Made by a program: the position numbers and the translations under genes
Shown here: piece after piece, positions 1 through 64,000 of the stretch
Layout: every line of letters starts with the position of its first letter
Position numbering within the stretch: the stretch's first letter is position 1
The notes under the pieces: generated by a model
What the model was told of the DNA's origin: nothing
The model's database searches: none
The model's input: only the letters and a program-made list of their open reading frames with translations
Source of the DNA: a virus
Reading direction: 5' to 3' (one strand)
DNA length: 64,000 nucleotides
Virus record (IMG/VR): IMGVR_UViG_3300021963_000081
Span: 22,280-86,279 of that record

Positions 1-65
1 CGACGTTTCTCGCGGTTCTTTTTCGTCAACCCCGATAAACTTTTTGCGTCGGTTTTTATCTTCAT
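1..65 (-). CDS. Possible start of a further leftward gene, cut by the window edge
   Basis: On the minus strand an ATG at 65-63 overlaps the gp51 stop as ATGA, the junction type used elsewhere in this genome, and opens a lysine/arginine-rich frame (MKIKTDAKSLSGLTKK...) that runs off the left edge without a stop. A second minus frame, +1 relative to gp51, is also open across the gp51 stop to the edge and reads as a charged peptide, but has no ATG. About 20 codons are visible, so neither the function nor the correct frame can be decided. Confidence 0.3.
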   Translation of the reverse strand, partial: MKIKTDAKSLSGLTKKNREKR

Positions 66-292
66 CTTCTTTTTCTAGCCGTTCGTGTAACTTTTGCAAA
101 ATCAGATTTTCGTTGCAACTCTTGCAACTTAATCCTTTCCTTTTCCTCTTTCAACCAATTCATAAGCATGTTCACGTAGGTCTGACGTTCCCACGGCAAC
201 ATATTCTCAATGTCGCTCAATGAATACTTATGGTGCTGAATCAAGCCAAAGTTACAATTAAAATAATTCGCCAAATTGTCATAACCAAACAT
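62..292 (-). CDS. gp51: gp51-like baseplate hub assembly protein
   Basis: A 76-residue protein translated from an ATG that overlaps the gp26 stop by one base (TAATG type junction). The core reads YSLSDIENMLPWERQTYV followed by a helical, charged, Lys/Arg-rich tail. This SL-x-x-IE-x-MLP-x-ER pattern with a following acidic/basic helix is what I recall for the short gp51 proteins of cyanophage-type T4 relatives, which lie directly after gp26; T4 gp51 itself is much longer. In T4, gp51 is needed for hub assembly and is not in the finished virion. The assignment rests on the motif and on position after gp26. The role could differ, for example a tail-assembly chaperone. Confidence 0.6.
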   Translation of the reverse strand: MFGYDNLANYFNCNFGLIQHHKYSLSDIENMLPWERQTYVNMLMNWLKEEKERIKLQELQRKSDFAKVTRTARKRR

Positions 293-1017
293 TAACCGAA
301 AAAATCGTCGATTCCTTTTACAACGATCATATGGTTAAAAGAACACTTGTTACATATAACTTCTTTTGATGTCTGCACATAAGGTAGAGTTGAAAAGAAA
401 TTCTTAAACACTTCAAGTTGATCTAAACTTAAAGAACCCAAGAACTCATAAAACTCTTCTTTCGTGAACGTTTCAGACTCATATTTCGAATCTTCATCAA
501 AAACATAATCTAAGTGTTCATAAATCAGATCTAAAATATTTTCTAAACCTTCTACTTTATTCGCAATAGAAGTTGAGATATTGATTGAAGGATACTTGAG
601 TACCATTCCAATACTTTCAGAAATCATAACTTTATTAGAATGATTTTCTGGAACTACAACCTCAACCTTATTCAGATCAACGTCAAACACCATACTGTTT
701 CCGCATCGCTCGTTTTCGACAACATTCTCGCACTTGTATGTAAGTTCTAATGTTTCTCCAACTGAGCGAAGTCGAAGGTGAATGAAGATCATTTCGAGAT
801 CGAATAATGGCAAATCCTCAATATCTACGTTTTCGTCAAGACAGCAGTTATTGATAATTTGCTTTACGGTATCAAGCAACGAAGGAAGATCTTCAGCTTC
901 CTTCGCCATCAAAAGTAATTTTTCTTCTTTCACTAGAAACGGTCGAAACTTTACCTTTTTATTCAGTGATGTCAAATGCACATCAAATGTAGGATAACTA
1001 ATTTTCGGTAATGCCAT
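292..1017 (-). CDS. gp26: gp26-like baseplate hub subunit (T4 baseplate family, PF12322)
   Basis: A 241-residue protein whose N-terminus (MALPKISYPTFDVHLTS, then KVKFRPFLVKEEKLLLMA) is characteristic of the T4 gp26/baseplate family: the KFRPFLVKEEK segment is highly conserved. Four cysteines, C96, C105 and a C222-x-x-C225 pair, could form a zinc site. The length is close to T4 gp26 (208 residues). In T4 gp26 belongs to the central hub and is required for hub formation. A GGAG ribosome site lies just upstream of the ATG in the 13-base gap after the tube-fold gene. The gene sits in a leftward hub/head-completion cluster opposite to the rest of the baseplate block. Confidence 0.85.
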   Translation of the reverse strand: MALPKISYPTFDVHLTSLNKKVKFRPFLVKEEKLLLMAKEAEDLPSLLDTVKQIINNCCLDENVDIEDLPLFDLEMIFIHLRLRSVGETLELTYKCENVVENERCGNSMVFDVDLNKVEVVVPENHSNKVMISESIGMVLKYPSINISTSIANKVEGLENILDLIYEHLDYVFDEDSKYESETFTKEEFYEFLGSLSLDQLEVFKNFFSTLPYVQTSKEVICNKCSFNHMIVVKGIDDFFG

Positions 1018-1030
1018 AATTTACTCCATG

Positions 1031-1867
1031 TTATATTCTTGTTCCAAATGCTGGTTGAGATCTCAACAATGAATCAACAGCACCATTTGTTGGTCGTGTT
1101 CTCATTGGTCCCATCGGCGTATTAATTAATGAACCTTGTGACTGCGATGTGCGCTCATTATCACCAAGATTTGGTGCTGATTGTACTGGTGTCACATCAC
1201 CTAATGAATTTGTTTCAAGTGGTAACCAACGATCGAACTTAAATGCAACTGTTAATCGATGAATATCGTCAGTTCCCCAGTTTAGATTTAATGCGTTAAC
1301 TGTAACTGGGAATGCATTAATGAGTGTGCATGCATAACTGACATGCGGTTTATTAAATCGTTCTGGATCTAATGGTGTCATAGTTGCGACTGTTGCAAGA
1401 GTTGGTCGTGTTTCGCCCAGCTGAGTTTTATCTTGTCGCAATGCCTCTTCTCGCATAAGTTCAAATTTATCGAGTGGCATAAATTCGCTATATTGGCGAA
1501 TTACAATATCGGTCACATAGTTCATCTTGTAGTTTACAAGATAGGTTTGTTTTGGAATGATGTAATTTAACCACGCATCGAAAAACTTCTTTTCCCAAAG
1601 ATCGCCAGCACAGATAAAGGTAAACGAAACATCTCCGAATGAAGGAGTGCCTGCGAGTGGCGTCGCTGCTCCGAAGATTTTGTTTTCAATCGTGTTAAGT
1701 GTATAACCTGGAAGTTCTGCTGTTTCACACTGCAGCGATAATTGTTCGGATGTCGCCATACCCATTAAAACGGATGGTACATTGATTAGAACGTCGAACT
1801 TCGATGATTTAGCAAATCCAGCGTGAGAATCGAAGTGCGCGATAAATTTGTTTACATTAAATGCCAT
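1031..1867 (-). CDS. gp54: Tail-tube-fold protein, gp54-like baseplate tube initiator
   Basis: A 278-residue protein. The N-terminus (MAFNVNKFIAHFDSHAGFAKSSKFDVLINVP) closely resembles that of the tail tube protein gp19 found at 54585 (MPFNVNQFRTQLSGDGARPNLFEVRLNFP); both continue with a tube-domain pattern (C/K-T-A-x-LPG). It is longer than gp19 by about 90 residues, with a C-terminal tail rich in Ser/Asn/Gln/Pro. In T4, gp54 and gp48 cap the hub and start tube polymerisation, and both carry the tube fold. Because the plus-strand gene at 2879 looks like gp48, this one is best read as gp54. Its start overlaps the previous stop by one base. Confidence 0.7.
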   Translation of the reverse strand: MAFNVNKFIAHFDSHAGFAKSSKFDVLINVPSVLMGMATSEQLSLQCETAELPGYTLNTIENKIFGAATPLAGTPSFGDVSFTFICAGDLWEKKFFDAWLNYIIPKQTYLVNYKMNYVTDIVIRQYSEFMPLDKFELMREEALRQDKTQLGETRPTLATVATMTPLDPERFNKPHVSYACTLINAFPVTVNALNLNWGTDDIHRLTVAFKFDRWLPLETNSLGDVTPVQSAPNLGDNERTSQSQGSLINTPMGPMRTRPTNGAVDSLLRSQPAFGTRI

Positions 1868-2415
1868 TACCTTTTATACACCATCTTTTGCGTTGGTAAG
1901 AAGATCGCAGTTTCCCAATTATTCGGCTCAATGTAAATCATAGAAGAAACGATATGATTCAATAGATATCTTTTTAGACAGTCTTGAATCATTTTATATC
2001 TGCGCGATTTCGCGAGCAAATCATACGATAAACGAAACTTTGTTGTATCGTCATATTTATCGTTGTTTATAAAATCGTGCAAGCGATCTAAAAGAGCGAG
2101 TCGACTGTATGGATCGAGATAATGTAGGTTTAACCCTAAGAATCCGTTTGGGTACATTTCTATGGGAATGACTAGAGGAAACTTATCCCAAACTGGGAGA
2201 ACATCTTTAAGTTTCGGGTCGTACTGATAGGTGTACATACGACCTATAAATGCTCTCGGAGAAATTCTTCTAGCGTCATTTAGCACATTCGAACGATCGG
2301 CTGGCATTCGAAGTGCCATTAGTTTATTGCCAAGCCATGTTCTGGCTTCTGCGCTTCGTGGTCGAATACCAGCAGCGGTCATTTCTCGACTTAATTTATC
2401 GAATAGTGATGGCAT
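1867..2415 (-). CDS. Conserved T4-like virion protein, possibly the gp2 DNA-end protector
   Basis: A 182-residue basic protein. Distinctive segments are RPRSAEARTWLGNKL near the N-terminus, GRMYTYQYDPKLKDVLPVWD, then KFPLVIPIEMYPNGFLGLNLHYLDP. From memory these match a family in T4-like marine phages often labelled DNA end protector (gp2), but I could not check this. In T4, gp2 sits at the packaged DNA end and guards it against RecBCD, and gene 2 neighbours gene 4, as here. Both ends overlap neighbours by one base (TAATG), so it is translationally coupled to gp4. The family is recognised with more confidence than the function. Confidence 0.5.
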   Translation of the reverse strand: MPSLFDKLSREMTAAGIRPRSAEARTWLGNKLMALRMPADRSNVLNDARRISPRAFIGRMYTYQYDPKLKDVLPVWDKFPLVIPIEMYPNGFLGLNLHYLDPYSRLALLDRLHDFINNDKYDDTTKFRLSYDLLAKSRRYKMIQDCLKRYLLNHIVSSMIYIEPNNWETAIFLPTQKMVYKR

Positions 2416-2849
2416 TAGATTCCGAGATCTTCCTCTGTAATAACTTTAAAAGTCCATTGCTTATTCTTGCAATACTCTGTCGCAGCCTTCCATTTCGCTT
2501 CATTGACGCCCCAAGTCATCACTTCATTGATGTATCTTCGTGTAATCTTCGACTTCTTCTGTGGAGGAACAGATTGGCTTTTAGGTTTCACCTCTAGGAT
2601 GAGAGACTCAACCACACCAATCCTATTCTGTACTTTCACAAAAAAGTCAGGAAAATAACGATGCCAACGATTATCTACAGGCGATAAATATGGAATAATG
2701 ATTTCCTCGTTAGACCACTGAATAACACTTGGGTTAGAGTCAAGGTGCACCATAACTCGGCGCTCCCACAACGATCTGTACCAGATGTTTGTCGGATCAC
2801 CTAAATATTTATTGGTATTTTTCGGACTGTATCTACCTGAATAAGCCAT
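2415..2849 (-). CDS. gp4: gp4 head completion protein (TnsA-like nuclease fold)
   Basis: A 144-residue protein if the ATG giving MAYSGRYSPKNTNKYLGD is used; the frame is open further upstream, but this start agrees with the family. WYRSLWERRVM, then RWHRYFPDFFVKV and LILEVKPK form the conserved core, with E29, D68 and the E86-x-K88 pair in the order of a PD-(D/E)xK/TnsA-type nuclease site. T4 gp4 (gp50) completes heads after packaging. It is the first gene of the leftward cluster and diverges from gp48, with only 29 bases between the two start codons. Confidence 0.85.
   Translation of the reverse strand: MAYSGRYSPKNTNKYLGDPTNIWYRSLWERRVMVHLDSNPSVIQWSNEEIIIPYLSPVDNRWHRYFPDFFVKVQNRIGVVESLILEVKPKSQSVPPQKKSKITRRYINEVMTWGVNEAKWKAATEYCKNKQWTFKVITEEDLGI
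2800..2807 (+). promoter_or_regulatory. Candidate late promoter for the rightward baseplate block
   Basis: CCTAAATA on the plus strand, the same form found before the gene at 61608. It lies inside gp4 coding sequence, 72 bases before the gp48 start. The 29-base gap between the divergent genes is too short to hold promoters and leaders for both directions, which favours a site inside gp4. The match is short and could be chance. Confidence 0.4.
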
Positions 2850-2854
2850 AGATT

Positions 2855-2862
2855 TATTTAGA
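2855..2862 (-). promoter_or_regulatory. Candidate late promoter for the leftward cluster
   Basis: TCTAAATA read on the minus strand. It ends only 5 bases before the gp4 ATG, so a transcript starting at the usual T4 late distance would begin at or next to the start codon, giving a nearly leaderless mRNA. Alternatively the box is fortuitous and gp4 is transcribed from elsewhere. Confidence 0.4.
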
Positions 2863-2878
2863 CCCCTCGGAACAATTA

Positions 2879-4075
2879 ATGTCAACACCATTAAGCATCA
2901 ATAGTGTATCTAGAAGTTTAGATCCAAACGAGGCAAAGGGACCACTTGCTGCCCTTGCTAAAAATTCATTCTCTACCACCGATTTACGCTATCCGATTAA
3001 TCTTGGAACTAATAATTTTGAGGGATTGCATTACATAACCTTCTATGTAAACGTGCAAGAAAAATCCAAATATAACGTTTCGCAAAGAACAGAAATAGGT
3101 CCTGTTGCGAATCAAAATCGTGCCAATGATGCCTCAGCAGGATTCGCTCAGATTTCATCTGGTAATTCTATTATCAGCGACAATAAAATGGGGCAACTCT
3201 TTGCCGAAGGCACAGGCGGTATGTTCGGTGCCGCTATCGGTGGTGCTGTGGGAAGTATTGCTGGTGAGTTGGGTGGTCCAGTCGCAGGAGTGGGTGGTGC
3301 AGTTATCGGTGGTGCAGTTGGCGGACTTATTGGTTCTTCAATTGTAAGTGCTATCGATCTTTCTCGTAAGACTAAACGAATTAAGTCTACGATTTCAATG
3401 TATATGCCAGATACGATAAACCAACAAATCGTTCACGAGTATGGTGAAGTTTCTATGACTGACGCTCTCGGAATGGTTGGTGCCATTGGTCAAGGTGCGG
3501 CTGGCGTTGGATCTTCTATTGAAGGTTATTTTAGCGATACATTTGGCTCTGGTGCAAAAGCAGATCTAAAGGGTGCTGGAGCAGGTTCAATGGCTGAACT
3601 TGCAGGAACATTAGCTGAAAAGTCTGGAGCGTTTGGTGGTGGAATTAAAGAGGCACTTTTATTCTCAGCAGGTTTGGCGTTAAATCCTCAAGTAGAAGTT
3701 CTCTATCAAAAAACAGGTCATCGTGAGTTTCTATTTGATTTTAAGATGTCACCAAGAAGCCAAGCCGAAGCCGATGCAATTCGCAAAATTATCAAAGAAT
3801 TTAAGTTTCACTCAGCACCAGAATTATTAAAAGGTGCTTCTGGACGCTTCTTTGTTCCACCTGCTGAGTTTGATATTAAGTTTTTCTATAATGGAAAAGA
3901 AAATCTAAACATTCATAAAATTTCCTCGTGTGTTTTAGTTGGTATTGATGTAAACTATGCTGCAGCAGGACAATGGACTACGTTCGACGACGGTATGCCT
4001 GTTGACATTGCAATGCAATTAAGATTTAAAGAACTCGAACTTATGCACAAGGGTCGCATTGAGGAAGGTTATTAA
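2879..4075 (+). CDS. gp48: gp48-like baseplate tail tube cap
   Basis: A 398-residue protein. The segment LRYPINLGTNNFEGLHYITFYVNVQ near residue 37 and the C-terminal tube-type domain (HREFLFDFKMSPRS, then FVPPAEFDIKFFYNG and a terminal LRFKELELM) are typical of gp48 of cyanophage-type T4 relatives. Between them lies a long Gly/Ala-rich insert (about residues 110-165) that would be hydrophobic and flexible. In T4, gp48 sits on the gp27/gp5 hub and joins gp54 to nucleate the tube. It is the first gene of the rightward block and is joined to gp53 by a one-base TAATG overlap. Confidence 0.75.
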   Translation: MSTPLSINSVSRSLDPNEAKGPLAALAKNSFSTTDLRYPINLGTNNFEGLHYITFYVNVQEKSKYNVSQRTEIGPVANQNRANDASAGFAQISSGNSIISDNKMGQLFAEGTGGMFGAAIGGAVGSIAGELGGPVAGVGGAVIGGAVGGLIGSSIVSAIDLSRKTKRIKSTISMYMPDTINQQIVHEYGEVSMTDALGMVGAIGQGAAGVGSSIEGYFSDTFGSGAKADLKGAGAGSMAELAGTLAEKSGAFGGGIKEALLFSAGLALNPQVEVLYQKTGHREFLFDFKMSPRSQAEADAIRKIIKEFKFHSAPELLKGASGRFFVPPAEFDIKFFYNGKENLNIHKISSCVLVGIDVNYAAAGQWTTFDDGMPVDIAMQLRFKELELMHKGRIEEGY

Positions 4076-4761
4076 TGGCTGCTCTAGGTTATTTCAATTA
4101 TTTTCCGAAAATAAGTTACACATTTGACAAGAACTCGATCAATCAGCAAGCCGTTACAAACATCTTTGCTCGTTCGACGTTTTTAAAAGAAGTATCAAAT
4201 AACTCATCTGTGTATTTTGAGTATCAGGTTCAAGATTCTGATTCACCTGAGATTATCGCACATAAAATTTATGGCGACTCATACAGATCATGGCTTGTAT
4301 TGTTATTCAATAAACTAATCAATCCTTCTTATGATTTTCCTCTTAAAACAGAAGTTTTAGATGAGTATATTCAAAACAAATACGATCAGACTTTGATCGC
4401 CGCGCAAACACAAATACATCATTACGAACAAGAGGTGACAACAACCATCACATTTAATGGCGTGCAGTTTTATCAAACAGTCACAACTTCTATCATCTCG
4501 GACAAAGAATACAATTTTGTGACTGGAACTTTGGTTGATAGAACAGTTCCATCAATTGCTGATACATCATTAGTTGTAAGCACAGAGCAAAAGACACTAG
4601 AGAATAATCAAGTTGCAACCATCGTAACAAGAAATAAGGCAGTATCAAATTATCAGTATGAAATTAATGAAAATGAAAAACGTCGTAAAATTAAACTTCT
4701 TGACCCTGCGTATGTCGCTCAGGTCGAGCAAGAATTTAAGCAGTTGATGAGCAATGGCTGA
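4075..4761 (+). CDS. gp53: gp53 baseplate wedge subunit
   Basis: A 228-residue protein. The N-terminal pattern YFNYFPKISYTFD, IFARSTFLKEV, and especially PEIIAHKIYGDSYRSWLVL followed by NPSYDFPL is the hallmark of the gp53 wedge family: a LysM-like small domain in which the protein fixes adjacent wedges around the hub. The second half (from about residue 125) is less conserved and Thr/Val-rich. The start overlaps the gp48 stop by one base and the stop overlaps the next gene by 8 bases, so it is translated as part of the hub/wedge operon. Confidence 0.88.
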   Translation: MAALGYFNYFPKISYTFDKNSINQQAVTNIFARSTFLKEVSNNSSVYFEYQVQDSDSPEIIAHKIYGDSYRSWLVLLFNKLINPSYDFPLKTEVLDEYIQNKYDQTLIAAQTQIHHYEQEVTTTITFNGVQFYQTVTTSIISDKEYNFVTGTLVDRTVPSIADTSLVVSTEQKTLENNQVATIVTRNKAVSNYQYEINENEKRRKIKLLDPAYVAQVEQEFKQLMSNG

Positions 4762-6061
4762 AGACGTTGGTATAACTAATTCTAAGAATTTTGATGTAAA
4801 GATCCTGGATTTGATAAATTCGGGAGGTCAGGTTGTTGACTTAAGAAAGATATTCATGGAAATTCAATTATTCCAGGACATCTATTCTCCTGTAATGACA
4901 GGAACTATTCTACTTCAAGACGGTCATGACATCTTTAATAATTTTTATTTTTGCGGAAACGAGTATTTAAAACTTTCTATTGATAAACCATCGCTCGGAA
5001 AACCTATTCAAAAAATCTTTAGAGTATATAAAACTGGTGGAAGAAAACCAGGCTCTGACTCAGGGCAAATTTTTACGCTTTATTTTTGCTCAGAAGAACT
5101 CGTGTTCTCAAATCAAAAACGTGTGAGTAAGGCATATAAAAGTCAAAAGACTGTCGACATTATTAAAGACATTCTTAAGAATGAATTAAAAGTCGATGAT
5201 TCTAAGATTGGAAAATTAGAAGGCACTTCTGGTGTATATGATTTAGTCGTTCCAGGAATGACTCCGATTGAAGTTATACAGTGGGCAGCATCACGCTCCT
5301 ACGACGCAAGTAAGAAATTTTGTTATTTCTTTTATGAAGACCGCGATGCATTTCAGTTTAAATCATATAACACATTAATTAAGCAAAAGCCACTTAAAAC
5401 GTTAAAATACGAAATTAAGACTGTAGAGCAAGATCCTGCAAATAATAAAGATTCAATTGATAAATTTGAGATTAGAGGTGAATTTGATACTCTAAAGATG
5501 ATGTCTCATGGTGGTTATGCCTCTAAGTTATTGTCCGTTGATATCTTTAATCAGTCCTTCAAGTATAATAATTATTCAATAGAAATTGCAGAAGCACAGG
5601 GTAATCTTCTGAATAAATTTAAACCAATTAACGGACTTAAAAATCTAGACAAAGTCCCTATAACGCAAACTTATGATTCTTTATTCTTAACAAATATTGC
5701 AATAAATGATACCGCATCAGAAAAAGAAAGCGATCGCGATAAGTGGATGATGAATCGTGCATTACACATGATGGCAATGCACAATACAAAAATTAACATT
5801 ATTATTCCTGGTGATATTTTCTTAAGAGCAGGTGACGTTGTCAAGTATGAGTTTCCCAAATTTGAAGGTGCTGATAAATCTGGAAAAACATTAGATGAAT
5901 ATCGCACTGGCAATTATCTTGTTTCTGCCATTTGCCATAAATTCTCTGGTGCTGATAAGGGAGATTTTGAGAGTATTGTGGAACTCGTTTCCGATTCATT
6001 CTCAAAACAGATTCCTGCAGCAAAAGAGGGTCTTGAAAAAGTGACGAGTAAATATACATGA
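4754..6061 (+). CDS. gp27-like baseplate hub protein
   Basis: A 435-residue protein. The opening (strand-rich FMEIQLFQDIYSPVMTGTIL, then GNEYLKLSI and IFRVYKTGGR) and the central KSQKTVDIIKDILKNEL and PIEVIQWAASRS segments fit the hub-ring fold shared by T4 gp27 and phage Mu/P2 gpD-type hub proteins. It lies directly before the gp5-type spike, to which it overlaps by ATGA, as expected for the hub that sits on top of the spike trimer. Similarity to T4 gp27 is at fold level only, so no gene number is given. A periplasm-facing spike complex with gp5 is inferred from order. Confidence 0.75.
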   Translation: MAEDVGITNSKNFDVKILDLINSGGQVVDLRKIFMEIQLFQDIYSPVMTGTILLQDGHDIFNNFYFCGNEYLKLSIDKPSLGKPIQKIFRVYKTGGRKPGSDSGQIFTLYFCSEELVFSNQKRVSKAYKSQKTVDIIKDILKNELKVDDSKIGKLEGTSGVYDLVVPGMTPIEVIQWAASRSYDASKKFCYFFYEDRDAFQFKSYNTLIKQKPLKTLKYEIKTVEQDPANNKDSIDKFEIRGEFDTLKMMSHGGYASKLLSVDIFNQSFKYNNYSIEIAEAQGNLLNKFKPINGLKNLDKVPITQTYDSLFLTNIAINDTASEKESDRDKWMMNRALHMMAMHNTKINIIIPGDIFLRAGDVVKYEFPKFEGADKSGKTLDEYRTGNYLVSAICHKFSGADKGDFESIVELVSDSFSKQIPAAKEGLEKVTSKYT

Positions 6062-7740
6062 AAGCGCGCAAAAATTTTATAGGTCTTGAGGGGTTCGTTT
6101 GGTGGGTTGGTGTTGTTGAAGACCGCCAAGATCCAGAACAACTCGGTCGTGTTCGTGTTCGCTGTTTTGGTTGGCACACTGAAGATAAGAAAAAGATTCC
6201 AACAAATGTTCTTCCTTGGGCGCATCCAGTTGTCCCAGTAAATCATCCTGCTGTATACACCCCAAAAGAGGGTGATATGGTTTTCGGTTTCTTCATGGAT
6301 GGCAACTCTGCGCAGAATCCAGTCATTATGGGTGTTCTGCCAGGAAAGCCGCAGCAAAAGCCAAGATATGAAGATGGATTTAACGATCCAAGAAAAAGTT
6401 TTGGTGATGCGCCAAAGAGACCAGATGATAATGCTGAGGCATATCCAAAGTCAAAGTATCTCAAAGAAGCAACGACAAATCGCCTTTCTCGCGGAAAGGC
6501 AGACAGTACAATTATTGCTACACGAAAAAAGAATCTAAAGAAAAGTATAAAGTCTGCAGGTGGAGTAACTTGGTCAGAACCAGCTCCAGCATTTGCACCA
6601 AAGTATCCTTACAACTATGCACTTGAGACTGAATCAGGTCATGCCTTTGAATTAGATGATACTCCAGGAAAAGAGCGCGTTCATTTGGCTCATCGAAATG
6701 GATCGTACTTCGAAGTCGATAAAGACGGAAATAAAGTCGAGCGCGTACAAAAAGACAATTATGAAGTGATCATGGGCGATGATTTTATCTACGTCAAAGG
6801 TAAGGCAGTCATTACAGTCGAAGGTAATTTTAATCTTAAGACCGCAACTGTAAACATAGAAGCAGCTGCAATTAATATGGCTGCAGACGGAGCAATCAAA
6901 ATTAAGGGAAGCTCGGTCAATATTGAATCAACAGGTTCCATGGACCTAAAAGCAGGTGGGGCTGGCAAATTTACTGCTGGTGGACGTCTTGATCTCAAGG
7001 GAGCAACAGCTGGTCTTGGTGGCGCAACAGTCGACATTCCTGCGGCAAAGGTCAATCTGCAAAGTGGTTCTGTTGGGTCTGCATCTGGAGCAGGAATCAC
7101 TGGTGGCGGCACACAGGCTGCGGCAGGTGAAGCAGCTGCAAATTCAGCTGCGCAAAGTGCGGCAACTCAAGCGGCGGCAACAGCTGCAGGAAGTAATGCA
7201 GTTTCAACTCTTGGTTCTACCTTTACTGCTGCAGCAAATGCGGCAACAGGTGCCGTTTCTTCGGCAGTGAGTGCAGTGACTTCCGCTGTAGGTGCAGCAA
7301 CATCAGGTGGTGCTCTTGGTGGCACTTTAGGAAGTGCACTCGGAAAAACAGTAAGTGGTTTGACTTCTTCTATTTCTGGCGTTGTTGGGGATCTAAAGGG
7401 TACACTCGACTCAACGATCAAAGATCTTGCCTCACCACTACCGATTGGTGAAATTGCAGCGAAGGTCGCTGGCGCTGAATCGTCAATTAATAACTCTCGC
7501 GGAGATATTTTATCCCTTGTTGGTGCATCTAAATCTGAAATTCTCGGAAAGATCGATACGATTGCACAAGGCGCATTTTCGAAGAATATAGACTTTAATG
7601 TTGACTCTGATATTCAAAAAGAAATCGATAAAACTAAAAATAATGGTCTCGTTCAAATCGTAACAGTCACGGCTAAGAAACTTTATCCTAAAACTGAAAC
7701 GGTAAATATTGCTGTGACCTCAGCAAATACGGGAGGATAA
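6058..7740 (+). CDS. gp5: gp5-like central spike, OB-fold plus beta-helix, no lysozyme domain
   Basis: A 560-residue protein. Residues about 10-110 form the gp5/VgrG OB-fold domain (WWVGVVEDRQDPEQLGRVRV, then VLPWAHPVVPV and PKEGDMVFGFFMDG). A linker leads at about 184-335 to a spike-like beta-helix (LETESGHAFELDDTPG, then short GDDFIYVKGKAVITV and IKIKGSSVNIES strands). The rest is Ala/Ser/Gly-rich with low complexity, ending in a coiled region. T4 gp5 carries a lysozyme domain between OB-fold and helix; here that interval has only a basic linker of about 70 residues, so the puncturing spike probably has no cell-wall hydrolase. It overlaps the hub gene by ATGA. Confidence 0.85.
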   Translation: MKARKNFIGLEGFVWWVGVVEDRQDPEQLGRVRVRCFGWHTEDKKKIPTNVLPWAHPVVPVNHPAVYTPKEGDMVFGFFMDGNSAQNPVIMGVLPGKPQQKPRYEDGFNDPRKSFGDAPKRPDDNAEAYPKSKYLKEATTNRLSRGKADSTIIATRKKNLKKSIKSAGGVTWSEPAPAFAPKYPYNYALETESGHAFELDDTPGKERVHLAHRNGSYFEVDKDGNKVERVQKDNYEVIMGDDFIYVKGKAVITVEGNFNLKTATVNIEAAAINMAADGAIKIKGSSVNIESTGSMDLKAGGAGKFTAGGRLDLKGATAGLGGATVDIPAAKVNLQSGSVGSASGAGITGGGTQAAAGEAAANSAAQSAATQAAATAAGSNAVSTLGSTFTAAANAATGAVSSAVSAVTSAVGAATSGGALGGTLGSALGKTVSGLTSSISGVVGDLKGTLDSTIKDLASPLPIGEIAAKVAGAESSINNSRGDILSLVGASKSEILGKIDTIAQGAFSKNIDFNVDSDIQKEIDKTKNNGLVQIVTVTAKKLYPKTETVNIAVTSANTGG

Positions 7741-7741
7741 A

Positions 7742-8623
7742 ATGGGACTCGTAACCAAAGCAGAAGCATATATTATTTCAGAACTCAAATCTACGGTTAT
7801 GGATCGTCTCCACATGGGTGGTTCGTTCTTACAGCAAACATCAACCACAACAATCGGTGGAATTCCTGTTGCAATTAAGGCTGGTGGTCTTGGCGCCATA
7901 GGTGGTCAACTTGGAGGAATAATCTCTCAGGTTCAGGCTGCAGCTGGAGCGATCACCACTCTTACACAAAATCCTATGTCTGCATTAGAAGGTGCTCTTG
8001 GGTCTCAGATCTCAGGTGTAACAAGTCAAATTTCTGCTGTCACATCGAAACTTTCTGGTGGGCAATTGAGTGCATTGACTAACGGAATTACTGGTATACA
8101 GAATGCTCTTACTGATTTTCAGGCTCACACTCAATTACTTTCAGGTCAAGCGACCTCTATCTCTGACGCTATTCCTGATTTTAACAAAATTAAAGATGCA
8201 GGAAACACTCTAAAGGGTCTTACTGGAGAAGATGCTGCAGATTTTATTTCAAACACTGCTTCGGCTCTGTTTTCGGACACTAAACTATCAAATATCACTA
8301 ACTCACTGCAATACGTTGTAAATGATAAGTTGGCTCGAATCTCTAGACTCGATTCTGTGGCTAATTCGGCTGAAATTTCTAGTCTTGTTTCCGATTGCCA
8401 ACTCCTTATAAATAATCATGCAAATACAATGAACGTTGTTGTTGACTCTGATACACATGCATTCAATGAAGCGAGCAATACCTTAACTGCTGCAACGACG
8501 GTGGTGGGTGTGGCTTCTCAATTTTCAGACACAAGTAGCGTTGGGTATGCACTTTTTAATAGAATCGGGACGAGCAGCGCGAAAAGCGCATTCAGTTCAG
8601 CAATTTCGGCGACAGAAACCTGA
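7742..8623 (+). CDS. Unknown baseplate-region protein, Gly/Ser/Ala-rich
   Basis: A 293-residue protein starting two bases after the gp5 stop. The first third has glycine-rich stretches (GGIPVAIKAGGLGAIGGQLGG) followed by a helical Ser/Thr/Gln pattern repeated several times (ISQVQAAAGAITTL, ISGVTSQISAVTSKL), then an all-helical C-terminal half. No enzyme motif or signal peptide is visible. The composition resembles the low-complexity C-terminal half of the neighbouring gp5, and the position between spike and gp25 suggests a spike accessory, tape-measure-like helper or hub protein. I do not recognise the family. Confidence 0.7.
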   Translation: MGLVTKAEAYIISELKSTVMDRLHMGGSFLQQTSTTTIGGIPVAIKAGGLGAIGGQLGGIISQVQAAAGAITTLTQNPMSALEGALGSQISGVTSQISAVTSKLSGGQLSALTNGITGIQNALTDFQAHTQLLSGQATSISDAIPDFNKIKDAGNTLKGLTGEDAADFISNTASALFSDTKLSNITNSLQYVVNDKLARISRLDSVANSAEISSLVSDCQLLINNHANTMNVVVDSDTHAFNEASNTLTAATTVVGVASQFSDTSSVGYALFNRIGTSSAKSAFSSAISATET

Positions 8624-8630
8624 GTAAAAA

Positions 8631-9023
8631 ATGGCATTAGCATCTAGAACATTTAGCGATATCGATATGGATTTTATGCCAAATCCAATTACTGAGGATA
8701 TCTTGAAGAAAACGAACGAAAGCGCAATCGCTCAATCGATCGGTAATCTTCTTCAGACGGCACATTATGAAAGACTATTTCGTCCAGAGATTGGATGTAA
8801 TTTGAAGAAATATTTGTTTGAACCAATTGACAATATTACTACGAATAACATAACTGAAGAAATTATCAGAACAATTACAAATTATGAGCCTCGTGTTCAA
8901 TTGCTTGACGTTGTTGTAATTCCTGATTATGATAAGAATGGATATGATGTTTCTGTTAAATTTATAGTTAGAAACGACCCACAACCTATAACAATCACAT
9001 TCTTCCTAGAACGAGTAAGATAA
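8631..9023 (+). CDS. gp25: gp25 baseplate wedge subunit (GPW/gp25 family)
   Basis: A 130-residue protein with the classic gp25 signature: RTFSDIDMDFMPNP, then AIAQSIGNLLQTAHYERLFRPEIG, TTNNITEEIIRTI and the C-terminal strand PQPITITFFLERVR. Length matches the family (about 130 residues). gp25 forms the core of the wedge together with gp6 and gp7 and contacts the first sheath ring. The start codon follows a run of A (TAAAAAATGG) instead of a clear Shine-Dalgarno site. The next gene begins one base after its stop. Confidence 0.95.
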   Translation: MALASRTFSDIDMDFMPNPITEDILKKTNESAIAQSIGNLLQTAHYERLFRPEIGCNLKKYLFEPIDNITTNNITEEIIRTITNYEPRVQLLDVVVIPDYDKNGYDVSVKFIVRNDPQPITITFFLERVR

Positions 9024-9024
9024 C

Positions 9025-11091
9025 ATGGCAAATATTGACGCAAAACTTCAAGTTGCTGAACTAGACTTCGATACAATCAAAACAAATTTGAAGGAGTTTA
9101 TGCAGGCTCAGACCGAGTTTAGCGATTACAATTTCGAAGGTTCTGGTTTATCTACGCTTCTAGATGTTCTTGCATATAACACGCATTACATGGGCTACTA
9201 TTTAAATATGGTATCTAATGAAATGTTTATCGATACTGCACTTACTCGTGGTGCAGTGGTATCGCACGCAAAACTTCTTGGTTACACGCCACGTTCTCGC
9301 GTCTCTTCAAAAGCAGCGATCGATCTAACTATCACACCAGTTGCAAACGATTCAAATAGTTCTGTTGTAATCCCTCGTTTTACAAGATTTGTTTCTGAAA
9401 CGAAGGACGGAGTTAATTATATTTTTGTGACTCCTTCTGCTCGTATTGTTTCTAAAAATACAACAACTGGCTTGTTTAATGTAGAAAATCTAGAGATTAA
9501 AGAAGGTCAGCCAGTTACATTTACATACACTTATACATCCGATACAAATCCTAAACAAGTATTTGAACTTCAAGATGTTGGAATTGATACTTCAACTTTA
9601 GTAGTTGCAGTTCAAAAGTCAGCTCAAAACGCAAACTTAGAAACTTACATTCTAGCCGAAGATGCGACTGATGTTGATGAGAATGCACTCGTATATTATC
9701 TCGAAGAAAATAAAAATGGAAGATACCAAATTTATTTTGGTGATGGAGTAATTGGAAAACAATTACAAGATGGAAATATCGTTATCGTTTCTTATGTTGT
9801 TACGACTGGTATTAATGCCAATGGATTAAAATCTTTTAGATTACTCGATAATGTATTAAATGGCTCAACAATTACAGTTACTCTTCGAAGCGAATCTACA
9901 TCTGGTGCACCAGAAGAAACTATCGATCAAATTAAGTTTACTGCGCCAAAATCATATATTGCTCAAAATCGCGCTGTGACAAAGAACGATTATATCGCAC
10001 TTATTAATCGCGATTATCCATACTTCGAAGCAGTGAATGTGTGGGGTGGAGAGGATAATGTTCCTCCTGTTTATGGCAAGGTATTCTTTACGGCTAAACC
10101 ACTTGGTGGTTATGAAATTACTGTAACAGAAATTGAGTATGTAAAGAATAATGTTATTCGTCCATTCTCAGTACTTACTGTGACTCCAGAATACGTTGCT
10201 GCCGACTATAACTATTTAAATCTAGTTGTGGACGTAAACTTCGACCCAACTAAAACAAATAGAACTGGTGAAGAAGTTAAGAGTGTTATTACTGCTGCGA
10301 TTAGAAATTTTGCAAATACAAATCTAGATACTTTTAATAACTCATTTAAAGTTTCTCAGTTGTCTAGAGCAATTGATGACTCTGAGAATTCAATCATGAG
10401 TAATGACATTAAGGTCTATATTGAGAAAAGATTTGCTCCAGACACAACTCGCTCTCAGAGTTATGAGATTAACTTCGGAACAGAACTTCAACAGGGTACA
10501 ACTTTACAGCGCATAACAACAACTCCATCATTTACCTATTTGGATAGTTCGAACATTGATCGTGAGTGTTTTATTGAAGAAGTCTTGCAGTCTTATACAG
10601 GCATTGAAGAAATTGAAGTGACTGCAGCAGGTAGTGGTTATACATCTACACCATCAGTTTATATTGATGGTGATGGAACAGGTGCCGCAGCTCAAGCACT
10701 CATTGTAAACGGAACGCTTCGTAAAGTTATTATTACAAATCCAGGAAGTGGATATACTTCTGCCATTGCTCGAATTGAGGGTGGTGGTGGTGTTAACGCC
10801 ACAGTAAGACCAATTCTTCAGGGTCGTGTGGGTCAGTTAAAGATCTTCACCATTATTAATTCAATTAAGAAAACAGTTGTTGAGAATATCGGAACTGTTG
10901 ACTATAAAACTGGAACTATAACGCTAAACAATTTTTTCCCAACTGCGATCTCAGATCCATTTGGAACGATTGTAATAATAGCCACTCCTGTTAAGAAAAT
11001 ATTCTCTTCCGAAAGAAATAGAATTATTACACTTGATCAGTCAGATCCAGCCGCACTATCAGTAACTGTAAACGCTATTGTCGAGTCATAA
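9025..11091 (+). CDS. gp6: gp6 baseplate wedge subunit (baseplate J-like)
   Basis: A 688-residue protein. The N-terminus (DFDTIKTNLKEFMQAQ, YNFEGSGLSTLLDVLAYNTHYMGYY, TRGAVVSHAKLLGYTPRS) is diagnostic of gp6, the protein that forms the inner wedge ring. A baseplate-J-like middle part follows (NRAVTKNDYIALINRDYP). Near the C-terminus there are two GSGYTSxP-type beta modules (about residues 537-590) not present in T4 gp6, which has 660 residues. Similar GxGY modules recur in gp7 and in the 1056-residue structural protein, so the baseplate genes share an inserted decoration module. Confidence 0.93.
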   Translation: MANIDAKLQVAELDFDTIKTNLKEFMQAQTEFSDYNFEGSGLSTLLDVLAYNTHYMGYYLNMVSNEMFIDTALTRGAVVSHAKLLGYTPRSRVSSKAAIDLTITPVANDSNSSVVIPRFTRFVSETKDGVNYIFVTPSARIVSKNTTTGLFNVENLEIKEGQPVTFTYTYTSDTNPKQVFELQDVGIDTSTLVVAVQKSAQNANLETYILAEDATDVDENALVYYLEENKNGRYQIYFGDGVIGKQLQDGNIVIVSYVVTTGINANGLKSFRLLDNVLNGSTITVTLRSESTSGAPEETIDQIKFTAPKSYIAQNRAVTKNDYIALINRDYPYFEAVNVWGGEDNVPPVYGKVFFTAKPLGGYEITVTEIEYVKNNVIRPFSVLTVTPEYVAADYNYLNLVVDVNFDPTKTNRTGEEVKSVITAAIRNFANTNLDTFNNSFKVSQLSRAIDDSENSIMSNDIKVYIEKRFAPDTTRSQSYEINFGTELQQGTTLQRITTTPSFTYLDSSNIDRECFIEEVLQSYTGIEEIEVTAAGSGYTSTPSVYIDGDGTGAAAQALIVNGTLRKVIITNPGSGYTSAIARIEGGGGVNATVRPILQGRVGQLKIFTIINSIKKTVVENIGTVDYKTGTITLNNFFPTAISDPFGTIVIIATPVKKIFSSERNRIITLDQSDPAALSVTVNAIVES

Positions 11092-11092
11092 T

Positions 11093-14000
11093 ATGGCAGC
11101 AGCTGAAAAAACTATATCAGCACTTGTTCAGACGCAGTTACCAGACTTCGTCAAAGCAAACCATCCACAATTCAAAAGATTTATTGAATTGTACTATCAA
11201 TGGTTGGAACAAAATGCTGCAGCTGGAATATCTAACACTGCAGGCAATACAATCTATCATGCTATGCAGATTGGTGATTATCGTGACATTGACGAAACCC
11301 CAGATGAGTTTGTTCGTTATTTTAAAGATGAATTGTTACCATATTTCCCAGAGAATCCATCACTCGATATTAAAAAGATTCTCAAAAGTGCAAGAGAATA
11401 TTACAGCAAGAAAGGTAGCGAAGAATCACTCAAGTGGCTCTTTAAGGCACTTTACGATACTGACCTAGAAATCAACTATCCAAAAGAGCAAATTCTTATT
11501 GCTTCTGACGGTAAGTGGAAGAAGCCAAGAGCATTTCGAATTACTGTCGGTGAATCAAACAAGAACGTTGATGTTAATCTTCTAGAAAAGAAACTCGTTG
11601 TCGGTTCGGTTTCAGGCGCAACTTGTATTATTGAGTCGGCAAATCGTACGATCGATGAAACAAATGGTAGAGAAATTATTGAGATTTATATCTCAAACAT
11701 CACAAAATACTTTAATAACGGCGAAGATATTATCGTAAATTATGTCGATGTAAATGGTATCGATCGCGTTTTCCGCGAACGTATCATCGGAACATTGTCG
11801 AATGTTAGAGTTGATTCAAATATTCGCACAGATCCGCGTCAGCGTCGTCGCGGTTTGCTTTATAACGTAGGTGATCCTGTTGTTATTACTGGAGGTCTTG
11901 GTACTTCTGCTGAAGCAAACGATGCAGCAGCACTCGTTGGTAACGTGACGCGTGGATCTATTGAAGCTGTTACTCCAATCTTTTTTGGCTACGGATATAG
12001 AGAACATTATAACACTCAAGTCGTTGTATTAAGAACGTTAGGTGTTGATGATGATGACGCAAATTCATCCACTGATTTGCGCGTCATTGGTTTAAACACG
12101 TCTGCGTGCACATCAAATAGCCAACGAAATTTCTTAGAAACGATTAATTATGATTTAACATCAATCGAGTTCCTTGGAGATACACTCATTGGATCAGCAA
12201 ATTTTGCTCCAATGACTCCAAATAATGTTAATCTTGTTCTCAATGTTACTGAAGAAGATTACACTGATTATTTCGAAAACTTTGAAACTGTTTGGGCAAA
12301 TGGTAACAATCAATTCGACGCATTGTTTGTCGGTAAGGTTGCAACACCAAATGGCAACACACGAATTAGCGGCACGGTAAATGTTTACAGCACCAATGGA
12401 ACGGTTTGGGGAGCAGGAACTCAGTTTTCGTATGAGTTAAAGACTGGTCAAACTCTAAGAGTTGGTGGTGCATATCAAACGATTTCTTCTATTACGAACA
12501 ACGAACATCTTGTTGTAACATCAGCATACTCTTCCACATTAACCAATCAAAATGCTTACAGAATAGGCGTGTTTGCAAATTCAGTCGGTCCTGATGCGAC
12601 TGGTGGACTTCTCATCTATGATGCACAATACTCTGGCACTTTAGCAAACATTTTCTTGGGTTCTGGTTCGCAACTTATTGCAGCAAATAGCGGAAAGACT
12701 TGGAACTATAATTCTATAACTAGTTCTTCTCTTAATGCAAACGCAAATGCAATGATTATCCAGTGTCTAGATTTCACATCAGTTAACACTGGCGGAATCG
12801 CTGCAATTTCAGTGATTGATGGTGGCTACGGATTCCGCGCTGAACCATCATTAGACATTACATCGCATTATGATACGAATTGGTCAGAAGATTATGATTA
12901 TAATAATTCAACAGAGAAACAAGACAAATTAGATACTTGGCAAACATTTAAAGATCTTGGATTAATTGCTCACGTTTATATCGATAGCCCAGGAACAAAC
13001 TATTCAGCTGGCGACGGATTAGTTTTTGTTGGTAGAGGATATGGGGCAAACGGATATGTGCAGTCTGTAAATGCTACTGGCGCCATTCAGTCTATTATTC
13101 TCGACAATCGCGGCGAAGGGTATCTTGCAAGACCAGAAGTTTATGTGGAAAGAGCAACAAAAACATATCAAACTTTGACAGGTACTGCAACTGTTAATAA
13201 TGAAAGCAGAATAGTTGTTGGTTCTGGTACTTCTTTCTTAACTGCTGTGTCTCCAAGAAACATAATTAAAATCAACGATGAGATTCGTCGCGTTACGACG
13301 ATCACGAATTCAACTCACTTACTAGTAAATACTGCATTTACTGCAAATGCAACATCACAAACAATTTATGAGCAAGATGGAGAAGAAGCCACACTCACTG
13401 GATATTTGTTTGGCGATGGATTTGTTGAGACAATAGACACCTCTGCTATTGGTCGTGTTCAAGATATTCGACTACTCTATCGTGGTTATGATTATGTCAG
13501 CACACCAACGGTTTCTCTCAAGGTTGTGGATACAGTCGTCAGCCCAATTCCAGATTCTGAGACTCTATACGAACAAGAATACATCTACCAGGGAACTTCA
13601 CTTCAAACATCTACGTTTAGAGCAAATGTGAAGTCATATAATCGTACATCAAACCTTCTTCGTTTGTATAATTACTCTGGAACAATTGACACCACGCAGT
13701 TATTGAAGACTGCAAACAATGTTCTTATCAGCGTTGATACTGGTGAAAGAGTTCCAGTTCCTGCTCGCGGAATATTAGTTGGAACTGGACCGTCAACGTT
13801 CTATCCACAATCAGTCGCTGATCTTCCAAATCCAATGTATTACGGTAATGGTCGCGCGCGAGCCAATGCTCAATTTGCTAATGGTCTAATTGAATTCAAT
13901 GGGTTCTTCTTAAACACAGATGGATTCCCAAGTGCTGATAAGGTTTTGCAAGACGATACGATTTATCACAACTTCTCATACATCATCCAAGCTGAAAAAG

Positions 14001-15928
14001 ATCTAATCGAATATGAAACTACACTAAAGAACATTTCACATCCAGCTGGTCTCATACTTTCTGCAAAGAGAATTGTTTTAAGTGGCGATAATATGGGCGT
14101 TGACACTAAATCGAACGCTGACGTATTCTTGTCAAAATACGATAGTTCTAGAGTCGGTGTACTAAATTCTCGTTCAAATGTAATCACTGGATACGGAACC
14201 GATTTCACGAATAGTATTGGTGGCGGTTTAGCCAACACCAAAGTCAACGTTGGTGACTTGTTTATTCTAAGTTATAGTGGTGCGTTCTCTGAAAATTCTA
14301 TTGCAAATGATAGTTCACTTAGAACTCAAACGAAACTTATTACCGCAGTCAATTCAAACACTGAACTTGCACTTGAAAGTAATTTCATTATTACTGGTCA
14401 AGGTCGTATGAACAGTAACGTAGCATATGCATCGATTACAGGAACTGTTGCAACAAATCCTGCAGTAACTGGAACAGTAACAATTAATCCTGCTCTCACA
14501 GGAAATGTTAACGTAAATCCATACTTGACAGGAACGGTAAATGTTCTAACGTCGAATGTGGTTGTGGGTAATAATACCATATTCACAACTGAACTTGTTG
14601 CAAACGACATTATCACGATTAATAATCAAACAAAACGTGTGACGTCGATTACTAACAATCAACATCTTTTTGTTAATTCAGTATTCTCACAGTCAGGTAC
14701 AGGTAATACAGCAGTTCTTTCCTCTGCTGTTATCAGTGGTAACGGTACATACTTTATCGGAAACTTAACTATTGGTGATCTTGTTACTGTAAATAACGAA
14801 ATTAGATCTGTTGTTCTCGTCGATAGCAATACTTCAGTAGAAGTTAATGCAGCATTCACATATCATGCAGAAACAACACCAATCTATACTCAATCAAACG
14901 TTGTAATTGGATCAGGAACAAACTTTGATCCACAAATTAACGTTGGTGATATTATCACAATCAATAATGAAATTCGTCGAGTAACAGTTCGTGCAAATGA
15001 TACCTATCTCGAAACGAATACCAAATTTACAAATGCTGGAAACACATTACCGCTTTATAAAGCAAATTCAATCATTCTAGGTTCGGGAACTACATTTACA
15101 ACACAACTTGCCGCGAATGATGTAATTAAAGTCAATAACGAAATTAGAGAAGTTATTGCAATCACTGATAACACGCATCTCACAGTCAATACTCCATTCA
15201 CATATCGCGAAAGCGGAAATGCAGTGGTGAAACTATCCAATACTGTGTTTACGATTGCAGGAAATGTTAATACTCTTGCGCAAATGATTGTGGCTGGAGA
15301 TAATGTGACCTTTAATATCGCAACCTCGAATGTGTATAAAGCACAAACTGGTAGCGTCCAAGTCTTTACTCAGAACGGTAAGATTGTTGGAACCTCAACT
15401 AACTTTAGTACTGGTTTGCTCGTGGGCGACTTGATTAAGGTGAATAACGAAATTAAACAAATTGTCAATATCTCTAGCGCGACTGTTATGAATGTAAACT
15501 CTTCATTCTTGAACGAAGCGACTGGAAATCTCCTTTACAAGAGAGCGACCACACAAAATGCGAACGTCATTTCAGTTGGATCAAAGACTATTACAACAAA
15601 TGTCGCACTTCAAGCGAATACTTCGGGTCTTGTGTATTTGATTGTGCCAAACTATAATAAACCAGTCACTATCGCTGGAACTGTTAATGCCAGCGGAATT
15701 TATGTAACAGGAAACACCACAACACCAAATGTTACCTATTTTGTGGGTAACGTTGCGATTGGAATGAATATTACTGTCAATAATGAAATTCGACAGGTTG
15801 TTGCAATTGATAACAACGCTAACCTAACTGTAAACCTAGCATTCACGAATGCAGCAGGAGATAAATACCTCTATGCAGTTGAATCATATGACTATAGAGT
15901 TCTAACTCTCACCAAAGATCTCGGATAA
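11093..15928 (+). CDS. gp7: gp7-like giant baseplate wedge protein with tandem beta modules
   Basis: A 1611-residue protein from the ATG one base after the gp6 stop (the frame is open from an earlier TTG, but the ATG gives the natural N-terminus). The first 180 residues (TLPDF-type VKANHPQFKRFIELYYQWLE, then ILKSAREYYSKKGSEESLKWLF) match the gp7 N-terminus of cyanophage-type phages. T4 gp7 has 1032 residues; the excess is made of repeated modules of about 45 residues with the pattern V-x-GSGTxF, GDxIxINNEIRxV, L-x-VNxxF, at least seven of which are packed between 14430 and 15900, with others near 12370 and 13200. GxGY modules also occur near 12820 and 13110. Confidence 0.8.
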   Translation: MAAAEKTISALVQTQLPDFVKANHPQFKRFIELYYQWLEQNAAAGISNTAGNTIYHAMQIGDYRDIDETPDEFVRYFKDELLPYFPENPSLDIKKILKSAREYYSKKGSEESLKWLFKALYDTDLEINYPKEQILIASDGKWKKPRAFRITVGESNKNVDVNLLEKKLVVGSVSGATCIIESANRTIDETNGREIIEIYISNITKYFNNGEDIIVNYVDVNGIDRVFRERIIGTLSNVRVDSNIRTDPRQRRRGLLYNVGDPVVITGGLGTSAEANDAAALVGNVTRGSIEAVTPIFFGYGYREHYNTQVVVLRTLGVDDDDANSSTDLRVIGLNTSACTSNSQRNFLETINYDLTSIEFLGDTLIGSANFAPMTPNNVNLVLNVTEEDYTDYFENFETVWANGNNQFDALFVGKVATPNGNTRISGTVNVYSTNGTVWGAGTQFSYELKTGQTLRVGGAYQTISSITNNEHLVVTSAYSSTLTNQNAYRIGVFANSVGPDATGGLLIYDAQYSGTLANIFLGSGSQLIAANSGKTWNYNSITSSSLNANANAMIIQCLDFTSVNTGGIAAISVIDGGYGFRAEPSLDITSHYDTNWSEDYDYNNSTEKQDKLDTWQTFKDLGLIAHVYIDSPGTNYSAGDGLVFVGRGYGANGYVQSVNATGAIQSIILDNRGEGYLARPEVYVERATKTYQTLTGTATVNNESRIVVGSGTSFLTAVSPRNIIKINDEIRRVTTITNSTHLLVNTAFTANATSQTIYEQDGEEATLTGYLFGDGFVETIDTSAIGRVQDIRLLYRGYDYVSTPTVSLKVVDTVVSPIPDSETLYEQEYIYQGTSLQTSTFRANVKSYNRTSNLLRLYNYSGTIDTTQLLKTANNVLISVDTGERVPVPARGILVGTGPSTFYPQSVADLPNPMYYGNGRARANAQFANGLIEFNGFFLNTDGFPSADKVLQDDTIYHNFSYIIQAEKDLIEYETTLKNISHPAGLILSAKRIVLSGDNMGVDTKSNADVFLSKYDSSRVGVLNSRSNVITGYGTDFTNSIGGGLANTKVNVGDLFILSYSGAFSENSIANDSSLRTQTKLITAVNSNTELALESNFIITGQGRMNSNVAYASITGTVATNPAVTGTVTINPALTGNVNVNPYLTGTVNVLTSNVVVGNNTIFTTELVANDIITINNQTKRVTSITNNQHLFVNSVFSQSGTGNTAVLSSAVISGNGTYFIGNLTIGDLVTVNNEIRSVVLVDSNTSVEVNAAFTYHAETTPIYTQSNVVIGSGTNFDPQINVGDIITINNEIRRVTVRANDTYLETNTKFTNAGNTLPLYKANSIILGSGTTFTTQLAANDVIKVNNEIREVIAITDNTHLTVNTPFTYRESGNAVVKLSNTVFTIAGNVNTLAQMIVAGDNVTFNIATSNVYKAQTGSVQVFTQNGKIVGTSTNFSTGLLVGDLIKVNNEIKQIVNISSATVMNVNSSFLNEATGNLLYKRATTQNANVISVGSKTITTNVALQANTSGLVYLIVPNYNKPVTIAGTVNASGIYVTGNTTTPNVTYFVGNVAIGMNITVNNEIRQVVAIDNNANLTVNLAFTNAAGDKYLYAVESYDYRVLTLTKDLG
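14520..15880 (+). repeat. Tandem beta-module array inside gp7
   Basis: Successive copies of a 40-50 residue unit: an exposed GSGTxF-type turn, GDIITINNEIRRV, and a hydrophobic strand ending in VNxxF. Copies start near 14550, 14730, 14900, 15070, 15380 and 15710 and are diverged at DNA level, so the array is old or under selection to diverge. Single related copies are found in gp8 and in the DUF4815 protein. Confidence 0.75.
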
Positions 15929-15931
15929 AAA

Positions 15932-17947
15932 ATGAAAGCATCTATATCTCCATTTTTCGGTAAATTTATTGCTGAGGACGTGAAAGATCACTTTTCAGTA
16001 GACTCAAATGCATATATCGGAATCGGTCGTTCTTTAGACTTTGGTTCTTCAGTCACGGATGTCGATGAAGTTGTATTTTCAACAGTTGATGAGAACTCAA
16101 TCTACAGAAACTTAATCGGGTTAAAAAAGATTCAGCCAAGCGATATGCAGCTCGTCGTTGCTCGCGTAGACTGGACTTCTGGCATCTCATATGATCAATA
16201 TGAAGACCATATCAATATCTTCACATACACTGATGTTAATGCTATTGGAACTGCAAACGCTAACGCTAATACAACTCTCGCAGGAACGGCTAACATCGCA
16301 GCCTCAAATGTCGCTATTGGAAATGGAACATCATTCACGAATTATATCTTTCCTGGAGATCAAATCGCTGTAAACTTGGCAGTTAAGACGGTCGTTTCGG
16401 TAACAAATAATACACATTTGATTGTCAATAGTGCATATGCAAATACTAATACAGGCGGATCAGTCGTATTAGTTCGAAATAATAAGACTGTTGTTGCTAA
16501 TTCCGCTGACTTTAGTGCGCGCACCGTTGGCGATGTTATTAGGATTAATACAGATGACAGAGAAATCGTAGCCATTCGAAGCAGCAAAGTCATTTCTCTC
16601 AACTCTGGGCTTACTTACTCCAATTCCAATATTAGTGTCTCAACAGTTTCAAACACATATCCTCTTTACGCAAATAATTTCTATGTAAGAAATAGTCGCG
16701 ATCAAGTGTTTAAGTGTCTTTATGATAACAACGATGCTGTTTCTACTATAGAACCAACCATCGACATTGATGGTCAGCTGCCAGAAAGTCCATTTATTCA
16801 AACTGGCGACGGTTATAAGTGGAAATACATGTACACTATTCCAGCAGGTTTAAAGCAAAAATTCTTTAATACTAAATGGATGCCTGTTCTTACAGATCAA
16901 GCTGTTGTGGCTGGAACTACGCAGGGCGCGATTGATATTATTGAAGTGCTTTGGGGTGGTTCAGGTCATATCGACGGCGGCAATTCTAACACTGCTCGTA
17001 TCCTCGAGATTACTGGAGCAGACGGCGCGAATGCAAATCTTGTCGCGACCGTTTCTGGTGGTGTTATCGCTGGAGTAACGATTCTCAACGGTGGCAACAA
17101 TTATACTCTTGGAACTGTTACTGTTACAGATACGGATAAACTAGGTGCTGTGACTCTTCCTGGAACGGTGAACGTCACGGGAACTACGGTGTATGCAAAT
17201 ACCGCAAACAATCCATATTTTGTGGGTAATGTCTTTGTAAACGATATCGTCACAATTAATGGCGAGAGCAGAAATGTGGTTACTGTATCTACCACTCAAC
17301 TCTCCCTAAATGCGGCTGTTAATACACCTACGAACACACAAATCGCAACGATCGTACGATCAAATGCTGCTTTTAATATTCAGTTCTCTCCATCCTCTGG
17401 TGGGCATGGATCTAATCCTCCAGAAGAACTCGGCGCTCACACTGTTATGATCTCAACAGAGTTGGTTCAAACTGAGAACGAGACGATTCCTGTAAGCCAG
17501 GTTGCTCAATTATTTGACTTCAATCAGGTCTCGATTATTCAAGATCCACTGTATCAATATGCTAATAATACAACTTATTATGCAAATGGTAACAATCTTC
17601 GCGCGACGACAAGACTATTCGTTTCTGACCCTGGAACATCTAATTTCGTCCAAGACGAAACTGTATTTGTTGGTTCTACGGTAGACGATGCAAATACAAC
17701 AGGGGTTGCGAACGTCGCTCACTGGGATCCGAACGATAACTATCTGTATATAAATAATATCACTGGTGTATTTAATGTGCAGGATCCAGTTAAGGGGTTA
17801 TCTTCAGGGGTAACAGTTCCTATTTTAGAGATCGCAAATTCTGAGATTAAGCCATTTAGTGGAACAATGTTGTATACAGAAAACCGTAAAAACGTTGTTC
17901 GATTAGACAATCAAATAGATCAGATTAAGATCGTTCTATCATTCTAG
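15932..17947 (+). CDS. gp8: gp8 baseplate wedge subunit, enlarged
   Basis: A 671-residue protein against 334 in T4. The opening KASISPFFGKFIAEDVKDHF, the YIGIGRSLDF strand and the central FYVRNSRDQVFKCLYDNN, GDGYKWKYMYTIPAG stretch are the gp8 signature. Copies of the GNGTSF...NNTHLIVNS module (about 16290-16450, 16480-16640 and 17150-17340) interrupt the family core, explaining the length. The start follows TAAAAAATG directly after the gp7 stop. gp8 is part of the outer wedge that connects to gp7 and gp10 in T4. Confidence 0.87.
   Translation: MKASISPFFGKFIAEDVKDHFSVDSNAYIGIGRSLDFGSSVTDVDEVVFSTVDENSIYRNLIGLKKIQPSDMQLVVARVDWTSGISYDQYEDHINIFTYTDVNAIGTANANANTTLAGTANIAASNVAIGNGTSFTNYIFPGDQIAVNLAVKTVVSVTNNTHLIVNSAYANTNTGGSVVLVRNNKTVVANSADFSARTVGDVIRINTDDREIVAIRSSKVISLNSGLTYSNSNISVSTVSNTYPLYANNFYVRNSRDQVFKCLYDNNDAVSTIEPTIDIDGQLPESPFIQTGDGYKWKYMYTIPAGLKQKFFNTKWMPVLTDQAVVAGTTQGAIDIIEVLWGGSGHIDGGNSNTARILEITGADGANANLVATVSGGVIAGVTILNGGNNYTLGTVTVTDTDKLGAVTLPGTVNVTGTTVYANTANNPYFVGNVFVNDIVTINGESRNVVTVSTTQLSLNAAVNTPTNTQIATIVRSNAAFNIQFSPSSGGHGSNPPEELGAHTVMISTELVQTENETIPVSQVAQLFDFNQVSIIQDPLYQYANNTTYYANGNNLRATTRLFVSDPGTSNFVQDETVFVGSTVDDANTTGVANVAHWDPNDNYLYINNITGVFNVQDPVKGLSSGVTVPILEIANSEIKPFSGTMLYTENRKNVVRLDNQIDQIKIVLSF
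17749..17756 (+). promoter_or_regulatory. Candidate late promoter inside gp8
   Basis: A perfect TATAAATA, about 200 bases before the DUF4815 protein gene. It falls in codons for Tyr-Ile-Asn-Asn, so it may be chance in AT-rich coding DNA. Confidence 0.3.
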
Positions 17948-17957
17948 GTAAAAAGAC

Positions 17958-20900
17958 ATGGAATTTAATATTGATCCATATTATGATGATTTTGAGGATA
18001 ATGCGAAAAATAATAATTACATGCGCATTCTCTTCAAGCCAGGAAAAGCAGTCCAGGCTCGTGAATTAACTCAAATTCAATCTATTCTGCAGAATCAGAT
18101 TAAGCAATTTGGCGACCATGTTTTCCAGGATGGCTCCCCAGTTATCGGTGGCAATCTAACTCTCGACAATAAAGTTCGTCACGTTAAACTTCTTGAATCT
18201 TACAATAACGTTGATATTGAAATCGATGATTTTGATCGCAAGGTTGTTCGCAATACATCAGGTTCTGTGCAAGCAAAAGTTCTAGCAACTTACTTCCCAA
18301 CGGATGGTGTCCCTACTCTTATCGTAAAATACCTCACTGGACTTGAGTTCCAAGATGGCGACGTAATTAAAATTGCTGGAACTACAACTCAAGCCCAATT
18401 AATTGCATCCAATGCCAGTGGACAAGCAACTGTTGTTTCTATCAACGATGGTGTTTTCTATGTTGATGGATTCTTCGTTCAGGTTTCTGATCAGACTGTT
18501 GTTGCTCAGGCTTATGGCGTAAATGCAAACGTAAAGGTTGGTCTTGAAATTACTGATACAATCGTAGACAGTGAAATTGACACCACACTTCTAGATCCAG
18601 CACAAGGATCGTTCAACTATCAAGCTCCAGGTGGTGATCGTTATCAATTCAATTTAACGCTCTCAACTCGCCCTCTTGATTCTATCGTCGACGAAGCGCA
18701 GTTCTTTGAACTAATGCGTCTTGAAAATGGAATCATTACAAAACAAGTCAAGTACCCAGTTTACGCTGAACTCGAAAAAACTCTTGCTCGCCGCACGTTC
18801 GATGAATCTGGCGATTATACAGTTCGCCCATTCCGCGCAACAGTTCTAGATGGAACTGATGCAAATAACTATACTCTTGCCATTGAGCCAGGTAAGGCAT
18901 ACGTCAAAGGCTTTGAATTTGAAACGCTCGGCACAATCAAAATCGATGTTGAAAAGCCAAGAAGCGCAGCAGACGTAAAACAATTATCAGATATTGATGT
19001 TGATACATCATCAGGAAATTACTTGTATGTAACGTCTGTGGTATCACCTGGACAGGGCAATGCGTTTATCAACATTGCATCACTGGAAAAGTTGGATATT
19101 CACTGCGGACTATCATCACAAATCAATGTTGGTTTGGGTAGTTCTGCCGCAAATGGTTTCATTTACCAGAATACTAAGATTGGTACAGCAAGAGTTCGTG
19201 ACTTTATTCGTGATGATAATAGCACTGAATCTATTGTTGATGGAAATGGTGTTTATCGAATTTATCTAACTGATGTGAACATTACTCCAAAAGTTCTGAA
19301 GGCTTCTGGAACTCACACATCAACAACTCTAAACGTGGCTTCTGGGCAATTCTTACCGCGCACGAATGGATTATACACAAACGTCTCAATAACTATTCTT
19401 CCAATTAGATTAGATGCTGTTGAGAATGTTTATGCAACCGCTCTTGGAAATACTTTTACAGTCAACGCTAACAACAACGGCACATTTGCTGGTAAGGTAA
19501 GTGTTGGTGATATTGTCCGAGTTGGTAACTTTGCTAAAGAAGTTACCGCTGTAGCCACAGGTAATTTGACAGTTAACTCAGCGTTCGCATATACTATGGC
19601 GAATTCCTCATCAAATCCTGTCGTTGTTTATAAGCAGACAAATTATTCTCAAAATGTTAGCGAACAAACACGCACTATCGCAAATTCTTGGTGGCAAGCA
19701 AACTATGCAACACTTCAAGTAGATCGTGCATTTGATAATGATGGCGTTCCAGATAGCAACACAGTCTTTCAATTAAACTTTGGCGTTGATGACGCAAAAT
19801 GTTTAGTTTCTGGTGTTGCAGTAGCAAACTCATTGCTTGCGAACGTAAACGTAGCAATGAATATTGCTCTCGATTCTAAGTTGATCACTGGCGACACTTA
19901 TCTATCAGACCCTCAAGATAAAATCTTCATCTATCAGCTTCCTGGTTCATTCGTAAGAAGAACCTCAATCAATAATGCTGATTATGAATATGATAAGATG
20001 GTGATGAATAAGACGGTTTCTGGTACTCCAGGCGTCTTCGTGATTGGATCTGGTACTCTTGCGGCTGCAGAGTCTATTCCATGGTCTGGCACAACGAGCT
20101 CAATTAGAGATAATCTAGTTGTTTATGTTCGAGACAAGGGTGCTTCCTCAACACCAAACGGATCATTGCTCAATCTAACCTCAGCAAACGTAACAGTCAC
20201 ATCAAATCAGATTACGATCGATACTGGCGACGCTGCGCTTCAGGCAATTGATGCTGTTGTTCGTGTTAAATTGAATGATACAGAAGATCTAATTCGCACA
20301 AAAACTTATTATGCTGATTCATCATTCAGTGCTGATCCGTTTACATATCCAACATCAAATGCGACAGCAAATGTTGAGGTGTCGTTAACTAACCTCGGAC
20401 ATGTTGCATCACTTAATCTTGCAAACGGTTTGATTTGGCTCTCAAATCCATCGTTCAATGCTGTACGTCCTGGAGATTCAATTTCTCTATTCCTCCCAGA
20501 CGTTGTGAAGGTTAACAAAGTTCTAATGGGTAATACAACACATTATCCTGATTCGAATAATGTTGAAGATATTACAGAAAGATTCGTATTTGACTATGGT
20601 CAGCGCGACGACAAATATGATCACGCAAGAATTATTCTAAAACAGGGTTATGGTTCTCCTTCTGGAAAACTGCTCGTCCACGTTGACTTCTATCATCATA
20701 TTTTCTCAACTGTTAATAAACTATCCTTCTTTGGTCCATCATCATACAGTCAAGATCAATATGATGACAACTTAATTCCTGTTTATGCTGCACAAATAAA
20801 CGGCAGAATATACAATCTCCGTGATTGTCTAGACTTCCGTCCATCAAGACCAATTGGAGATGTGTCTGACAGTTTCAATGTCCCAAATATTCCAAATCCA

Positions 20901-22469
20901 GACTCAACAACTGAATTGTCATTTGACTATTACATGGCAAGAATTGATAAACTCGTATTGTCGAAGGATAAAGAATTCAGAATTATTAAAGGTAAGTCAG
21001 GTGTAGTCCCATCAGTCCCACGAGACGATGATGATGCAATGACTCTATACACATTGCGCTTACCGCCATATGTTAATGACGTTCAAGCCATTCGTATGGA
21101 GTATAATGAAAACCGTCGCTTTACGATGAAAGACATTTCAAGTCTTGATAAGCGTGTTGAAAAACTTGAGTTTTTTGTTTCGTTAAACAACGTCGAAAAA
21201 CTCGCAATGTCTGATAAAACAAGTTACGAAGATAATACTGAAAAAGAAAAGTATGGCATTGTTGGTGAGAATTTTCAAAACTTCTCGATTGCAGACTTTA
21301 AAGATCCAGCATTTAGTTGTGCATTAGATCAAGGATTCTTAACACCAAGAGCAGAAACAAAAGCATTGTCATTTGCAAATAAATTTTTATCAAATGCAAA
21401 ACTTAATAAAAAGACAATCTCGCTAAACTTCACAGAAACACCTGCGATATCCCAAAACCTTGCTTCTGATAAGGCAGTGTCTGTACAGCCATTCCTATTC
21501 GGTCAATTCAATGGTATTGTTGAGATGTATCCAGAAACTGATTTCTGGGTTGAGAATAAACTCAAGCCAGAAGTAATCACAGTTCCTGAACGTATTATTG
21601 TTGAGCATACAACAGTCTATAAAGAAACAGTTATTGAAAGACAGCCTCAAATCACGATTGAACAAATTTTCCCAACGAGAAATGTTGAGACAATTATTAT
21701 CCGTGAGCCAGCTGTTCTTCCAATCCCATCTACACCTGACGTAGTTGTTGTGGATAATCCTCAACCACCAATTATTGTTCAACCAGATGTGCCAGTTGAA
21801 CCACCTCCACCTCCTGCACCACCAGAGCCACCGCCTCTACCGTGGGAACCACCTCCTCCACCGCCAGAGCCACCAACTCCGATTGATTTGGGATCTCCAG
21901 AAGTGCCGATATGGATTCCATATACCCCACCTCCAACACCACCTGATCCTGAACCAGTTGTTGTTACGCAGCCAATGAGAACTGGTGGCGGTGGTGGTTG
22001 CGTTGTACTAGAAAGTTATGTTCCATTAATTGAGCAAAAACTTTACAACGGTAAACCTGTTACGCAAGCATACATGCTCATGGATGGTATGGATATTCTT
22101 CTTGCCAATGAACAGTCACTTGATACAGTAGTTGGTAAAGTCATTCATAGTGGTATTGAGTTACAACCATGCGTGCGACTCACGACTGAATGTGGAGCTT
22201 CACTAGTATGTTCAACAACCGCTCCGATCCCAACGTTAAATAATGGTGTAATGAAGGCACCAAACGTTATTGGACAGATGATTGGTGTATACAAAAATAA
22301 TGAGTCGTCTTGGAGTAAAGTTGTGAGCATTGAAGATATGGGCGAAAAATTTGTTCGCGGTATAGATACTGGCGACAATAGTTTCTGGGCGGGAGAAACA
22401 GAAGGCGCATATATTCTTCACCACAATATGCGTATGGATAGAGACACTTACGACTATGAGAAGCATTGA
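17958..22469 (+). CDS. DUF4815-type baseplate/tail structural protein with C-terminal Hint domain
   Basis: A 1503-residue protein. The N-terminus (DPYYDDFEDNAKNNNYMRIL, then FKPGKAVQARELTQIQSIL and GGNLTLDNKVRHVKLLE) is the DUF4815 signature seen in cyanophage virion proteins. The middle is beta-rich and includes one copy of the gp7-type module (about 19440-19600). A Pro-rich hinge (about 1260-1340, runs of PPPPAPPEPPP type) leads to a Gly run and a Hint-like domain from C1348 (CVVLESYVPL) to N1490 (AYILHHN), with the internal LTTECGASLVCSTTAPIPT strand-turn. Thirteen residues follow the HN. It occupies the gp9/gp10 position after gp8. Attachment to the baseplate is inferred from that order. 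Confidence 0.8.
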   Translation: MEFNIDPYYDDFEDNAKNNNYMRILFKPGKAVQARELTQIQSILQNQIKQFGDHVFQDGSPVIGGNLTLDNKVRHVKLLESYNNVDIEIDDFDRKVVRNTSGSVQAKVLATYFPTDGVPTLIVKYLTGLEFQDGDVIKIAGTTTQAQLIASNASGQATVVSINDGVFYVDGFFVQVSDQTVVAQAYGVNANVKVGLEITDTIVDSEIDTTLLDPAQGSFNYQAPGGDRYQFNLTLSTRPLDSIVDEAQFFELMRLENGIITKQVKYPVYAELEKTLARRTFDESGDYTVRPFRATVLDGTDANNYTLAIEPGKAYVKGFEFETLGTIKIDVEKPRSAADVKQLSDIDVDTSSGNYLYVTSVVSPGQGNAFINIASLEKLDIHCGLSSQINVGLGSSAANGFIYQNTKIGTARVRDFIRDDNSTESIVDGNGVYRIYLTDVNITPKVLKASGTHTSTTLNVASGQFLPRTNGLYTNVSITILPIRLDAVENVYATALGNTFTVNANNNGTFAGKVSVGDIVRVGNFAKEVTAVATGNLTVNSAFAYTMANSSSNPVVVYKQTNYSQNVSEQTRTIANSWWQANYATLQVDRAFDNDGVPDSNTVFQLNFGVDDAKCLVSGVAVANSLLANVNVAMNIALDSKLITGDTYLSDPQDKIFIYQLPGSFVRRTSINNADYEYDKMVMNKTVSGTPGVFVIGSGTLAAAESIPWSGTTSSIRDNLVVYVRDKGASSTPNGSLLNLTSANVTVTSNQITIDTGDAALQAIDAVVRVKLNDTEDLIRTKTYYADSSFSADPFTYPTSNATANVEVSLTNLGHVASLNLANGLIWLSNPSFNAVRPGDSISLFLPDVVKVNKVLMGNTTHYPDSNNVEDITERFVFDYGQRDDKYDHARIILKQGYGSPSGKLLVHVDFYHHIFSTVNKLSFFGPSSYSQDQYDDNLIPVYAAQINGRIYNLRDCLDFRPSRPIGDVSDSFNVPNIPNPDSTTELSFDYYMARIDKLVLSKDKEFRIIKGKSGVVPSVPRDDDDAMTLYTLRLPPYVNDVQAIRMEYNENRRFTMKDISSLDKRVEKLEFFVSLNNVEKLAMSDKTSYEDNTEKEKYGIVGENFQNFSIADFKDPAFSCALDQGFLTPRAETKALSFANKFLSNAKLNKKTISLNFTETPAISQNLASDKAVSVQPFLFGQFNGIVEMYPETDFWVENKLKPEVITVPERIIVEHTTVYKETVIERQPQITIEQIFPTRNVETIIIREPAVLPIPSTPDVVVVDNPQPPIIVQPDVPVEPPPPPAPPEPPPLPWEPPPPPPEPPTPIDLGSPEVPIWIPYTPPPTPPDPEPVVVTQPMRTGGGGGCVVLESYVPLIEQKLYNGKPVTQAYMLMDGMDILLANEQSLDTVVGKVIHSGIELQPCVRLTTECGASLVCSTTAPIPTLNNGVMKAPNVIGQMIGVYKNNESSWSKVVSIEDMGEKFVRGIDTGDNSFWAGETEGAYILHHNMRMDRDTYDYEKH
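21999..22427 (+). other. Hint (hedgehog/intein-like) domain coding segment
   Basis: About 143 codons. The features are an N-terminal Cys after GGGGG, a block-B-like T-x-x-G-x-x-L-x-C-S-x-x-x-P segment, a G-x-x-FVRGI...FWAGE strand pair and a closing His-His-Asn. These are the N1 nucleophile, the TxxH-like region (here Ser-Thr-Thr replaces the usual His) and the terminal HN of the intein/BIL superfamily. The residue after Asn is Met, not Cys, Ser or Thr, so splicing is not expected; N-terminal cleavage or ester formation is the likelier activity. Confidence 0.65.
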
Positions 22470-22485
22470 TTTCTAGGAAAAAAAC

Positions 22486-25400
22486 ATGGCAATTAAAACA
22501 GAATACGGAACAGTAGTTGTTGACACAAATCTAGTTCCTTATATGAGACCTATAGATATCGAGTTTACTGCTCGAAATCTCAAGCCATATAAAATCGGTA
22601 GTGTCTTTTTCGACGACATCGCCGTTAATCGCTTTTGTCAAGTTGGCAATAAAGTAGAAATTGATGCAAAGAAAGTTATTGCAATTACTTCAAATACGGC
22701 AACAGCACCAACCTCTGGTCAATTAGTATACCAAGGATCGTCAAACGAAGCCGCATCATTTACCGCAACTGTTGATGCATATTATTCTGGTAACACAACG
22801 GTAATCCTTCGTTCGTTATCTGGAAATTTTGATGATACAGCTTCGTTGTTTATTGAAAATGGTTCTGGTGCAACTTATGCAAATGCAAGAATTGTCACTG
22901 TAAACGATTTCAATACATCAGATTCTTTCTATGCTGGAGAAGGTGTTATTTCTCCACAATCAAATACGTTTGCGACAGTTATCGCAACGACTGGTGATGA
23001 TGTTGTTTATCTAAATCAAAATTATCATAATATTAATGTTGTTGCAACCAGCGGTTCTACGCTTGCCGATTATACTAGTAAGTTTAAGGTTGGTGATCTT
23101 GTATTCCAAACTGCAGATGGTCAAAACAGATATGACCTTGCAGCATTCCGCGGACATGTTGAATACATTAACACGACTGGTGGAGCAATTGCAATTCGTC
23201 CAATCGACGGAACATTAGTTGCTAATGCCACAAGCACTTCGACGAATGCAAACGCCAGACTCTGGTGTGTTACCGATACATCTTCGCCTAAACCACTCCA
23301 CCTAAACTCATTTAATCTTTCTGGTTTTCCAGTAGATTCTTATCTTAAGAGCGTCGCAAACTCTGCAAACATTAAGATTATGGCATACACACATACATCA
23401 GGTGTGCTTGCAAATACATTAAATTCTGGATTGACACAAGTATTGCTTCCAACCAGTGCAAACACCTCAGGTGCTGCTGGCAATTTGATTTACTTTACTT
23501 CTGGAACATCAGCTGGATCTTTAAAACTAATTACAGCTGTAAGTGGAAGAACTGTAACTCTTGATTCAGCACTTGACCTAGATTACTCTTCAAATACAAC
23601 ATATTCTATTGGTAATTTTATTGTTGATGATACTGGTTGCCTTGCTGGTGTGTTCAGCGTTCCAGCATATCCTGGATTTAAGTTTAAAACTGGTAATCGT
23701 GTATTAACAATCACTGACACTTCAACTGTAAGCGATCCAGATTACGCAATGCGCGCAGCTGGTTCATTTGTTGCAAGTGGCATATTAAAGACAACTCAAA
23801 GAATTCAAACAACACCAACACTTCCACCTCTCCCTGAAGTGGATTCTGATGCGCTTGTTCGTCCAATTTCTCCAGCTGATAGATCGTATAATGCGGATGC
23901 AGTTAAAAATCCATCAACATCTTCTACTGGCTCAACGACACCAAGAATCAGCCTCGGAGATGGTTTGTCTCAAACATTCTTTACACCACGTCCAAAATCA
24001 AGCGCAAACAAGCAAGATTATGGTATGTTCGTAAGTTCTGTTGATCTATTCTTTAAGAGTAAGCCATCAACATCTCTTGGTGCGATGCAGCTTCCAATCA
24101 CATTGAAGATTGCAGAAGTTCAAAATGGTTATCCAACAAAGAACTATCTTGCTGCTAAGACAATTCAATGTAAGGATGTTAAGATTTCTACAGTTCCAAG
24201 CACGTCAAATACTTCAACTGTCACAAAGTTTACATTTGATGATCCAGTATTCTTAGAACCAGCTCGCGAATATGCGCTTGTTCTCGGATCTGACTCTCCA
24301 GATTATGAAGTATTCGTTGCAGAACTAGGTGCAGATGTTCTTGGTGCTACACCAACTCGTCGTATTTCCGAGCAGCCATACGCTGGTTCATTCTTCCGCT
24401 CACAAAACTCATCAACCTGGACACCATATCAGAATCAAGATTTGATGTTTGTGATTAATAAAGCAGTGTTTTTTAATTCTGGAGACGGCACTGCAAGATT
24501 TACACTCGATGAAGCACCAGAAGCAAATAACTTTGTTGATAAAGTTATCTTGATGGCTTCTGATCTTGACTTCCCAGTGACTGACCTTTCTTACAGCCTT
24601 CGTGGTGTTTACGCAAACGGATCTGGTCAAACTCAAGAAAGTGTCAGCGGTGTTGAATTGACTAAATTCTCGCCAGTTGAATATGGAACTATTCTTGATA
24701 AGTCAAATAAAACATCTATCAATCGTCGTAAATTGCTCAAAGGCAACGCAAACAGCTTTATTTTAACAGTAACTATGTCAACAGGCGATGCTGATATTTC
24801 TCCAGTAGTAAATATCGAAAGACTTGGTCTTACTGCATCTCGCTTCTTGATTAATAATGCTGGCATTCCAAATACTCAAATTTCTCTTTTGAGTTATGGT
24901 AGTGGATATAACGCAACGATCACTTCTGCTAATGTTTCAAATGCTCAAGAAAATGTATTTGGAACTTCAGTTTCGACGTTAGTCGCAAATGCTGCGCTAT
25001 ATCGCCAATATATCTTTGCTAATAACGCAAATATTGGTTTCTATGCAATCAATATTGCTGGTGGCGGTGGCTCTGGTGCAACTGGTTTCGCTGTTGCAAA
25101 TACTGACGGTCAAAATACTGTCAACTACGTTGTTATTACCGATCCAGGCAGCGGATATCTAACCACTCCAACGATTCGAATCGTTTCTGGTAATGCAACA
25201 CCAAATTCGAATGCAACAGCAGTAGTCGCTGGAGAAACAGGCAAATCTGGTGGTAATATCCAGGCGAAGTATGTAACTCGAGAAATTGTTCTAGAAGATG
25301 GCTTCGAGTCTGGTGATATTCGTGTGTTTATGGACGCGATCCGCCCAACTGGAACAGATGTCAATGTTTACTATAAAGTTAAATCAGTAGACGATAATGA

Positions 25401-25656
25401 TCGCTTTAGCGATAAAAGCTGGCAGTTAATGTTCAAATATAAGGACATTTACTCTAAGAGTCCTAGATCTCTTATTGGTTTAGAGTTTAGACCAGACTTA
25501 TTAGAAAACAGACTTTCATATGTTGAAAATGGAGTTACTTACCCTATTGGCGGTAAATTTAAGTCCTTTGCGATTAAGGTTGTATTGACCTCTTCTGATC
25601 CATCATTAGTACCTAAAGTTAGAAATCTTCGTATTATTGCGACCCCAGAAGGTTAA
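22486..25656 (+). CDS. Large virion structural protein, probable baseplate/tail-pin component
   Basis: A 1056-residue protein starting AIKTEYGTVVVDTNLVPYMRP, an N-terminus I associate with the protein that follows the DUF4815 protein in cyanophage-type genomes and is sometimes labelled gp10. It contains RPIDIEFTARNLKPYKIGSV and VNRFCQVGN near the start, a central jelly-roll-like region (LPITLKIAEVQNGYP...FDDPVFLEPAREYALVL), and two GSGY modules (about 24890 and 25140). The C-terminus (RIFMD-type DIRVFMDAIRPTGTDVNVYYKV...) is typical of tail pin or fibre network proteins. No T4 gene number can be assigned safely. The start follows an A-run leader. Confidence 0.65.
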   Translation: MAIKTEYGTVVVDTNLVPYMRPIDIEFTARNLKPYKIGSVFFDDIAVNRFCQVGNKVEIDAKKVIAITSNTATAPTSGQLVYQGSSNEAASFTATVDAYYSGNTTVILRSLSGNFDDTASLFIENGSGATYANARIVTVNDFNTSDSFYAGEGVISPQSNTFATVIATTGDDVVYLNQNYHNINVVATSGSTLADYTSKFKVGDLVFQTADGQNRYDLAAFRGHVEYINTTGGAIAIRPIDGTLVANATSTSTNANARLWCVTDTSSPKPLHLNSFNLSGFPVDSYLKSVANSANIKIMAYTHTSGVLANTLNSGLTQVLLPTSANTSGAAGNLIYFTSGTSAGSLKLITAVSGRTVTLDSALDLDYSSNTTYSIGNFIVDDTGCLAGVFSVPAYPGFKFKTGNRVLTITDTSTVSDPDYAMRAAGSFVASGILKTTQRIQTTPTLPPLPEVDSDALVRPISPADRSYNADAVKNPSTSSTGSTTPRISLGDGLSQTFFTPRPKSSANKQDYGMFVSSVDLFFKSKPSTSLGAMQLPITLKIAEVQNGYPTKNYLAAKTIQCKDVKISTVPSTSNTSTVTKFTFDDPVFLEPAREYALVLGSDSPDYEVFVAELGADVLGATPTRRISEQPYAGSFFRSQNSSTWTPYQNQDLMFVINKAVFFNSGDGTARFTLDEAPEANNFVDKVILMASDLDFPVTDLSYSLRGVYANGSGQTQESVSGVELTKFSPVEYGTILDKSNKTSINRRKLLKGNANSFILTVTMSTGDADISPVVNIERLGLTASRFLINNAGIPNTQISLLSYGSGYNATITSANVSNAQENVFGTSVSTLVANAALYRQYIFANNANIGFYAINIAGGGGSGATGFAVANTDGQNTVNYVVITDPGSGYLTTPTIRIVSGNATPNSNATAVVAGETGKSGGNIQAKYVTREIVLEDGFESGDIRVFMDAIRPTGTDVNVYYKVKSVDDNDRFSDKSWQLMFKYKDIYSKSPRSLIGLEFRPDLLENRLSYVENGVTYPIGGKFKSFAIKVVLTSSDPSLVPKVRNLRIIATPEG

Positions 25657-25658
25657 TT

Positions 25659-25883
25659 ATGTCGAAAGCAAGGATTGAAGGAAGCCCTAATTTCATAAAA
25701 GACGAAAGAAACATTGCTGTGTTAAATACGAATAAAGCCGTTATTGCTAAACATGAGCAAAAAATGGCTGAACTTCGTAGAAATAAGCAGGTTGACGACG
25801 ACATAAATAATCTGAAATCTGAAGTTTCAGACATAAAAGATATGCTTTCCCAAATTTTAAAAGCCGTTAGTGGCGAGAAGTAG
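25659..25883 (+). CDS. Small charged coiled-coil protein
   Basis: A 74-residue protein between two structural genes, with 2-base gaps on both sides. About half the residues are charged. The C-terminal part (DDDINNLKSEVSDIKDMLSQIL) shows heptad spacing of Ile/Leu/Val, consistent with a short coiled coil. It may be a fibre chaperone or a small connector. The family is not recognised. The tight spacing supports a real translated gene. Confidence 0.65.
   Translation: MSKARIEGSPNFIKDERNIAVLNTNKAVIAKHEQKMAELRRNKQVDDDINNLKSEVSDIKDMLSQILKAVSGEK
25802..25809 (+). promoter_or_regulatory. Candidate late promoter before the first fibre gene
   Basis: CATAAATA, identical to the box before the oxygenase gene at 33038. 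It lies inside the small coiled-coil gene, 77 bases before the fibre ATG. Confidence 0.4.
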
Positions 25884-25885
25884 AC

Positions 25886-28675
25886 ATGGCAAATACAGTT
25901 AATGTAGGCATTACAACAACAGCCTGTACTTTCAATCAGTGGCGTATCACCGACAATCTCATGGCGAACGACGTCAACGAGATTGCTCGTGGCAATTTCG
26001 TGAAGGCGACTGGAAATGTTACCATTTCTAATGGATTCCTTCTTCTTGCAAACTCCTCTGGTGGCGTTATTCTAGATGTTCGTGATGATACGAACATCGA
26101 CGGAACACTTACCGTAAAAGATATCGAAGTTGATAACTCAACTGGTCACGTCTATGTTGATGCTGGCGATATCTGGTTCCGTCGTATGGGCTCGGCAGAT
26201 CGTTTCTGGAGCAACACGAACACAACATTCTTCTGTTCTAATGTTTCTGTAACAAACGCAGAAGTCGGAACTTTGAATGTAAACAATCAGATGGTGACGG
26301 TAAATACCTCCATCTTTAATGTTGCAAATACTAATCTTGCAGCAACGATGAACGTCCACCCAGCCAATGTTTGGGTATTTGGCGCAAACTTAACTATTCA
26401 GAATACTTCTTCTGGATCTTTAAATGTCTTTAATAGACTATTGCACGTTAACTCTGGTAATTCGTTCTTCGGAAATACTTCTGCGCTTGCAACATTCAAT
26501 GTCCATCCAGCAAATGTCAATTTCTTCGGCACGAATGTAACCGTATCGAATACAACTGCTGGATCACTAAACGTTGATAATCGTCTTGTGATGGTTACAA
26601 CGCCAAATATTTTCTTCTCAAATACTCACTCATCAGCCAGATTTAATGTAAATCCAAATACTTACTTCCATGGCGGTGAGGTAAATGTTGCAAATACTGC
26701 GCTTACTTCTACTGTAAACGTCCATACTGGTAATGTATTCTTCTTCAGCGGAAATGTTACAGTATCAAATACAACTGGTGGCTCTCTAAATGTCGACAAT
26801 AGACTTGTTATGGTGACAACACCTAACATCTATTTCTCGAATACACATTCTTCTGCTCGCTTCAATGTAAATCCAAACACCTTCTTTACTGGTGGCGAAG
26901 TCAACGTATCAAATACGGCATTGACTTCTACAATGAACGTTCACCCTGCAAATGTTTGGTTCTTTGGTGCAAATGTAACAGTATCAAACACCAGCGATGG
27001 TTCATTTAATGTTGATAATCGTTTGGTCAGAGTAACATCACCAAATGTGATCTATGCAAACACTCATGCTTCCGCAAGATTCAATGTATTCCCAAATACA
27101 TTCTTCCATGGTGGATTAGTAAACGTTGCAAACACTTCACAATTTGCTACCGTTAACATTACACCAAACACTTGGATTTTTGCAAACCTAAACGTTGGAT
27201 CAAACCTTGAAGTCACTGCAAACACTTTCTTGTATTCGAACCTAGCGGTATCTAAGAATACACTAATTTCTCAAAATGCAAACGTCGTTGGAACATTCAA
27301 TGTAACTTCTACTGCTGAAGTAACTGGAAACACTTCGCTCTATTCAAACCTCGCTGTATCTAAGAATACAACGATGTCGCAAAACGCGAATGTATCTGGT
27401 ACGATGAATGTTGGTTCAATACTAGCAGTCACTGGCAACACTGAACTTCTATCCAACCTTGCGGTTTCTAAGAATACGACGTTGAGCCAAAACGCTAATG
27501 TCCTAGGAACTCTCAATGTAACATCTTTCCTCGATGTTGGTGCAAATACAGCGATTGCTGGCAATTTAGCGGTATCACGGAACACCTCTACTGGTAACTT
27601 GAGTGTTACACAAAATGTCGCTGCTGGAAATATTGCTGCAGCAAATGCTGTTTTTACAAATAATCTAGCAGCAGGAAATCTTTCTGTTTCTGGTCTATCT
27701 AACTCTACTTGCGCAAACATTACTACGCTTTGGGTTCAAGACCTAACAGTACAGAATGCCATTGCTGCTCCTGCAACAACGACAGGTTCTGAATATAGAT
27801 TGCGCGTTAGCCAAGGTTCACGCCAAGATGGTTTCTTTGGCGTTGGACTTGGAACTACTGCAAATGGTAATGCATGGTTAAGATTTGATACTTCAGCTGG
27901 CAATGTTTGGCGTGCAACGGCAAATAGCACTGAAGGAACTTACTATACGATTATTACGCGCCAAAATGTATCTGATGATGTTGCAACAACTGATTCATCA
28001 AATGTTGCATCACTCACTGCAGTTAGAATCGCGAATGCAAATGCTCTTGCTGCGTTGGCTGCGGCAAACTCAGGAGCCAATTCTGTTTGGGTCTATGCTT
28101 ACGGTGGTTCTGTTCTTTCGAACGCAAATCTAAACTTCATCAATACTGCTTCTGTGAATGCATTTGCTGCTGCAAATGGTTCAACTCAAGCCAACGTATC
28201 GTTTGCAATGAACACTGCAAACATTGTGGCAATTGGTACTGGCGCAGCTGCTCTTACGATTTCGCCAAACACTACGATTTCTCAAAATCTAACTGTAAGC
28301 GGTAATCTAACTGTCACAGGAAATATTACTGGTACATTGAAGTCGACAAAAGACTCGCTCACAACTGCTACGGTTTCAGGTGCGACGACTGTTAACTTGA
28401 ATAACGGTAACTGGTTTAGATATACATTGACAGGAACTCCAACGTTTACATTCGCGAATGCTCCAGCCTCTGGAAATGCAATGACAGTAACGTTGTTAGT
28501 ATTGCAAAACGGAACAGGAGGATATACGCCAGCTTGGGGTAATACAATCTACTGGGCAGGTGGTCAAGTGCCTCCTGCATCTACTGGAGCGAATAAACTT
28601 GATATGTGGACATTCACAACAACAGATGGTGGAAGTACGTTTATCGGAACATTGGCTGTTAAAGACGCGAGATAA
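25886..28675 (+). CDS. Tail fibre-like protein with beta repeats
   Basis: A 929-residue protein. Residues 1-120 hold an attachment-like region. Then come about four copies of an 80-residue unit (FNVxPNTxFxGGEVNVxNT, VNVHPANVxFFGxNVTVSNT, SLNVDNRLVMVTTPNI; roughly 26280-27180), followed by shorter units (LAVSKNTTLSQNANVxGTLNV; 27180-27640), all suited to a trimeric beta-helix shaft. A VWVYAYGGSVLSNANLNF module (near 28090) and a C-terminal tip (about the last 120 residues, with GGYTPAWGNTIYWAGG and WTFTTTDGGSTFIGTL) are shared with the fibre at 42052. The receptor is unknown. Confidence 0.82.
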   Translation: MANTVNVGITTTACTFNQWRITDNLMANDVNEIARGNFVKATGNVTISNGFLLLANSSGGVILDVRDDTNIDGTLTVKDIEVDNSTGHVYVDAGDIWFRRMGSADRFWSNTNTTFFCSNVSVTNAEVGTLNVNNQMVTVNTSIFNVANTNLAATMNVHPANVWVFGANLTIQNTSSGSLNVFNRLLHVNSGNSFFGNTSALATFNVHPANVNFFGTNVTVSNTTAGSLNVDNRLVMVTTPNIFFSNTHSSARFNVNPNTYFHGGEVNVANTALTSTVNVHTGNVFFFSGNVTVSNTTGGSLNVDNRLVMVTTPNIYFSNTHSSARFNVNPNTFFTGGEVNVSNTALTSTMNVHPANVWFFGANVTVSNTSDGSFNVDNRLVRVTSPNVIYANTHASARFNVFPNTFFHGGLVNVANTSQFATVNITPNTWIFANLNVGSNLEVTANTFLYSNLAVSKNTLISQNANVVGTFNVTSTAEVTGNTSLYSNLAVSKNTTMSQNANVSGTMNVGSILAVTGNTELLSNLAVSKNTTLSQNANVLGTLNVTSFLDVGANTAIAGNLAVSRNTSTGNLSVTQNVAAGNIAAANAVFTNNLAAGNLSVSGLSNSTCANITTLWVQDLTVQNAIAAPATTTGSEYRLRVSQGSRQDGFFGVGLGTTANGNAWLRFDTSAGNVWRATANSTEGTYYTIITRQNVSDDVATTDSSNVASLTAVRIANANALAALAAANSGANSVWVYAYGGSVLSNANLNFINTASVNAFAAANGSTQANVSFAMNTANIVAIGTGAAALTISPNTTISQNLTVSGNLTVTGNITGTLKSTKDSLTTATVSGATTVNLNNGNWFRYTLTGTPTFTFANAPASGNAMTVTLLVLQNGTGGYTPAWGNTIYWAGGQVPPASTGANKLDMWTFTTTDGGSTFIGTLAVKDAR

Positions 28676-28680
28676 TCGCC

Positions 28681-30762
28681 ATGCCAAGACCGTTTGAATT
28701 AAATAAAACGTGGATAGTTGGACCATCTAGAGGCACAACCTCATTCAATGCACCAAGCAGCATCACCATTGATTATGGTCGTCATGTTGCTTCAGTCTCA
28801 GGTCGCGGTGGGTCAGGAAATGCGCCTGCAGCTGCCACTTGGGTGACGAATTATAATACCAATTATAACGTTGCATATCCAATTGCAAATCAACCAGCTG
28901 TTGCTTGGACCATCAATTATAGTAGCAATTATAATGTTGCGTATCCGATTGCGACTCAGCCAGAAGCAGCACGTCCAGGTACAGCATGGACAATTAACTA
29001 TAATGCTGCTGTGTATCCAATCGCTAATCAACCAGAAGCAGCTCGACCAGCAGCTGCTTGGACGATTAACTACACTTCAAATTATAATATTGCTTATCCA
29101 GAAGCAGGTCGCCCTGTCACTGCATGGGTAATTAATTATAATTCAAATTACAACGTTGCTTATCCAGAAGCAGCAAGACCTGTTACTGCTTGGACGATCA
29201 ATTACAACACTAACTACAATGTTGCTTATCCGATTGCGGCGCAACCAGAAGTTGCTAGACCATCAACTGCTTGGACCATCAATTATAATGTTGCATATCC
29301 AGAAGCCGCTAGACCAGTAACTGCTTGGACAATCAATTACAATGCTGCTGTGTATCCGATTGCAAATAGACCAGAGGCTGCTCGACCAGCAACAGCATGG
29401 ACAATTAACTATAACGTAGCATACCCAGAGGCAGGTCGACCACCAACAGCTTGGGTTATTAATTATAACACAAATTACAACGTTGCATATCCAGAAGCTG
29501 CTCGTCCTGTAAGTGCATGGACGATCAATTATAACACCAACTATAATGTCGCATATCCGATTGCGAACCAACCTGTTGCTGGTGTTGATTGGTTTAGAAC
29601 ATGGTCGGTTAATGGGTTTCCATATGTATTTTCTGTAGAACCAATTGAAGTTGGGAATTCGCAAAATGCACTCACTCCACTTCCTGCATATGGAAGTAGC
29701 CCTAATCTTCCAGGAAGCCCAGAAACCATCGGAAACTTTAATTTTATGCCTGATGGTCAATTTGGTGAGTTGAGTGCTCAATATTCTTTACTTGGCACAA
29801 ATTACAATACCAACTATAACGTAGCATATCCAGTGGCTACCAGACCAGAAGCTGCTCGACCAGCAACTGCTTGGACGATTAACTATAATACTGCTGTGTA
29901 TCCGATTGCAACTAGACCAGAAGCCAACCGCCCAGTTACTGCATGGACGATCACTTATAACACAGTAAGACCAGAAGCAACTCGTCCTGCAACTGCTTGG
30001 ACTATCAATTACAATACCAACTATAATGTTGCCTATCCAGAAGCAACTAGACCAGCGACTGCTTGGACTATTAACTATAACGTAGTATATCCAGAAGCAA
30101 CTCGACCAGCGACTGCTTGGACAATTAACTACAATACCAATTACAACGTCGCATACCCAATCGCAACACAACCAGAAGCTGCGCGTCCAGCCACTGCTTG
30201 GACTATCAACTACAATACAGTATATCCAATCGCAACACAACCAGAGGCGGCTCGTCCAGGAACTGCGTGGACAATTACTTACAATGCTGCTGTATATCCA
30301 ATTGCCAATCAACCAGAAGCAACAAGACCAGTGACTGCCTGGACGATCAATTATAACACGAATTATAATGTGGCATACCCAGAAGCTGCTCGCCCAGCGA
30401 CTGCTTGGACCATTAATTACAATACAAACTATAATGTTGCATATCCGATCGCCAATCAACCAGAAGCGGCTCGACCAGCGACAGTATACAACACCAATTA
30501 TAATATCGCATATCCAATTGCCAGTCAGCCGATCGCCAATCAACCGATCACATCTTATGCACCAGGAAATGTGGGAACACCAACTAATGTTCTTGGCGTT
30601 TACTTCCCAGGTGGTCCAATAGATCTTTCAGGATTTGGTGGTCCTTCAGGAACTGCTCCTTATGTTCCGTCAACTGAAGTAGTCTACTGGAGTTTCCCAG
30701 ACTTCCAAAATCATCCAGTTAGTGTTCCTCCAGGTGGGTCAATCGACGTTAACATTGAATAA
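28681..30762 (+). CDS. Tyr/Asn/Pro repeat protein A (putative adhesin or fibre tip)
   Basis: A 693-residue protein. The N-terminal domain (MPRPFELNKTWIVGPSRGTT, then YGRHVASVSGRGGSGNAP) and the C-terminal domain (GTPTNVLGVYFPGGPIDLSG ... NHPVSVPPGGSIDVNIE) are shared with the protein at 30822. Between them are about twenty copies of a unit of roughly 22-27 residues: TAWTINYNTNYNVAYPIANQ followed by PEAARP. A non-repetitive insert (about residues 300-375, near 29575-29800) divides the repeats. Composition is dominated by Asn, Tyr, Ala, Pro and Thr; there are no Cys residues in the repeats. It follows the fibre gene after 5 bases. The display of a central insert on a repeat scaffold suggests an adhesin, which is inference. 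Confidence 0.75.
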   Translation: MPRPFELNKTWIVGPSRGTTSFNAPSSITIDYGRHVASVSGRGGSGNAPAAATWVTNYNTNYNVAYPIANQPAVAWTINYSSNYNVAYPIATQPEAARPGTAWTINYNAAVYPIANQPEAARPAAAWTINYTSNYNIAYPEAGRPVTAWVINYNSNYNVAYPEAARPVTAWTINYNTNYNVAYPIAAQPEVARPSTAWTINYNVAYPEAARPVTAWTINYNAAVYPIANRPEAARPATAWTINYNVAYPEAGRPPTAWVINYNTNYNVAYPEAARPVSAWTINYNTNYNVAYPIANQPVAGVDWFRTWSVNGFPYVFSVEPIEVGNSQNALTPLPAYGSSPNLPGSPETIGNFNFMPDGQFGELSAQYSLLGTNYNTNYNVAYPVATRPEAARPATAWTINYNTAVYPIATRPEANRPVTAWTITYNTVRPEATRPATAWTINYNTNYNVAYPEATRPATAWTINYNVVYPEATRPATAWTINYNTNYNVAYPIATQPEAARPATAWTINYNTVYPIATQPEAARPGTAWTITYNAAVYPIANQPEATRPVTAWTINYNTNYNVAYPEAARPATAWTINYNTNYNVAYPIANQPEAARPATVYNTNYNIAYPIASQPIANQPITSYAPGNVGTPTNVLGVYFPGGPIDLSGFGGPSGTAPYVPSTEVVYWSFPDFQNHPVSVPPGGSIDVNIE
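28830..30540 (+). repeat. NYN-AYP-ARP peptide repeats of protein A
   Basis: Tandem coding repeats, mostly 66-81 bases, encoding [T/A]AWTINYN(TNYN)VAYP(IANQP)EAARP with optional deletions of the TNYN or IANQP parts. Synonymous variation is high between copies, so the protein sequence is kept more strictly than the DNA. The array is split by a unique insert near 29575-29800. Confidence 0.85.
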
Positions 30763-30770
30763 TAGAAACG

Positions 30771-30778
30771 AATAAATA
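30771..30778 (+). promoter_or_regulatory. Late promoter before repeat protein B
   Basis: AATAAATA in the 59-base gap, 43 bases before the ATG at 30822. It matches the boxes before the tube gene (54553) and the fibre at 42052. Confidence 0.6.
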
Positions 30779-30821
30779 AGTACAATGCCTTTGGGTATTG
30801 GTGCCCATTTCTGGAAAAATA

Positions 30822-32987
30822 ATGCCAAAAAGTTCCGATTTAAGTAAAAGCTGGCTGGGCGGAAGTTCTCGTGGAACACAAACGTTTAATGCGCCTTCGT
30901 CTCTAACGATTCCATACGGTCGTTACATTGGTAACGTCACAGGTCGTGGTGGATCTGGCAATGCACCAACAGCTTCTGCGTGGACGATCAACTATAATAC
31001 AAATTATAACGTAGCATATCCGATTGCGAATCAACCAGAGGCAGCGAGACCACCAACTGCTTGGACGATTAATTATAATACTAACTATAATGTTGCATAC
31101 CCAGAAGCTGCACGTCCAGTAACTGCTTGGACGATCAATTACAATACGAATTACAACGTCGCTTATCCATTAGCGAATCAGCCAGAAGCCGCTAGACCAG
31201 CGACTGCTTGGACAATTAATTATAATACTAACTATAACGTTGCTTACCCAATCGCCAATAGACCAGAAGCGGCTAGACCAGCAACAACATGGTCAGTGAA
31301 CTACAACGTTGCTTATCCGATTGCGACACAACCAGAAGCGACTCGACCTGTAACCGCATATACTTCTAACTACAACGTTGCATATCCAATTGCTAACCAG
31401 CCAGCAAATGCTTGGACGATTAATTATAATACTAACTACAACGTTGCATATCCAATTGCTAACCAGCCAGCAAATGCTTGGACGATTAATTATAATACTA
31501 ACTACAACGTTGCATATCCAATAGCAAATAGACCAGAAGCTGCACGACCAGCAACAGCGTGGGTGATCAATTACAACACAAACTACAACGTTGCATATCC
31601 AATTGCGAATAGACCAGAAGCCGCAAGACCAGTGACTGCTTGGTCAACTAACTACAACGTCGCATATCCAGTTGCGAATCAGCCAGAAGCCGCAAGACCT
31701 GTGACTGCATATTCAACGAATTATAATGTCGCGTATCCAGTGGCTAATCAGCCGATTGCCAATCAGCCAGTTGCCAACTATAATCCACCGAACGCTTATT
31801 TCTCCAATTACGTGGTGAACGCTACCGTATACGGTCCGTACGGTTACAACACGTTTTATGATTATGGATACTATGGTCCTGGATGTCCATCAGCGACATA
31901 CGAAACGTATTATGATCCTTATTTTAATTATTATATAACAGTATACACAACTTTTCCATGCACTGGTTCAGGAAATAGCGCAAATTATAACACAAACTAT
32001 AACACCAACTACAACGTTGCATACCCGATTGCCAATCAACCAGCCAATGCATGGGTGATCAATTACAATACTAATTACAACGTTGCATATCCAATCTCGA
32101 CGCAGCCAGCCAATGCTTGGGTAATTAATTATAACACCAACTATAACGTTGCGTATCCGATTGCCAATCAGCCAGAAGCAGCAAGACCTGTTACTGCATG
32201 GGTAATTAATTACAATACCAATTATAATGTCGCGTACCCAATTGCGACCCAACCAGAAGCTGCTCGTCCCGTTACAGCATGGTCAACAAATTATAACGTT
32301 GCGTACCCAATCGCCAATAGACCAGAAGCAGCTCGACCAGTCACTGCTTGGTCAACTAACTACAACGTTGCTTATCCGCTCGCAAATCAACCAGCGACTG
32401 CATGGACTATCAACTATAATACAAATTATAACGTAGCATACCCAGAAGCAAATCGTCCTGTTAATGCTTGGACAATTAACTACAATACCAATTACAACGT
32501 CGCTTATCCATTAGCGAATCAGCCAGAAGCCGCTAGACCTGCTACCGCATGGACCATCAATTATAATTCAAACTATAACGTGGCGTACCCAATCGCAACA
32601 CAACCAGAAGCAGCAAGACCTGCTACCACTTGGACTATCAACTACAATACAGTATATCCAATCGCCACGCAGCCAGAAGCTGCCAGACCACCAACTGCTT
32701 GGACCATCAATTATAACACCAATTACAACGTTGCTTACCCAATTGCCAATCAACCAGAAGCAGCAAGACCAGTGACAACATATTCTCCAGGAAACACTGG
32801 ATCGCCAACCAATGTTCTTGGTGTCACTTTCCCAGGTGGACCAATTGATCTCTCAGGCTTTGCTGGTCCTCCAGGAACTGCTCCTACTGTTGGTCCAACA
32901 CAAGTAAGTTATTACAGTTATCCTGACGGCGCAAATTATCCTGTTTCTGTTCCTCCAGGTGGACAAATAGTTGTAACACTCGCATAA
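30822..32987 (+). CDS. Tyr/Asn/Pro repeat protein B, paralogue of the preceding gene
   Basis: A 721-residue protein from the ATG giving MPKSSDLSKSWLGGSSRG, chosen because it aligns with the start of protein A (the frame is open 24 bases further upstream). It has the same N-domain (SLTIPYGRYIGNVTGRGG), the same repeats, and the same C-domain (GGPIDLSGFAGPPGTAP ... YPVSVPPGGQIVVTLA). The central insert differs completely: here it is Tyr-rich with two Cys (NYVVNATVYGPYGYNTF, then GPGCPSATYETYYDPYF and TFPCTGSG; about 31780-31980). The two genes therefore look like a duplicated scaffold with exchanged inserts. The CATAAATA box of the next operon overlaps its stop codon. Confidence 0.75.
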   Translation: MPKSSDLSKSWLGGSSRGTQTFNAPSSLTIPYGRYIGNVTGRGGSGNAPTASAWTINYNTNYNVAYPIANQPEAARPPTAWTINYNTNYNVAYPEAARPVTAWTINYNTNYNVAYPLANQPEAARPATAWTINYNTNYNVAYPIANRPEAARPATTWSVNYNVAYPIATQPEATRPVTAYTSNYNVAYPIANQPANAWTINYNTNYNVAYPIANQPANAWTINYNTNYNVAYPIANRPEAARPATAWVINYNTNYNVAYPIANRPEAARPVTAWSTNYNVAYPVANQPEAARPVTAYSTNYNVAYPVANQPIANQPVANYNPPNAYFSNYVVNATVYGPYGYNTFYDYGYYGPGCPSATYETYYDPYFNYYITVYTTFPCTGSGNSANYNTNYNTNYNVAYPIANQPANAWVINYNTNYNVAYPISTQPANAWVINYNTNYNVAYPIANQPEAARPVTAWVINYNTNYNVAYPIATQPEAARPVTAWSTNYNVAYPIANRPEAARPVTAWSTNYNVAYPLANQPATAWTINYNTNYNVAYPEANRPVNAWTINYNTNYNVAYPLANQPEAARPATAWTINYNSNYNVAYPIATQPEAARPATTWTINYNTVYPIATQPEAARPPTAWTINYNTNYNVAYPIANQPEAARPVTTYSPGNTGSPTNVLGVTFPGGPIDLSGFAGPPGTAPTVGPTQVSYYSYPDGANYPVSVPPGGQIVVTLA
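31381..31512 (+). repeat. Exact 66-base tandem duplication in repeat protein B
   Basis: Two identical 66-base copies (31381-31446 and 31447-31512), in frame, 22 codons each, encoding a YPIANQPANAWTINYNTNYN-type unit. Perfect identity at synonymous sites shows a very recent duplication by slippage or recombination, unlike the diverged neighbouring copies. Confidence 0.9.
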
Positions 32988-32990
32988 ATA
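32983..32990 (+). promoter_or_regulatory. Late promoter of the first modification cassette
   Basis: CATAAATA overlapping the stop codon of repeat protein B, 48 bases before the oxygenase ATG. It gives the oxygenase-glycosyltransferase run its own late transcription start. Confidence 0.6.
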
Positions 32991-33037
32991 GTTTATAATA
33001 TAATTTTGTTTTCGCAATAACATTTGAGGTGGTCATT

Positions 33038-33640
33038 ATGCCGTATCCTATTCCTCAGTATAACAAAATGCTGAATGAGTTCTGTGTTGCCAATGGAGCA
33101 TTCACAGAAGAAGAAGTTGATAAAATTGTTGATTTAGAAGATTTGCAAAAGTTTCAGCGCGGAGGAATTGGCGGAACTGGCGGTCCTGGGTCGGTCGACA
33201 AAAAAGTCCGCGACAGTGATGTGCAGTGGATAATGCACGACCAACATTCAGATTGGTTATTCCAAAAATTTGCTTATCTGACCTCAATGGTCAATTACGA
33301 TCACTTCATGTATAATATTGACGGTTTTGATAATTTTCAATACACTGTTTATCGCGCAAAAACAAAACAACATTATGATTGGCATATGGATGCTGGTGGA
33401 CCATGGACACCGTATGTCAGAAAACTCAGTGCAGTAATTATTCTTTCAGATCCAGATGATTATGAAGGTGGAGAATTCCAGTGTGTTCTTAATGGTCAAG
33501 TAGAAAATCTAATGACAGTTAAGCCACCTCGTGGTGACGCAATCTTTTTCCCAGCTTGGATGCCCCATAGAGTAACACCAGTAACAAAAGGTGTTCGCAA
33601 ATCATTGGTCTCTTGGGTGATGGGTAAAAGAGAAAAATAA
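33038..33640 (+). CDS. 2OG-Fe(II) oxygenase (prolyl-4-hydroxylase/PKHD fold)
   Basis: A 200-residue protein from the ATG preceded by GAGGTGG (a GTG at 33029 lies within that ribosome site and is less likely). The double-stranded beta-helix iron site is complete: H116-x-D118 in QHYDWHMDAGG, H177 in FFPAWMPHRVTPV, and R187 for the 2-oxoglutarate carboxylate (KGVRKSLVSW). LSAVIILSDPDDYEGGEF is the usual strand between them. Family members hydroxylate protein side chains or small molecules using O2 and 2OG. It lies between Pro-rich virion proteins and a GlcNAc-transferase-like gene, which suggests a virion-protein substrate, but no substrate is shown by the sequence. Confidence 0.88.
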   Translation: MPYPIPQYNKMLNEFCVANGAFTEEEVDKIVDLEDLQKFQRGGIGGTGGPGSVDKKVRDSDVQWIMHDQHSDWLFQKFAYLTSMVNYDHFMYNIDGFDNFQYTVYRAKTKQHYDWHMDAGGPWTPYVRKLSAVIILSDPDDYEGGEFQCVLNGQVENLMTVKPPRGDAIFFPAWMPHRVTPVTKGVRKSLVSWVMGKREK

Positions 33641-33652
33641 TTGGTTATTAAT

Positions 33653-34396
33653 ATGAATTTTAAAAAATTGGTGAAGTTCTGGGGTAATGATATCATTGAG
33701 TTTTATACAACACCAGATTTAATTGAGGTCATTCCTGAACCGAGATCAGCAGTCAAAAATCTTCCAGAATGGTTTAAAGATTTAAGTCCTGCTTATGGGG
33801 CTGCAGATAATCAAAGAGATCAATTTGGCAATAAAAATATGACGGCAAAAAAGTGTTTGCCAATGCTAGATGCAATGTCTCTTGGATACACAATTCCCCT
33901 TGCAGCAGACCTTCATATCATGAGCAACCACGATAATACTCAAATACATGTAACCAATCCTCCAGGATTAAAAGTTTGCGAGTTTCATGATGCAATGCAA
34001 CTTGGTGGAAATAATAAACTCGGATTTAAACATGGAAACGCATTAAAATTTATAAATTATTGGCATATAAAGACAGCACCAGGTTGGTCTATTCTATTCA
34101 CACCTCCATTCAATCATTTTGCACAACCATTTACTTGTTTAAGTGGATTTGTTGACACTGACGTTTATAGCAACGTTGTGAATTTTCCTGCTGTATTGAA
34201 CATCTATGATGCAGATATACATATACCTGCAGGCACTCCTATGGTCACAGCAATACCTGTAAAAAGAAATTCTTTTCCGAAAAAACCGCCTATTCGTAAG
34301 ATGACGAAAAAAGAAGCCATGGAATTGCAAAAATTGCGAAGACGACAAGATACTAGAACTCATCACTATACCTATGAGTTGAGAAAGAGGGATTAA
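33653..34396 (+). CDS. Conserved phage protein of unknown function, paralogue 1
   Basis: A 247-residue protein from the ATG giving MNFKKLVKFWGNDIIEFY. Recognisable blocks are AVKNLPEWFKDLSP, TAKKCLPMLDAMSLGYTIPL, KTAPGWSILFTPPFNH and IHIPAGTPMVTAIPVKR, followed by a Lys/Arg-rich tail. This layout recurs in marine phage proteins (I recall a DUF6065-type label but cannot confirm it). The fold may be a cupin-like or double beta barrel with a substrate pocket; no metal triad is clear. The next gene shows the same order of blocks (CPGM, GYIIPAWSNIHIK, INSNKNVSCLLLP, IKAGDPLLHVIPF), so the two are diverged paralogues or partners. Confidence 0.7.
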   Translation: MNFKKLVKFWGNDIIEFYTTPDLIEVIPEPRSAVKNLPEWFKDLSPAYGAADNQRDQFGNKNMTAKKCLPMLDAMSLGYTIPLAADLHIMSNHDNTQIHVTNPPGLKVCEFHDAMQLGGNNKLGFKHGNALKFINYWHIKTAPGWSILFTPPFNHFAQPFTCLSGFVDTDVYSNVVNFPAVLNIYDADIHIPAGTPMVTAIPVKRNSFPKKPPIRKMTKKEAMELQKLRRRQDTRTHHYTYELRKRD

Positions 34397-34398
34397 TC

Positions 34399-35139
34399 AT
34401 GTTTAATTGGTTTAAGAAAGATGATATTGATTTTAAATTTCTTGATGTTGCAGAAGGAATTGTATATCCACATTATCCACCAGTATTAGCAAAAGATATC
34501 AAGCCTCTTAAAGAATTTCAAGAAAACAAATATGGAGAATATAAATTTCCTGGTTGTCCAGGAATGCATGATTATGCTCGTTTAGGTTATATTATTCCTG
34601 CATGGAGCAATATTCATATCAAAGCAAACAAAGCTGGATTTATGGGAGTTGTAGGTTCTGTTGGTGAAGACAATCAAAAAAGGGGCACACAACTAAAACA
34701 ACCCCAAAATATGGATACTGCTATTACAGATGGTCTTTTTGAAATCAATGGTGGAGTTAAATATAGTGTCTTAAATTTTCCTGGTCCATGGAAAATTAAT
34801 TCTAATAAAAACGTCTCTTGTTTGTTGCTCCCTGCATACTTCCATAGCAATTTTCTAGACGATTTATATGTGTATCCAGGAATAGTAGACTATAAAGGAT
34901 TTGGTACAGTAAATTTCATTTGCGCCCCAAAACGTCCATGTGAAATAGAAATTAAGGCTGGTGACCCTCTTTTGCATGTCATTCCATTTATAACAAATAA
35001 AGACATTGTTGCTTCTTATGGTCCTGCGACAAGAGAAGAAAATGATTACAATAAGATATTAAAGTGGTTTCATGAAAAGAATTTCTACAGAAAGTATTAC
35101 ATGATCCGTAAAAAATTTAAACTGGTAAAAGATGTATGA
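34399..35139 (+). CDS. Conserved phage protein of unknown function, paralogue 2
   Basis: A 246-residue protein starting two bases after the previous stop. It shares with that protein the sequence of blocks: a CPGMHDYARLGYIIPAWSNI segment, a central PGPWKI region followed by a hydrophobic strand, and IEIKAGDPLLHVIPFI, then a basic helical tail. It may act with its neighbour as a heteromer. Its stop overlaps the glycosyltransferase start (GATGTATGA context), so it is part of the same operon. No catalytic motif is recognised. Confidence 0.7.
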   Translation: MFNWFKKDDIDFKFLDVAEGIVYPHYPPVLAKDIKPLKEFQENKYGEYKFPGCPGMHDYARLGYIIPAWSNIHIKANKAGFMGVVGSVGEDNQKRGTQLKQPQNMDTAITDGLFEINGGVKYSVLNFPGPWKINSNKNVSCLLLPAYFHSNFLDDLYVYPGIVDYKGFGTVNFICAPKRPCEIEIKAGDPLLHVIPFITNKDIVASYGPATREENDYNKILKWFHEKNFYRKYYMIRKKFKLVKDV

Positions 35140-36089
35140 AAAAGATATTTGTAAACGTTTGCTCATATAGAGATAAACTTCTATTGCCTACAATCGAAAG
35201 TCTGATTGAAAATGAGTCAGGCAGAAATGAGATTGTCTATGGTGTTTTTGAGCAAACATCTCTTGCAGATAGTTTACAAACCAAAGCACCAGATCTGGTA
35301 AAAAAGACAAACATTCGATATAAAAGAATTGATCCAGAATTTTCTGATGGTGTTGTTTGGGCGCGTTCTATTAATTCAATGCAGATCTATGAAGAAGAGT
35401 TTCAGTATCAAATCGACTCTCACATGCTCTTTGATAAGGGGTGGGATCATTATCTAATTCTAGATTATTTGCATGCGTGTAAAGTTGCAGGACATGATCG
35501 AGTTCTTCTAACATGTGGAACTAAAAACTTTGATCTTGATGGTGATCGAATTACCAAGCATACATTGACCGATGACATCTCAGTGAATCTTGGATATTAT
35601 CAGTTTGATAAAAACATGAGACTACACGCTCATGGTCCATGGGTTCCTGCTCGAGATGTAGTAAGTCCCTCTCGCCATATCTGCGCTGGTAACTTCTTTG
35701 CTCCAGCAAAATGGGTGAAGGAAGTTGGGTATAATACAAATATCTTCTTCGAAGGCGAAGAACAGATGTTTGCTCTTACTTCCTTCCTCAAGGGGTATAG
35801 CATTTATCATATGAGACGCGCGAAGGTTTATCATTATCTTCGTTCTGCGAATCACGAGACTAAACAGACCGTCAATCCAGTGGTCGATGCAAGACGATTG
35901 GATATGAATAAGAAACGATCTGAGAAAGAACTCAGTAACTTTATCTATTCTGTCGACGAAGCCAAGCTGGAAGAGTTTCGAAAACACACGGGAGTCGATT
36001 ATATAAATAGGAAATTAGAGGAACGCGCAATTTCTCGCCATATTAAACCAGACGTAGAGATCGATTGGGAAATCCCGAATAAAGAGTAA
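35136..36089 (+). CDS. GlcNAc-transferase-like glycosyltransferase (PF11397 type, Skp1 GnT1-like)
   Basis: A 317-residue GT-A enzyme. The opening KIFVNVCSYRDKLLLPTIESL, the metal-binding D94-S-H96 in YQIDSHMLFDKGWD, the acceptor-side ICAGNFFAPAKWV and the FFEGEEQMFAL block (205-209) followed by GY and a YHYL strand are the pattern of PF11397. The founding member is the Dictyostelium enzyme that adds GlcNAc to hydroxyproline on Skp1. Bacterial and phage homologues have mostly unknown acceptors. It is in one operon with a prolyl-hydroxylase-fold oxygenase and adjoins fibre genes. The C-terminal 70 residues are helical and basic. Confidence 0.8.
   Translation: MKKIFVNVCSYRDKLLLPTIESLIENESGRNEIVYGVFEQTSLADSLQTKAPDLVKKTNIRYKRIDPEFSDGVVWARSINSMQIYEEEFQYQIDSHMLFDKGWDHYLILDYLHACKVAGHDRVLLTCGTKNFDLDGDRITKHTLTDDISVNLGYYQFDKNMRLHAHGPWVPARDVVSPSRHICAGNFFAPAKWVKEVGYNTNIFFEGEEQMFALTSFLKGYSIYHMRRAKVYHYLRSANHETKQTVNPVVDARRLDMNKKRSEKELSNFIYSVDEAKLEEFRKHTGVDYINRKLEERAISRHIKPDVEIDWEIPNKE
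36000..36007 (+). promoter_or_regulatory. Candidate late promoter inside the GlcNAc-transferase-like gene
   Basis: A perfect TATAAATA followed by G, 83 bases before the ATG at 36091. It would drive the unknown gene at 36091 separately from the modification cassette. Confidence 0.45.
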
Positions 36090-36090
36090 A

Positions 36091-36648
36091 ATGGCATCTA
36101 ATACAAAAATATCTTTTTCAAAATATACTAAAGGTGTTGGTTGCCCGAACGAAGGGTGTCTAATTCCTCTGAGTGGAACTTCTGGTTTGTGGCAGCATTT
36201 TCCTTCAAATACAAACCATTTATTTCTCGTTATCAATGGTAATATAAGAACAGAGTACCAAGATGGTGCAGTTCAAACGCACACCAATCCATACTCAAAT
36301 ACATGGAGTTCTTATGTCGATCCATGGATCTATGATAAACCTGTGCAGGCTTATACGCGCTCCGATGATGATATCTTTGTAAGAGTTTCTCTAATTAATA
36401 CGACCTTTTCTCAGATTACCTTTAGTGCTGCGAAGATCGTTAACGAAGAAATCACAAAAACGACTAACAAACGATCCTTTTTGTATGTTTGTGGATCAGA
36501 GTTTTCCTACAAAAAAGATAACGTCGAAATCACTCCTGAAACTTCTGGAATGAGTTTTGGGTATGGTCAAATGGCTGGGAACACCATAACACATTCGATT
36601 ACCGCCAACTCCAGCCCAGTAACAGTGATCTTTATCGAAGAGAATTAG
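36091..36648 (+). CDS. Unknown protein between modification cassette and fibre operon
   Basis: A 185-residue protein beginning one base after the glycosyltransferase stop. It is predicted beta-rich (TNHLFLVINGNIRTEY, DIFVRVSLINTTFSQITF, SPVTVIFIEEN) with a small C-terminal strand pair and three cysteines (C18, C23 and one near 130). It has no signal peptide and no recognised catalytic motif. The GN-x-R and DGAVQTH segments are reminiscent of a cupin, but the metal ligands are not evident. It could be a head or fibre decoration protein or a product of the modification cassette. Confidence 0.6.
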   Translation: MASNTKISFSKYTKGVGCPNEGCLIPLSGTSGLWQHFPSNTNHLFLVINGNIRTEYQDGAVQTHTNPYSNTWSSYVDPWIYDKPVQAYTRSDDDIFVRVSLINTTFSQITFSAAKIVNEEITKTTNKRSFLYVCGSEFSYKKDNVEITPETSGMSFGYGQMAGNTITHSITANSSPVTVIFIEEN

Positions 36649-36686
36649 TATTAAATATTACTCTGCTCTGGTGTGGATTTCTATTT

Positions 36687-36694
36687 TATAAATA
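36687..36694 (+). promoter_or_regulatory. Late promoter of the collagen-like fibre operon
   Basis: A perfect TATAAATA in the 70-base gap, 25 bases before the ATG at 36719, with a TAGGA-type ribosome site between. This is the best-placed late promoter match in the window. Confidence 0.75.
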
Positions 36695-36718
36695 GAGCAA
36701 TAATAATAGGATATCCCA

Positions 36719-37054
36719 ATGGCTCAATTTATAGAATTAGACCTGGATCAAGGAACTGATTTCAATTTTGATTTAGACTTGACTCAAGATGACGGATCAG
36801 TCATAAACGTGACGAATTACACGTTTTCTTCGTCCATACGAAAATCCTTTTATTCATCTGGCGTCACAGCAAATCTAACTGTGACGATACTCGACGCTGC
36901 AAATGGGAACGTTTTTCTAAACCTCAATGCGGCAACAACCTCGAATATTAAAGCAGGTCGTTATTTGTTTGATGTCAAACAAATCGATAATGCTAATGTC
37001 ACAACAAGACTTGTTGAGGGCATCATCACAGTTAATCCGCAGGTAACTAAATGA
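36719..37054 (+). CDS. Small beta-sandwich tail protein preceding the collagen-like fibre
   Basis: A 111-residue protein. [33 protein letters not shown] and a C-terminal [13 protein letters not shown] give the layout of small Ig-like or BppU-N-type proteins that commonly precede fibre genes in marine T4-like phages. It overlaps the collagen-like fibre gene by ATGA, so it is coupled to it and may be its attachment or adaptor subunit. The function is inferred from position and fold pattern. Confidence 0.65.
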
Positions 37055-40000
37055 CAACAGTTAGAGTTTCGACAGGTCGTGGTTCTCAAGGATTAAGAGG
37101 TCCACAGGGTCCACAGGGTCCACAAGGACCAACTGGTGCACAAGGTATACAGGGTCAGGCTGGTGGTCCACAAGGTCCTCAGGGCGCTGCTGGTGCAGCA
37201 GGTCCTCAGGGTCCTCAGGGTCCGCAGGGCGCAGCAGGTCCACAAGGACCACAAGGTGCTGGTCCTCAAGGTCCACAAGGACCACAAGGTTCTACTGGTC
37301 CTCAAGGACCACAAGGACCACAAGGTGCTGGTCCTCAAGGTCCACAAGGACCACAAGGTTCTACTGGTCCTCAAGGACCACAAGGACCACAAGGTGCTGG
37401 TCCTCAAGGACCACAAGGACCACAAGGACCACAAGGACCACAAGGTGCTGGTCCTCAAGGTCCACAAGGACCACAAGGACCACAAGGACCACAAGGTGCT
37501 GGTCCTCAAGGTCCACAGGGTCCATCTGGTCCACAAGGTCCACAAGGACCAAGTGGTCCAAATGCTGATGCTGCATATGATCAGGCTAATGCTGCTTATA
37601 GTCAGGCTAACTCAGCATATAATGCTGCGAATAATGCTCAGACATCTGCTAATACAGCAAATACGAATGCATTGAATGCGTATGGTTCAGCTAACTCTTC
37701 AGCCAATACAGTAAGAGTTTCGCAAAATGGATCATCAACTCTAAGTAGTAAGCAATTAAACTTTATTAATACTTCAACGATTACTGTTACAGTAGCCTCT
37801 GCTGGTGATGGAACGAATGCGAATATTTCCTTCACAGCAGTTGGTGGTGCTGCTTATGATCAAGCAAATCTTGCATACACAGCTGCTAACTCTGCTCAGA
37901 CTGCAGCCAATACTGCTAATACTAATGCATTGAATGCTTATGGACAGGCTAATCTATCTTATACAGCTGCTAACTCTGCTCAGACTGCAGCCAATACTGC
38001 TAATACGAATGCACTGAATGCATACAGTTCAGCCAACCTTGCTTATACGGCTGCTAACTCAGCACAAACTGCAGCAAATACAGCTAATACCAATGCTCTA
38101 AACGCTTATGGTGCTGCGAATACTGCTAATACCAATGCACTAAATGCTTATGGGAAAGCAAATAACTCGGCTAATACTGTTTGGGTTTATGCTAATGGAT
38201 CTTCTATCCTTTCTAACGGCAATCTGAATTTTAATAATACTGCAACCATTAATGTTTCTGCATCAGCAAATGGTTCTGGACAATCTAATGTAGAATTTTC
38301 TGTTAATGCTAATTCATTTACCTTAATTGGGCGTCCAACTTCTGCATTAACTCTTGCATCTAATGTAACTGTTTCGCAAGATATGACAGTTACTGGGAAT
38401 CTTTTTGTTCAGGGTGATAGCGTAACATTTAATGTCTCAACACTCAAAGTTGAAGACAATGAAATTATTTTAAACTCTAGTAACACTGGAATTGCTCCTG
38501 CTGTTGATGCATTAATTACTGTAGAAAGAGGAACTTCAACTGATACATATTTAAAATGGAACGAGACAACGGATAAATGGACTTGGAGTGACGATGGAAC
38601 AACAGCTTATAACTTCAGCACCTCACTGAGTGCATATGCTCAAGCGAATTCTGCTTACGGACAAGCAAATCTAGCATACACAGCAGCTAACACTGCTCAA
38701 ACTTCTTCTAATACAGTTTATGCTCAAGCAAATCTAGCATATACCGCCGCAAATTCTGCTCAGACTGCAGCGAATACAGCAAATACGAATGCATTGAATG
38801 CATATGGTGCTGCAAACTCTGCTGCGAATACTGTAAGAGTTTCTTCAAATGGAGGCTCGACGCTTTCTGGCAAGCAACTAAACTTTATCAACACATCAAC
38901 TATTACTGTTACAGTGGCTTCTGCTGGTGATGGAACTAATGCAAATATTTCGTTTACAGCAGTAGGTGGTGCTGCTTACGATCAGGCTAATGCTGCTTAT
39001 GGTCAGGCTAATTTAGCCTACACTCAAGCAAACACTGCTCGATCCGATGCTAATACAACATTCGCTACCATCAACACAACCTTTGGTACGACAAATACAA
39101 CCTTTGGTACTATTAACACTAATTACCAAGCAGCATATTCTCAAGCAAATCTAGCGGCTAACACTGTTGCTGTTTATGCCAATGGTACATTGACTTATGC
39201 TAACTCTAACGTAAACTTTAACAACACTGCAACAGTCAACGTTTCCACATCAGCAAATACAACTAATAAGTTTACTAACGTTGCATTCAGTGTAAATGTT
39301 TCTTCCAGTGACTGGGCAAGTTCTGCTAATGGTGTTGCGCAATCGGCTTATGCTAAAGCAAATTCTGCTGCAAATAATGTTGCAATTTTTGCTAATGGTA
39401 CAGTTGTTCTATCAAATGCTAATGTAAACTTTAACAATACTGCAACTATTAACGTTGCTGCAACTGCTAATGGTACTGGACAAGTTAACGTAGCATTTTC
39501 GATGAACACTTCTTCAATTAGCGCAGGTCCTTCTGGTCCATCTGGTCCATCTGGTCCACAAGGACCAACTGGCGACACTGGACCTCAAGGTCCACAAGGT
39601 CCTCAAGGTGTTGCTGGACCACAAGGATCTACTGGTCCTCAAGGACCACAAGGTCCACAAGGTCCGCAAGGTATTGTTGGTCCTCAAGGTCCTCAAGGTC
39701 CACAAGGTGCTGGTCCACAAGGACCACAAGGTCCGCAAGGTATTGTTGGTCCTCAAGGTCCTCAAGGTCCACAAGGTGCTGGTCCACAAGGACCACAAGG
39801 TCCGCAAGGTGTCACTGGTGCACAAGGTCCACAAGGACCACAAGGACCATCTGGTGCACAAGGTGATGCATCAAATGTTGCAGGTCCACAAGGACCACAA
39901 GGACCACAAGGACCGCAGGGAAATTCAGTTACTGGTCCACAAGGTCCACAGGGACCACAAGGTCCACTTGGCAGTTTAGGTCCTCAAGGTCCTCAGGGTT

Positions 40001-41775
40001 CAATTGGTCCACAGGGTCCGAAGGGTGATACAGGTGATACTGGTCCTCAAGGTCCTCAAGGTTCTCAGGGGGCAACTGGTTCAGCTGGTCCTCAAGGTCC
40101 ACAAGGCGTTACTGGTCCACAAGGTCCGCAGGGTGCGATTGGTCCGCAAGGTCCAAAGGGTGATAAAGGCGATAATGGTCCGCAGGGTCCACAGGGTGCT
40201 CTTGGTCCACAGGGTCCACAGGGTCCTCAAGGACCACAAGGACCACAAGGTCCTCAAGGTCCACAAGGCGTAATTGGTCCGCAAGGACCATCTGGTCCAT
40301 CTGGCGCGCAAGGTTCTGGCATCACAGTTCTTGGTACAGTTGCTACAGTTGGAAATCTTCCTGGTGGTGCAAGTGATGGTGATGCTTATATTGTAACAGC
40401 TGACGGTCACTTATATGTTTGGAATGGTTCAAGTTGGATCGATGCTGGTCTGATTGTTGGTCCTCAAGGTCCACAAGGCACTCAAGGCAATACTGGTCCA
40501 CAGGGTCCAACTGGTCCACACGGTCCTCAAGGTTCAACTGGTCCAACTGGTCCACAAGGTAATGCTGGACCACAAGGACCACAAGGACCACAAGGTCCAC
40601 AAGGTGTCACAGGTCCACAGGGTCCACAGGGTCCGCAAGGTGTAACTGGTCCTCAAGGTCCACAGGGTCCTCAAGGTGTGACTGGTCCACAAGGTCCTCA
40701 AGGTCCACAAGGTATCACTGGTCCTCAAGGTCCGCAAGGTCCGCAAGGTCCTCAAGGTCCACAAGGTCCACAAGGTCCTCAAGGCGATACTGGTCCACAA
40801 GGACCGCAAGGACCACAAGGACCACAAGGTGTCGTCGGTCCACAAGGACCACAAGGTGTCACAGGTCCTCAAGGACCACAAGGTCCGCAAGGTGTCGTCG
40901 GTCCACAGGGTCCACAAGGTTCAACTGGCGACACTGGACCACAAGGTCCACAAGGACCTTCTGGCGTGTCAAATGTTCCTGGTCCACAGGGTCCACAGGG
41001 TCCACAAGGTCCACAAGGTCCACAAGGTCCACAGGGTGTAACTGGTCCTCAAGGACCACAAGGACCGCAAGGTGATCGAGGACCACAAGGTCCGCAAGGC
41101 AATACAGGTCCACAAGGTCCAAAGGGTGATACAGGCGATACTGGTCCTCAGGGTCCACAAGGCGCAACTGGTCCTCAAGGACCACAAGGCGTGGTTGGTA
41201 ACACTGGTCCACAAGGACCGCAAGGTCCTCAAGGAAACTCAGTGACTGGTCCTCAAGGTCCTCAAGGTCCACAAGGACCGCAAGGTCCTCAAGGAAACTC
41301 AGTGACTGGTCCTCAAGGTCCTCAAGGTCCACAAGGACCGCAAGGTCCTCAAGGACCACAAGGACCACAAGGTGTGACTGGACCGCAAGGACCACAAGGT
41401 CCACAAGGTGTGACTGGTCCACAAGGACCACAAGGCTCAACAGGTTCTACTGGCGAAGTCGGTCCTCAAGGTCCACAGGGTCCACAAGGACCGCAAGGTG
41501 CAACAGGTCCACAGGGTCCTCAAGGTCCGCAGGGTGTTACTGGTCCACAGGGTCCAACTGGTCCTGTTGCTGGATCTGATACGCAAGTCATATTTAATGA
41601 TGGCGGTAGTGTAGGCGCAAGTTCTAATTTGACGTTTGCGAAATCAACAAGCACGTTGAAATCAAATACGATACTTGCTGCAAATAATGTTGCGTATGCA
41701 AATACCACTGGAACTGTGAAGGTTATTGTGTACTATAATACAGGAACTGGAACATTAGATACGGTATTCTTATAA
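37051..41775 (+). CDS. Giant collagen-like tail fibre
   Basis: A 1574-residue protein. Three Gly-X-Y blocks (residues about 12-170, 826-1090 and 1137-1506) consist mainly of GPQ triplets with GVT, GST, GNT and GDT variants. Block 1 is followed by alanine/asparagine helical repeats (AYxQANxAYxxANxAQ), two [20 protein letters not shown] modules, a [18 protein letters not shown] module and a [14 protein letters not shown] segment. A short [16 protein letters not shown] domain (1091-1136) with a Trp-rich [12 protein letters not shown] strand separates blocks 2 and 3. The C-terminal 68 residues are a small beta tip. Collagen triple helices in phage fibres make rigid trimeric rods. GAG triplet slips recur. 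Confidence 0.88.
37084..37560 (+). repeat. Collagen block 1 with 69-base exact repeats
   Basis: Gly-Pro-Gln coding repeats. A 69-base unit (23 codons) is present as two identical adjacent copies, 37255-37323 and 37324-37392. Because 23 is not a multiple of three, each unit carries one Gly-Ala-Gly slip in the triplet register. Confidence 0.88.
39526..40320 (+). repeat. Collagen block 2 with 69-base exact repeats
   Basis: A second Gly-X-Y array of about 265 residues. Two identical 69-base units (39661-39729 and 39730-39798) again have 23 codons with a single Gly-Ala-Gly slip. The later part includes charged triplets ([20 protein letters not shown]) resembling the stabilising KGD/KGE triplets of other bacterial collagens. 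Confidence 0.88.
40459..41568 (+). repeat. Collagen block 3 with 60-base exact tandem repeat
   Basis: A third Gly-X-Y array of 370 residues. An exact 60-base unit is duplicated in tandem (41221-41280 and 41281-41340), each encoding a GNSVTGPQG-containing stretch of 20 codons. The recurring NSV and GVSNVPG segments are other register breaks. Confidence 0.88.
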
Positions 41776-41776
41776 T

Positions 41777-42004
41777 ATGGCAATTACAGAAAAACTTGGT
41801 AACACAGGAATCCTTTTAGTAAAGGGTGAGTTAGATGAAGTAACTGGGTCAGCTGTCTCAGCAAATGATACATCATATTTTGCTGCGGAATTTGATGAAG
41901 TGACTATTAGTCCAATTAGTGGTGGACTTGCGAAAAGAATTCATGCAAATGGATTGATTCAGGTCGCCAATTATATTGATGATTATACTTTAAACATAGT
42001 TTGA
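41777..42004 (+). CDS. Small unknown protein after the collagen fibre
   Basis: A 75-residue acidic protein starting one base after the collagen fibre stop. It reads MAITEKLGNTGILLVKGELDE with ISGGLAKRIHANGLIQVANY near the end. It is likely beta-rich and has no Cys. The tight spacing, and a position like that of small tip or chaperone genes behind fibre genes, support a real gene. The family is not recognised. A 7-base inverted repeat overlaps its stop. Confidence 0.65.
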   Translation: MAITEKLGNTGILLVKGELDEVTGSAVSANDTSYFAAEFDEVTISPISGGLAKRIHANGLIQVANYIDDYTLNIV

Positions 42005-42020
42005 TGTGCTACGCATCAAA
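42000..42020 (+). terminator. Hairpin overlapping the stop codon, weak terminator candidate
   Basis: TTTGATG and CATCAAA form a 7-base stem with a 7-base loop, covering the stop codon of the small gene. It is followed by an AT-rich stretch without a proper T-tract. Together with the adjacent AATAAATA it may mark the boundary between two transcription units. Confidence 0.35.
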
Positions 42021-42026
42021 TAAATA
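42019..42026 (+). promoter_or_regulatory. Late promoter of the cupredoxin-bearing fibre gene
   Basis: AATAAATA immediately after the hairpin, 26 bases before the ATG at 42052; the leader continues as AGAAATAAAAAATGG. Confidence 0.6.
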
Positions 42027-42051
42027 TAAAATATTTCTAGAGAAATAAAAA

Positions 42052-44991
42052 ATGGCAAAATTAAAAGACGGCTCACGAATTTATGGTAACGTAACAATTG
42101 ATGCTGCTGCATCGATTGCGACAGTTAACGCTACTACCATAAATGTCACCTCAGTTGTGTTAACAAATGGTGTAAACCTAGTTACGCTTGCACAATCTGG
42201 AGGAAGCACCTCTAACGATGCATATGCTCAAGCAAATACTGCTCGTGGAACTGCTAACGACGCATACGGACAAGCCAATACCGCACGTGATACTGCTAAT
42301 GGTTCTTATAGTCAAGCAAATACTGCTCGTGGAACTGCTAACGATGCTTATAGCCAAGCAAACACTGCTCGCACGACCGCGAATGACGCTTACGGTGCTG
42401 CCAATACTGCTGGGACAAATGCACTAAATGCATATGGTCAAGCAAATTCTGCATACAACGCCGCAAATAATGCACAAGTTACAGTCTATGCAAATAACGC
42501 CTCTGCAAAAACTACTCAAAAGATTAATTTTGCTAACACTACAACGATTCAAGTAGCAGTAAGTGCTGATGGCGCAAATGCTAATGTTGAGTTTATCACT
42601 ATCGGTGATTCTTCAGCTGCTACTGTTCAAGCAGCATATGGTGCTGCGAATACAGCAAACACTAATGCACTAAATGCTTATGCTCAAGCAAATACTGCAA
42701 GAAACACTGCTAACGATGCATATTCTGGTGCCAACACTGCTAACACTAATGCACTAAATGCTTATGCGCAAGCCAATACTGCTCGTGGAACTGCTAATGA
42801 CGCTTACGGTCAGGCAAATAGTGCACGCAACCAAGCCAATACTGCTCGAGCAACAGCAAATGATGCTTACGGTGCAGCAAACACTAAATTGTCGACTTCT
42901 GGTGGATCTATCAGCGGAGACTTGACAATTTCTGGTAATCTTGTTATTCAAGGTAATGCAACGACGATCAATGTCAGCAGCTTGTCAGTTAATGACTCTA
43001 TAATTTTGTTGTCAGCAAATAGTGCTGGTGACGCAGAGGATATTGGGTTCGTTGGACACATCACGCGCGATGCCGTGACTACTCATGTAGGCTTCTTCAG
43101 AAAAGCAACAGAAAATCAATTTTATGTCTTTGACAATTATGAAACTGAACCAACAAATAATGTCATTGATATTGCAAATAATACTTTTAGAGTTGGCAAT
43201 GTTAGACTTGGAATTCTAAATGCGAATAGTGTTTTGTTGCTCGGCAATTCAGTTGCAACTCAAGCAAATTTAGTTATTGTATACGATCAAGCCAATACCG
43301 CTTATGGTCAGGCTAATGCTGCTCGTAATCAAGCCAATACTGCACGCACTACCGCTAATGATGCATATGCTGCGGCAAATACAGGATCTGGTAGCGCATT
43401 AAATGCTTATGCTCAAGCAAATGCTGCCAGAGGTCAAGCAAATACGGCATACGGTCAAGCCAATGATGCATATTCTCAAGCAAACCAAGCATATTCTGCT
43501 GCGAACAGCGCAAATCAGTATGCATTTAATTCTCAAATAACTGTTACTGCAAACACGAACGTTGCAGCTGTAGCAAGACCACTAGGACTGAATTTTGTTA
43601 ATACTTCTACAATTACTGTTTTAGTGACAAATGATTCTGGTAATGCAAATATCGCATTTACAGCAGTTGGCGGCGCTGCATATGATCAAGCCAATGCTGC
43701 ATACGCACAAGCAAACACTGCACGCTCTGATGCAAACACCACATTTGGCACTATCAATACAACGTTCGGAACTGTAAACACTTCTCTTGGAACAATCAAT
43801 ACAAATTATCAGGCTGCTTATGCTCAAGCAAATTCAGACTATCAGCCAGCTGTAACTGAATTGGCAGTGACGAATAACGGCGCATCAGCATATCGATTTG
43901 ATCAATATGGTACAGTAGACGACCCTGAAATTTATATTCGTGCTGGTGAAACTATTGCATTTAATTTAAATAATGCAGGACACCCATTTGCAATCCGTGT
44001 TTCAAATGGTGGAGCAAATTATAATACAGGACTGACGCACGTTGCAACAGACGGCACTGTCAGTACTGGATCTAACGCACAAGGTAAAGTAAGTGGTAAA
44101 CTATACTGGAAGGTTCCTTATGAACTTCTAGGCAACACATATGTATACCAGTGTACAGCACATTCTGGAATGGTTGGTAACATTGTCATTGAACCTCCTG
44201 GCACTGTTGTATATGCTCAAGCCAATGCTGCATATGGACAAGCGAACGCAGCATACAGCCAAGCAAATACCGCAAGAACCACCGCAAACGACGCTTATGG
44301 TCAAGCGAATACCGCTCGCACAACTGCAAATGATGCATACGGACAAGCCAATACTGCTCGAACAACCGCGAATGATGCCTATGGTCAAGCAAATGCTGGT
44401 TATAGCCAGGCAAATACCGCAAGAGATACTGCTAATGGTGCATATGCTCAGGCTAATGGAGCATATAGTCAAGCCAACTCTGCTGCGAACACAGTTTGGG
44501 TTTATGCTAATGGCGGTTCAATTCTTGCTAAGAGTAATCTAAACTTTAACAATACTGCAACAGTAAATGTTTCTGCAACTGCTAATGGATCTACTCAAGC
44601 CAATATTGAGTTTAATGCAAACACAACAGCAATTGGAACTAACCTCACAATCAAGTCTGCAAAAGATTTCATTCAAGCAAACACGAATGTGAATGGTGCG
44701 AATACTTGCGATCTATCTGTATCAAACTACTTCCGTTTGGTATTGACTGCATCTGCAGCAATCACGTTTACTAATGCGCCAGCTTCTGGAACTGGACAAT
44801 TGATATCCCTTCTAATTATTCAGAATGCAACTGGTGGATATACTCCTTCTTGGTCTAATACAATATATTGGGCTGGTGGAACTGCGCCTCCTCCAACCAC
44901 AACAGCAAATGCTCGCGACTTGTGGACGTTTATCACTTATGATGGCGGTACTACATATTGGGGTACATTGACGATTAAGGACGCTAGATAA
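42052..44991 (+). CDS. Tail fibre with QAN coiled repeats and an embedded cupredoxin-like domain
   Basis: A 979-residue protein. It has many 14-residue units (YGQANTARTTANDA) in several blocks (about 42210-42470, 42620-42890, 43290-43520, 44205-44480), likely a trimeric coiled coil with Asn/Ala core. Between them lie a VNDSIILLSANSAG fibre module (about 42960-43200) and, at about residues 605-715, a cupredoxin-like domain: RAGETIAFNL, NAGHPFAIRV, then YVYQCTAHSGMVGNIVI, giving ligands H644, C701, H704 and M707. The C-terminus shares the VWVYANGGSIL module and the GGYTPSWSNTIYWAGG tip with the fibre at 25886. Copper binding is predicted only from the ligand pattern. Confidence 0.83.
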   Translation: MAKLKDGSRIYGNVTIDAAASIATVNATTINVTSVVLTNGVNLVTLAQSGGSTSNDAYAQANTARGTANDAYGQANTARDTANGSYSQANTARGTANDAYSQANTARTTANDAYGAANTAGTNALNAYGQANSAYNAANNAQVTVYANNASAKTTQKINFANTTTIQVAVSADGANANVEFITIGDSSAATVQAAYGAANTANTNALNAYAQANTARNTANDAYSGANTANTNALNAYAQANTARGTANDAYGQANSARNQANTARATANDAYGAANTKLSTSGGSISGDLTISGNLVIQGNATTINVSSLSVNDSIILLSANSAGDAEDIGFVGHITRDAVTTHVGFFRKATENQFYVFDNYETEPTNNVIDIANNTFRVGNVRLGILNANSVLLLGNSVATQANLVIVYDQANTAYGQANAARNQANTARTTANDAYAAANTGSGSALNAYAQANAARGQANTAYGQANDAYSQANQAYSAANSANQYAFNSQITVTANTNVAAVARPLGLNFVNTSTITVLVTNDSGNANIAFTAVGGAAYDQANAAYAQANTARSDANTTFGTINTTFGTVNTSLGTINTNYQAAYAQANSDYQPAVTELAVTNNGASAYRFDQYGTVDDPEIYIRAGETIAFNLNNAGHPFAIRVSNGGANYNTGLTHVATDGTVSTGSNAQGKVSGKLYWKVPYELLGNTYVYQCTAHSGMVGNIVIEPPGTVVYAQANAAYGQANAAYSQANTARTTANDAYGQANTARTTANDAYGQANTARTTANDAYGQANAGYSQANTARDTANGAYAQANGAYSQANSAANTVWVYANGGSILAKSNLNFNNTATVNVSATANGSTQANIEFNANTTAIGTNLTIKSAKDFIQANTNVNGANTCDLSVSNYFRLVLTASAAITFTNAPASGTGQLISLLIIQNATGGYTPSWSNTIYWAGGTAPPPTTTANARDLWTFITYDGGTTYWGTLTIKDAR
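43870..44205 (+). other. Cupredoxin-like domain coding segment
   Basis: About 110 codons with the eight-strand pattern of small blue copper proteins. The motif GHPF supplies the first His and YQCTAHSGMVGNI supplies Cys-x-x-His-x-x-Met, the loop length found in amicyanin (CTPHPFM), shorter than in plastocyanin. All four type-1 copper ligands are present. Confidence 0.7.
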
Positions 44992-45011
44992 TTTAACTTT
45001 TTGAGTTTGTT

Positions 45012-46007
45012 ATGAGAATTCATGTACTGGTAAACCCAAGAAATCCTACAGGGCTGATGAATCGCGTCGACCCATTCGCGGTCCACGCATACAAATATAT
45101 CAAGCATCTTTCGCCACATTTCCATATGATTCATTATGGAATTCCTGGTGCACAAGTCGACTGCGAACATGTTGACATTCCAACAGAACCAACTGACATC
45201 AAAGGATTTAATGAACTTGCTGGGCAGGAGATTCGCAAGCGAGCAAGCGATAACGATATAATCGTTTGTTTCTTTGGAGTTGAGAATCGAATTGCTTGTG
45301 AGATGAATCCAACATGCAAAGTTGTTGAGCCTTCAATTGGTTATCGCGCAAATGGAGTTTTTGCGCCATATCGCGTATTCACTTCGTATGCTAATATGCA
45401 TTACTTTTATGGTGAACGCGGAATGCTTATGACTCCATCATGGAGCGATGCAGTAATCGGTAATCCATTTACAATCAGTGAATTTGAATATAACGAAAAG
45501 AAACAAGATTACTTTTTATTCTTTGGTCGTGTTTGTGAAGAAAAGGGTATTCATCTTGCAATTCAAGCCACAGAAAAAATAAGCAAGAAACTTATTGTTG
45601 CTGGTCCTGGATCACTGCAAGCATTAGGATATAACAAAACACCAGACCATGTTGAGATGTTTGGTGTTGCAAACGCTGCGCAGCGTAAAGAACTCATGAA
45701 AAACGCCAAAGCATTACTTGGTTTAACATATTATGTTGAGCCATTTGGCAACATGATCATTGAGGCAAATCTATCTGGAACACCAGTCATTACAACCGAT
45801 TGGGGAGCATTTCCAGAGATTGTTCTTGAGGGTAATACTGGATTTAGAGTTCGTGATTTCAAATCACTATTAACTGCAATTGAAGCGATTGATAAGATTG
45901 ATCCGTTTAATTGTAGAGAGTGGGGACTTAATTTCTCTGATGAAGAGATCCACTATAAGCACAAGCAATATTTGGACAAGGTTATAAAGAATAGTTTCTA
46001 TGAATAA
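45012..46007 (+). CDS. GT-B glycosyltransferase (GT4-like)
   Basis: A 331-residue protein. The C-terminal Rossmann half shows the GT4 pattern: YFLFFGRVCEEKGIHLAIQA, a KLIVAGPG strand, a GLTYYVEPFGNMIIEANLSG motif holding the E-x7-E-type donor site, then TPVITTDWGAFPEIV and NTGFRV. The N-terminal half is shorter than usual for GT4 enzymes (which are often 360-420 residues). It transfers a sugar from an activated nucleotide donor; donor and acceptor are unknown. It begins the second modification block behind the fibre genes and overlaps the next gene by 8 bases. Confidence 0.88.
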   Translation: MRIHVLVNPRNPTGLMNRVDPFAVHAYKYIKHLSPHFHMIHYGIPGAQVDCEHVDIPTEPTDIKGFNELAGQEIRKRASDNDIIVCFFGVENRIACEMNPTCKVVEPSIGYRANGVFAPYRVFTSYANMHYFYGERGMLMTPSWSDAVIGNPFTISEFEYNEKKQDYFLFFGRVCEEKGIHLAIQATEKISKKLIVAGPGSLQALGYNKTPDHVEMFGVANAAQRKELMKNAKALLGLTYYVEPFGNMIIEANLSGTPVITTDWGAFPEIVLEGNTGFRVRDFKSLLTAIEAIDKIDPFNCREWGLNFSDEEIHYKHKQYLDKVIKNSFYE

Positions 46008-46755
46008 TCTTTTTGTAGTTGGATCATCAATTCAAACTAGAAAACGCGCACCTCTGACTTATAGTAAAGTGCGTACAGTTTTCTCAGATGAAGAAAGATT
46101 TCGTCAAACAATTTTTACAGTCAATTCAATTCGAAATTCATTCCCAGAATCTAAAATTGTAATTGTAGATTCCTCTGAGGAGTATAAAGAATACCAATTT
46201 TTTCTTTCGTACTTTCCAAATGTTGAGTTTATTCCACTAAAAGAACTAGATGGAAATGCATTTGAAATTGTTAACTCACATCCTAATAAAAGTCTGTGTG
46301 AGTGTTTATTGTTGAATTCGTATTACAAGCAATATAAGAAAGAGATCTCAACGTATGATTATGTAATCAAAGGATGTGGAAGATACTTCTATTTTGATTT
46401 TAACGATTCTTTGTTTACTGAGCAAAATTTAGATAAAATGTTTTTCAAGAAGCCGTTAAACTTTCCATGGAATCCAACCTGGAACTATCATTTTATTGAT
46501 CGTCGCCAAGACCAAAACAATGATCGACTGCACCAGTACTGCACCGTTTTATTTGCGTTTGGAGCATCTCAGTTACATAAAATGATAGATATAAATGAGG
46601 CAACAGTTCATTTACTGAATCAATCGCCAATGCAACATTACGATATTGAAACGCTTTCATATTATCTAACGCGACCATATGAAAAAGATATAATCGAAAC
46701 GGATTGGAAAGTTTGCGGATGGGATGGAACTTCTGCAAGATTTATGTATTATTGA
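46000..46755 (+). CDS. GT-A-like protein of unknown specificity
   Basis: A 251-residue protein. The N-terminal half has a Rossmann-like alternation (LFVVGSSIQ, TVNSIRNSFPESKIVIVDSS, PNVEFIPLKEL) followed by YDYVIKGCGRYFYFDFND, similar to the K-x-(S/T)-GRY segment common in small phage glycosyltransferase-like proteins. A metal-binding DxD is not obvious. The C-terminal half, with QSPMQHYDIETLSYYL, would hold the acceptor site. It overlaps its upstream neighbour by 8 bases and is co-expressed with the GT-B enzyme. It could be a donor-independent or inactive partner. Confidence 0.65.
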   Translation: MNNLFVVGSSIQTRKRAPLTYSKVRTVFSDEERFRQTIFTVNSIRNSFPESKIVIVDSSEEYKEYQFFLSYFPNVEFIPLKELDGNAFEIVNSHPNKSLCECLLLNSYYKQYKKEISTYDYVIKGCGRYFYFDFNDSLFTEQNLDKMFFKKPLNFPWNPTWNYHFIDRRQDQNNDRLHQYCTVLFAFGASQLHKMIDINEATVHLLNQSPMQHYDIETLSYYLTRPYEKDIIETDWKVCGWDGTSARFMYY

Positions 46756-46762
46756 GGCAATT

Positions 46763-47320
46763 ATGAAGACAAATTTAATCATCACTGATGACTTCTATCA
46801 AAATCCAGATGCTGTGCGAAATTATGCGTTATCTCAGCAGTTTGAAGTAGCAGGCAATTATCCTGGACTTCGAACAAAACCTTATTTGCCAGACGATTTA
46901 AAGTCGGCGATTCAATCGATCGTGTTAAACGCTGGCGGTAGAGTTACAGATTGGCTCGAACATTCTGGTTATACTGGAGCGTTTCAAATTTGCACTGCTC
47001 AAGATAGAACTTGGATTCACGCAGACAGTTACAATACATGGGCAGCGGTTTGTTATCTAACACCGAATGCTCCTCTCTCAGCAGGAACTGCATTATATCG
47101 ATACAAAGAAACAGGTGAGTATTGTAGAACTGATAGCAGTAGTCCGCATCTAGATGGATACGATTATACAAAGTGGGATTTAGTCGATTATGTGGCAAAC
47201 AAATATAATCGAATTGTGATGTATCGTGGAAATTTATACCATGCATCTGTAGATTACTTCGGAAATAATATGTCGAACGGTAGACTTTTCCAAACATTCT
47301 TCTTTAACACAGAATATTAA
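46763..47320 (+). CDS. Second 2OG-Fe(II) oxygenase-like protein (DUF6445-like)
   Basis: A 185-residue protein from the ATG preceded by TTGAGGC (the open frame extends 39 bases into the previous gene). The pattern H86-x-D88 (TWIHADSYNTWAAVCYL), H160 (VMYRGNLYHASVDYFG) and R174 (NGRLFQTFFF) reproduces the iron and 2OG ligands of the oxygenase superfamily, with spacing like that of the DUF6445 group as I recall it. The N-terminal MKTNLIITDDFYQNPDAVRN is typical. It lies between two glycosyltransferase-like genes, a context equivalent to the oxygenase at 33038. The substrate is unknown. Confidence 0.75.
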   Translation: MKTNLIITDDFYQNPDAVRNYALSQQFEVAGNYPGLRTKPYLPDDLKSAIQSIVLNAGGRVTDWLEHSGYTGAFQICTAQDRTWIHADSYNTWAAVCYLTPNAPLSAGTALYRYKETGEYCRTDSSSPHLDGYDYTKWDLVDYVANKYNRIVMYRGNLYHASVDYFGNNMSNGRLFQTFFFNTEY

Positions 47321-48069
47321 TGAAAGTCCTGCACGTTATATTTTCTTGTAATCGTCTTCAATATCTGACGAAAACTCTAGATTCTCTAAAGAATCTCGAT
47401 TATGGGAATCATGAGGTCACAAGACTTATTGTTGACGATTATCCGAGAACTAGAAACGATTTCATCTTTGATCTGTTTGCTAAAACTCATAAAACGCTTT
47501 TGTGGTTGAACAAAGAGAATCTAGGTTTATCCGTCACATGGTCTAATTTCTTCAATTGGCTTAAGACGCAAGACTATGACTATGTCTTACACCAAGAAGA
47601 TGATGTGGTCCTCACTCGAAAAATACACATCGATGATCTGATCGAAGTATTAGAGTCAAATGACAAAATGGCTTCAGTCGTTCTACAGCGTCAGGCATGG
47701 TATTTCCATGAAGAACCATGTAAAATTGAGACTGGAGATCTCCCTTTCGGTAATTTTTATTATGGAAAGAACACTAAAACATTCCCGATTATTTTCAGTT
47801 TATATCGAAAAAGTATAACCGAATATCCTTTTCAAGAATATTGGGGATTTAATATCAACGAAGGGATGATCATGGTGTACCTAGATCATTTTCACCAGAT
47901 GTTTTCTGCCCAACTAAAAGGTCCGAATGGAGAAAATCTAATCGAACACATTGGTGAAGAGTCGACTGGCAAAAGAATTTTAGAGGGAGAACCGAATTGG
48001 GAACAGTTTGCACATATGGACCCGAATCAGGTTTATAGTTCTCGAAATGGGAAGTTAATCGAGAACTAA
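47320..48069 (+). CDS. GT-A family glycosyltransferase-like protein
   Basis: A 249-residue protein. VLHVIFSCNRLQYLTKTLDSL, then TRLIVDDYPRTR, and DYVLHQEDDVVLTRKI with an E-D-D metal site give a GT-A (GT2-like) N-terminal domain. YWGFNINEGMIMVYLDHF fits the acceptor half. The C-terminus ends shortly after a conserved GEESTGKRI segment. It overlaps the oxygenase-like gene by one base (TAATG), so the oxygenase and transferase are made together. It is the last gene of the second modification block and is followed by a late promoter for the neck genes. Confidence 0.8.
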   Translation: MKVLHVIFSCNRLQYLTKTLDSLKNLDYGNHEVTRLIVDDYPRTRNDFIFDLFAKTHKTLLWLNKENLGLSVTWSNFFNWLKTQDYDYVLHQEDDVVLTRKIHIDDLIEVLESNDKMASVVLQRQAWYFHEEPCKIETGDLPFGNFYYGKNTKTFPIIFSLYRKSITEYPFQEYWGFNINEGMIMVYLDHFHQMFSAQLKGPNGENLIEHIGEESTGKRILEGEPNWEQFAHMDPNQVYSSRNGKLIEN

Positions 48070-48072
48070 ATA
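48065..48072 (+). promoter_or_regulatory. Late promoter of the neck-terminase operon
   Basis: ACTAAATA overlapping the stop codon of the preceding gene, 28 bases before the gp13 ATG, which has an AGAGAGG ribosome site. Confidence 0.6.
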
Positions 48073-48099
48073 TACAATAATTAGAGAGGTTCTATCTCA

Positions 48100-48861
48100 A
48101 TGGCGTCACCATATTCTCGCACAGAATTAAAAGATTACTGCCTCCGAAAACTCGGATTTCCTGTAGTCGACATTAATATCGATGATGATCAGCTTGAAGA
48201 TCGTATCGACGAAGGATTGCAAAAATTCAGAGAGTTCCACTACGATGGAACTGAAACAGTTTATCTTGCTCACAAGATTACGAGCGCGGATATTCTAAAC
48301 AAATATGTGCAACTCGCAGATTCAATCATCGGCGTGAGCAGAGTTTTTCCATATACTGGCGTCTCTGTCGCATCGACATCCTCTGCTGGTTTTAATATGT
48401 TCGATATTAACTATCAGCTTCGCCTCAACGATTTTTACAATCTAACTGCATCATCATATACTTACTATGTGATTGCAAGAGAGCATTTAGCAATGCTCGA
48501 CATGATTATTACAGGCGAGTCTCCTTACACCTATAACAAAAAGACAAACCGCGTTCATGTAAAAACCGATTGGGCTGGAAAATTTGTAGCTGGGAATTAT
48601 ATGTGCTTCCTTGCAAATCGTATCGTAGATCCAGAAACTTATGATAAGGTGTTCAACGATACTTGGCTTAAGAGATATACGACCGAGTTGTTCAAGCAGC
48701 AATGGGGAACAAACCTCAAGAAATATGGAAACTATGTTCTTCCAGGCGGTCTTGTGATTAATGGTCAAACTATTTACGATGAAGCATCTATTGCTATCGA
48801 AAAACTAGAAATTGATCTAAGAGACGTTTATGAAGAGCCACCAGGATTTTTGGTAGGATAA
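48100..48861 (+). CDS. gp13: gp13 neck protein
   Basis: A 253-residue protein. RTELKDYCLRKLGFPVVDIN, DDDQLEDRIDEGLQKFREFH and YDGTETVYLAHKITS at the N-terminus are the gp13 signature of cyanophage-type phages; KRYTTELFKQQWGTNLKKY follows. T4 gp13 (309 residues) forms the neck ring together with gp14, closing the packaged head and receiving the tail. It is the first gene of a T4-ordered series 13-14-15-16-17 with one- or few-base junctions. Confidence 0.9.
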   Translation: MASPYSRTELKDYCLRKLGFPVVDINIDDDQLEDRIDEGLQKFREFHYDGTETVYLAHKITSADILNKYVQLADSIIGVSRVFPYTGVSVASTSSAGFNMFDINYQLRLNDFYNLTASSYTYYVIAREHLAMLDMIITGESPYTYNKKTNRVHVKTDWAGKFVAGNYMCFLANRIVDPETYDKVFNDTWLKRYTTELFKQQWGTNLKKYGNYVLPGGLVINGQTIYDEASIAIEKLEIDLRDVYEEPPGFLVG

Positions 48862-48862
48862 G

Positions 48863-49750
48863 ATGGCAACGTCATTATATTTCAATAATCAAAATGCTCG
48901 TACAGAGCAGTTATTGCTCGAAGATTTGATCATTGAATCAATCAAGAATCATGGTATAGATGTATACTATATTCCGCGCGATTCACAATCATCAATCGAT
49001 GAACTGTTCGGTGACGATCCAGTTAAATCATTTACACAAGCATTTAAACTAGAGATGTATCTTGAGTCTTTTCAAGATTATGAAGGCAATAAAGAGTTCT
49101 TTGGTAAGTTTGGTCTTGAAATTCAAGAAACTGCTAGACTTTGCATGGCAAGAAGAACTTTTGAGAAGTATGTTACATCTGCATCTAAAGTTACCAGCAA
49201 TGTACCAAAAGAAGGCGACCTAATCTACCTACCAATTCAATACAAATTAATGGAAATTAAGTTTGTTGAAGAAGAAAAGAACTTTTTCCAATTAGGTAGA
49301 GATTCAAAAAATCCATATATGTATGGACTAACAGTTGAAGCATTTAAGTATAATGGTGAGTACATCAATACTGGATATGATATTATTGATAAAATTAGCG
49401 ATGTACAGGCTATTGCAATTAATTACACAATGCAAAGTGGTGGGACTGAAACATTTACTCCACTCGAGTGGGTTTATCAGGGTGCATCTCTTGCGGCTTC
49501 AACCGCTCGTGGTGTTGTTGCTGATTGGGATAAACCAACCCTTACATTGAAACTAAGAAATATTCGTGGTGCATTCTCTGCTAATGCAGCCATTATTGGT
49601 AACTCAAGCGGTGCTCAATATACTCTTGCAGCTGCACCTGATACGCTAAGAAATGCAAACAACGAGGATATGCAAGACAATTATCGCATTGAAACTGAAG
49701 CTGACAATATTGTTGATTTCAGTGAAGCCAATCCATTCGGTGAGCCATAA
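48863..49750 (+). CDS. gp14: gp14 neck protein
   Basis: A 295-residue protein beginning one base after the gp13 stop. TEQLLLEDLIIESIKNHGID followed by VYYIPRDSQSS is the diagnostic N-terminal segment, then an LEIQETARLCMARRTFEKY helix. The C-terminal region contains a TPLEWVYQG beta module similar to those in gp15. Length is close to T4 gp14 (256 residues). With gp13 it forms the head-to-tail connector ring. It overlaps gp15 by one base. Confidence 0.9.
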   Translation: MATSLYFNNQNARTEQLLLEDLIIESIKNHGIDVYYIPRDSQSSIDELFGDDPVKSFTQAFKLEMYLESFQDYEGNKEFFGKFGLEIQETARLCMARRTFEKYVTSASKVTSNVPKEGDLIYLPIQYKLMEIKFVEEEKNFFQLGRDSKNPYMYGLTVEAFKYNGEYINTGYDIIDKISDVQAIAINYTMQSGGTETFTPLEWVYQGASLAASTARGVVADWDKPTLTLKLRNIRGAFSANAAIIGNSSGAQYTLAAAPDTLRNANNEDMQDNYRIETEADNIVDFSEANPFGEP

Positions 49751-50754
49751 TGTTTTCGCAATCACATTTTTATCATAGAATTATTCGAAAAATGGTCGTT
49801 GCCTTTGGTACGCTATTCAATGACATTCGACTTGTGCGCTATAATAAAGCAGGTACAGTTGAAATTGAGCGTATTACTGTGCCGCTGCAGTATGCGCAGA
49901 AAGAAAAGTTTTATCAACGCATTACACAAGATCCTGAATTGAACAAAGAAGTTCAAATGACTCTTCCACGAATGAGTTTTGAACTTACTAATATAACGTA
50001 TGATCCATTAAGAAAAAGAAATCTATTTTCAGAAAGTTTTTCTGCTGAGTCTGCAACAACAGTAAAATCTCTTAGAACTACGCCATATAATTTTGAGTTT
50101 ACGCTCACAATCTATGTTAGAAATGTTGAAGATGGGACACAAATTGTAGAACAAATTCTTCCATACTTTAATCCAGACTATACAATGACAATTGATTTTC
50201 TTGGATTAACTGATCAAAAAACTGATATTCCATTTATTCTACAAGACGTGAATCAAAACGTTGAAGATGTTGGTGGCTCTGATCCAATTCGAATGATTAC
50301 ATGGTCATTGACTTTCACTGCAAAAGGTTATATGTATGGTCCAATTGTATCTCGCGATATTATTCGCAAGGTTACTGCCAATACATTTAACAGCGCACTA
50401 ACTGCTGGAAACGAAAGAGTCATTTACTTCGCAAATACAGGTGGTTTGGGAACGTTCCAAACTGGTGAGTTGGTGTATGAGGGTCGCGAATTAAGTTCTG
50501 CGAACTCAACTGCTTTTGTTGCCTCTTGGAACCCAACAGGCAATGTTCTTATTGTGAGTGATGTAAACGGAATCTTGAAAGCAGGCAAATATTTAACTGG
50601 TGCTATTTCAAATGCATCATATAATATCGCAAGTTTCGGATCCAATGATTTACAACTATCTAAGTTGGTCATTACACCAAATCCAAATACAGCAAACCCA
50701 AATACTGCGTTTGGATTCGATGAAGAAAAAACTGAGTTTCCGAATATAACATGA
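49750..50754 (+). CDS. gp15: gp15 tail completion / proximal sheath stabiliser
   Basis: A 334-residue protein. HFYHRIIRKMVVAFGTLFND is the gp15 N-terminus, followed by ERITVPLQYAQKEKFYQRI and PRMSFELTNITYDP. T4 gp15 (272 residues) forms the hexameric ring that ends the tail and joins it to the neck. The extra length is a C-terminal YFANTGGLGTFQTGELVYEG module, the same kind of small beta domain found in gp14. It is joined to gp16 by ATGA overlap. Confidence 0.9.
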   Translation: MFSQSHFYHRIIRKMVVAFGTLFNDIRLVRYNKAGTVEIERITVPLQYAQKEKFYQRITQDPELNKEVQMTLPRMSFELTNITYDPLRKRNLFSESFSAESATTVKSLRTTPYNFEFTLTIYVRNVEDGTQIVEQILPYFNPDYTMTIDFLGLTDQKTDIPFILQDVNQNVEDVGGSDPIRMITWSLTFTAKGYMYGPIVSRDIIRKVTANTFNSALTAGNERVIYFANTGGLGTFQTGELVYEGRELSSANSTAFVASWNPTGNVLIVSDVNGILKAGKYLTGAISNASYNIASFGSNDLQLSKLVITPNPNTANPNTAFGFDEEKTEFPNIT

Positions 50755-51167
50755 GTGATACAGATAAAAATCTTGCAGAAATTTTAAACACTGATTATGT
50801 TCCTGTGGTAAGAGAGGAAAATAAAAGTGTTACTATTCATGAGCCAGACAGATCAGCTGATAATCCTGACGCTGACTATTCTCGTGCTAATTATTACAAC
50901 CTTATCGAAAGGGGTAATGAGGCTTTGGATGGCATTCTTGAAGTGGCAAAAGAATCGCAGCACCCAAGAGCATATGAAGTAGCAGCAAATATGATTAAGA
51001 ATCTCTCTGATGTTACAGAGAAGTTGATGATCCTCCAGAAGCAACAAAAAGAATTAAACCCACAGGCTGCTGAAGCAAAGACAACTAATATCAATGTAGA
51101 TAAGGCAGTGTTCGTTGGTAGCACTACCGATCTTTTGAAACAAATAAAGAATGAATCTGCCAAATAA
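50751..51167 (+). CDS. gp16: gp16 small terminase subunit
   Basis: A 138-residue protein. The central helical hairpin (YYNLIERGNEALDGILEVAK, RAYEVAANMIKNLSDVTEKL) is the oligomerisation core typical of gp16, and VFVGSTTDLLKQIKN near the end is the conserved C-terminal segment. T4 gp16 is 164 residues and regulates gp17 activity on DNA. It overlaps gp17 by 17 bases, so the two are translationally coupled. Confidence 0.9.
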   Translation: MSDTDKNLAEILNTDYVPVVREENKSVTIHEPDRSADNPDADYSRANYYNLIERGNEALDGILEVAKESQHPRAYEVAANMIKNLSDVTEKLMILQKQQKELNPQAAEAKTTNINVDKAVFVGSTTDLLKQIKNESAK

Positions 51168-52803
51168 AATCAAGAATTATCTTGGTAATCCGCGCCTCAA
51201 ACGCGTTAATATGCCGATGCAGCTCACGGAAGATCAAGTCCGTGAGTATGTCAAGTGCGCAGAAGATCCAGTATACTTTATTGAAAACTATGTCAAGGTC
51301 GTTATGCTTGATAAAGGTTTCGTGCAGATCAACCTTTATCCATTCCAAAAAGATGCTATCGAGAAGTTTAATAAAAATCGTCGCATCATTGTAAAAGCAG
51401 GTCGTCAGGTCGGTAAGACCACGATGGTTGTCGGCTATATTCTTTGGTATGTGTTATTCAATACAGACAAGTCGGTTGCGATTCTTGCTAACAAAGCAGC
51501 CACAGCTCGTGAAATTCTTAGCCGCATTAAACTTGCATATGAAGCACTACCGCATTGGATTCAACAAGGTGTAAAGACTTGGAACAAGGGTGACATTGAA
51601 TTAGAAAACGGATGCCGCATTCTAGCAAATTCTACTGCTTCTAGTGCCATTCGTGGTTTCTCTATTTCGCTACTTTATCTTGACGAATTTGCATTCGTTC
51701 CGACGAATATTGCTGATGAATTCTTCACTTCGGTTTATCCAACCATTTCTTCTGGTACTGAATCCAAGATTCTAATTTCCTCTACGCCAAACGGCATGAA
51801 CCATTTTTACAAAATGTGGAACGATGCAGTTGAGGATAATAACGGATTTACTCACATCTCAGCGAATTGGCGTGAAGTTCCTGGGCGCGATCAGAAGTGG
51901 GCTGACGAACAGTTCCGTGTTCTTGGCGAACAAAAGTTCATGCAGGAAATGGAATGCGAGTTCCTGGGTTCATCGGGAACATTGATTAGTGCGGTTGCTC
52001 TGCGCGCATTGTCACTTGCAAAACCGATTGCAAATACAGGAATTGAAAATTTTAAAGTATATGACGAGGCAAAACCAGATCATCTTTATTTTATGGTCGT
52101 AGATACCTCCCGAGGAAAAGGTTTAGACTACTCGGCATTTACTGTAATCGACGCGACTGCTCTCCCATATAAAGTTGTCGCCACTTATAGGGATAATGAA
52201 ATCAGTCCGTTAGTCTATCCTGCAATTTTAAAACAAGTGGGCACATATTATAATAATGCTTATCAGTTGGTCGAAACGAACGATAATGGACAACAGATTG
52301 TAGATATTTTGTTTGACGATTATGAATATGAAAACATCCTTTCAACAGTTGAGCACGGCAAGTCAAAACTAAATAAGAAACTATTGGTCAATTTTGGTTT
52401 TGGTCAAAAGAGCGGTCGAGGAGTTAAAACGACTAAATCGGTTAAAAGGCTCGGTTGTTCTATCCTCAAAAACCTAATCGAACGCCAACAATTAATTATT
52501 ACAGATTACGATATTATCTCTGAACTCTCGACCTTCGTCTCGAACGGTGTAAGTTATGAAGCCGAAGAAGGTAGCCATGACGACCTTGTAATGTGTTTGG
52601 TTTTATTTGCATGGCTAACGAATCAAAGATTTTTCTCGGATATGACTGATGTTAATATCCGTCAAAAATTAAACGCTGAGCAGCTGAAAATGATTGAAGA
52701 AGAGTCGATCGGAGATCTTATTTTAGCTGGACACATCGATGTCGACAATAAATCGAATGCATTTGTCGAAGATGGTGCCGTTTGGGCTCCTGTCGAGCGT
52801 TAA
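51151..52803 (+). CDS. gp17: gp17 large terminase subunit (packaging ATPase and nuclease)
   Basis: A 550-residue protein. The ATPase domain has Walker A GRQVGKTT (84-91), Walker B LLYLDE (174-179, with D178 and E179), and the coupling motif ISSTPNG (209-215). The nuclease domain has acidic residues D318 (VVDTSRGKGLDYS), E375 and D477/D478 (EGSHDDLVM), matching the RNase H-like triad of T4 gp17. Length is slightly below T4 (610). It packages concatemeric DNA through the portal and cuts it. No intein or insertion is present. Confidence 0.96.
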   Translation: MNLPNKIKNYLGNPRLKRVNMPMQLTEDQVREYVKCAEDPVYFIENYVKVVMLDKGFVQINLYPFQKDAIEKFNKNRRIIVKAGRQVGKTTMVVGYILWYVLFNTDKSVAILANKAATAREILSRIKLAYEALPHWIQQGVKTWNKGDIELENGCRILANSTASSAIRGFSISLLYLDEFAFVPTNIADEFFTSVYPTISSGTESKILISSTPNGMNHFYKMWNDAVEDNNGFTHISANWREVPGRDQKWADEQFRVLGEQKFMQEMECEFLGSSGTLISAVALRALSLAKPIANTGIENFKVYDEAKPDHLYFMVVDTSRGKGLDYSAFTVIDATALPYKVVATYRDNEISPLVYPAILKQVGTYYNNAYQLVETNDNGQQIVDILFDDYEYENILSTVEHGKSKLNKKLLVNFGFGQKSGRGVKTTKSVKRLGCSILKNLIERQQLIITDYDIISELSTFVSNGVSYEAEEGSHDDLVMCLVLFAWLTNQRFFSDMTDVNIRQKLNAEQLKMIEEESIGDLILAGHIDVDNKSNAFVEDGAVWAPVER

Positions 52804-52815
52804 AAACTACAAAAC

Positions 52816-52823
52816 ACTAAATA
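52816..52823 (+). promoter_or_regulatory. Late promoter of the tail sheath gene
   Basis: ACTAAATA 39 bases before the sheath ATG, in the 59-base gap after gp17. An AGGAG ribosome site lies 9 bases before the start. Confidence 0.6.
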
Positions 52824-52862
52824 ACTGGTAAGTTTCTTTATCTCCAAAACAGGAGCAAAAAC

Positions 52863-54554
52863 ATGGCTTTTCAAGTATCTCCAGGCGTGAATGTTTCCGA
52901 AATTGACGCAACAACAGTTGTCCCATCAGTTTCTACATCCACTGGCGCGGTCGCTGGCGCGTTTCAGTGGGGTCCAATCGACCTTCTAAGACAGGTTGGT
53001 TCAGAGGATCAACTCGTTGAACTATATGGCACACCAGATTCAACGACAGCTCTTACGTTCTTCACCGCTGCAAACTTCCTAGCATATAGCAACAGTCTAT
53101 TTGTTTCTCGCTCTGACGCTGAAACACTTAATTCTGCTCTTGCGCTAAACGTTGCTTCAGGTTCCTTTACTGCAAACGTAAAGGTTAAGAGCGAAGATCA
53201 TTACTTCACCTCTTTCTTCACGGCAGCAAATTCAAACATCCTATTCGCTGCTCGTTATCCAGGTTCGCTTGGTAACTCATTGAAGGTTGCAGTTTGCGCA
53301 AATGCAAACGCGACAGCATTCTCTTCTTGGGCATACGCTCCATACTTCGATGCTGCTCCAGGAACTTCAACTTGGGTTGGTGCAAATCATAAGTCAAACG
53401 CTAACGACGAAATGCACATCGCAATCGTCGATGAAGATGGATTGTTCTCAGGAACACCAAACACGGTCATTGAGCGTTTCGCAAACGTATCTAAGGCAAC
53501 CAATGCCAAGGGCGAAAGCGGCGAATCACTCTACTACCGCGATGTTCTATACGTCAATTCACGTTACGTCTATGCAATGGGACCAAACAACTCCACATGG
53601 AGTGTTGCTGCTAATGCGACACATGCCTTCGCAGGTGAAAACCTAGATGGTGTCAGCTTCATTCGCGGTACTGATGCGGTGCCAACTGATGGCAACGTTC
53701 AAACAGCATATGCTCAGTTTGCTTCAACGGATAACGTTGATATTAGCCTCGTAATGACGGCTAACGCAAGCGCAGTATTGGCTGCAAACGTAATCTCTCT
53801 TGCTGTAGGTCGTGAAGACTGCGTAGCGTTCGTATCACCACTACTTGCAAACGTTCAAGCAGCTGATCCAGTTTCTTCTATCGTAAACTATCGTAACAGC
53901 TTGACTGCAACGTCATATGCTGTAATGGATAGCGCATGGAAGTATCAATACGACAAGTACAACGATCTATATCGTTGGATTCCATGTAATGGTGACATTG
54001 CTGGTCTCTGCGCTCGCACCGACCAAGATCGTGATCCATGGTTCTCACCAGCTGGATTCAATCGCGGTCAGTTGAAGAATGTAATTAAACTTGCATTCAA
54101 TCCAAATCAAACACAGCGCGATACGCTCTATAAGGCTGGTGTAAATCCAATCGTCTCGTTCCCAGGAGAAGGCACTGTTCTCTTTGGTGATAAGACTCTT
54201 CTATCAAAACCAAGCGCATTCGATCGTATCAATGTTCGTCGTCTATTCATTGTTCTTGAGAAGGCAATTGCTCGTGCTGCACGCGCAAGCCTCTTCGAGT
54301 TCAACGATGAATTTACAAGAGCGCAGTTTGTGAACCTAGTTGAACCATTCCTAAGATTGGTACAGGGTCGTCGCGGTATCTACGACTTCCGTGTTGTTTG
54401 CGACGAAACAAACAATACTTCAGAAGTTATTGACCGCAACGAGTTCATCGGTGACATCTATATCAAGCCAGCCAAGTCAATCAACTTTATCCAGTTGAAC
54501 TTCGTGGCTGTCCGTACTGGTGTTGCCTTTGACGAAATCGTTGGTCGCTTCTAA
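52863..54554 (+). CDS. gp18: gp18 tail sheath protein
   Basis: A 563-residue protein. FQVSPGVNVSEIDATTVVPS and TGAVAGAFQWGPIDLLRQV at the N-terminus and the C-terminal GIYDFRVVCDETNNTSEVID, GDIYIKPAKSINFIQLNFVA are the sheath protein signature shared by contractile tails. Length is shorter than T4 gp18 (659), with a smaller outer domain. It forms the contracting cylinder around the tube. Codon use here is visibly richer in strong codons than in the fibre genes, in keeping with high expression. Confidence 0.96.
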   Translation: MAFQVSPGVNVSEIDATTVVPSVSTSTGAVAGAFQWGPIDLLRQVGSEDQLVELYGTPDSTTALTFFTAANFLAYSNSLFVSRSDAETLNSALALNVASGSFTANVKVKSEDHYFTSFFTAANSNILFAARYPGSLGNSLKVAVCANANATAFSSWAYAPYFDAAPGTSTWVGANHKSNANDEMHIAIVDEDGLFSGTPNTVIERFANVSKATNAKGESGESLYYRDVLYVNSRYVYAMGPNNSTWSVAANATHAFAGENLDGVSFIRGTDAVPTDGNVQTAYAQFASTDNVDISLVMTANASAVLAANVISLAVGREDCVAFVSPLLANVQAADPVSSIVNYRNSLTATSYAVMDSAWKYQYDKYNDLYRWIPCNGDIAGLCARTDQDRDPWFSPAGFNRGQLKNVIKLAFNPNQTQRDTLYKAGVNPIVSFPGEGTVLFGDKTLLSKPSAFDRINVRRLFIVLEKAIARAARASLFEFNDEFTRAQFVNLVEPFLRLVQGRRGIYDFRVVCDETNNTSEVIDRNEFIGDIYIKPAKSINFIQLNFVAVRTGVAFDEIVGRF

Positions 54555-54560
54555 TAAATA
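54553..54560 (+). promoter_or_regulatory. Late promoter of the tail tube gene
   Basis: AATAAATA touching the sheath stop codon, 24 bases before the tube ATG, with CAGGAGA as ribosome site. Confidence 0.65.
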
Positions 54561-54584
54561 GAGTATAGGCTCAGGAGATAATCA

Positions 54585-55160
54585 ATGCCATTCAATGTAA
54601 ATCAATTTCGTACACAGTTAAGTGGAGATGGCGCACGTCCTAATCTATTTGAAGTGCGACTCAATTTCCCAAGTTATGTAACTGGTCGTTCAACGGCACA
54701 ATTAAAGTCTACATTCATGGTTAAAACTGCTCAGCTTCCTGGCTCAACACTCGGTAGCGTACCAGTAAACTACTTCGGTCGCGAAGTTAAAGTTGCTGGC
54801 AATCGCACGTTTGCTGACTGGACAGTAACAGTAATTAACGATGAAGACTTTATTATCCGTAATGCAATGGAATCATGGGTCCGTGGAATCAACGATAACG
54901 AAACAAACTTACGTGCTGCACTCACGACACAGCAATATGCTGCTGATGCTGAAGTGTTCCAATACTCAAAGGCTGGTGGGTCACCAATCAAGAAGTATAA
55001 GTTCGTCGGTATGTTCCCAATCGATATCGCTGCAATCGACCTAGACTGGGGTTCAAACGATGCAATCGAAGAATTCTCAGTTACCTTCCAATATCAGTAC
55101 TGGACTACGCAAGATCAAAACGTGGCTAGAACTGGTGTTCTTGGCGGTCTATTCGCTTAA
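54585..55160 (+). CDS. gp19: gp19 tail tube protein
   Basis: A 191-residue protein. MPFNVNQFRTQL, ARPNLFEVRLNFP, FMVKTAQLPGSTLGSV and NDEDFIIRNAMESWVRGIN, then SNDAIEEFSVTFQYQYW, are the gp19 core. T4 gp19 has 163 residues. It stacks as hexameric rings to form the DNA conduit. It has its own late promoter and is followed by a stable hairpin, an isolation typical of a very abundantly made protein. Its N-terminus is clearly related to the gp54-like protein at 1031. Confidence 0.95.
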   Translation: MPFNVNQFRTQLSGDGARPNLFEVRLNFPSYVTGRSTAQLKSTFMVKTAQLPGSTLGSVPVNYFGREVKVAGNRTFADWTVTVINDEDFIIRNAMESWVRGINDNETNLRAALTTQQYAADAEVFQYSKAGGSPIKKYKFVGMFPIDIAAIDLDWGSNDAIEEFSVTFQYQYWTTQDQNVARTGVLGGLFA

Positions 55161-55169
55161 TTTGAATAA

Positions 55170-55193
55170 GGGGAGAGGGGCAACTCTCTCCCC
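55170..55193 (+). terminator. GNRA-loop hairpin after the tube gene, probable terminator
   Basis: GGGGAGAGGG pairs with the later CTCTCTCCCC stretch to give a 10-base stem (one G-T pair) closed by a GCAA tetraloop. It is followed by ATTCTAT, which has few consecutive T, so termination may be partial and the hairpin may also protect the tube mRNA 3' end. Confidence 0.6.
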
Positions 55194-55214
55194 ATTCTAT
55201 ATGATGGAGCACAC

Positions 55215-56861
55215 ATGGCTATAAATCTTTTCGGTTTCGAGATCCTTCGAAAAAAGCCTGAAATACAACTTCAGCCTCAGGTTTCTACACCTGTAAGCGA
55301 TGATGGTGCGATCACCGTCACTGCTGGTGGTTACTTTGGAACTTATCTAGATCTTGAAGCAAGTTTTAAAAATGAAAATGATCTTATCACTCGTTATCGA
55401 GAGATGGCAATGCAGCCTGAACTCGAAACAGCGATTGATGATATCGTAAATGAAGCTGTTGTTCATGACGTTACTGGCAAGTCAGTTACAATTCTACTAG
55501 ACGACTTAGAGCAGCCAGATAAAATCAAAGACATGATTCGCGAAGAATTTGATAACGTTCTTCGTATGTTAGACTTCTCTAATTTTGGTCCTGATCTATT
55601 CCGTCAATGGTATATCGACGGAAGATTATTTTACCAAGTTTTGATCGATGAGAAACAGCCACGTCTTGGTATTCAAGAATTGGTTTATATCGATCCAAGA
55701 AAAATCAAGAAAGTTAGACACGTTGTAAAGAAAAAAGATCCTAGAACTGGTGTTGATGTTGTTCAGGGCGTACAAGAATTTTACGTCTTCAACGAAAGAG
55801 CAACGCTTCAGGGTCAACAGAACATGGTGTCAACATCGACAATGGGTATGCCATCAACAGTTGATGGTGGTGTAAGAATTGCCGTTGATGCGATTGTTAA
55901 TGTTAACTCTGGTCTGATGGATGCTAAGAGAATGTTAGTTCTCTCATACCTTCACAAAGCCATCAAGCCACTCAATCAATTACGCATGGTTGAAGATGCG
56001 GTAGTTATCTATCGTCTATCGCGTGCACCAGAACGTCGTGTGTTCTACATCGACGTTGGTAACATGCCTAAGATTAAATCAGAGCAATACTTGCGCGACA
56101 TTATGACAAAGTTCCGCAATAAGGTTGTCTATGATTCAGCCACTGGCGAAGTTAAAGACGACCGCAAGTTTATGTCAATGATGGAAGACTTCTGGATCCC
56201 ACGTCGTGGTGAAGGTAAGTCAACAGAAATTACAACTCTACCAGCAGGACAAAATCTAGGTGAGTTGTCTGACGTTCAGTATTTCGAAAAGAAGCTCTAC
56301 CGATCACTAAATGTTCCTGTTTCTCGCTTAGAACAAAACCAAGGGTTTAGTTTAGGTCGTTCAACAGAAATTACACGCGATGAAATTAAGTTCAGTAAGT
56401 TTATTAATAAACTTCGTACCAAATTTAGTTTATTGTTCGATGAGTTGATGGAAAGACAGTTGGCTCTAAAAGGCATCTGCTCCGTCGACGAATGGCAAAA
56501 ATTAAAAGAAAAGATTCACTATGATTTCCTTAAAGACAACAACTTTATGGAACTCAAAGAAGCAGAGTTAATGGCAGCACGTTTACAACTTATGTCACAA
56601 ATCGACCCATACGTTGGAGTATACTTCTCGAAGGGTTGGGTGCGTAAACATGTTCTACAATTTGATGAAGAAGGCATTGAAAGAATGGCGAAGGAGATGG
56701 CTGAAGAAGAGGCTGCTCAACCACAAGAGCCTATGTCTCTCTCAACACCACCCCCTTCAAATCTTGCTGAACCAGCTGCGAATAATGTCGCAGCACAACC
56801 AACAGTATCACCTTCAGCAAATGATCTAAACCAATCGTTTAATGCTCAAATTACTAAATAA
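55215..56861 (+). CDS. gp20: gp20 portal protein
   Basis: A 548-residue protein. SFKNENDLITRYREMAMQPE, IDDIVNEAVVHD, DFSNFGPDLFRQWYIDGRLF and RAPERRVFYIDVGNMPKIKS are the standard gp20 segments; VPVSRLEQNQGFSLGRSTEI is the conserved late block. T4 gp20 has 524 residues. It forms the dodecameric vertex through which DNA passes and where head assembly starts. The C-terminus is Pro/Asn/Gln-rich and disordered. The gene has a GGAG ribosome site in TGATGGAGCAC. Confidence 0.96.
   Translation: MAINLFGFEILRKKPEIQLQPQVSTPVSDDGAITVTAGGYFGTYLDLEASFKNENDLITRYREMAMQPELETAIDDIVNEAVVHDVTGKSVTILLDDLEQPDKIKDMIREEFDNVLRMLDFSNFGPDLFRQWYIDGRLFYQVLIDEKQPRLGIQELVYIDPRKIKKVRHVVKKKDPRTGVDVVQGVQEFYVFNERATLQGQQNMVSTSTMGMPSTVDGGVRIAVDAIVNVNSGLMDAKRMLVLSYLHKAIKPLNQLRMVEDAVVIYRLSRAPERRVFYIDVGNMPKIKSEQYLRDIMTKFRNKVVYDSATGEVKDDRKFMSMMEDFWIPRRGEGKSTEITTLPAGQNLGELSDVQYFEKKLYRSLNVPVSRLEQNQGFSLGRSTEITRDEIKFSKFINKLRTKFSLLFDELMERQLALKGICSVDEWQKLKEKIHYDFLKDNNFMELKEAELMAARLQLMSQIDPYVGVYFSKGWVRKHVLQFDEEGIERMAKEMAEEEAAQPQEPMSLSTPPPSNLAEPAANNVAAQPTVSPSANDLNQSFNAQITK
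56853..56860 (+). promoter_or_regulatory. Candidate late promoter before gp67
   Basis: ACTAAATA at the very end of gp20, 16 bases before the gp67 ATG and just before its TTGGAG ribosome site. The sequence form equals that at 48065 and 52816. Confidence 0.45.
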
Positions 56862-56876
56862 TAATTGGAGATTTTT

Positions 56877-57116
56877 ATGAACACTATCGATTTAGTTAAT
56901 GCTGCACTAGTTGGAGATTCAGGAGCATTTAAGAATGCTTTTGACGCTGCGATTTCAGCGCGTGTAAATGATGCACTTGAAGTAAAGAAAGTTGAGATTG
57001 CGTCTTCACTACTCACACCAGAAGTACAAACAAATGAAATTGAAGGACTTGAGACAGAAATTGACGGAAGCGCCGAATCAGAAGTCGATGCAGGCGTCAC
57101 CTCAAACGCAGAGTAA
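56877..57116 (+). CDS. gp67: gp67-like prohead core protein
   Basis: A 79-residue acidic protein from the ATG 8 bases after GGAG. It reads MNTIDLVNAALVGDSGAFKN, then FDAAISARVNDALEVKKVEI and a Glu/Ser-rich tail. Position directly after the portal gene, length (T4 gp67 80 residues) and acid/helix composition fit the gp67 core protein, which is a scaffold component later cut by gp21. Cyanophage-type phages have a similar short gene here. The last 29 bases overlap the following gene in another frame. Confidence 0.8.
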   Translation: MNTIDLVNAALVGDSGAFKNAFDAAISARVNDALEVKKVEIASSLLTPEVQTNEIEGLETEIDGSAESEVDAGVTSNAE

Positions 57117-57906
57117 TACTTCAGACGCTGAATTGCGTCAAAAGTTAAACGCTGCAAAAACAACATTGGGAATTAAAGGTCTCAATGTGAGTGCTGCTGC
57201 ATCGGGTCATGCAAAAGTAACAAAAGCAATTGCTGCAAATCCTAAAGCACAATTTAGTCAGGTGATTAATAAACTATCGCCAACTGAAAGAACAAATTAT
57301 ATTGCGGCAACATCACAAGTTCCATCAGATGCTCTCTCATCAGATGTTCCAATGAATCGTTTTCGTCGTCAGTTACAAGTTTTGAAACCAGCTGCAACGG
57401 CTAAAAAGTCATTAATGAATTCATACGAAATTATCGACAAAGAACAAATTTGTGAAGCAACATTGCGCGATGAAGTAAATCCACCACCAATGCTTGTATT
57501 AAAAAGAACAGGCATTCGTATTTTCCCAGATGGTCGTCGCGTTGCAATGTATGTTAATTCTAGAATGGGATTAACATTTACAATTCCATATCGTCCAACA
57601 GGCACAAAGACAGATGACGCAACTGTTCCTGGATCCGTATCAGAAGAGATCATGGAAAGTTTAGAGCAAGTTGCGAAATTTGCTCAACAAGATAACGTTA
57701 CATCGAATTCTAGACACTTTAAATTTGCCGATGGTTCAAAGTTAAAAGTCAGTCACGGTGCAGCAAAAGCCATTCATATGGTTCACGGCGCATTGAACGA
57801 TGAGAATAAAAAGAAATTTGCTGATATGCTTACAAGCCCAAAGGGGTTTGAGAAAGCAGCACATTTTGCATTAAGTAAAGTCCAATTTACAATTGGTGGA
57901 AAATGA
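57088..57906 (+). CDS. Unknown head-region protein between gp67 and gp21
   Basis: A 272-residue protein from the ATG at 57088, which overlaps the gp67 end by 29 bases (the frame is open further upstream). The N-terminal third is Ala/Thr/Lys-rich (AELRQKLNAAKTTLGIKG, AKVTKAIAANPKAQFSQVIN). The middle holds a YEIIDKEQICEATLRDEVNP segment followed by a globular strand-rich part (PPPMLVLKRTGIRIFPDGRR, MGLTFTIPYRPTG). The end is helical. T4 has gp68 in this place but it is smaller and unrelated in appearance. A core or internal head protein is inferred from position only. It overlaps the next gene by ATGA. Confidence 0.7.
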   Translation: MQASPQTQSNTSDAELRQKLNAAKTTLGIKGLNVSAAASGHAKVTKAIAANPKAQFSQVINKLSPTERTNYIAATSQVPSDALSSDVPMNRFRRQLQVLKPAATAKKSLMNSYEIIDKEQICEATLRDEVNPPPMLVLKRTGIRIFPDGRRVAMYVNSRMGLTFTIPYRPTGTKTDDATVPGSVSEEIMESLEQVAKFAQQDNVTSNSRHFKFADGSKLKVSHGAAKAIHMVHGALNDENKKKFADMLTSPKGFEKAAHFALSKVQFTIGGK

Positions 57907-58205
57907 GTTTAGTATCAGAAATTGTAAGAGAAATTATTGCTGAAGCCAATATTCAAAAAATTGGTCGCAAAAAACTAATTCGCGCTCGTGTTCGTGGTGG
58001 CAAGGTTCAGCGTCGCAAAGTCTTTTCTGCTGTAAAAGGTTTTACGATTCGTGGTGGTAAACTAGTTCGTATGAAGCCACAAGAGCGTTTACGCAGAAAG
58101 ATGGCTGCGCGCAGAGCAAAAGTAAAGCGCAAAGCAAAGATGGCTCGAGCACTTATAAAAAGAAAAAGATCTCTCATGAAGAGAAAAGCATTGGGGATAC
58201 GTTAA
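57903..58205 (+). CDS. Very basic prohead core-type protein (gp68 position)
   Basis: A 100-residue protein, roughly 40% Lys+Arg. After a short acidic helix (SLVSEIVREIIAEANIQK) it has RVRGGKVQRRKVFSAVKGFT, TIRGGKLVRMKPQERLRRKM and an uninterrupted basic helix. Position before gp21 is that of gp68 of T4. The composition suggests nucleic-acid binding or charge compensation of the acidic gp22 and gp67 core. I recall similar proteins in cyanophages but cannot fix a symbol. The stop overlaps the gp21 start by one base. Confidence 0.7.
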   Translation: MSLVSEIVREIIAEANIQKIGRKKLIRARVRGGKVQRRKVFSAVKGFTIRGGKLVRMKPQERLRRKMAARRAKVKRKAKMARALIKRKRSLMKRKALGIR

Positions 58206-58849
58206 TGAAATTAATTACCGAAAACATCAATGATGTTAGAGTTATCACCGAGGAACAAAACGGTGTTAAAACACTTTACATCACAGGACCATTTCTTGTA
58301 GCAGAAATGAAGAATCGTAATGGTCGTATGTATAAGACCGATACGCTTGCTAAAGAAGTTGGTCGTTATAACGAAGAGTACGTTACTAAGAATCGCGCAT
58401 TTGGTGAATTGGGTCATCCAGATTCACCATCAATTAATCTAGACCGAGTCTCTCACTTGATCACCTCTTTAAAGCAGGAAGGTAATCAGTGGATCGGTAA
58501 GGCAAAAATTCTTGAAACACCAATGGGTAAGATCGCCAAGTCCCTTATGGAAGGCGGTGCAACTCTCGGTGTCTCGTCACGTGGCATGGGTTCACTCAAA
58601 GAAGTAAACGGTGTCAACGTGGTTCAAGATGACTATTATCTAGCCACAGCGGCTGATATTGTAGCGGATCCGTCCGCACCTGGTGCTTTTGTTCAAGGTA
58701 TTATGGAAGGCAAAGAGTGGGTTTGGGATAATGGTAAAGTGAAGGAAATCGACGTCAATGCCTATTATGAGCAGATTAAAAGAGCAAAGCAAAAACAGAT
58801 TGACGAAGTTTCATTGAAGATCTTTGAAAACTTCTTGTCAAAACTTTAA
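58205..58849 (+). CDS. gp21: gp21 prohead protease
   Basis: A 214-residue protein. The catalytic pair lies in FGELGHPDSPSI (H71) and TLGVSSRGMGSL (S124/S125), the pattern of the gp21/herpes-protease fold. MKNRNGRMYKTDTL and RVSHLITSLKQEGNQWIGKA are conserved segments. T4 gp21 has 212 residues. The protease is made as part of the prohead core, digests gp22 and gp67 and trims the capsid protein. The gene ends the portal-core run; the TATAAATA box of the scaffold gene starts five bases after its stop codon. Confidence 0.95.
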   Translation: MKLITENINDVRVITEEQNGVKTLYITGPFLVAEMKNRNGRMYKTDTLAKEVGRYNEEYVTKNRAFGELGHPDSPSINLDRVSHLITSLKQEGNQWIGKAKILETPMGKIAKSLMEGGATLGVSSRGMGSLKEVNGVNVVQDDYYLATAADIVADPSAPGAFVQGIMEGKEWVWDNGKVKEIDVNAYYEQIKRAKQKQIDEVSLKIFENFLSKL

Positions 58850-58853
58850 AATT

Positions 58854-58861
58854 TATAAATA
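58854..58861 (+). promoter_or_regulatory. Late promoter of the scaffold-capsid unit
   Basis: A perfect TATAAATA (preceded by T) 27 bases before the scaffold ATG, with an AGGAG ribosome site. It probably supplies most capsid protein mRNA, since no box precedes the capsid gene itself. Confidence 0.7.
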
Positions 58862-58888
58862 ATATTACTTCTTCAGGAGTTAAAACAA

Positions 58889-60109
58889 ATGAGTAAGACA
58901 TTATCAGAATCCGCTGCAGAAATTCTAAAAGCATCGATGAATGCTCATAAAGACGCAGCTGTAAAACTACCAGGCGAGATGGACGATCTCGGTGGTTCAA
59001 CAAAAGAAAAGCCAGAAGGCGACGATGTTGGTAAGAAAACTGCAGCTGGTGTTGGTGAAGCACCAAACCCTGGCAAATCAACAGTTGCTGGCGATAAGAA
59101 AATGGGCTCAGTAAAATCAGCAAATATCGCAAAGCCAGTTGTTGGTAACATGAATCCAAGTTTGGGTGAAGAAACAGAAGAAACAGAGGAAGAAGAAACT
59201 ATTCTCGAAGACTCTGAAGAAGAAGAGACTCTACCAGTCGTCGAAGCCAAGCATAAAGATGAAGATGAAAAAGAAATGGAAATGGCTGACGACGAAGATG
59301 ATAAAGAAGAAGACGAAGAAGAAGCAAACGAAGCCTGGAAGAAGTCAATGCTTGCCAAGCATAAGGGCAGCATGAAGGAAGATGTCGATGCGCTATTCAA
59401 TGGCGAATCACTCTCTGAAGAGTTCCGCACAAAAGCAACAACAATCTTCGAAGCTGCTGTTCAATCACGTGTTGATTCTATCCTTGAAGACGTAATGGCT
59501 GAGAACGATAAGGTTCTTACAGAAGCCGTTGATGCTCTTAAGGAAGAGATCGCTGGTCAAGTCGACGAATATCTAAACTATGTCGTTGAACAGTGGGTTG
59601 AAGACAATAAGGTTGCTGTAGAAACAGGTTTGCGCGCTGAACTCGTTGATGATTTCATCGGCGGTCTCAAGAATCTATTCGCAGAGCACTACATCGAAAT
59701 TCCTGAAGAGAAGGTTGATGTAGCAGAAGAACTTGCTGCTCGCGTTGCTGAACTTGAAGAATCAGTTGCCAAGTCAACAGAAGAAACAAGCGCAACAATC
59801 GCTTCCCTAACAGAACAACTCGATGCTGCAAAAAAGAACGAAGCAATTCGTAAGATCTGCGAAGGTCTAACTGAAGTGCAGATTGAGAAAATGAAATCGC
59901 TCGCAGAGGGCGTGGAGTTCACCACAGAAGGTGAGTTTGATAATAAGCTCGCAACAATCCGCGAGAACTACTTCCCAAGTAAAACCAATGTGAAGAGTGA
60001 GGTAAAGGCACTTCAAGAAACAGCTGTTGAAGAGCCAGAAGTAGCTGAAGTTCATGGTATGATGGCACATTATGTTAAGGCAATTACAAAAACGGCTCCA
60101 AAAGCCTAA
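58889..60109 (+). CDS. gp22: gp22 prohead scaffold (core) protein
   Basis: A 406-residue protein, longer than T4 gp22 (269). The first 130 residues are low-complexity Ser/Lys/Gly, followed by a very acidic run (EEETEETEEEETILEDSEEE and EMEMADDEDDKEEDEEEA). The conserved part begins KSMLAKHKGSMKEDVDALFN and runs through long alternating helices (RVAELEESVAKSTEETSATI) to a MKSLAEGVEFTTEGEFDNKL segment. It forms the core of the prohead and is cleaved by gp21. The extended acidic N-terminus may pair with the basic protein at 57903. Confidence 0.9.
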   Translation: MSKTLSESAAEILKASMNAHKDAAVKLPGEMDDLGGSTKEKPEGDDVGKKTAAGVGEAPNPGKSTVAGDKKMGSVKSANIAKPVVGNMNPSLGEETEETEEEETILEDSEEEETLPVVEAKHKDEDEKEMEMADDEDDKEEDEEEANEAWKKSMLAKHKGSMKEDVDALFNGESLSEEFRTKATTIFEAAVQSRVDSILEDVMAENDKVLTEAVDALKEEIAGQVDEYLNYVVEQWVEDNKVAVETGLRAELVDDFIGGLKNLFAEHYIEIPEEKVDVAEELAARVAELEESVAKSTEETSATIASLTEQLDAAKKNEAIRKICEGLTEVQIEKMKSLAEGVEFTTEGEFDNKLATIRENYFPSKTNVKSEVKALQETAVEEPEVAEVHGMMAHYVKAITKTAPKA

Positions 60110-60141
60110 TCAACTCATCTTTCTTAACGGAGAAATAAAAA

Positions 60142-61485
60142 ATGTATCTTAATGAAACATATGCAAGAAAGTGGGCTCCAGTTCTAGATCACGGCGATCT
60201 ACCAAAAATTACTGACCCATACAAGCGTGCAGTTACTGCACTCGTTCTAGAAAACCAAGAACGCGCCCTAATGGAAGAATCACGCTCAATGCAAAATCTT
60301 TGGGAAGCTGGTTCAGTCGCTGGTGGCGGTCTACCAAACAACATCGGTGGCGGTTCGTCACCAGTAGTTGGTGGTGAAGGCTCAATCAAGGGCTTCGACC
60401 CAATTCTAATCGGATTGGTCCGTCGCGCACTACCAAACCTAATGGCTTATGACATCTGCGGCGTTCAGCCAATGACTGGTCCAACAGGTTTGATCTTCGC
60501 AATGCGTTCAACATACGCATCTGCAACAGCTCGTGGTGGTGAAGCTCTTTATAACGAAGCAAACACAGGTCACTCAGGTAATGCTGCTACTGGCACACAG
60601 TCAACACTATCTGTCAATCCTGGTAATGCTAACTCATCAATCTTCGGTCTTGATAACACTGGTCCTGGCTTCTCAACAGCCTTCGGTGAATCAGCAAACC
60701 TAGCACAGATGGGCTTCCAAATCGATCGCGTTGCTGTTACAGCAAATACACGCGGTTTGCAAGCATCATACACGCTAGAACTTGCACAAGACCTCAAGGC
60801 AATTCACGGTCTAGATGCAGAAACAGAATTGACAAATATCTTGTCAACTGAAATTCTAGCAGAAATCAACCGCGAAGTTGTTCGTACTGTTTATGCAACT
60901 GCTAACGCAGGTATCACAAACAATGCAACAGGAAACGTCTTCAACCTATCTTCTTCAAGCGACACAAGCGGTCGTTGGCAAGTAGAAAAGTACAAGTCAC
61001 TCTTGTTCGCAATCGAACGCGCTGCTAACAAGATTGCCAAGGACACACGTCGTGGCAAGGGTAACATGGTCATCGTCTCAACAGACGTTGCATCAGCCCT
61101 CGCAATGACTGGTCTTCTTGACTATAACTCAGCACTAGCAGGTCAAACGAACCTAACAGTTGATGACACAGGCAACACATTCGCTGGTACGCTCTTCGGA
61201 CGTATCAAGGTCTATGTTGACCCATACTCTGTTTCTGGTACAGACTACTGCGTAGTAGGTTACAAGGGCACCAACGCTTATGACGCTGGTCTCTTCTACT
61301 GCCCATACGTTCCACTCCAGATGGTACGTGCTATCGATCCACAAACCTACCAGCCAAAGGTTGGCTTCAAGACACGTTATGGTCTAGTAGCAAACCCATT
61401 CGCAACTGGTGCTGGTACTGGTGCTCTAGCAAACGACACGAACATGTACTACCGCAAGTTCGTCGTTCTAAACATCAACCAATAA
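60142..61485 (+). CDS. gp23: gp23 major capsid protein
   Basis: A 447-residue protein. KWAPVLDHGDLPKITDPYKR, VTALVLENQERAL and IKGFDPILIGLVRRALPNLM are the gp23 N-terminal segments; YDICGVQPMTGPTGLIFAMR and the late YVPLQMVRAIDPQTYQPKVG, FKTRYGLVANPFATG complete the HK97-type core. T4 gp23 has 521 residues. The N-terminal about 55 residues are probably removed by gp21. The capsid, scaffold and tail genes use more G/C-ending codons than the fibre genes, in line with high expression. The next feature is a strong terminator. Confidence 0.97.
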   Translation: MYLNETYARKWAPVLDHGDLPKITDPYKRAVTALVLENQERALMEESRSMQNLWEAGSVAGGGLPNNIGGGSSPVVGGEGSIKGFDPILIGLVRRALPNLMAYDICGVQPMTGPTGLIFAMRSTYASATARGGEALYNEANTGHSGNAATGTQSTLSVNPGNANSSIFGLDNTGPGFSTAFGESANLAQMGFQIDRVAVTANTRGLQASYTLELAQDLKAIHGLDAETELTNILSTEILAEINREVVRTVYATANAGITNNATGNVFNLSSSSDTSGRWQVEKYKSLLFAIERAANKIAKDTRRGKGNMVIVSTDVASALAMTGLLDYNSALAGQTNLTVDDTGNTFAGTLFGRIKVYVDPYSVSGTDYCVVGYKGTNAYDAGLFYCPYVPLQMVRAIDPQTYQPKVGFKTRYGLVANPFATGAGTGALANDTNMYYRKFVVLNINQ

Positions 61486-61540
61486 TTGATGTGCTAGTAA
61501 GTTATTGCCGACTTTATAAAAATAATAAGGCAAAGAACTG

Positions 61541-61569
61541 GGGGGGCTTGAAAAAGCCCCCCTTTTTTT
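61541..61569 (+). terminator. Rho-independent terminator after the capsid gene
   Basis: GGGGGGCTT, a short GAAA loop, AAGCCCCCC and then seven T. The stem has nine base pairs and is G-C dominated. It stands 55 bases after the capsid stop and is the strongest terminator signal in the window. Confidence 0.93.
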
Positions 61570-61572
61570 ACA

Positions 61573-61580
61573 CCTAAATA
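61573..61580 (+). promoter_or_regulatory. Late promoter after the terminator
   Basis: CCTAAATA four bases after the T-tract, 27 bases before the ATG at 61608, with a TAGGAG ribosome site. Confidence 0.6.
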
Positions 61581-61607
61581 GTTGTATCGTTTCTAGGAGT
61601 AGAAAGA

Positions 61608-62150
61608 ATGACAGCACTTACGCGCACACCAACAAATACTGACTTACTACAAAGTACCAAATTTAGAGTGACGTTCGATCGTCTCCCTGGAGCAACATAC
61701 TATTGTCAAGCAGCAAATTTGCCTGGAGTTTCTCTTACAGAAGTTGTTCGCGCAACACCGTTTATTGATTTGTTTGTTCCTGGCGAAAAAATGATTTATG
61801 ATTCATTCAACATCACTTTTCTTGTTGATGAAGATTTGCGTTCATGGACAGAACTACATGACTGGATTCGCGGCATCACATTCCCAACTGATTTCAAAGA
61901 ATATGTTGACCTCGCTCGCCAAGCAAAGGCACCATACATTCGTGGGCGCGAAAAGAACAAACCACAATATTCAAGCGCAATCATGACAATGTTTACGAAC
62001 AAGAATAATCCAAACTTTCGCGTGAAGTTTGTTGACTTGTTTCCAACATCATTGTCAACAATTATGTTCAACTCTATGGACAGCGCAGAGAATATTGCTG
62101 TTGCTGATGCAACCTTTAGATTCGCATATTATGAATACGAAAGAATATAG
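61608..62150 (+). CDS. Tail-tube-fold structural protein (gp3-like candidate)
   Basis: A 180-residue protein. The N-terminus RTPTNTDLLQSTKFRVTFDR, then YYCQAANLPGVSLTEV, PFIDLFVPGEKMIYDSFNIT and FLVDEDLRSWTELHDWIRGI, is a tube-fold layout (LPG-x-S turn, VDED strand, helix with W). It is about the size of T4 gp3 (176 residues), the protein that ends the tail tube. The place after the capsid gene differs from T4. It could be gp3 or another tube-related virion protein of cyanophage type. It has its own late promoter and no overlap with neighbours. Confidence 0.7.
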   Translation: MTALTRTPTNTDLLQSTKFRVTFDRLPGATYYCQAANLPGVSLTEVVRATPFIDLFVPGEKMIYDSFNITFLVDEDLRSWTELHDWIRGITFPTDFKEYVDLARQAKAPYIRGREKNKPQYSSAIMTMFTNKNNPNFRVKFVDLFPTSLSTIMFNSMDSAENIAVADATFRFAYYEYERI

Positions 62151-62190
62151 AGTATAATTCTTGAAGCTCGGTTCAAAACCGACATACTCA
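62149..62190. other. Nested inverted repeats in the gap before the sulfotransferase
   Basis: GAGTAT (62150-62155) and ATACTC (62084 strand partner at 62184-62189) bracket an inner stem TCGGTT-CAA-AACCGA (62168-62182). Part of it mimics a tRNA T-arm (GGTTCAAAACC), but no acceptor, D or anticodon arms can be formed around it and the tail-gene stop lies inside. A structured RNA leader or a decayed tRNA remnant is possible. No T-tract follows. Confidence 0.45.
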
Positions 62191-62235
62191 TTATAGTTGT
62201 ATTATGGGCAAGAGTAAAATCTTGTAGGAGACTTT

Positions 62236-63006
62236 ATGAAACAATTTCATATGATTGCTGGTCTGCCAAGATCAGGTTCGACTTTGTTGTCGTCCATTCT
62301 CTCTCAAAATCCACAATTTCATACTGGGATTTCTGATCCGTTAAACGGAGCAATCAGTAGAATTATACGAGAATTTTCAGTTGGCGGTGTATCCACTCAA
62401 TGCACTGAAGAACAAAAGTTGTCTGCATTGAGTGGATTTATTGATGGATATTATAATCATATCGATAAACCTATAGTCTTCAATACATCAAGATATTGGA
62501 CAGGAATGCTGCATGTTATGGATAAACTTAGATCTAATGCAAAAGTAATCTGCTGCGTTAGAGATATTCCTTGGATTATTAATTCATTTGAACTTTTGCA
62601 TAAAAAAAGTCCAACTTTACTTCCGTCTGAATGCGCCGAGGATGATGTTTATAGAAGATCTGATTATTGGTTTAATAATTTAGTTGTAAAAAATTTAAAT
62701 TCTTTGAAAGAAGGATTTTTTAGTCCATATAAAGAGAAGATGTTGTTTGTTGAGTATGAAAATCTTGCTCGTGAACCACAAAAAACAATGAAAACAATCT
62801 ACAAGTTTATAGGTGAACCATACTTTAAACATGATTTCAATAATGTTGAATCTTCTCATGATGAATTTGATATTGCGAAGCAACATGTGGGTCTGCATAA
62901 AACTAGAAAAAAAGTAGAGTTTATTGAGCAAGCACCAGTTATTCCACCTGATCTTTGGCGAGCATTCTCTGGACAAGAGTTCTGGCGCGACTTTACTTCA
63001 CAGTGA
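62236..63006 (+). CDS. Sulfotransferase
   Basis: A 256-residue protein. The 5'-phosphosulfate loop GLPRSGSTLLS (9-19) and the 3'-phosphate site VICCVRDIPWIINSF (R109, S117) are those of PAPS-dependent sulfotransferases; YKEKMLFVEYENLAREPQKT and the following short helix fit the third conserved block. The start has a TTGTAGGAG ribosome site. It would sulfate a sugar or other hydroxyl group using the host's PAPS, since no PAPS synthesis genes are seen in this window. The surrounding genes are structural and recombination genes. The acceptor could be a phage glycan (see the glycosyltransferases) or a host surface molecule. The low GC resembles the glycosylation genes. Confidence 0.88.
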   Translation: MKQFHMIAGLPRSGSTLLSSILSQNPQFHTGISDPLNGAISRIIREFSVGGVSTQCTEEQKLSALSGFIDGYYNHIDKPIVFNTSRYWTGMLHVMDKLRSNAKVICCVRDIPWIINSFELLHKKSPTLLPSECAEDDVYRRSDYWFNNLVVKNLNSLKEGFFSPYKEKMLFVEYENLAREPQKTMKTIYKFIGEPYFKHDFNNVESSHDEFDIAKQHVGLHKTRKKVEFIEQAPVIPPDLWRAFSGQEFWRDFTSQ

Positions 63007-63048
63007 GAATGTTATACAATATAGTTCCGATTTTAACATGACATTGCT

Positions 63049-63498
63049 ATGAAATTAGAGACATTGCCACTTGAAGAATTGATGATTCAGTGGGAGAAGG
63101 ATTCTGAAATTGATACTACAGAACCTGGCAAAGAGATTTTGCGAATTCCATTGATTCACAACAAGTATAACAAATATCTTTCATTGCACAATCTTGCCGC
63201 AAAACGCTGCGCTCTTGAGTTCGATAAATTAAAGAAACTCAAGTGGATGTATTACAATGGCAAACTTGATCAAGAAGAATTGGACAAACTTGGTTGGGAA
63301 CCATTTCGTTTTACTCTCAAGTCAGATATCTCGGTATATCTTGACGGCGATGACGATCTAAACAAACTCAAACGCAAGAAAGCCTACCATGAAGAAGCAG
63401 CAAAGTTTTGCGAAAACGTGATGAAAGAACTCAATAATCGAACTTGGCAATTACGTGAGTATATGGGCTGGGAGAAGTTTATCCAGGGTGCTCGATGA
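63049..63498 (+). CDS. uvsY: UvsY recombination mediator
   Basis: A 149-residue protein. ELMIQWEKDSEIDTTEPGKE, LRIPLIHNKYNKYLSLHNLA and KWMYYNGKLDQEELDKLGWE are diagnostic of UvsY in T4-like phages; KKAYHEEAAKFCENVMKELN follows. T4 UvsY has 137 residues. It loads UvsX recombinase on gp32-coated single strands. It overlaps uvsW by ATGA, the arrangement known from cyanophages, and is the first non-structural gene on the right side of the window. Confidence 0.93.
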   Translation: MKLETLPLEELMIQWEKDSEIDTTEPGKEILRIPLIHNKYNKYLSLHNLAAKRCALEFDKLKKLKWMYYNGKLDQEELDKLGWEPFRFTLKSDISVYLDGDDDLNKLKRKKAYHEEAAKFCENVMKELNNRTWQLREYMGWEKFIQGAR

Positions 63499-64000
63499 TA
63501 GAACACGTCGTTGTTGAAAAAGTAAATAACATTTACGTCCAAGTAACTGCTGAACCTGCCATCTTGCAAGAGATGGCAGAGTTCTTTACATTTTCAACTC
63601 CAGGCTATCAATTTTCTCCAGCCTTTCGAAATAAATATTGGGACGGAAAGATTCGACTTTTGAATCTAAACACACGACAAATCTATCTTGGTCTTGTTCC
63701 ATATATCAAGAAGTTTTGCAAGGACAGCAACTATACCTGCGAGTATATCGATGAAGAGAAGGAAATCTATCCTGTTGACACCAAAAATTTGGCTTCGGCT
63801 CTTTCTTTGTCGATTGAGCCCAGAGATTATCAGTTACTTGCGTCTAGCGTCGGACTTACAAAAAAGAGAACTGTACTCATTTCACCAACCGCGTCAGGAA
63901 AATCGTTAATCATTTATATGATGATTCGTCACCTGCTGAACACAGGTAAGAAGCGCGGATTGTTGATTGTTCCTACGATTAATCTCGTCACTCAGATGCA
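63495..64000 (+). CDS. uvsW: UvsW helicase, N-terminal part (runs off the window)
   Basis: The first 168 residues are visible from the ATG that overlaps the uvsY stop (ATGA). NKYWDGKIRLLN is the conserved N-terminal domain strand, IEPRDYQLLASSV the Q-like motif, and SPTASGKSLI (131-137) Walker A of superfamily 2, followed by LLIVPTINLVTQM (motif Ia). T4 UvsW (about 500 residues) remodels branched DNA and moves replication from origin- to recombination-dependent initiation. The remainder lies beyond 64000. Confidence 0.93.
   Translation, partial: MIEHVVVEKVNNIYVQVTAEPAILQEMAEFFTFSTPGYQFSPAFRNKYWDGKIRLLNLNTRQIYLGLVPYIKKFCKDSNYTCEYIDEEKEIYPVDTKNLASALSLSIEPRDYQLLASSVGLTKKRTVLISPTASGKSLIIYMMIRHLLNTGKKRGLLIVPTINLVTQM

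Follow-up and report, generated by a model that had tools for sequence, protein, structure and literature searches.

The tail fibre encoded on the plus strand at positions 42052-44991 of the window, a 64,000-nucleotide stretch of viral DNA, is predicted to harbor a genuine cupredoxin-fold domain (residues 601-719) resembling the blue copper proteins of plants and bacteria, and the metal site of this domain is likely to bind copper. The domain is one member of a phage cupredoxin family spread over the adsorption apparatus, including the gp9 connector, the gp7 wedge protein, and fibres. As hundreds of cyanophages possess it in their fibre and baseplate proteins, virus particles with this domain probably carry copper. 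Both the fold and its ligands are known; what is new is their phage-specific structural context. Among open PMC papers, none describing the domain was found.

The fibre is a 979-residue protein encoded by an intact open reading frame. It is built of alanine-zipper coiled-coil repeats (Pfam Alanine_zipper, eight stretches, 1.7e-15) with inserted β domains, and matches PHROG tail fibre families at 3e-22 and 4e-11. The cupredoxin domain (43852-44208, plus strand; approximate boundaries) forms one discrete unit inserted between coiled-coil segments, and a profile search of the whole 86-kb record returned no second copy, making this fibre the sole carrier. The C-terminal tail-fibre domain (residues about 854-975; 44611-44976, plus strand) belongs to phrog_9017 and phrog_7760. 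These C-terminal families are common to this gene and to the fibre gene at 25886-28675, which suggests module swapping.

The source record (86,279 bases) is that of a T4-like aquatic phage. Its terminase shares 52% identity with those of cyanophages and 50% with that of Pelagibacter phage HTVC008M, and its tail sheath is closest to those of Pelagibacter, Stenotrophomonas, and Methylophilales phages. No psbA was found in the 86 kb, and the host need not be a cyanobacterium. The gene order runs from a tail-fibre assembly-like gene (36719-37054, plus strand; PHROG 3304, "L-shaped tail fiber protein assembly", 1.9e-19) to a collagen-like fibre of 1574 residues (37051-41775, plus strand), the 979-residue fibre, glycosyltransferase-like genes, and then the terminase and sheath genes. 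The collagen-like neighbor is devoid of a cupredoxin copy; in the relatives L011/L093 and L025, a copy lies inside or adjoining collagen-like repeats that resemble those of this neighbor. By inspection, the segment 45012-48069, which separates the fibre gene from those leading to the terminase, encodes glycosyltransferase-like and 2OG-oxygenase-like proteins, and may be a capsid or fibre decoration island. Upstream of the window (L246:1681-2739), a gene resembling IMP dehydrogenase/GMP reductase was noticed, also by inspection, beside a cell-wall-hydrolase-like gene.

The fold assignment rests on several searches. Pfam PF00127 (Copper-bind) matches the isolated domain with E=6e-4 and 20.6 bits, just below its curated cut-off of 21.2, and the NCBIfam plastocyanin and amicyanin models match it at 1e-3, far below their cut-offs (19.2 versus 110.2 bits for the amicyanin equivalog TIGR02657). 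PHROG 677, the gp9 connector family, matches at 1.2e-28 over profile positions 306-409. AlphaFold2, fed with an alignment of 69 relatives, returns a confident β-sandwich (pLDDT 94.1, pTM 0.87). A PDB search with the profile of the same number of relatives yields 40 matches, all of them cupredoxins or a CuA subunit. With Foldseek, 46 PDB entries match at E<=0.001, by their descriptions essentially all copper cupredoxins or copper enzymes assembled from such domains, with amicyanin at the top, followed by copper nitrite reductase, multicopper oxidases, rusticyanin, and plastocyanin; the TM-scores are modest (0.4-0.56). Among viral models, the Foldseek matches are to cyanophage gp9, to proximal tail fibres, and to proteins related to these, with weaker ones to β-sandwich proteins of giant viruses. 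A phage YHYH protein is also present among the BFVD fold matches. The sequence-only reading had proposed a copper-type, cupredoxin-like domain within a tail fibre, and the predicted fold, the Foldseek matches, and the PDB profile matches bear out the cupredoxin fold.

The putative copper ligands are His644, within a GHPF motif (43981-43983, plus strand), and Cys701 (44152-44154), His704 (44161-44163), and Met707 (44170-44172), within the loop CTAHSGM (44152-44172, plus strand). They stand in YQCTAHSGMVGNI. The residue numbers given by the earlier reading agree with the translation of the reading frame, and so do the full type-1 ligand set and the Cys-x2-His-x2-Met spacing, which is that of amicyanin. 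The CxxHxxM motif was rejected as sole evidence, as its codon pattern occurs four times in the 86-kb record, once antisense to an unrelated gene. By itself this motif is cheap, and it is its conservation that raises it above chance.

A zinc-bound Cupredoxin_1 structure (PDB ID: 4hcg) figures among the Foldseek PDB matches, and cupredoxin folds do accept other metals. Zinc, nickel, or iron acting as a purely structural clasp is therefore an alternative to copper, albeit an unlikely one: a methionine ligand is conserved in the phage domains, and such a residue is what a copper site, but not a zinc site, would be expected to have.

Amicyanin and plastocyanin (PF00127) resemble the phage domain in their fold and in their His...Cys-x2-His-x2-Met set. 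They are free electron carriers, whereas the phage domain is held within a fibre. Second-sphere positions also differ. The residue following the first His and the residue at Cys+2 tune the redox potential and the stability of such sites, and an Asn after the first His is usual, although not universal, in type-1 copper cupredoxins. It is present in amicyanin and plastocyanin, whereas 196 of 203 phage domains have a Pro at this position. No phage domain with Asn was found there, in a scan that allowed P, A, Q, S, or M and in an inspected alignment without HN. The Pro at Cys+2 of amicyanin (CTPH) is absent from the phage ligand loops.

Conservation of the ligands was assessed with queries from which they had been left out. 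The N-terminal 304 residues of P-RSM4 gp9, excluding the cupredoxin domain, retrieved 80 loci, and all 63 distinct complete gp9 proteins found in this way end in a domain with the H/C/H/M set. With a ligand-free query, 64/64 distinct gp9 C-terminal domains keep all four ligands. In these 64 domains, 17 of 110 columns are invariant, among them the four ligand columns; the chance that four given columns are all invariant is about 4e-4, a value that ignores the shared ancestry of these related sequences. The middle of the window domain, also devoid of ligands, retrieved 49 distinct window-type domains that keep the ligands at 94-96%. Besides a truncation at a contig end, only three copies deviate, having lost the whole set (two in one L014 protein and one in L087/L006). 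The earlier reading had named the loss of Cys or Met in close homologues as one observation that would count against it; apart from these three copies, lacking the entire set, its ligands withstand this comparison. Relatives share ancestry, and these counts are not independent trials.

Over all loci, 200 distinct domains display H/C/H/M, and one has lost the Met alone (HCHS, L215). The remaining loci are copies cut by contig ends or form a ligand-less sister group, with unrelated residues at the ligand positions. Such near all-or-none loss is what a site formed jointly by the four residues would be expected to show. Both synonymous codons are common at the His positions (CAT/CAC 130/73 and 135/68) and at the Cys (TGT/TGC 147/56), indicating that it is the protein, not the DNA, that is conserved. 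Around the fixed C, H, and M, the ligand loop takes 88 distinct sequences, in a set selected for the motif where only the variation is informative.

The giant fibres L006 (a 2742-residue reading frame containing L087) and L014/L015 (1151 residues) harbor several cupredoxin copies each, with intact and ligand-less copies in one protein, or ligand-less ones in the adjoining fibre gene. The predicted structure of a ligand-less copy is of low confidence (pLDDT 74), with no cupredoxin among its best 50 matches. The persistence of such copies in sibling fibre proteins suggests that the module can be of use to a fibre even when metal-free. It also favors a β-sandwich in which the conserved residues would serve for packing only, with no metal at all; this is improbable for the intact domains, as the four ligand positions, although dispersed, are retained or lost as a set, with a single case of partial loss.

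Of 50,697 phage records searched by tblastn, 333 contain the gp9 type and 358 contain the collagen-fibre type, the two sets overlapping. Relatives occur in about 350 phage records, almost all from Synechococcus and Prochlorococcus phages, the other carriers being Pelagibacter phages, marine single-cell viruses, and the Actinomycetia phage DSL-LC01. The domain had been deemed unexpected in a phage fibre; it does lie inside a fibre, but is not unusual in such phages, as hundreds of sequenced marine cyanophages carry it, usually at the C-terminus of gp9. Other carrier proteins are P-HM2 gp7, with an intact copy, and collagen-like fibres. The protein encoded downstream of gp9 possesses one intact and one ligand-less copy in 64/69 cases. 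The putative fibres of the T7-like phages P-GSP1 and P-SCSP2 harbor the domain near their N-terminus; a PDB match was sought for that of P-SCSP2, and none was found. The cryo-EM paper on P-SCSP1u does not mention a cupredoxin. The module is thus common to myoviruses, podoviruses, and one actinobacterial phage. Mass spectrometry has identified structural proteins in cyanophage virions (PMC3037559).

A pattern search over 84,980 bacterial and archaeal genomes returned no relative of the window type. For the gp9 type, two MAG contigs were hit: a phage-like one in a Rhodopirellula MAG, and one with a 71-residue reading frame in a Bacteroidetes MAG. A cellular origin was rejected on these grounds, one of the two contigs being clearly phage-like, and the family seems confined to phages, as far as these sequences indicate.

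A close counterpart of the window domain is the C-terminal domain of the cyanophage gp9 "baseplate wedge tail fiber protein connector" (PHROG 677), which is the same cupredoxin module. The settings differ: in gp9, a protein of about 400-500 residues encoded in the baseplate cluster near gp8, the module is C-terminal, whereas in the window it lies in the middle of a 979-residue coiled-coil protein. The window gene is located among fibre genes, not in the baseplate cluster, the baseplate wedge gene (PHROG 438; 15932-17947) being about 24 kb away. The DSL-LC01 protein (L239:4020-5405) resembles the window fibre by its four ligands and by its location beside collagen-like genes. Unlike it, its cupredoxin domain is fused to a YHYH domain (PF14240). 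Cyanophages also encode a plastocyanin, PetE (PHROG 515), sharing the blue copper fold and matching the window domain weakly (E=0.24). PetE is a soluble photosynthetic protein and, unlike the window domain, is not part of a fibre protein.

Functionally, the reading that we favor, by a little over even chances, is that of a structural module in the adsorption apparatus, clasped by copper taken up after lysis. The bacterial cytoplasm is almost devoid of free copper, and the site would thus probably fill once the particle has left the cell. Copper, as Cu+ or Cu2+, would then hold together, at one end of the β-sandwich, the loops that bear the ligands, yielding a compact and stable knob on the fibre; here we infer the identity of the metal, the place of its uptake, and the stabilising role. 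The module occupies varied positions (mid-fibre, gp9 C-terminus, near the N-terminus of podoviral fibres, and within collagen-like repeats), consistent with a metal-clasped knob being its commonest use.

The same carriers, being adsorption proteins (fibres, gp9, and gp7) in which the domain is modular and duplicated, also suit a copper-assisted receptor binding, in which the exposed copper edge would touch a ligand at the host surface, much as has been proposed for iron in phage tails. This function is doubtful, about as much as a metal other than copper: the gp9 and podoviral copies are found at fibre-attachment positions, not at tips, and nothing ties the domain to a host receptor.

Electron transfer or redox sensing by the domain is possible, as the type-1 set is complete including its Met, but unsupported. 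A redox switch, in which the oxidation state of copper would alter the domain and gate adsorption or triggering, for example with light, draws on the conservation of the full set with its axial Met, as in redox-active sites. Adsorption of phage P-HM2 falls in the dark and that of P-SSP7 proceeds regardless of light (PMC7112961). P-HM2 carries an intact gp7 copy, and a cupredoxin copy was sought in P-SSP7 and none found. However, these are two phages only, from different families, and this comparison is not a test. Furthermore, the window phage lacks psbA and has a sheath like those of phages of heterotrophs, an actinobacterial phage also possesses the domain, and no redox partner is known. Such a switch is thus quite improbable, roughly on a par with the absence of any metal, and its extension to many aquatic phages, with redox-active copper in baseplates and fibres controlling adsorption or tail triggering according to light or redox state, is slightly less probable still.

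Should the copper-clasped module be filled as proposed, the virions of very abundant ocean viruses would be copper proteins. Their adsorption machinery would then bear a metal cofactor with possible effects on the stability of the particles, on adsorption, and on the copper pool of the sea, and the light-dependence of cyanophage adsorption, as yet unexplained, could be tested there. The cupredoxin assignment also gives a function-bearing label to proteins at present annotated as "hypothetical" or "connector", and it is a warning that a cupredoxin match in a viral metagenome does not necessarily denote an electron-transfer gene. A confusion with NirK was considered and set aside, the paper on viral nirK (PMC8115048) dealing with true NirK, unrelated to the window domain. 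Finally, gp9-type cupredoxins (L171:3913-4218 and others) have weak matches to Pfam PF25489 (plant At5g54830-like domain), a hint that they may belong, together with eukaryotic proteins, to a broader cupredoxin group.
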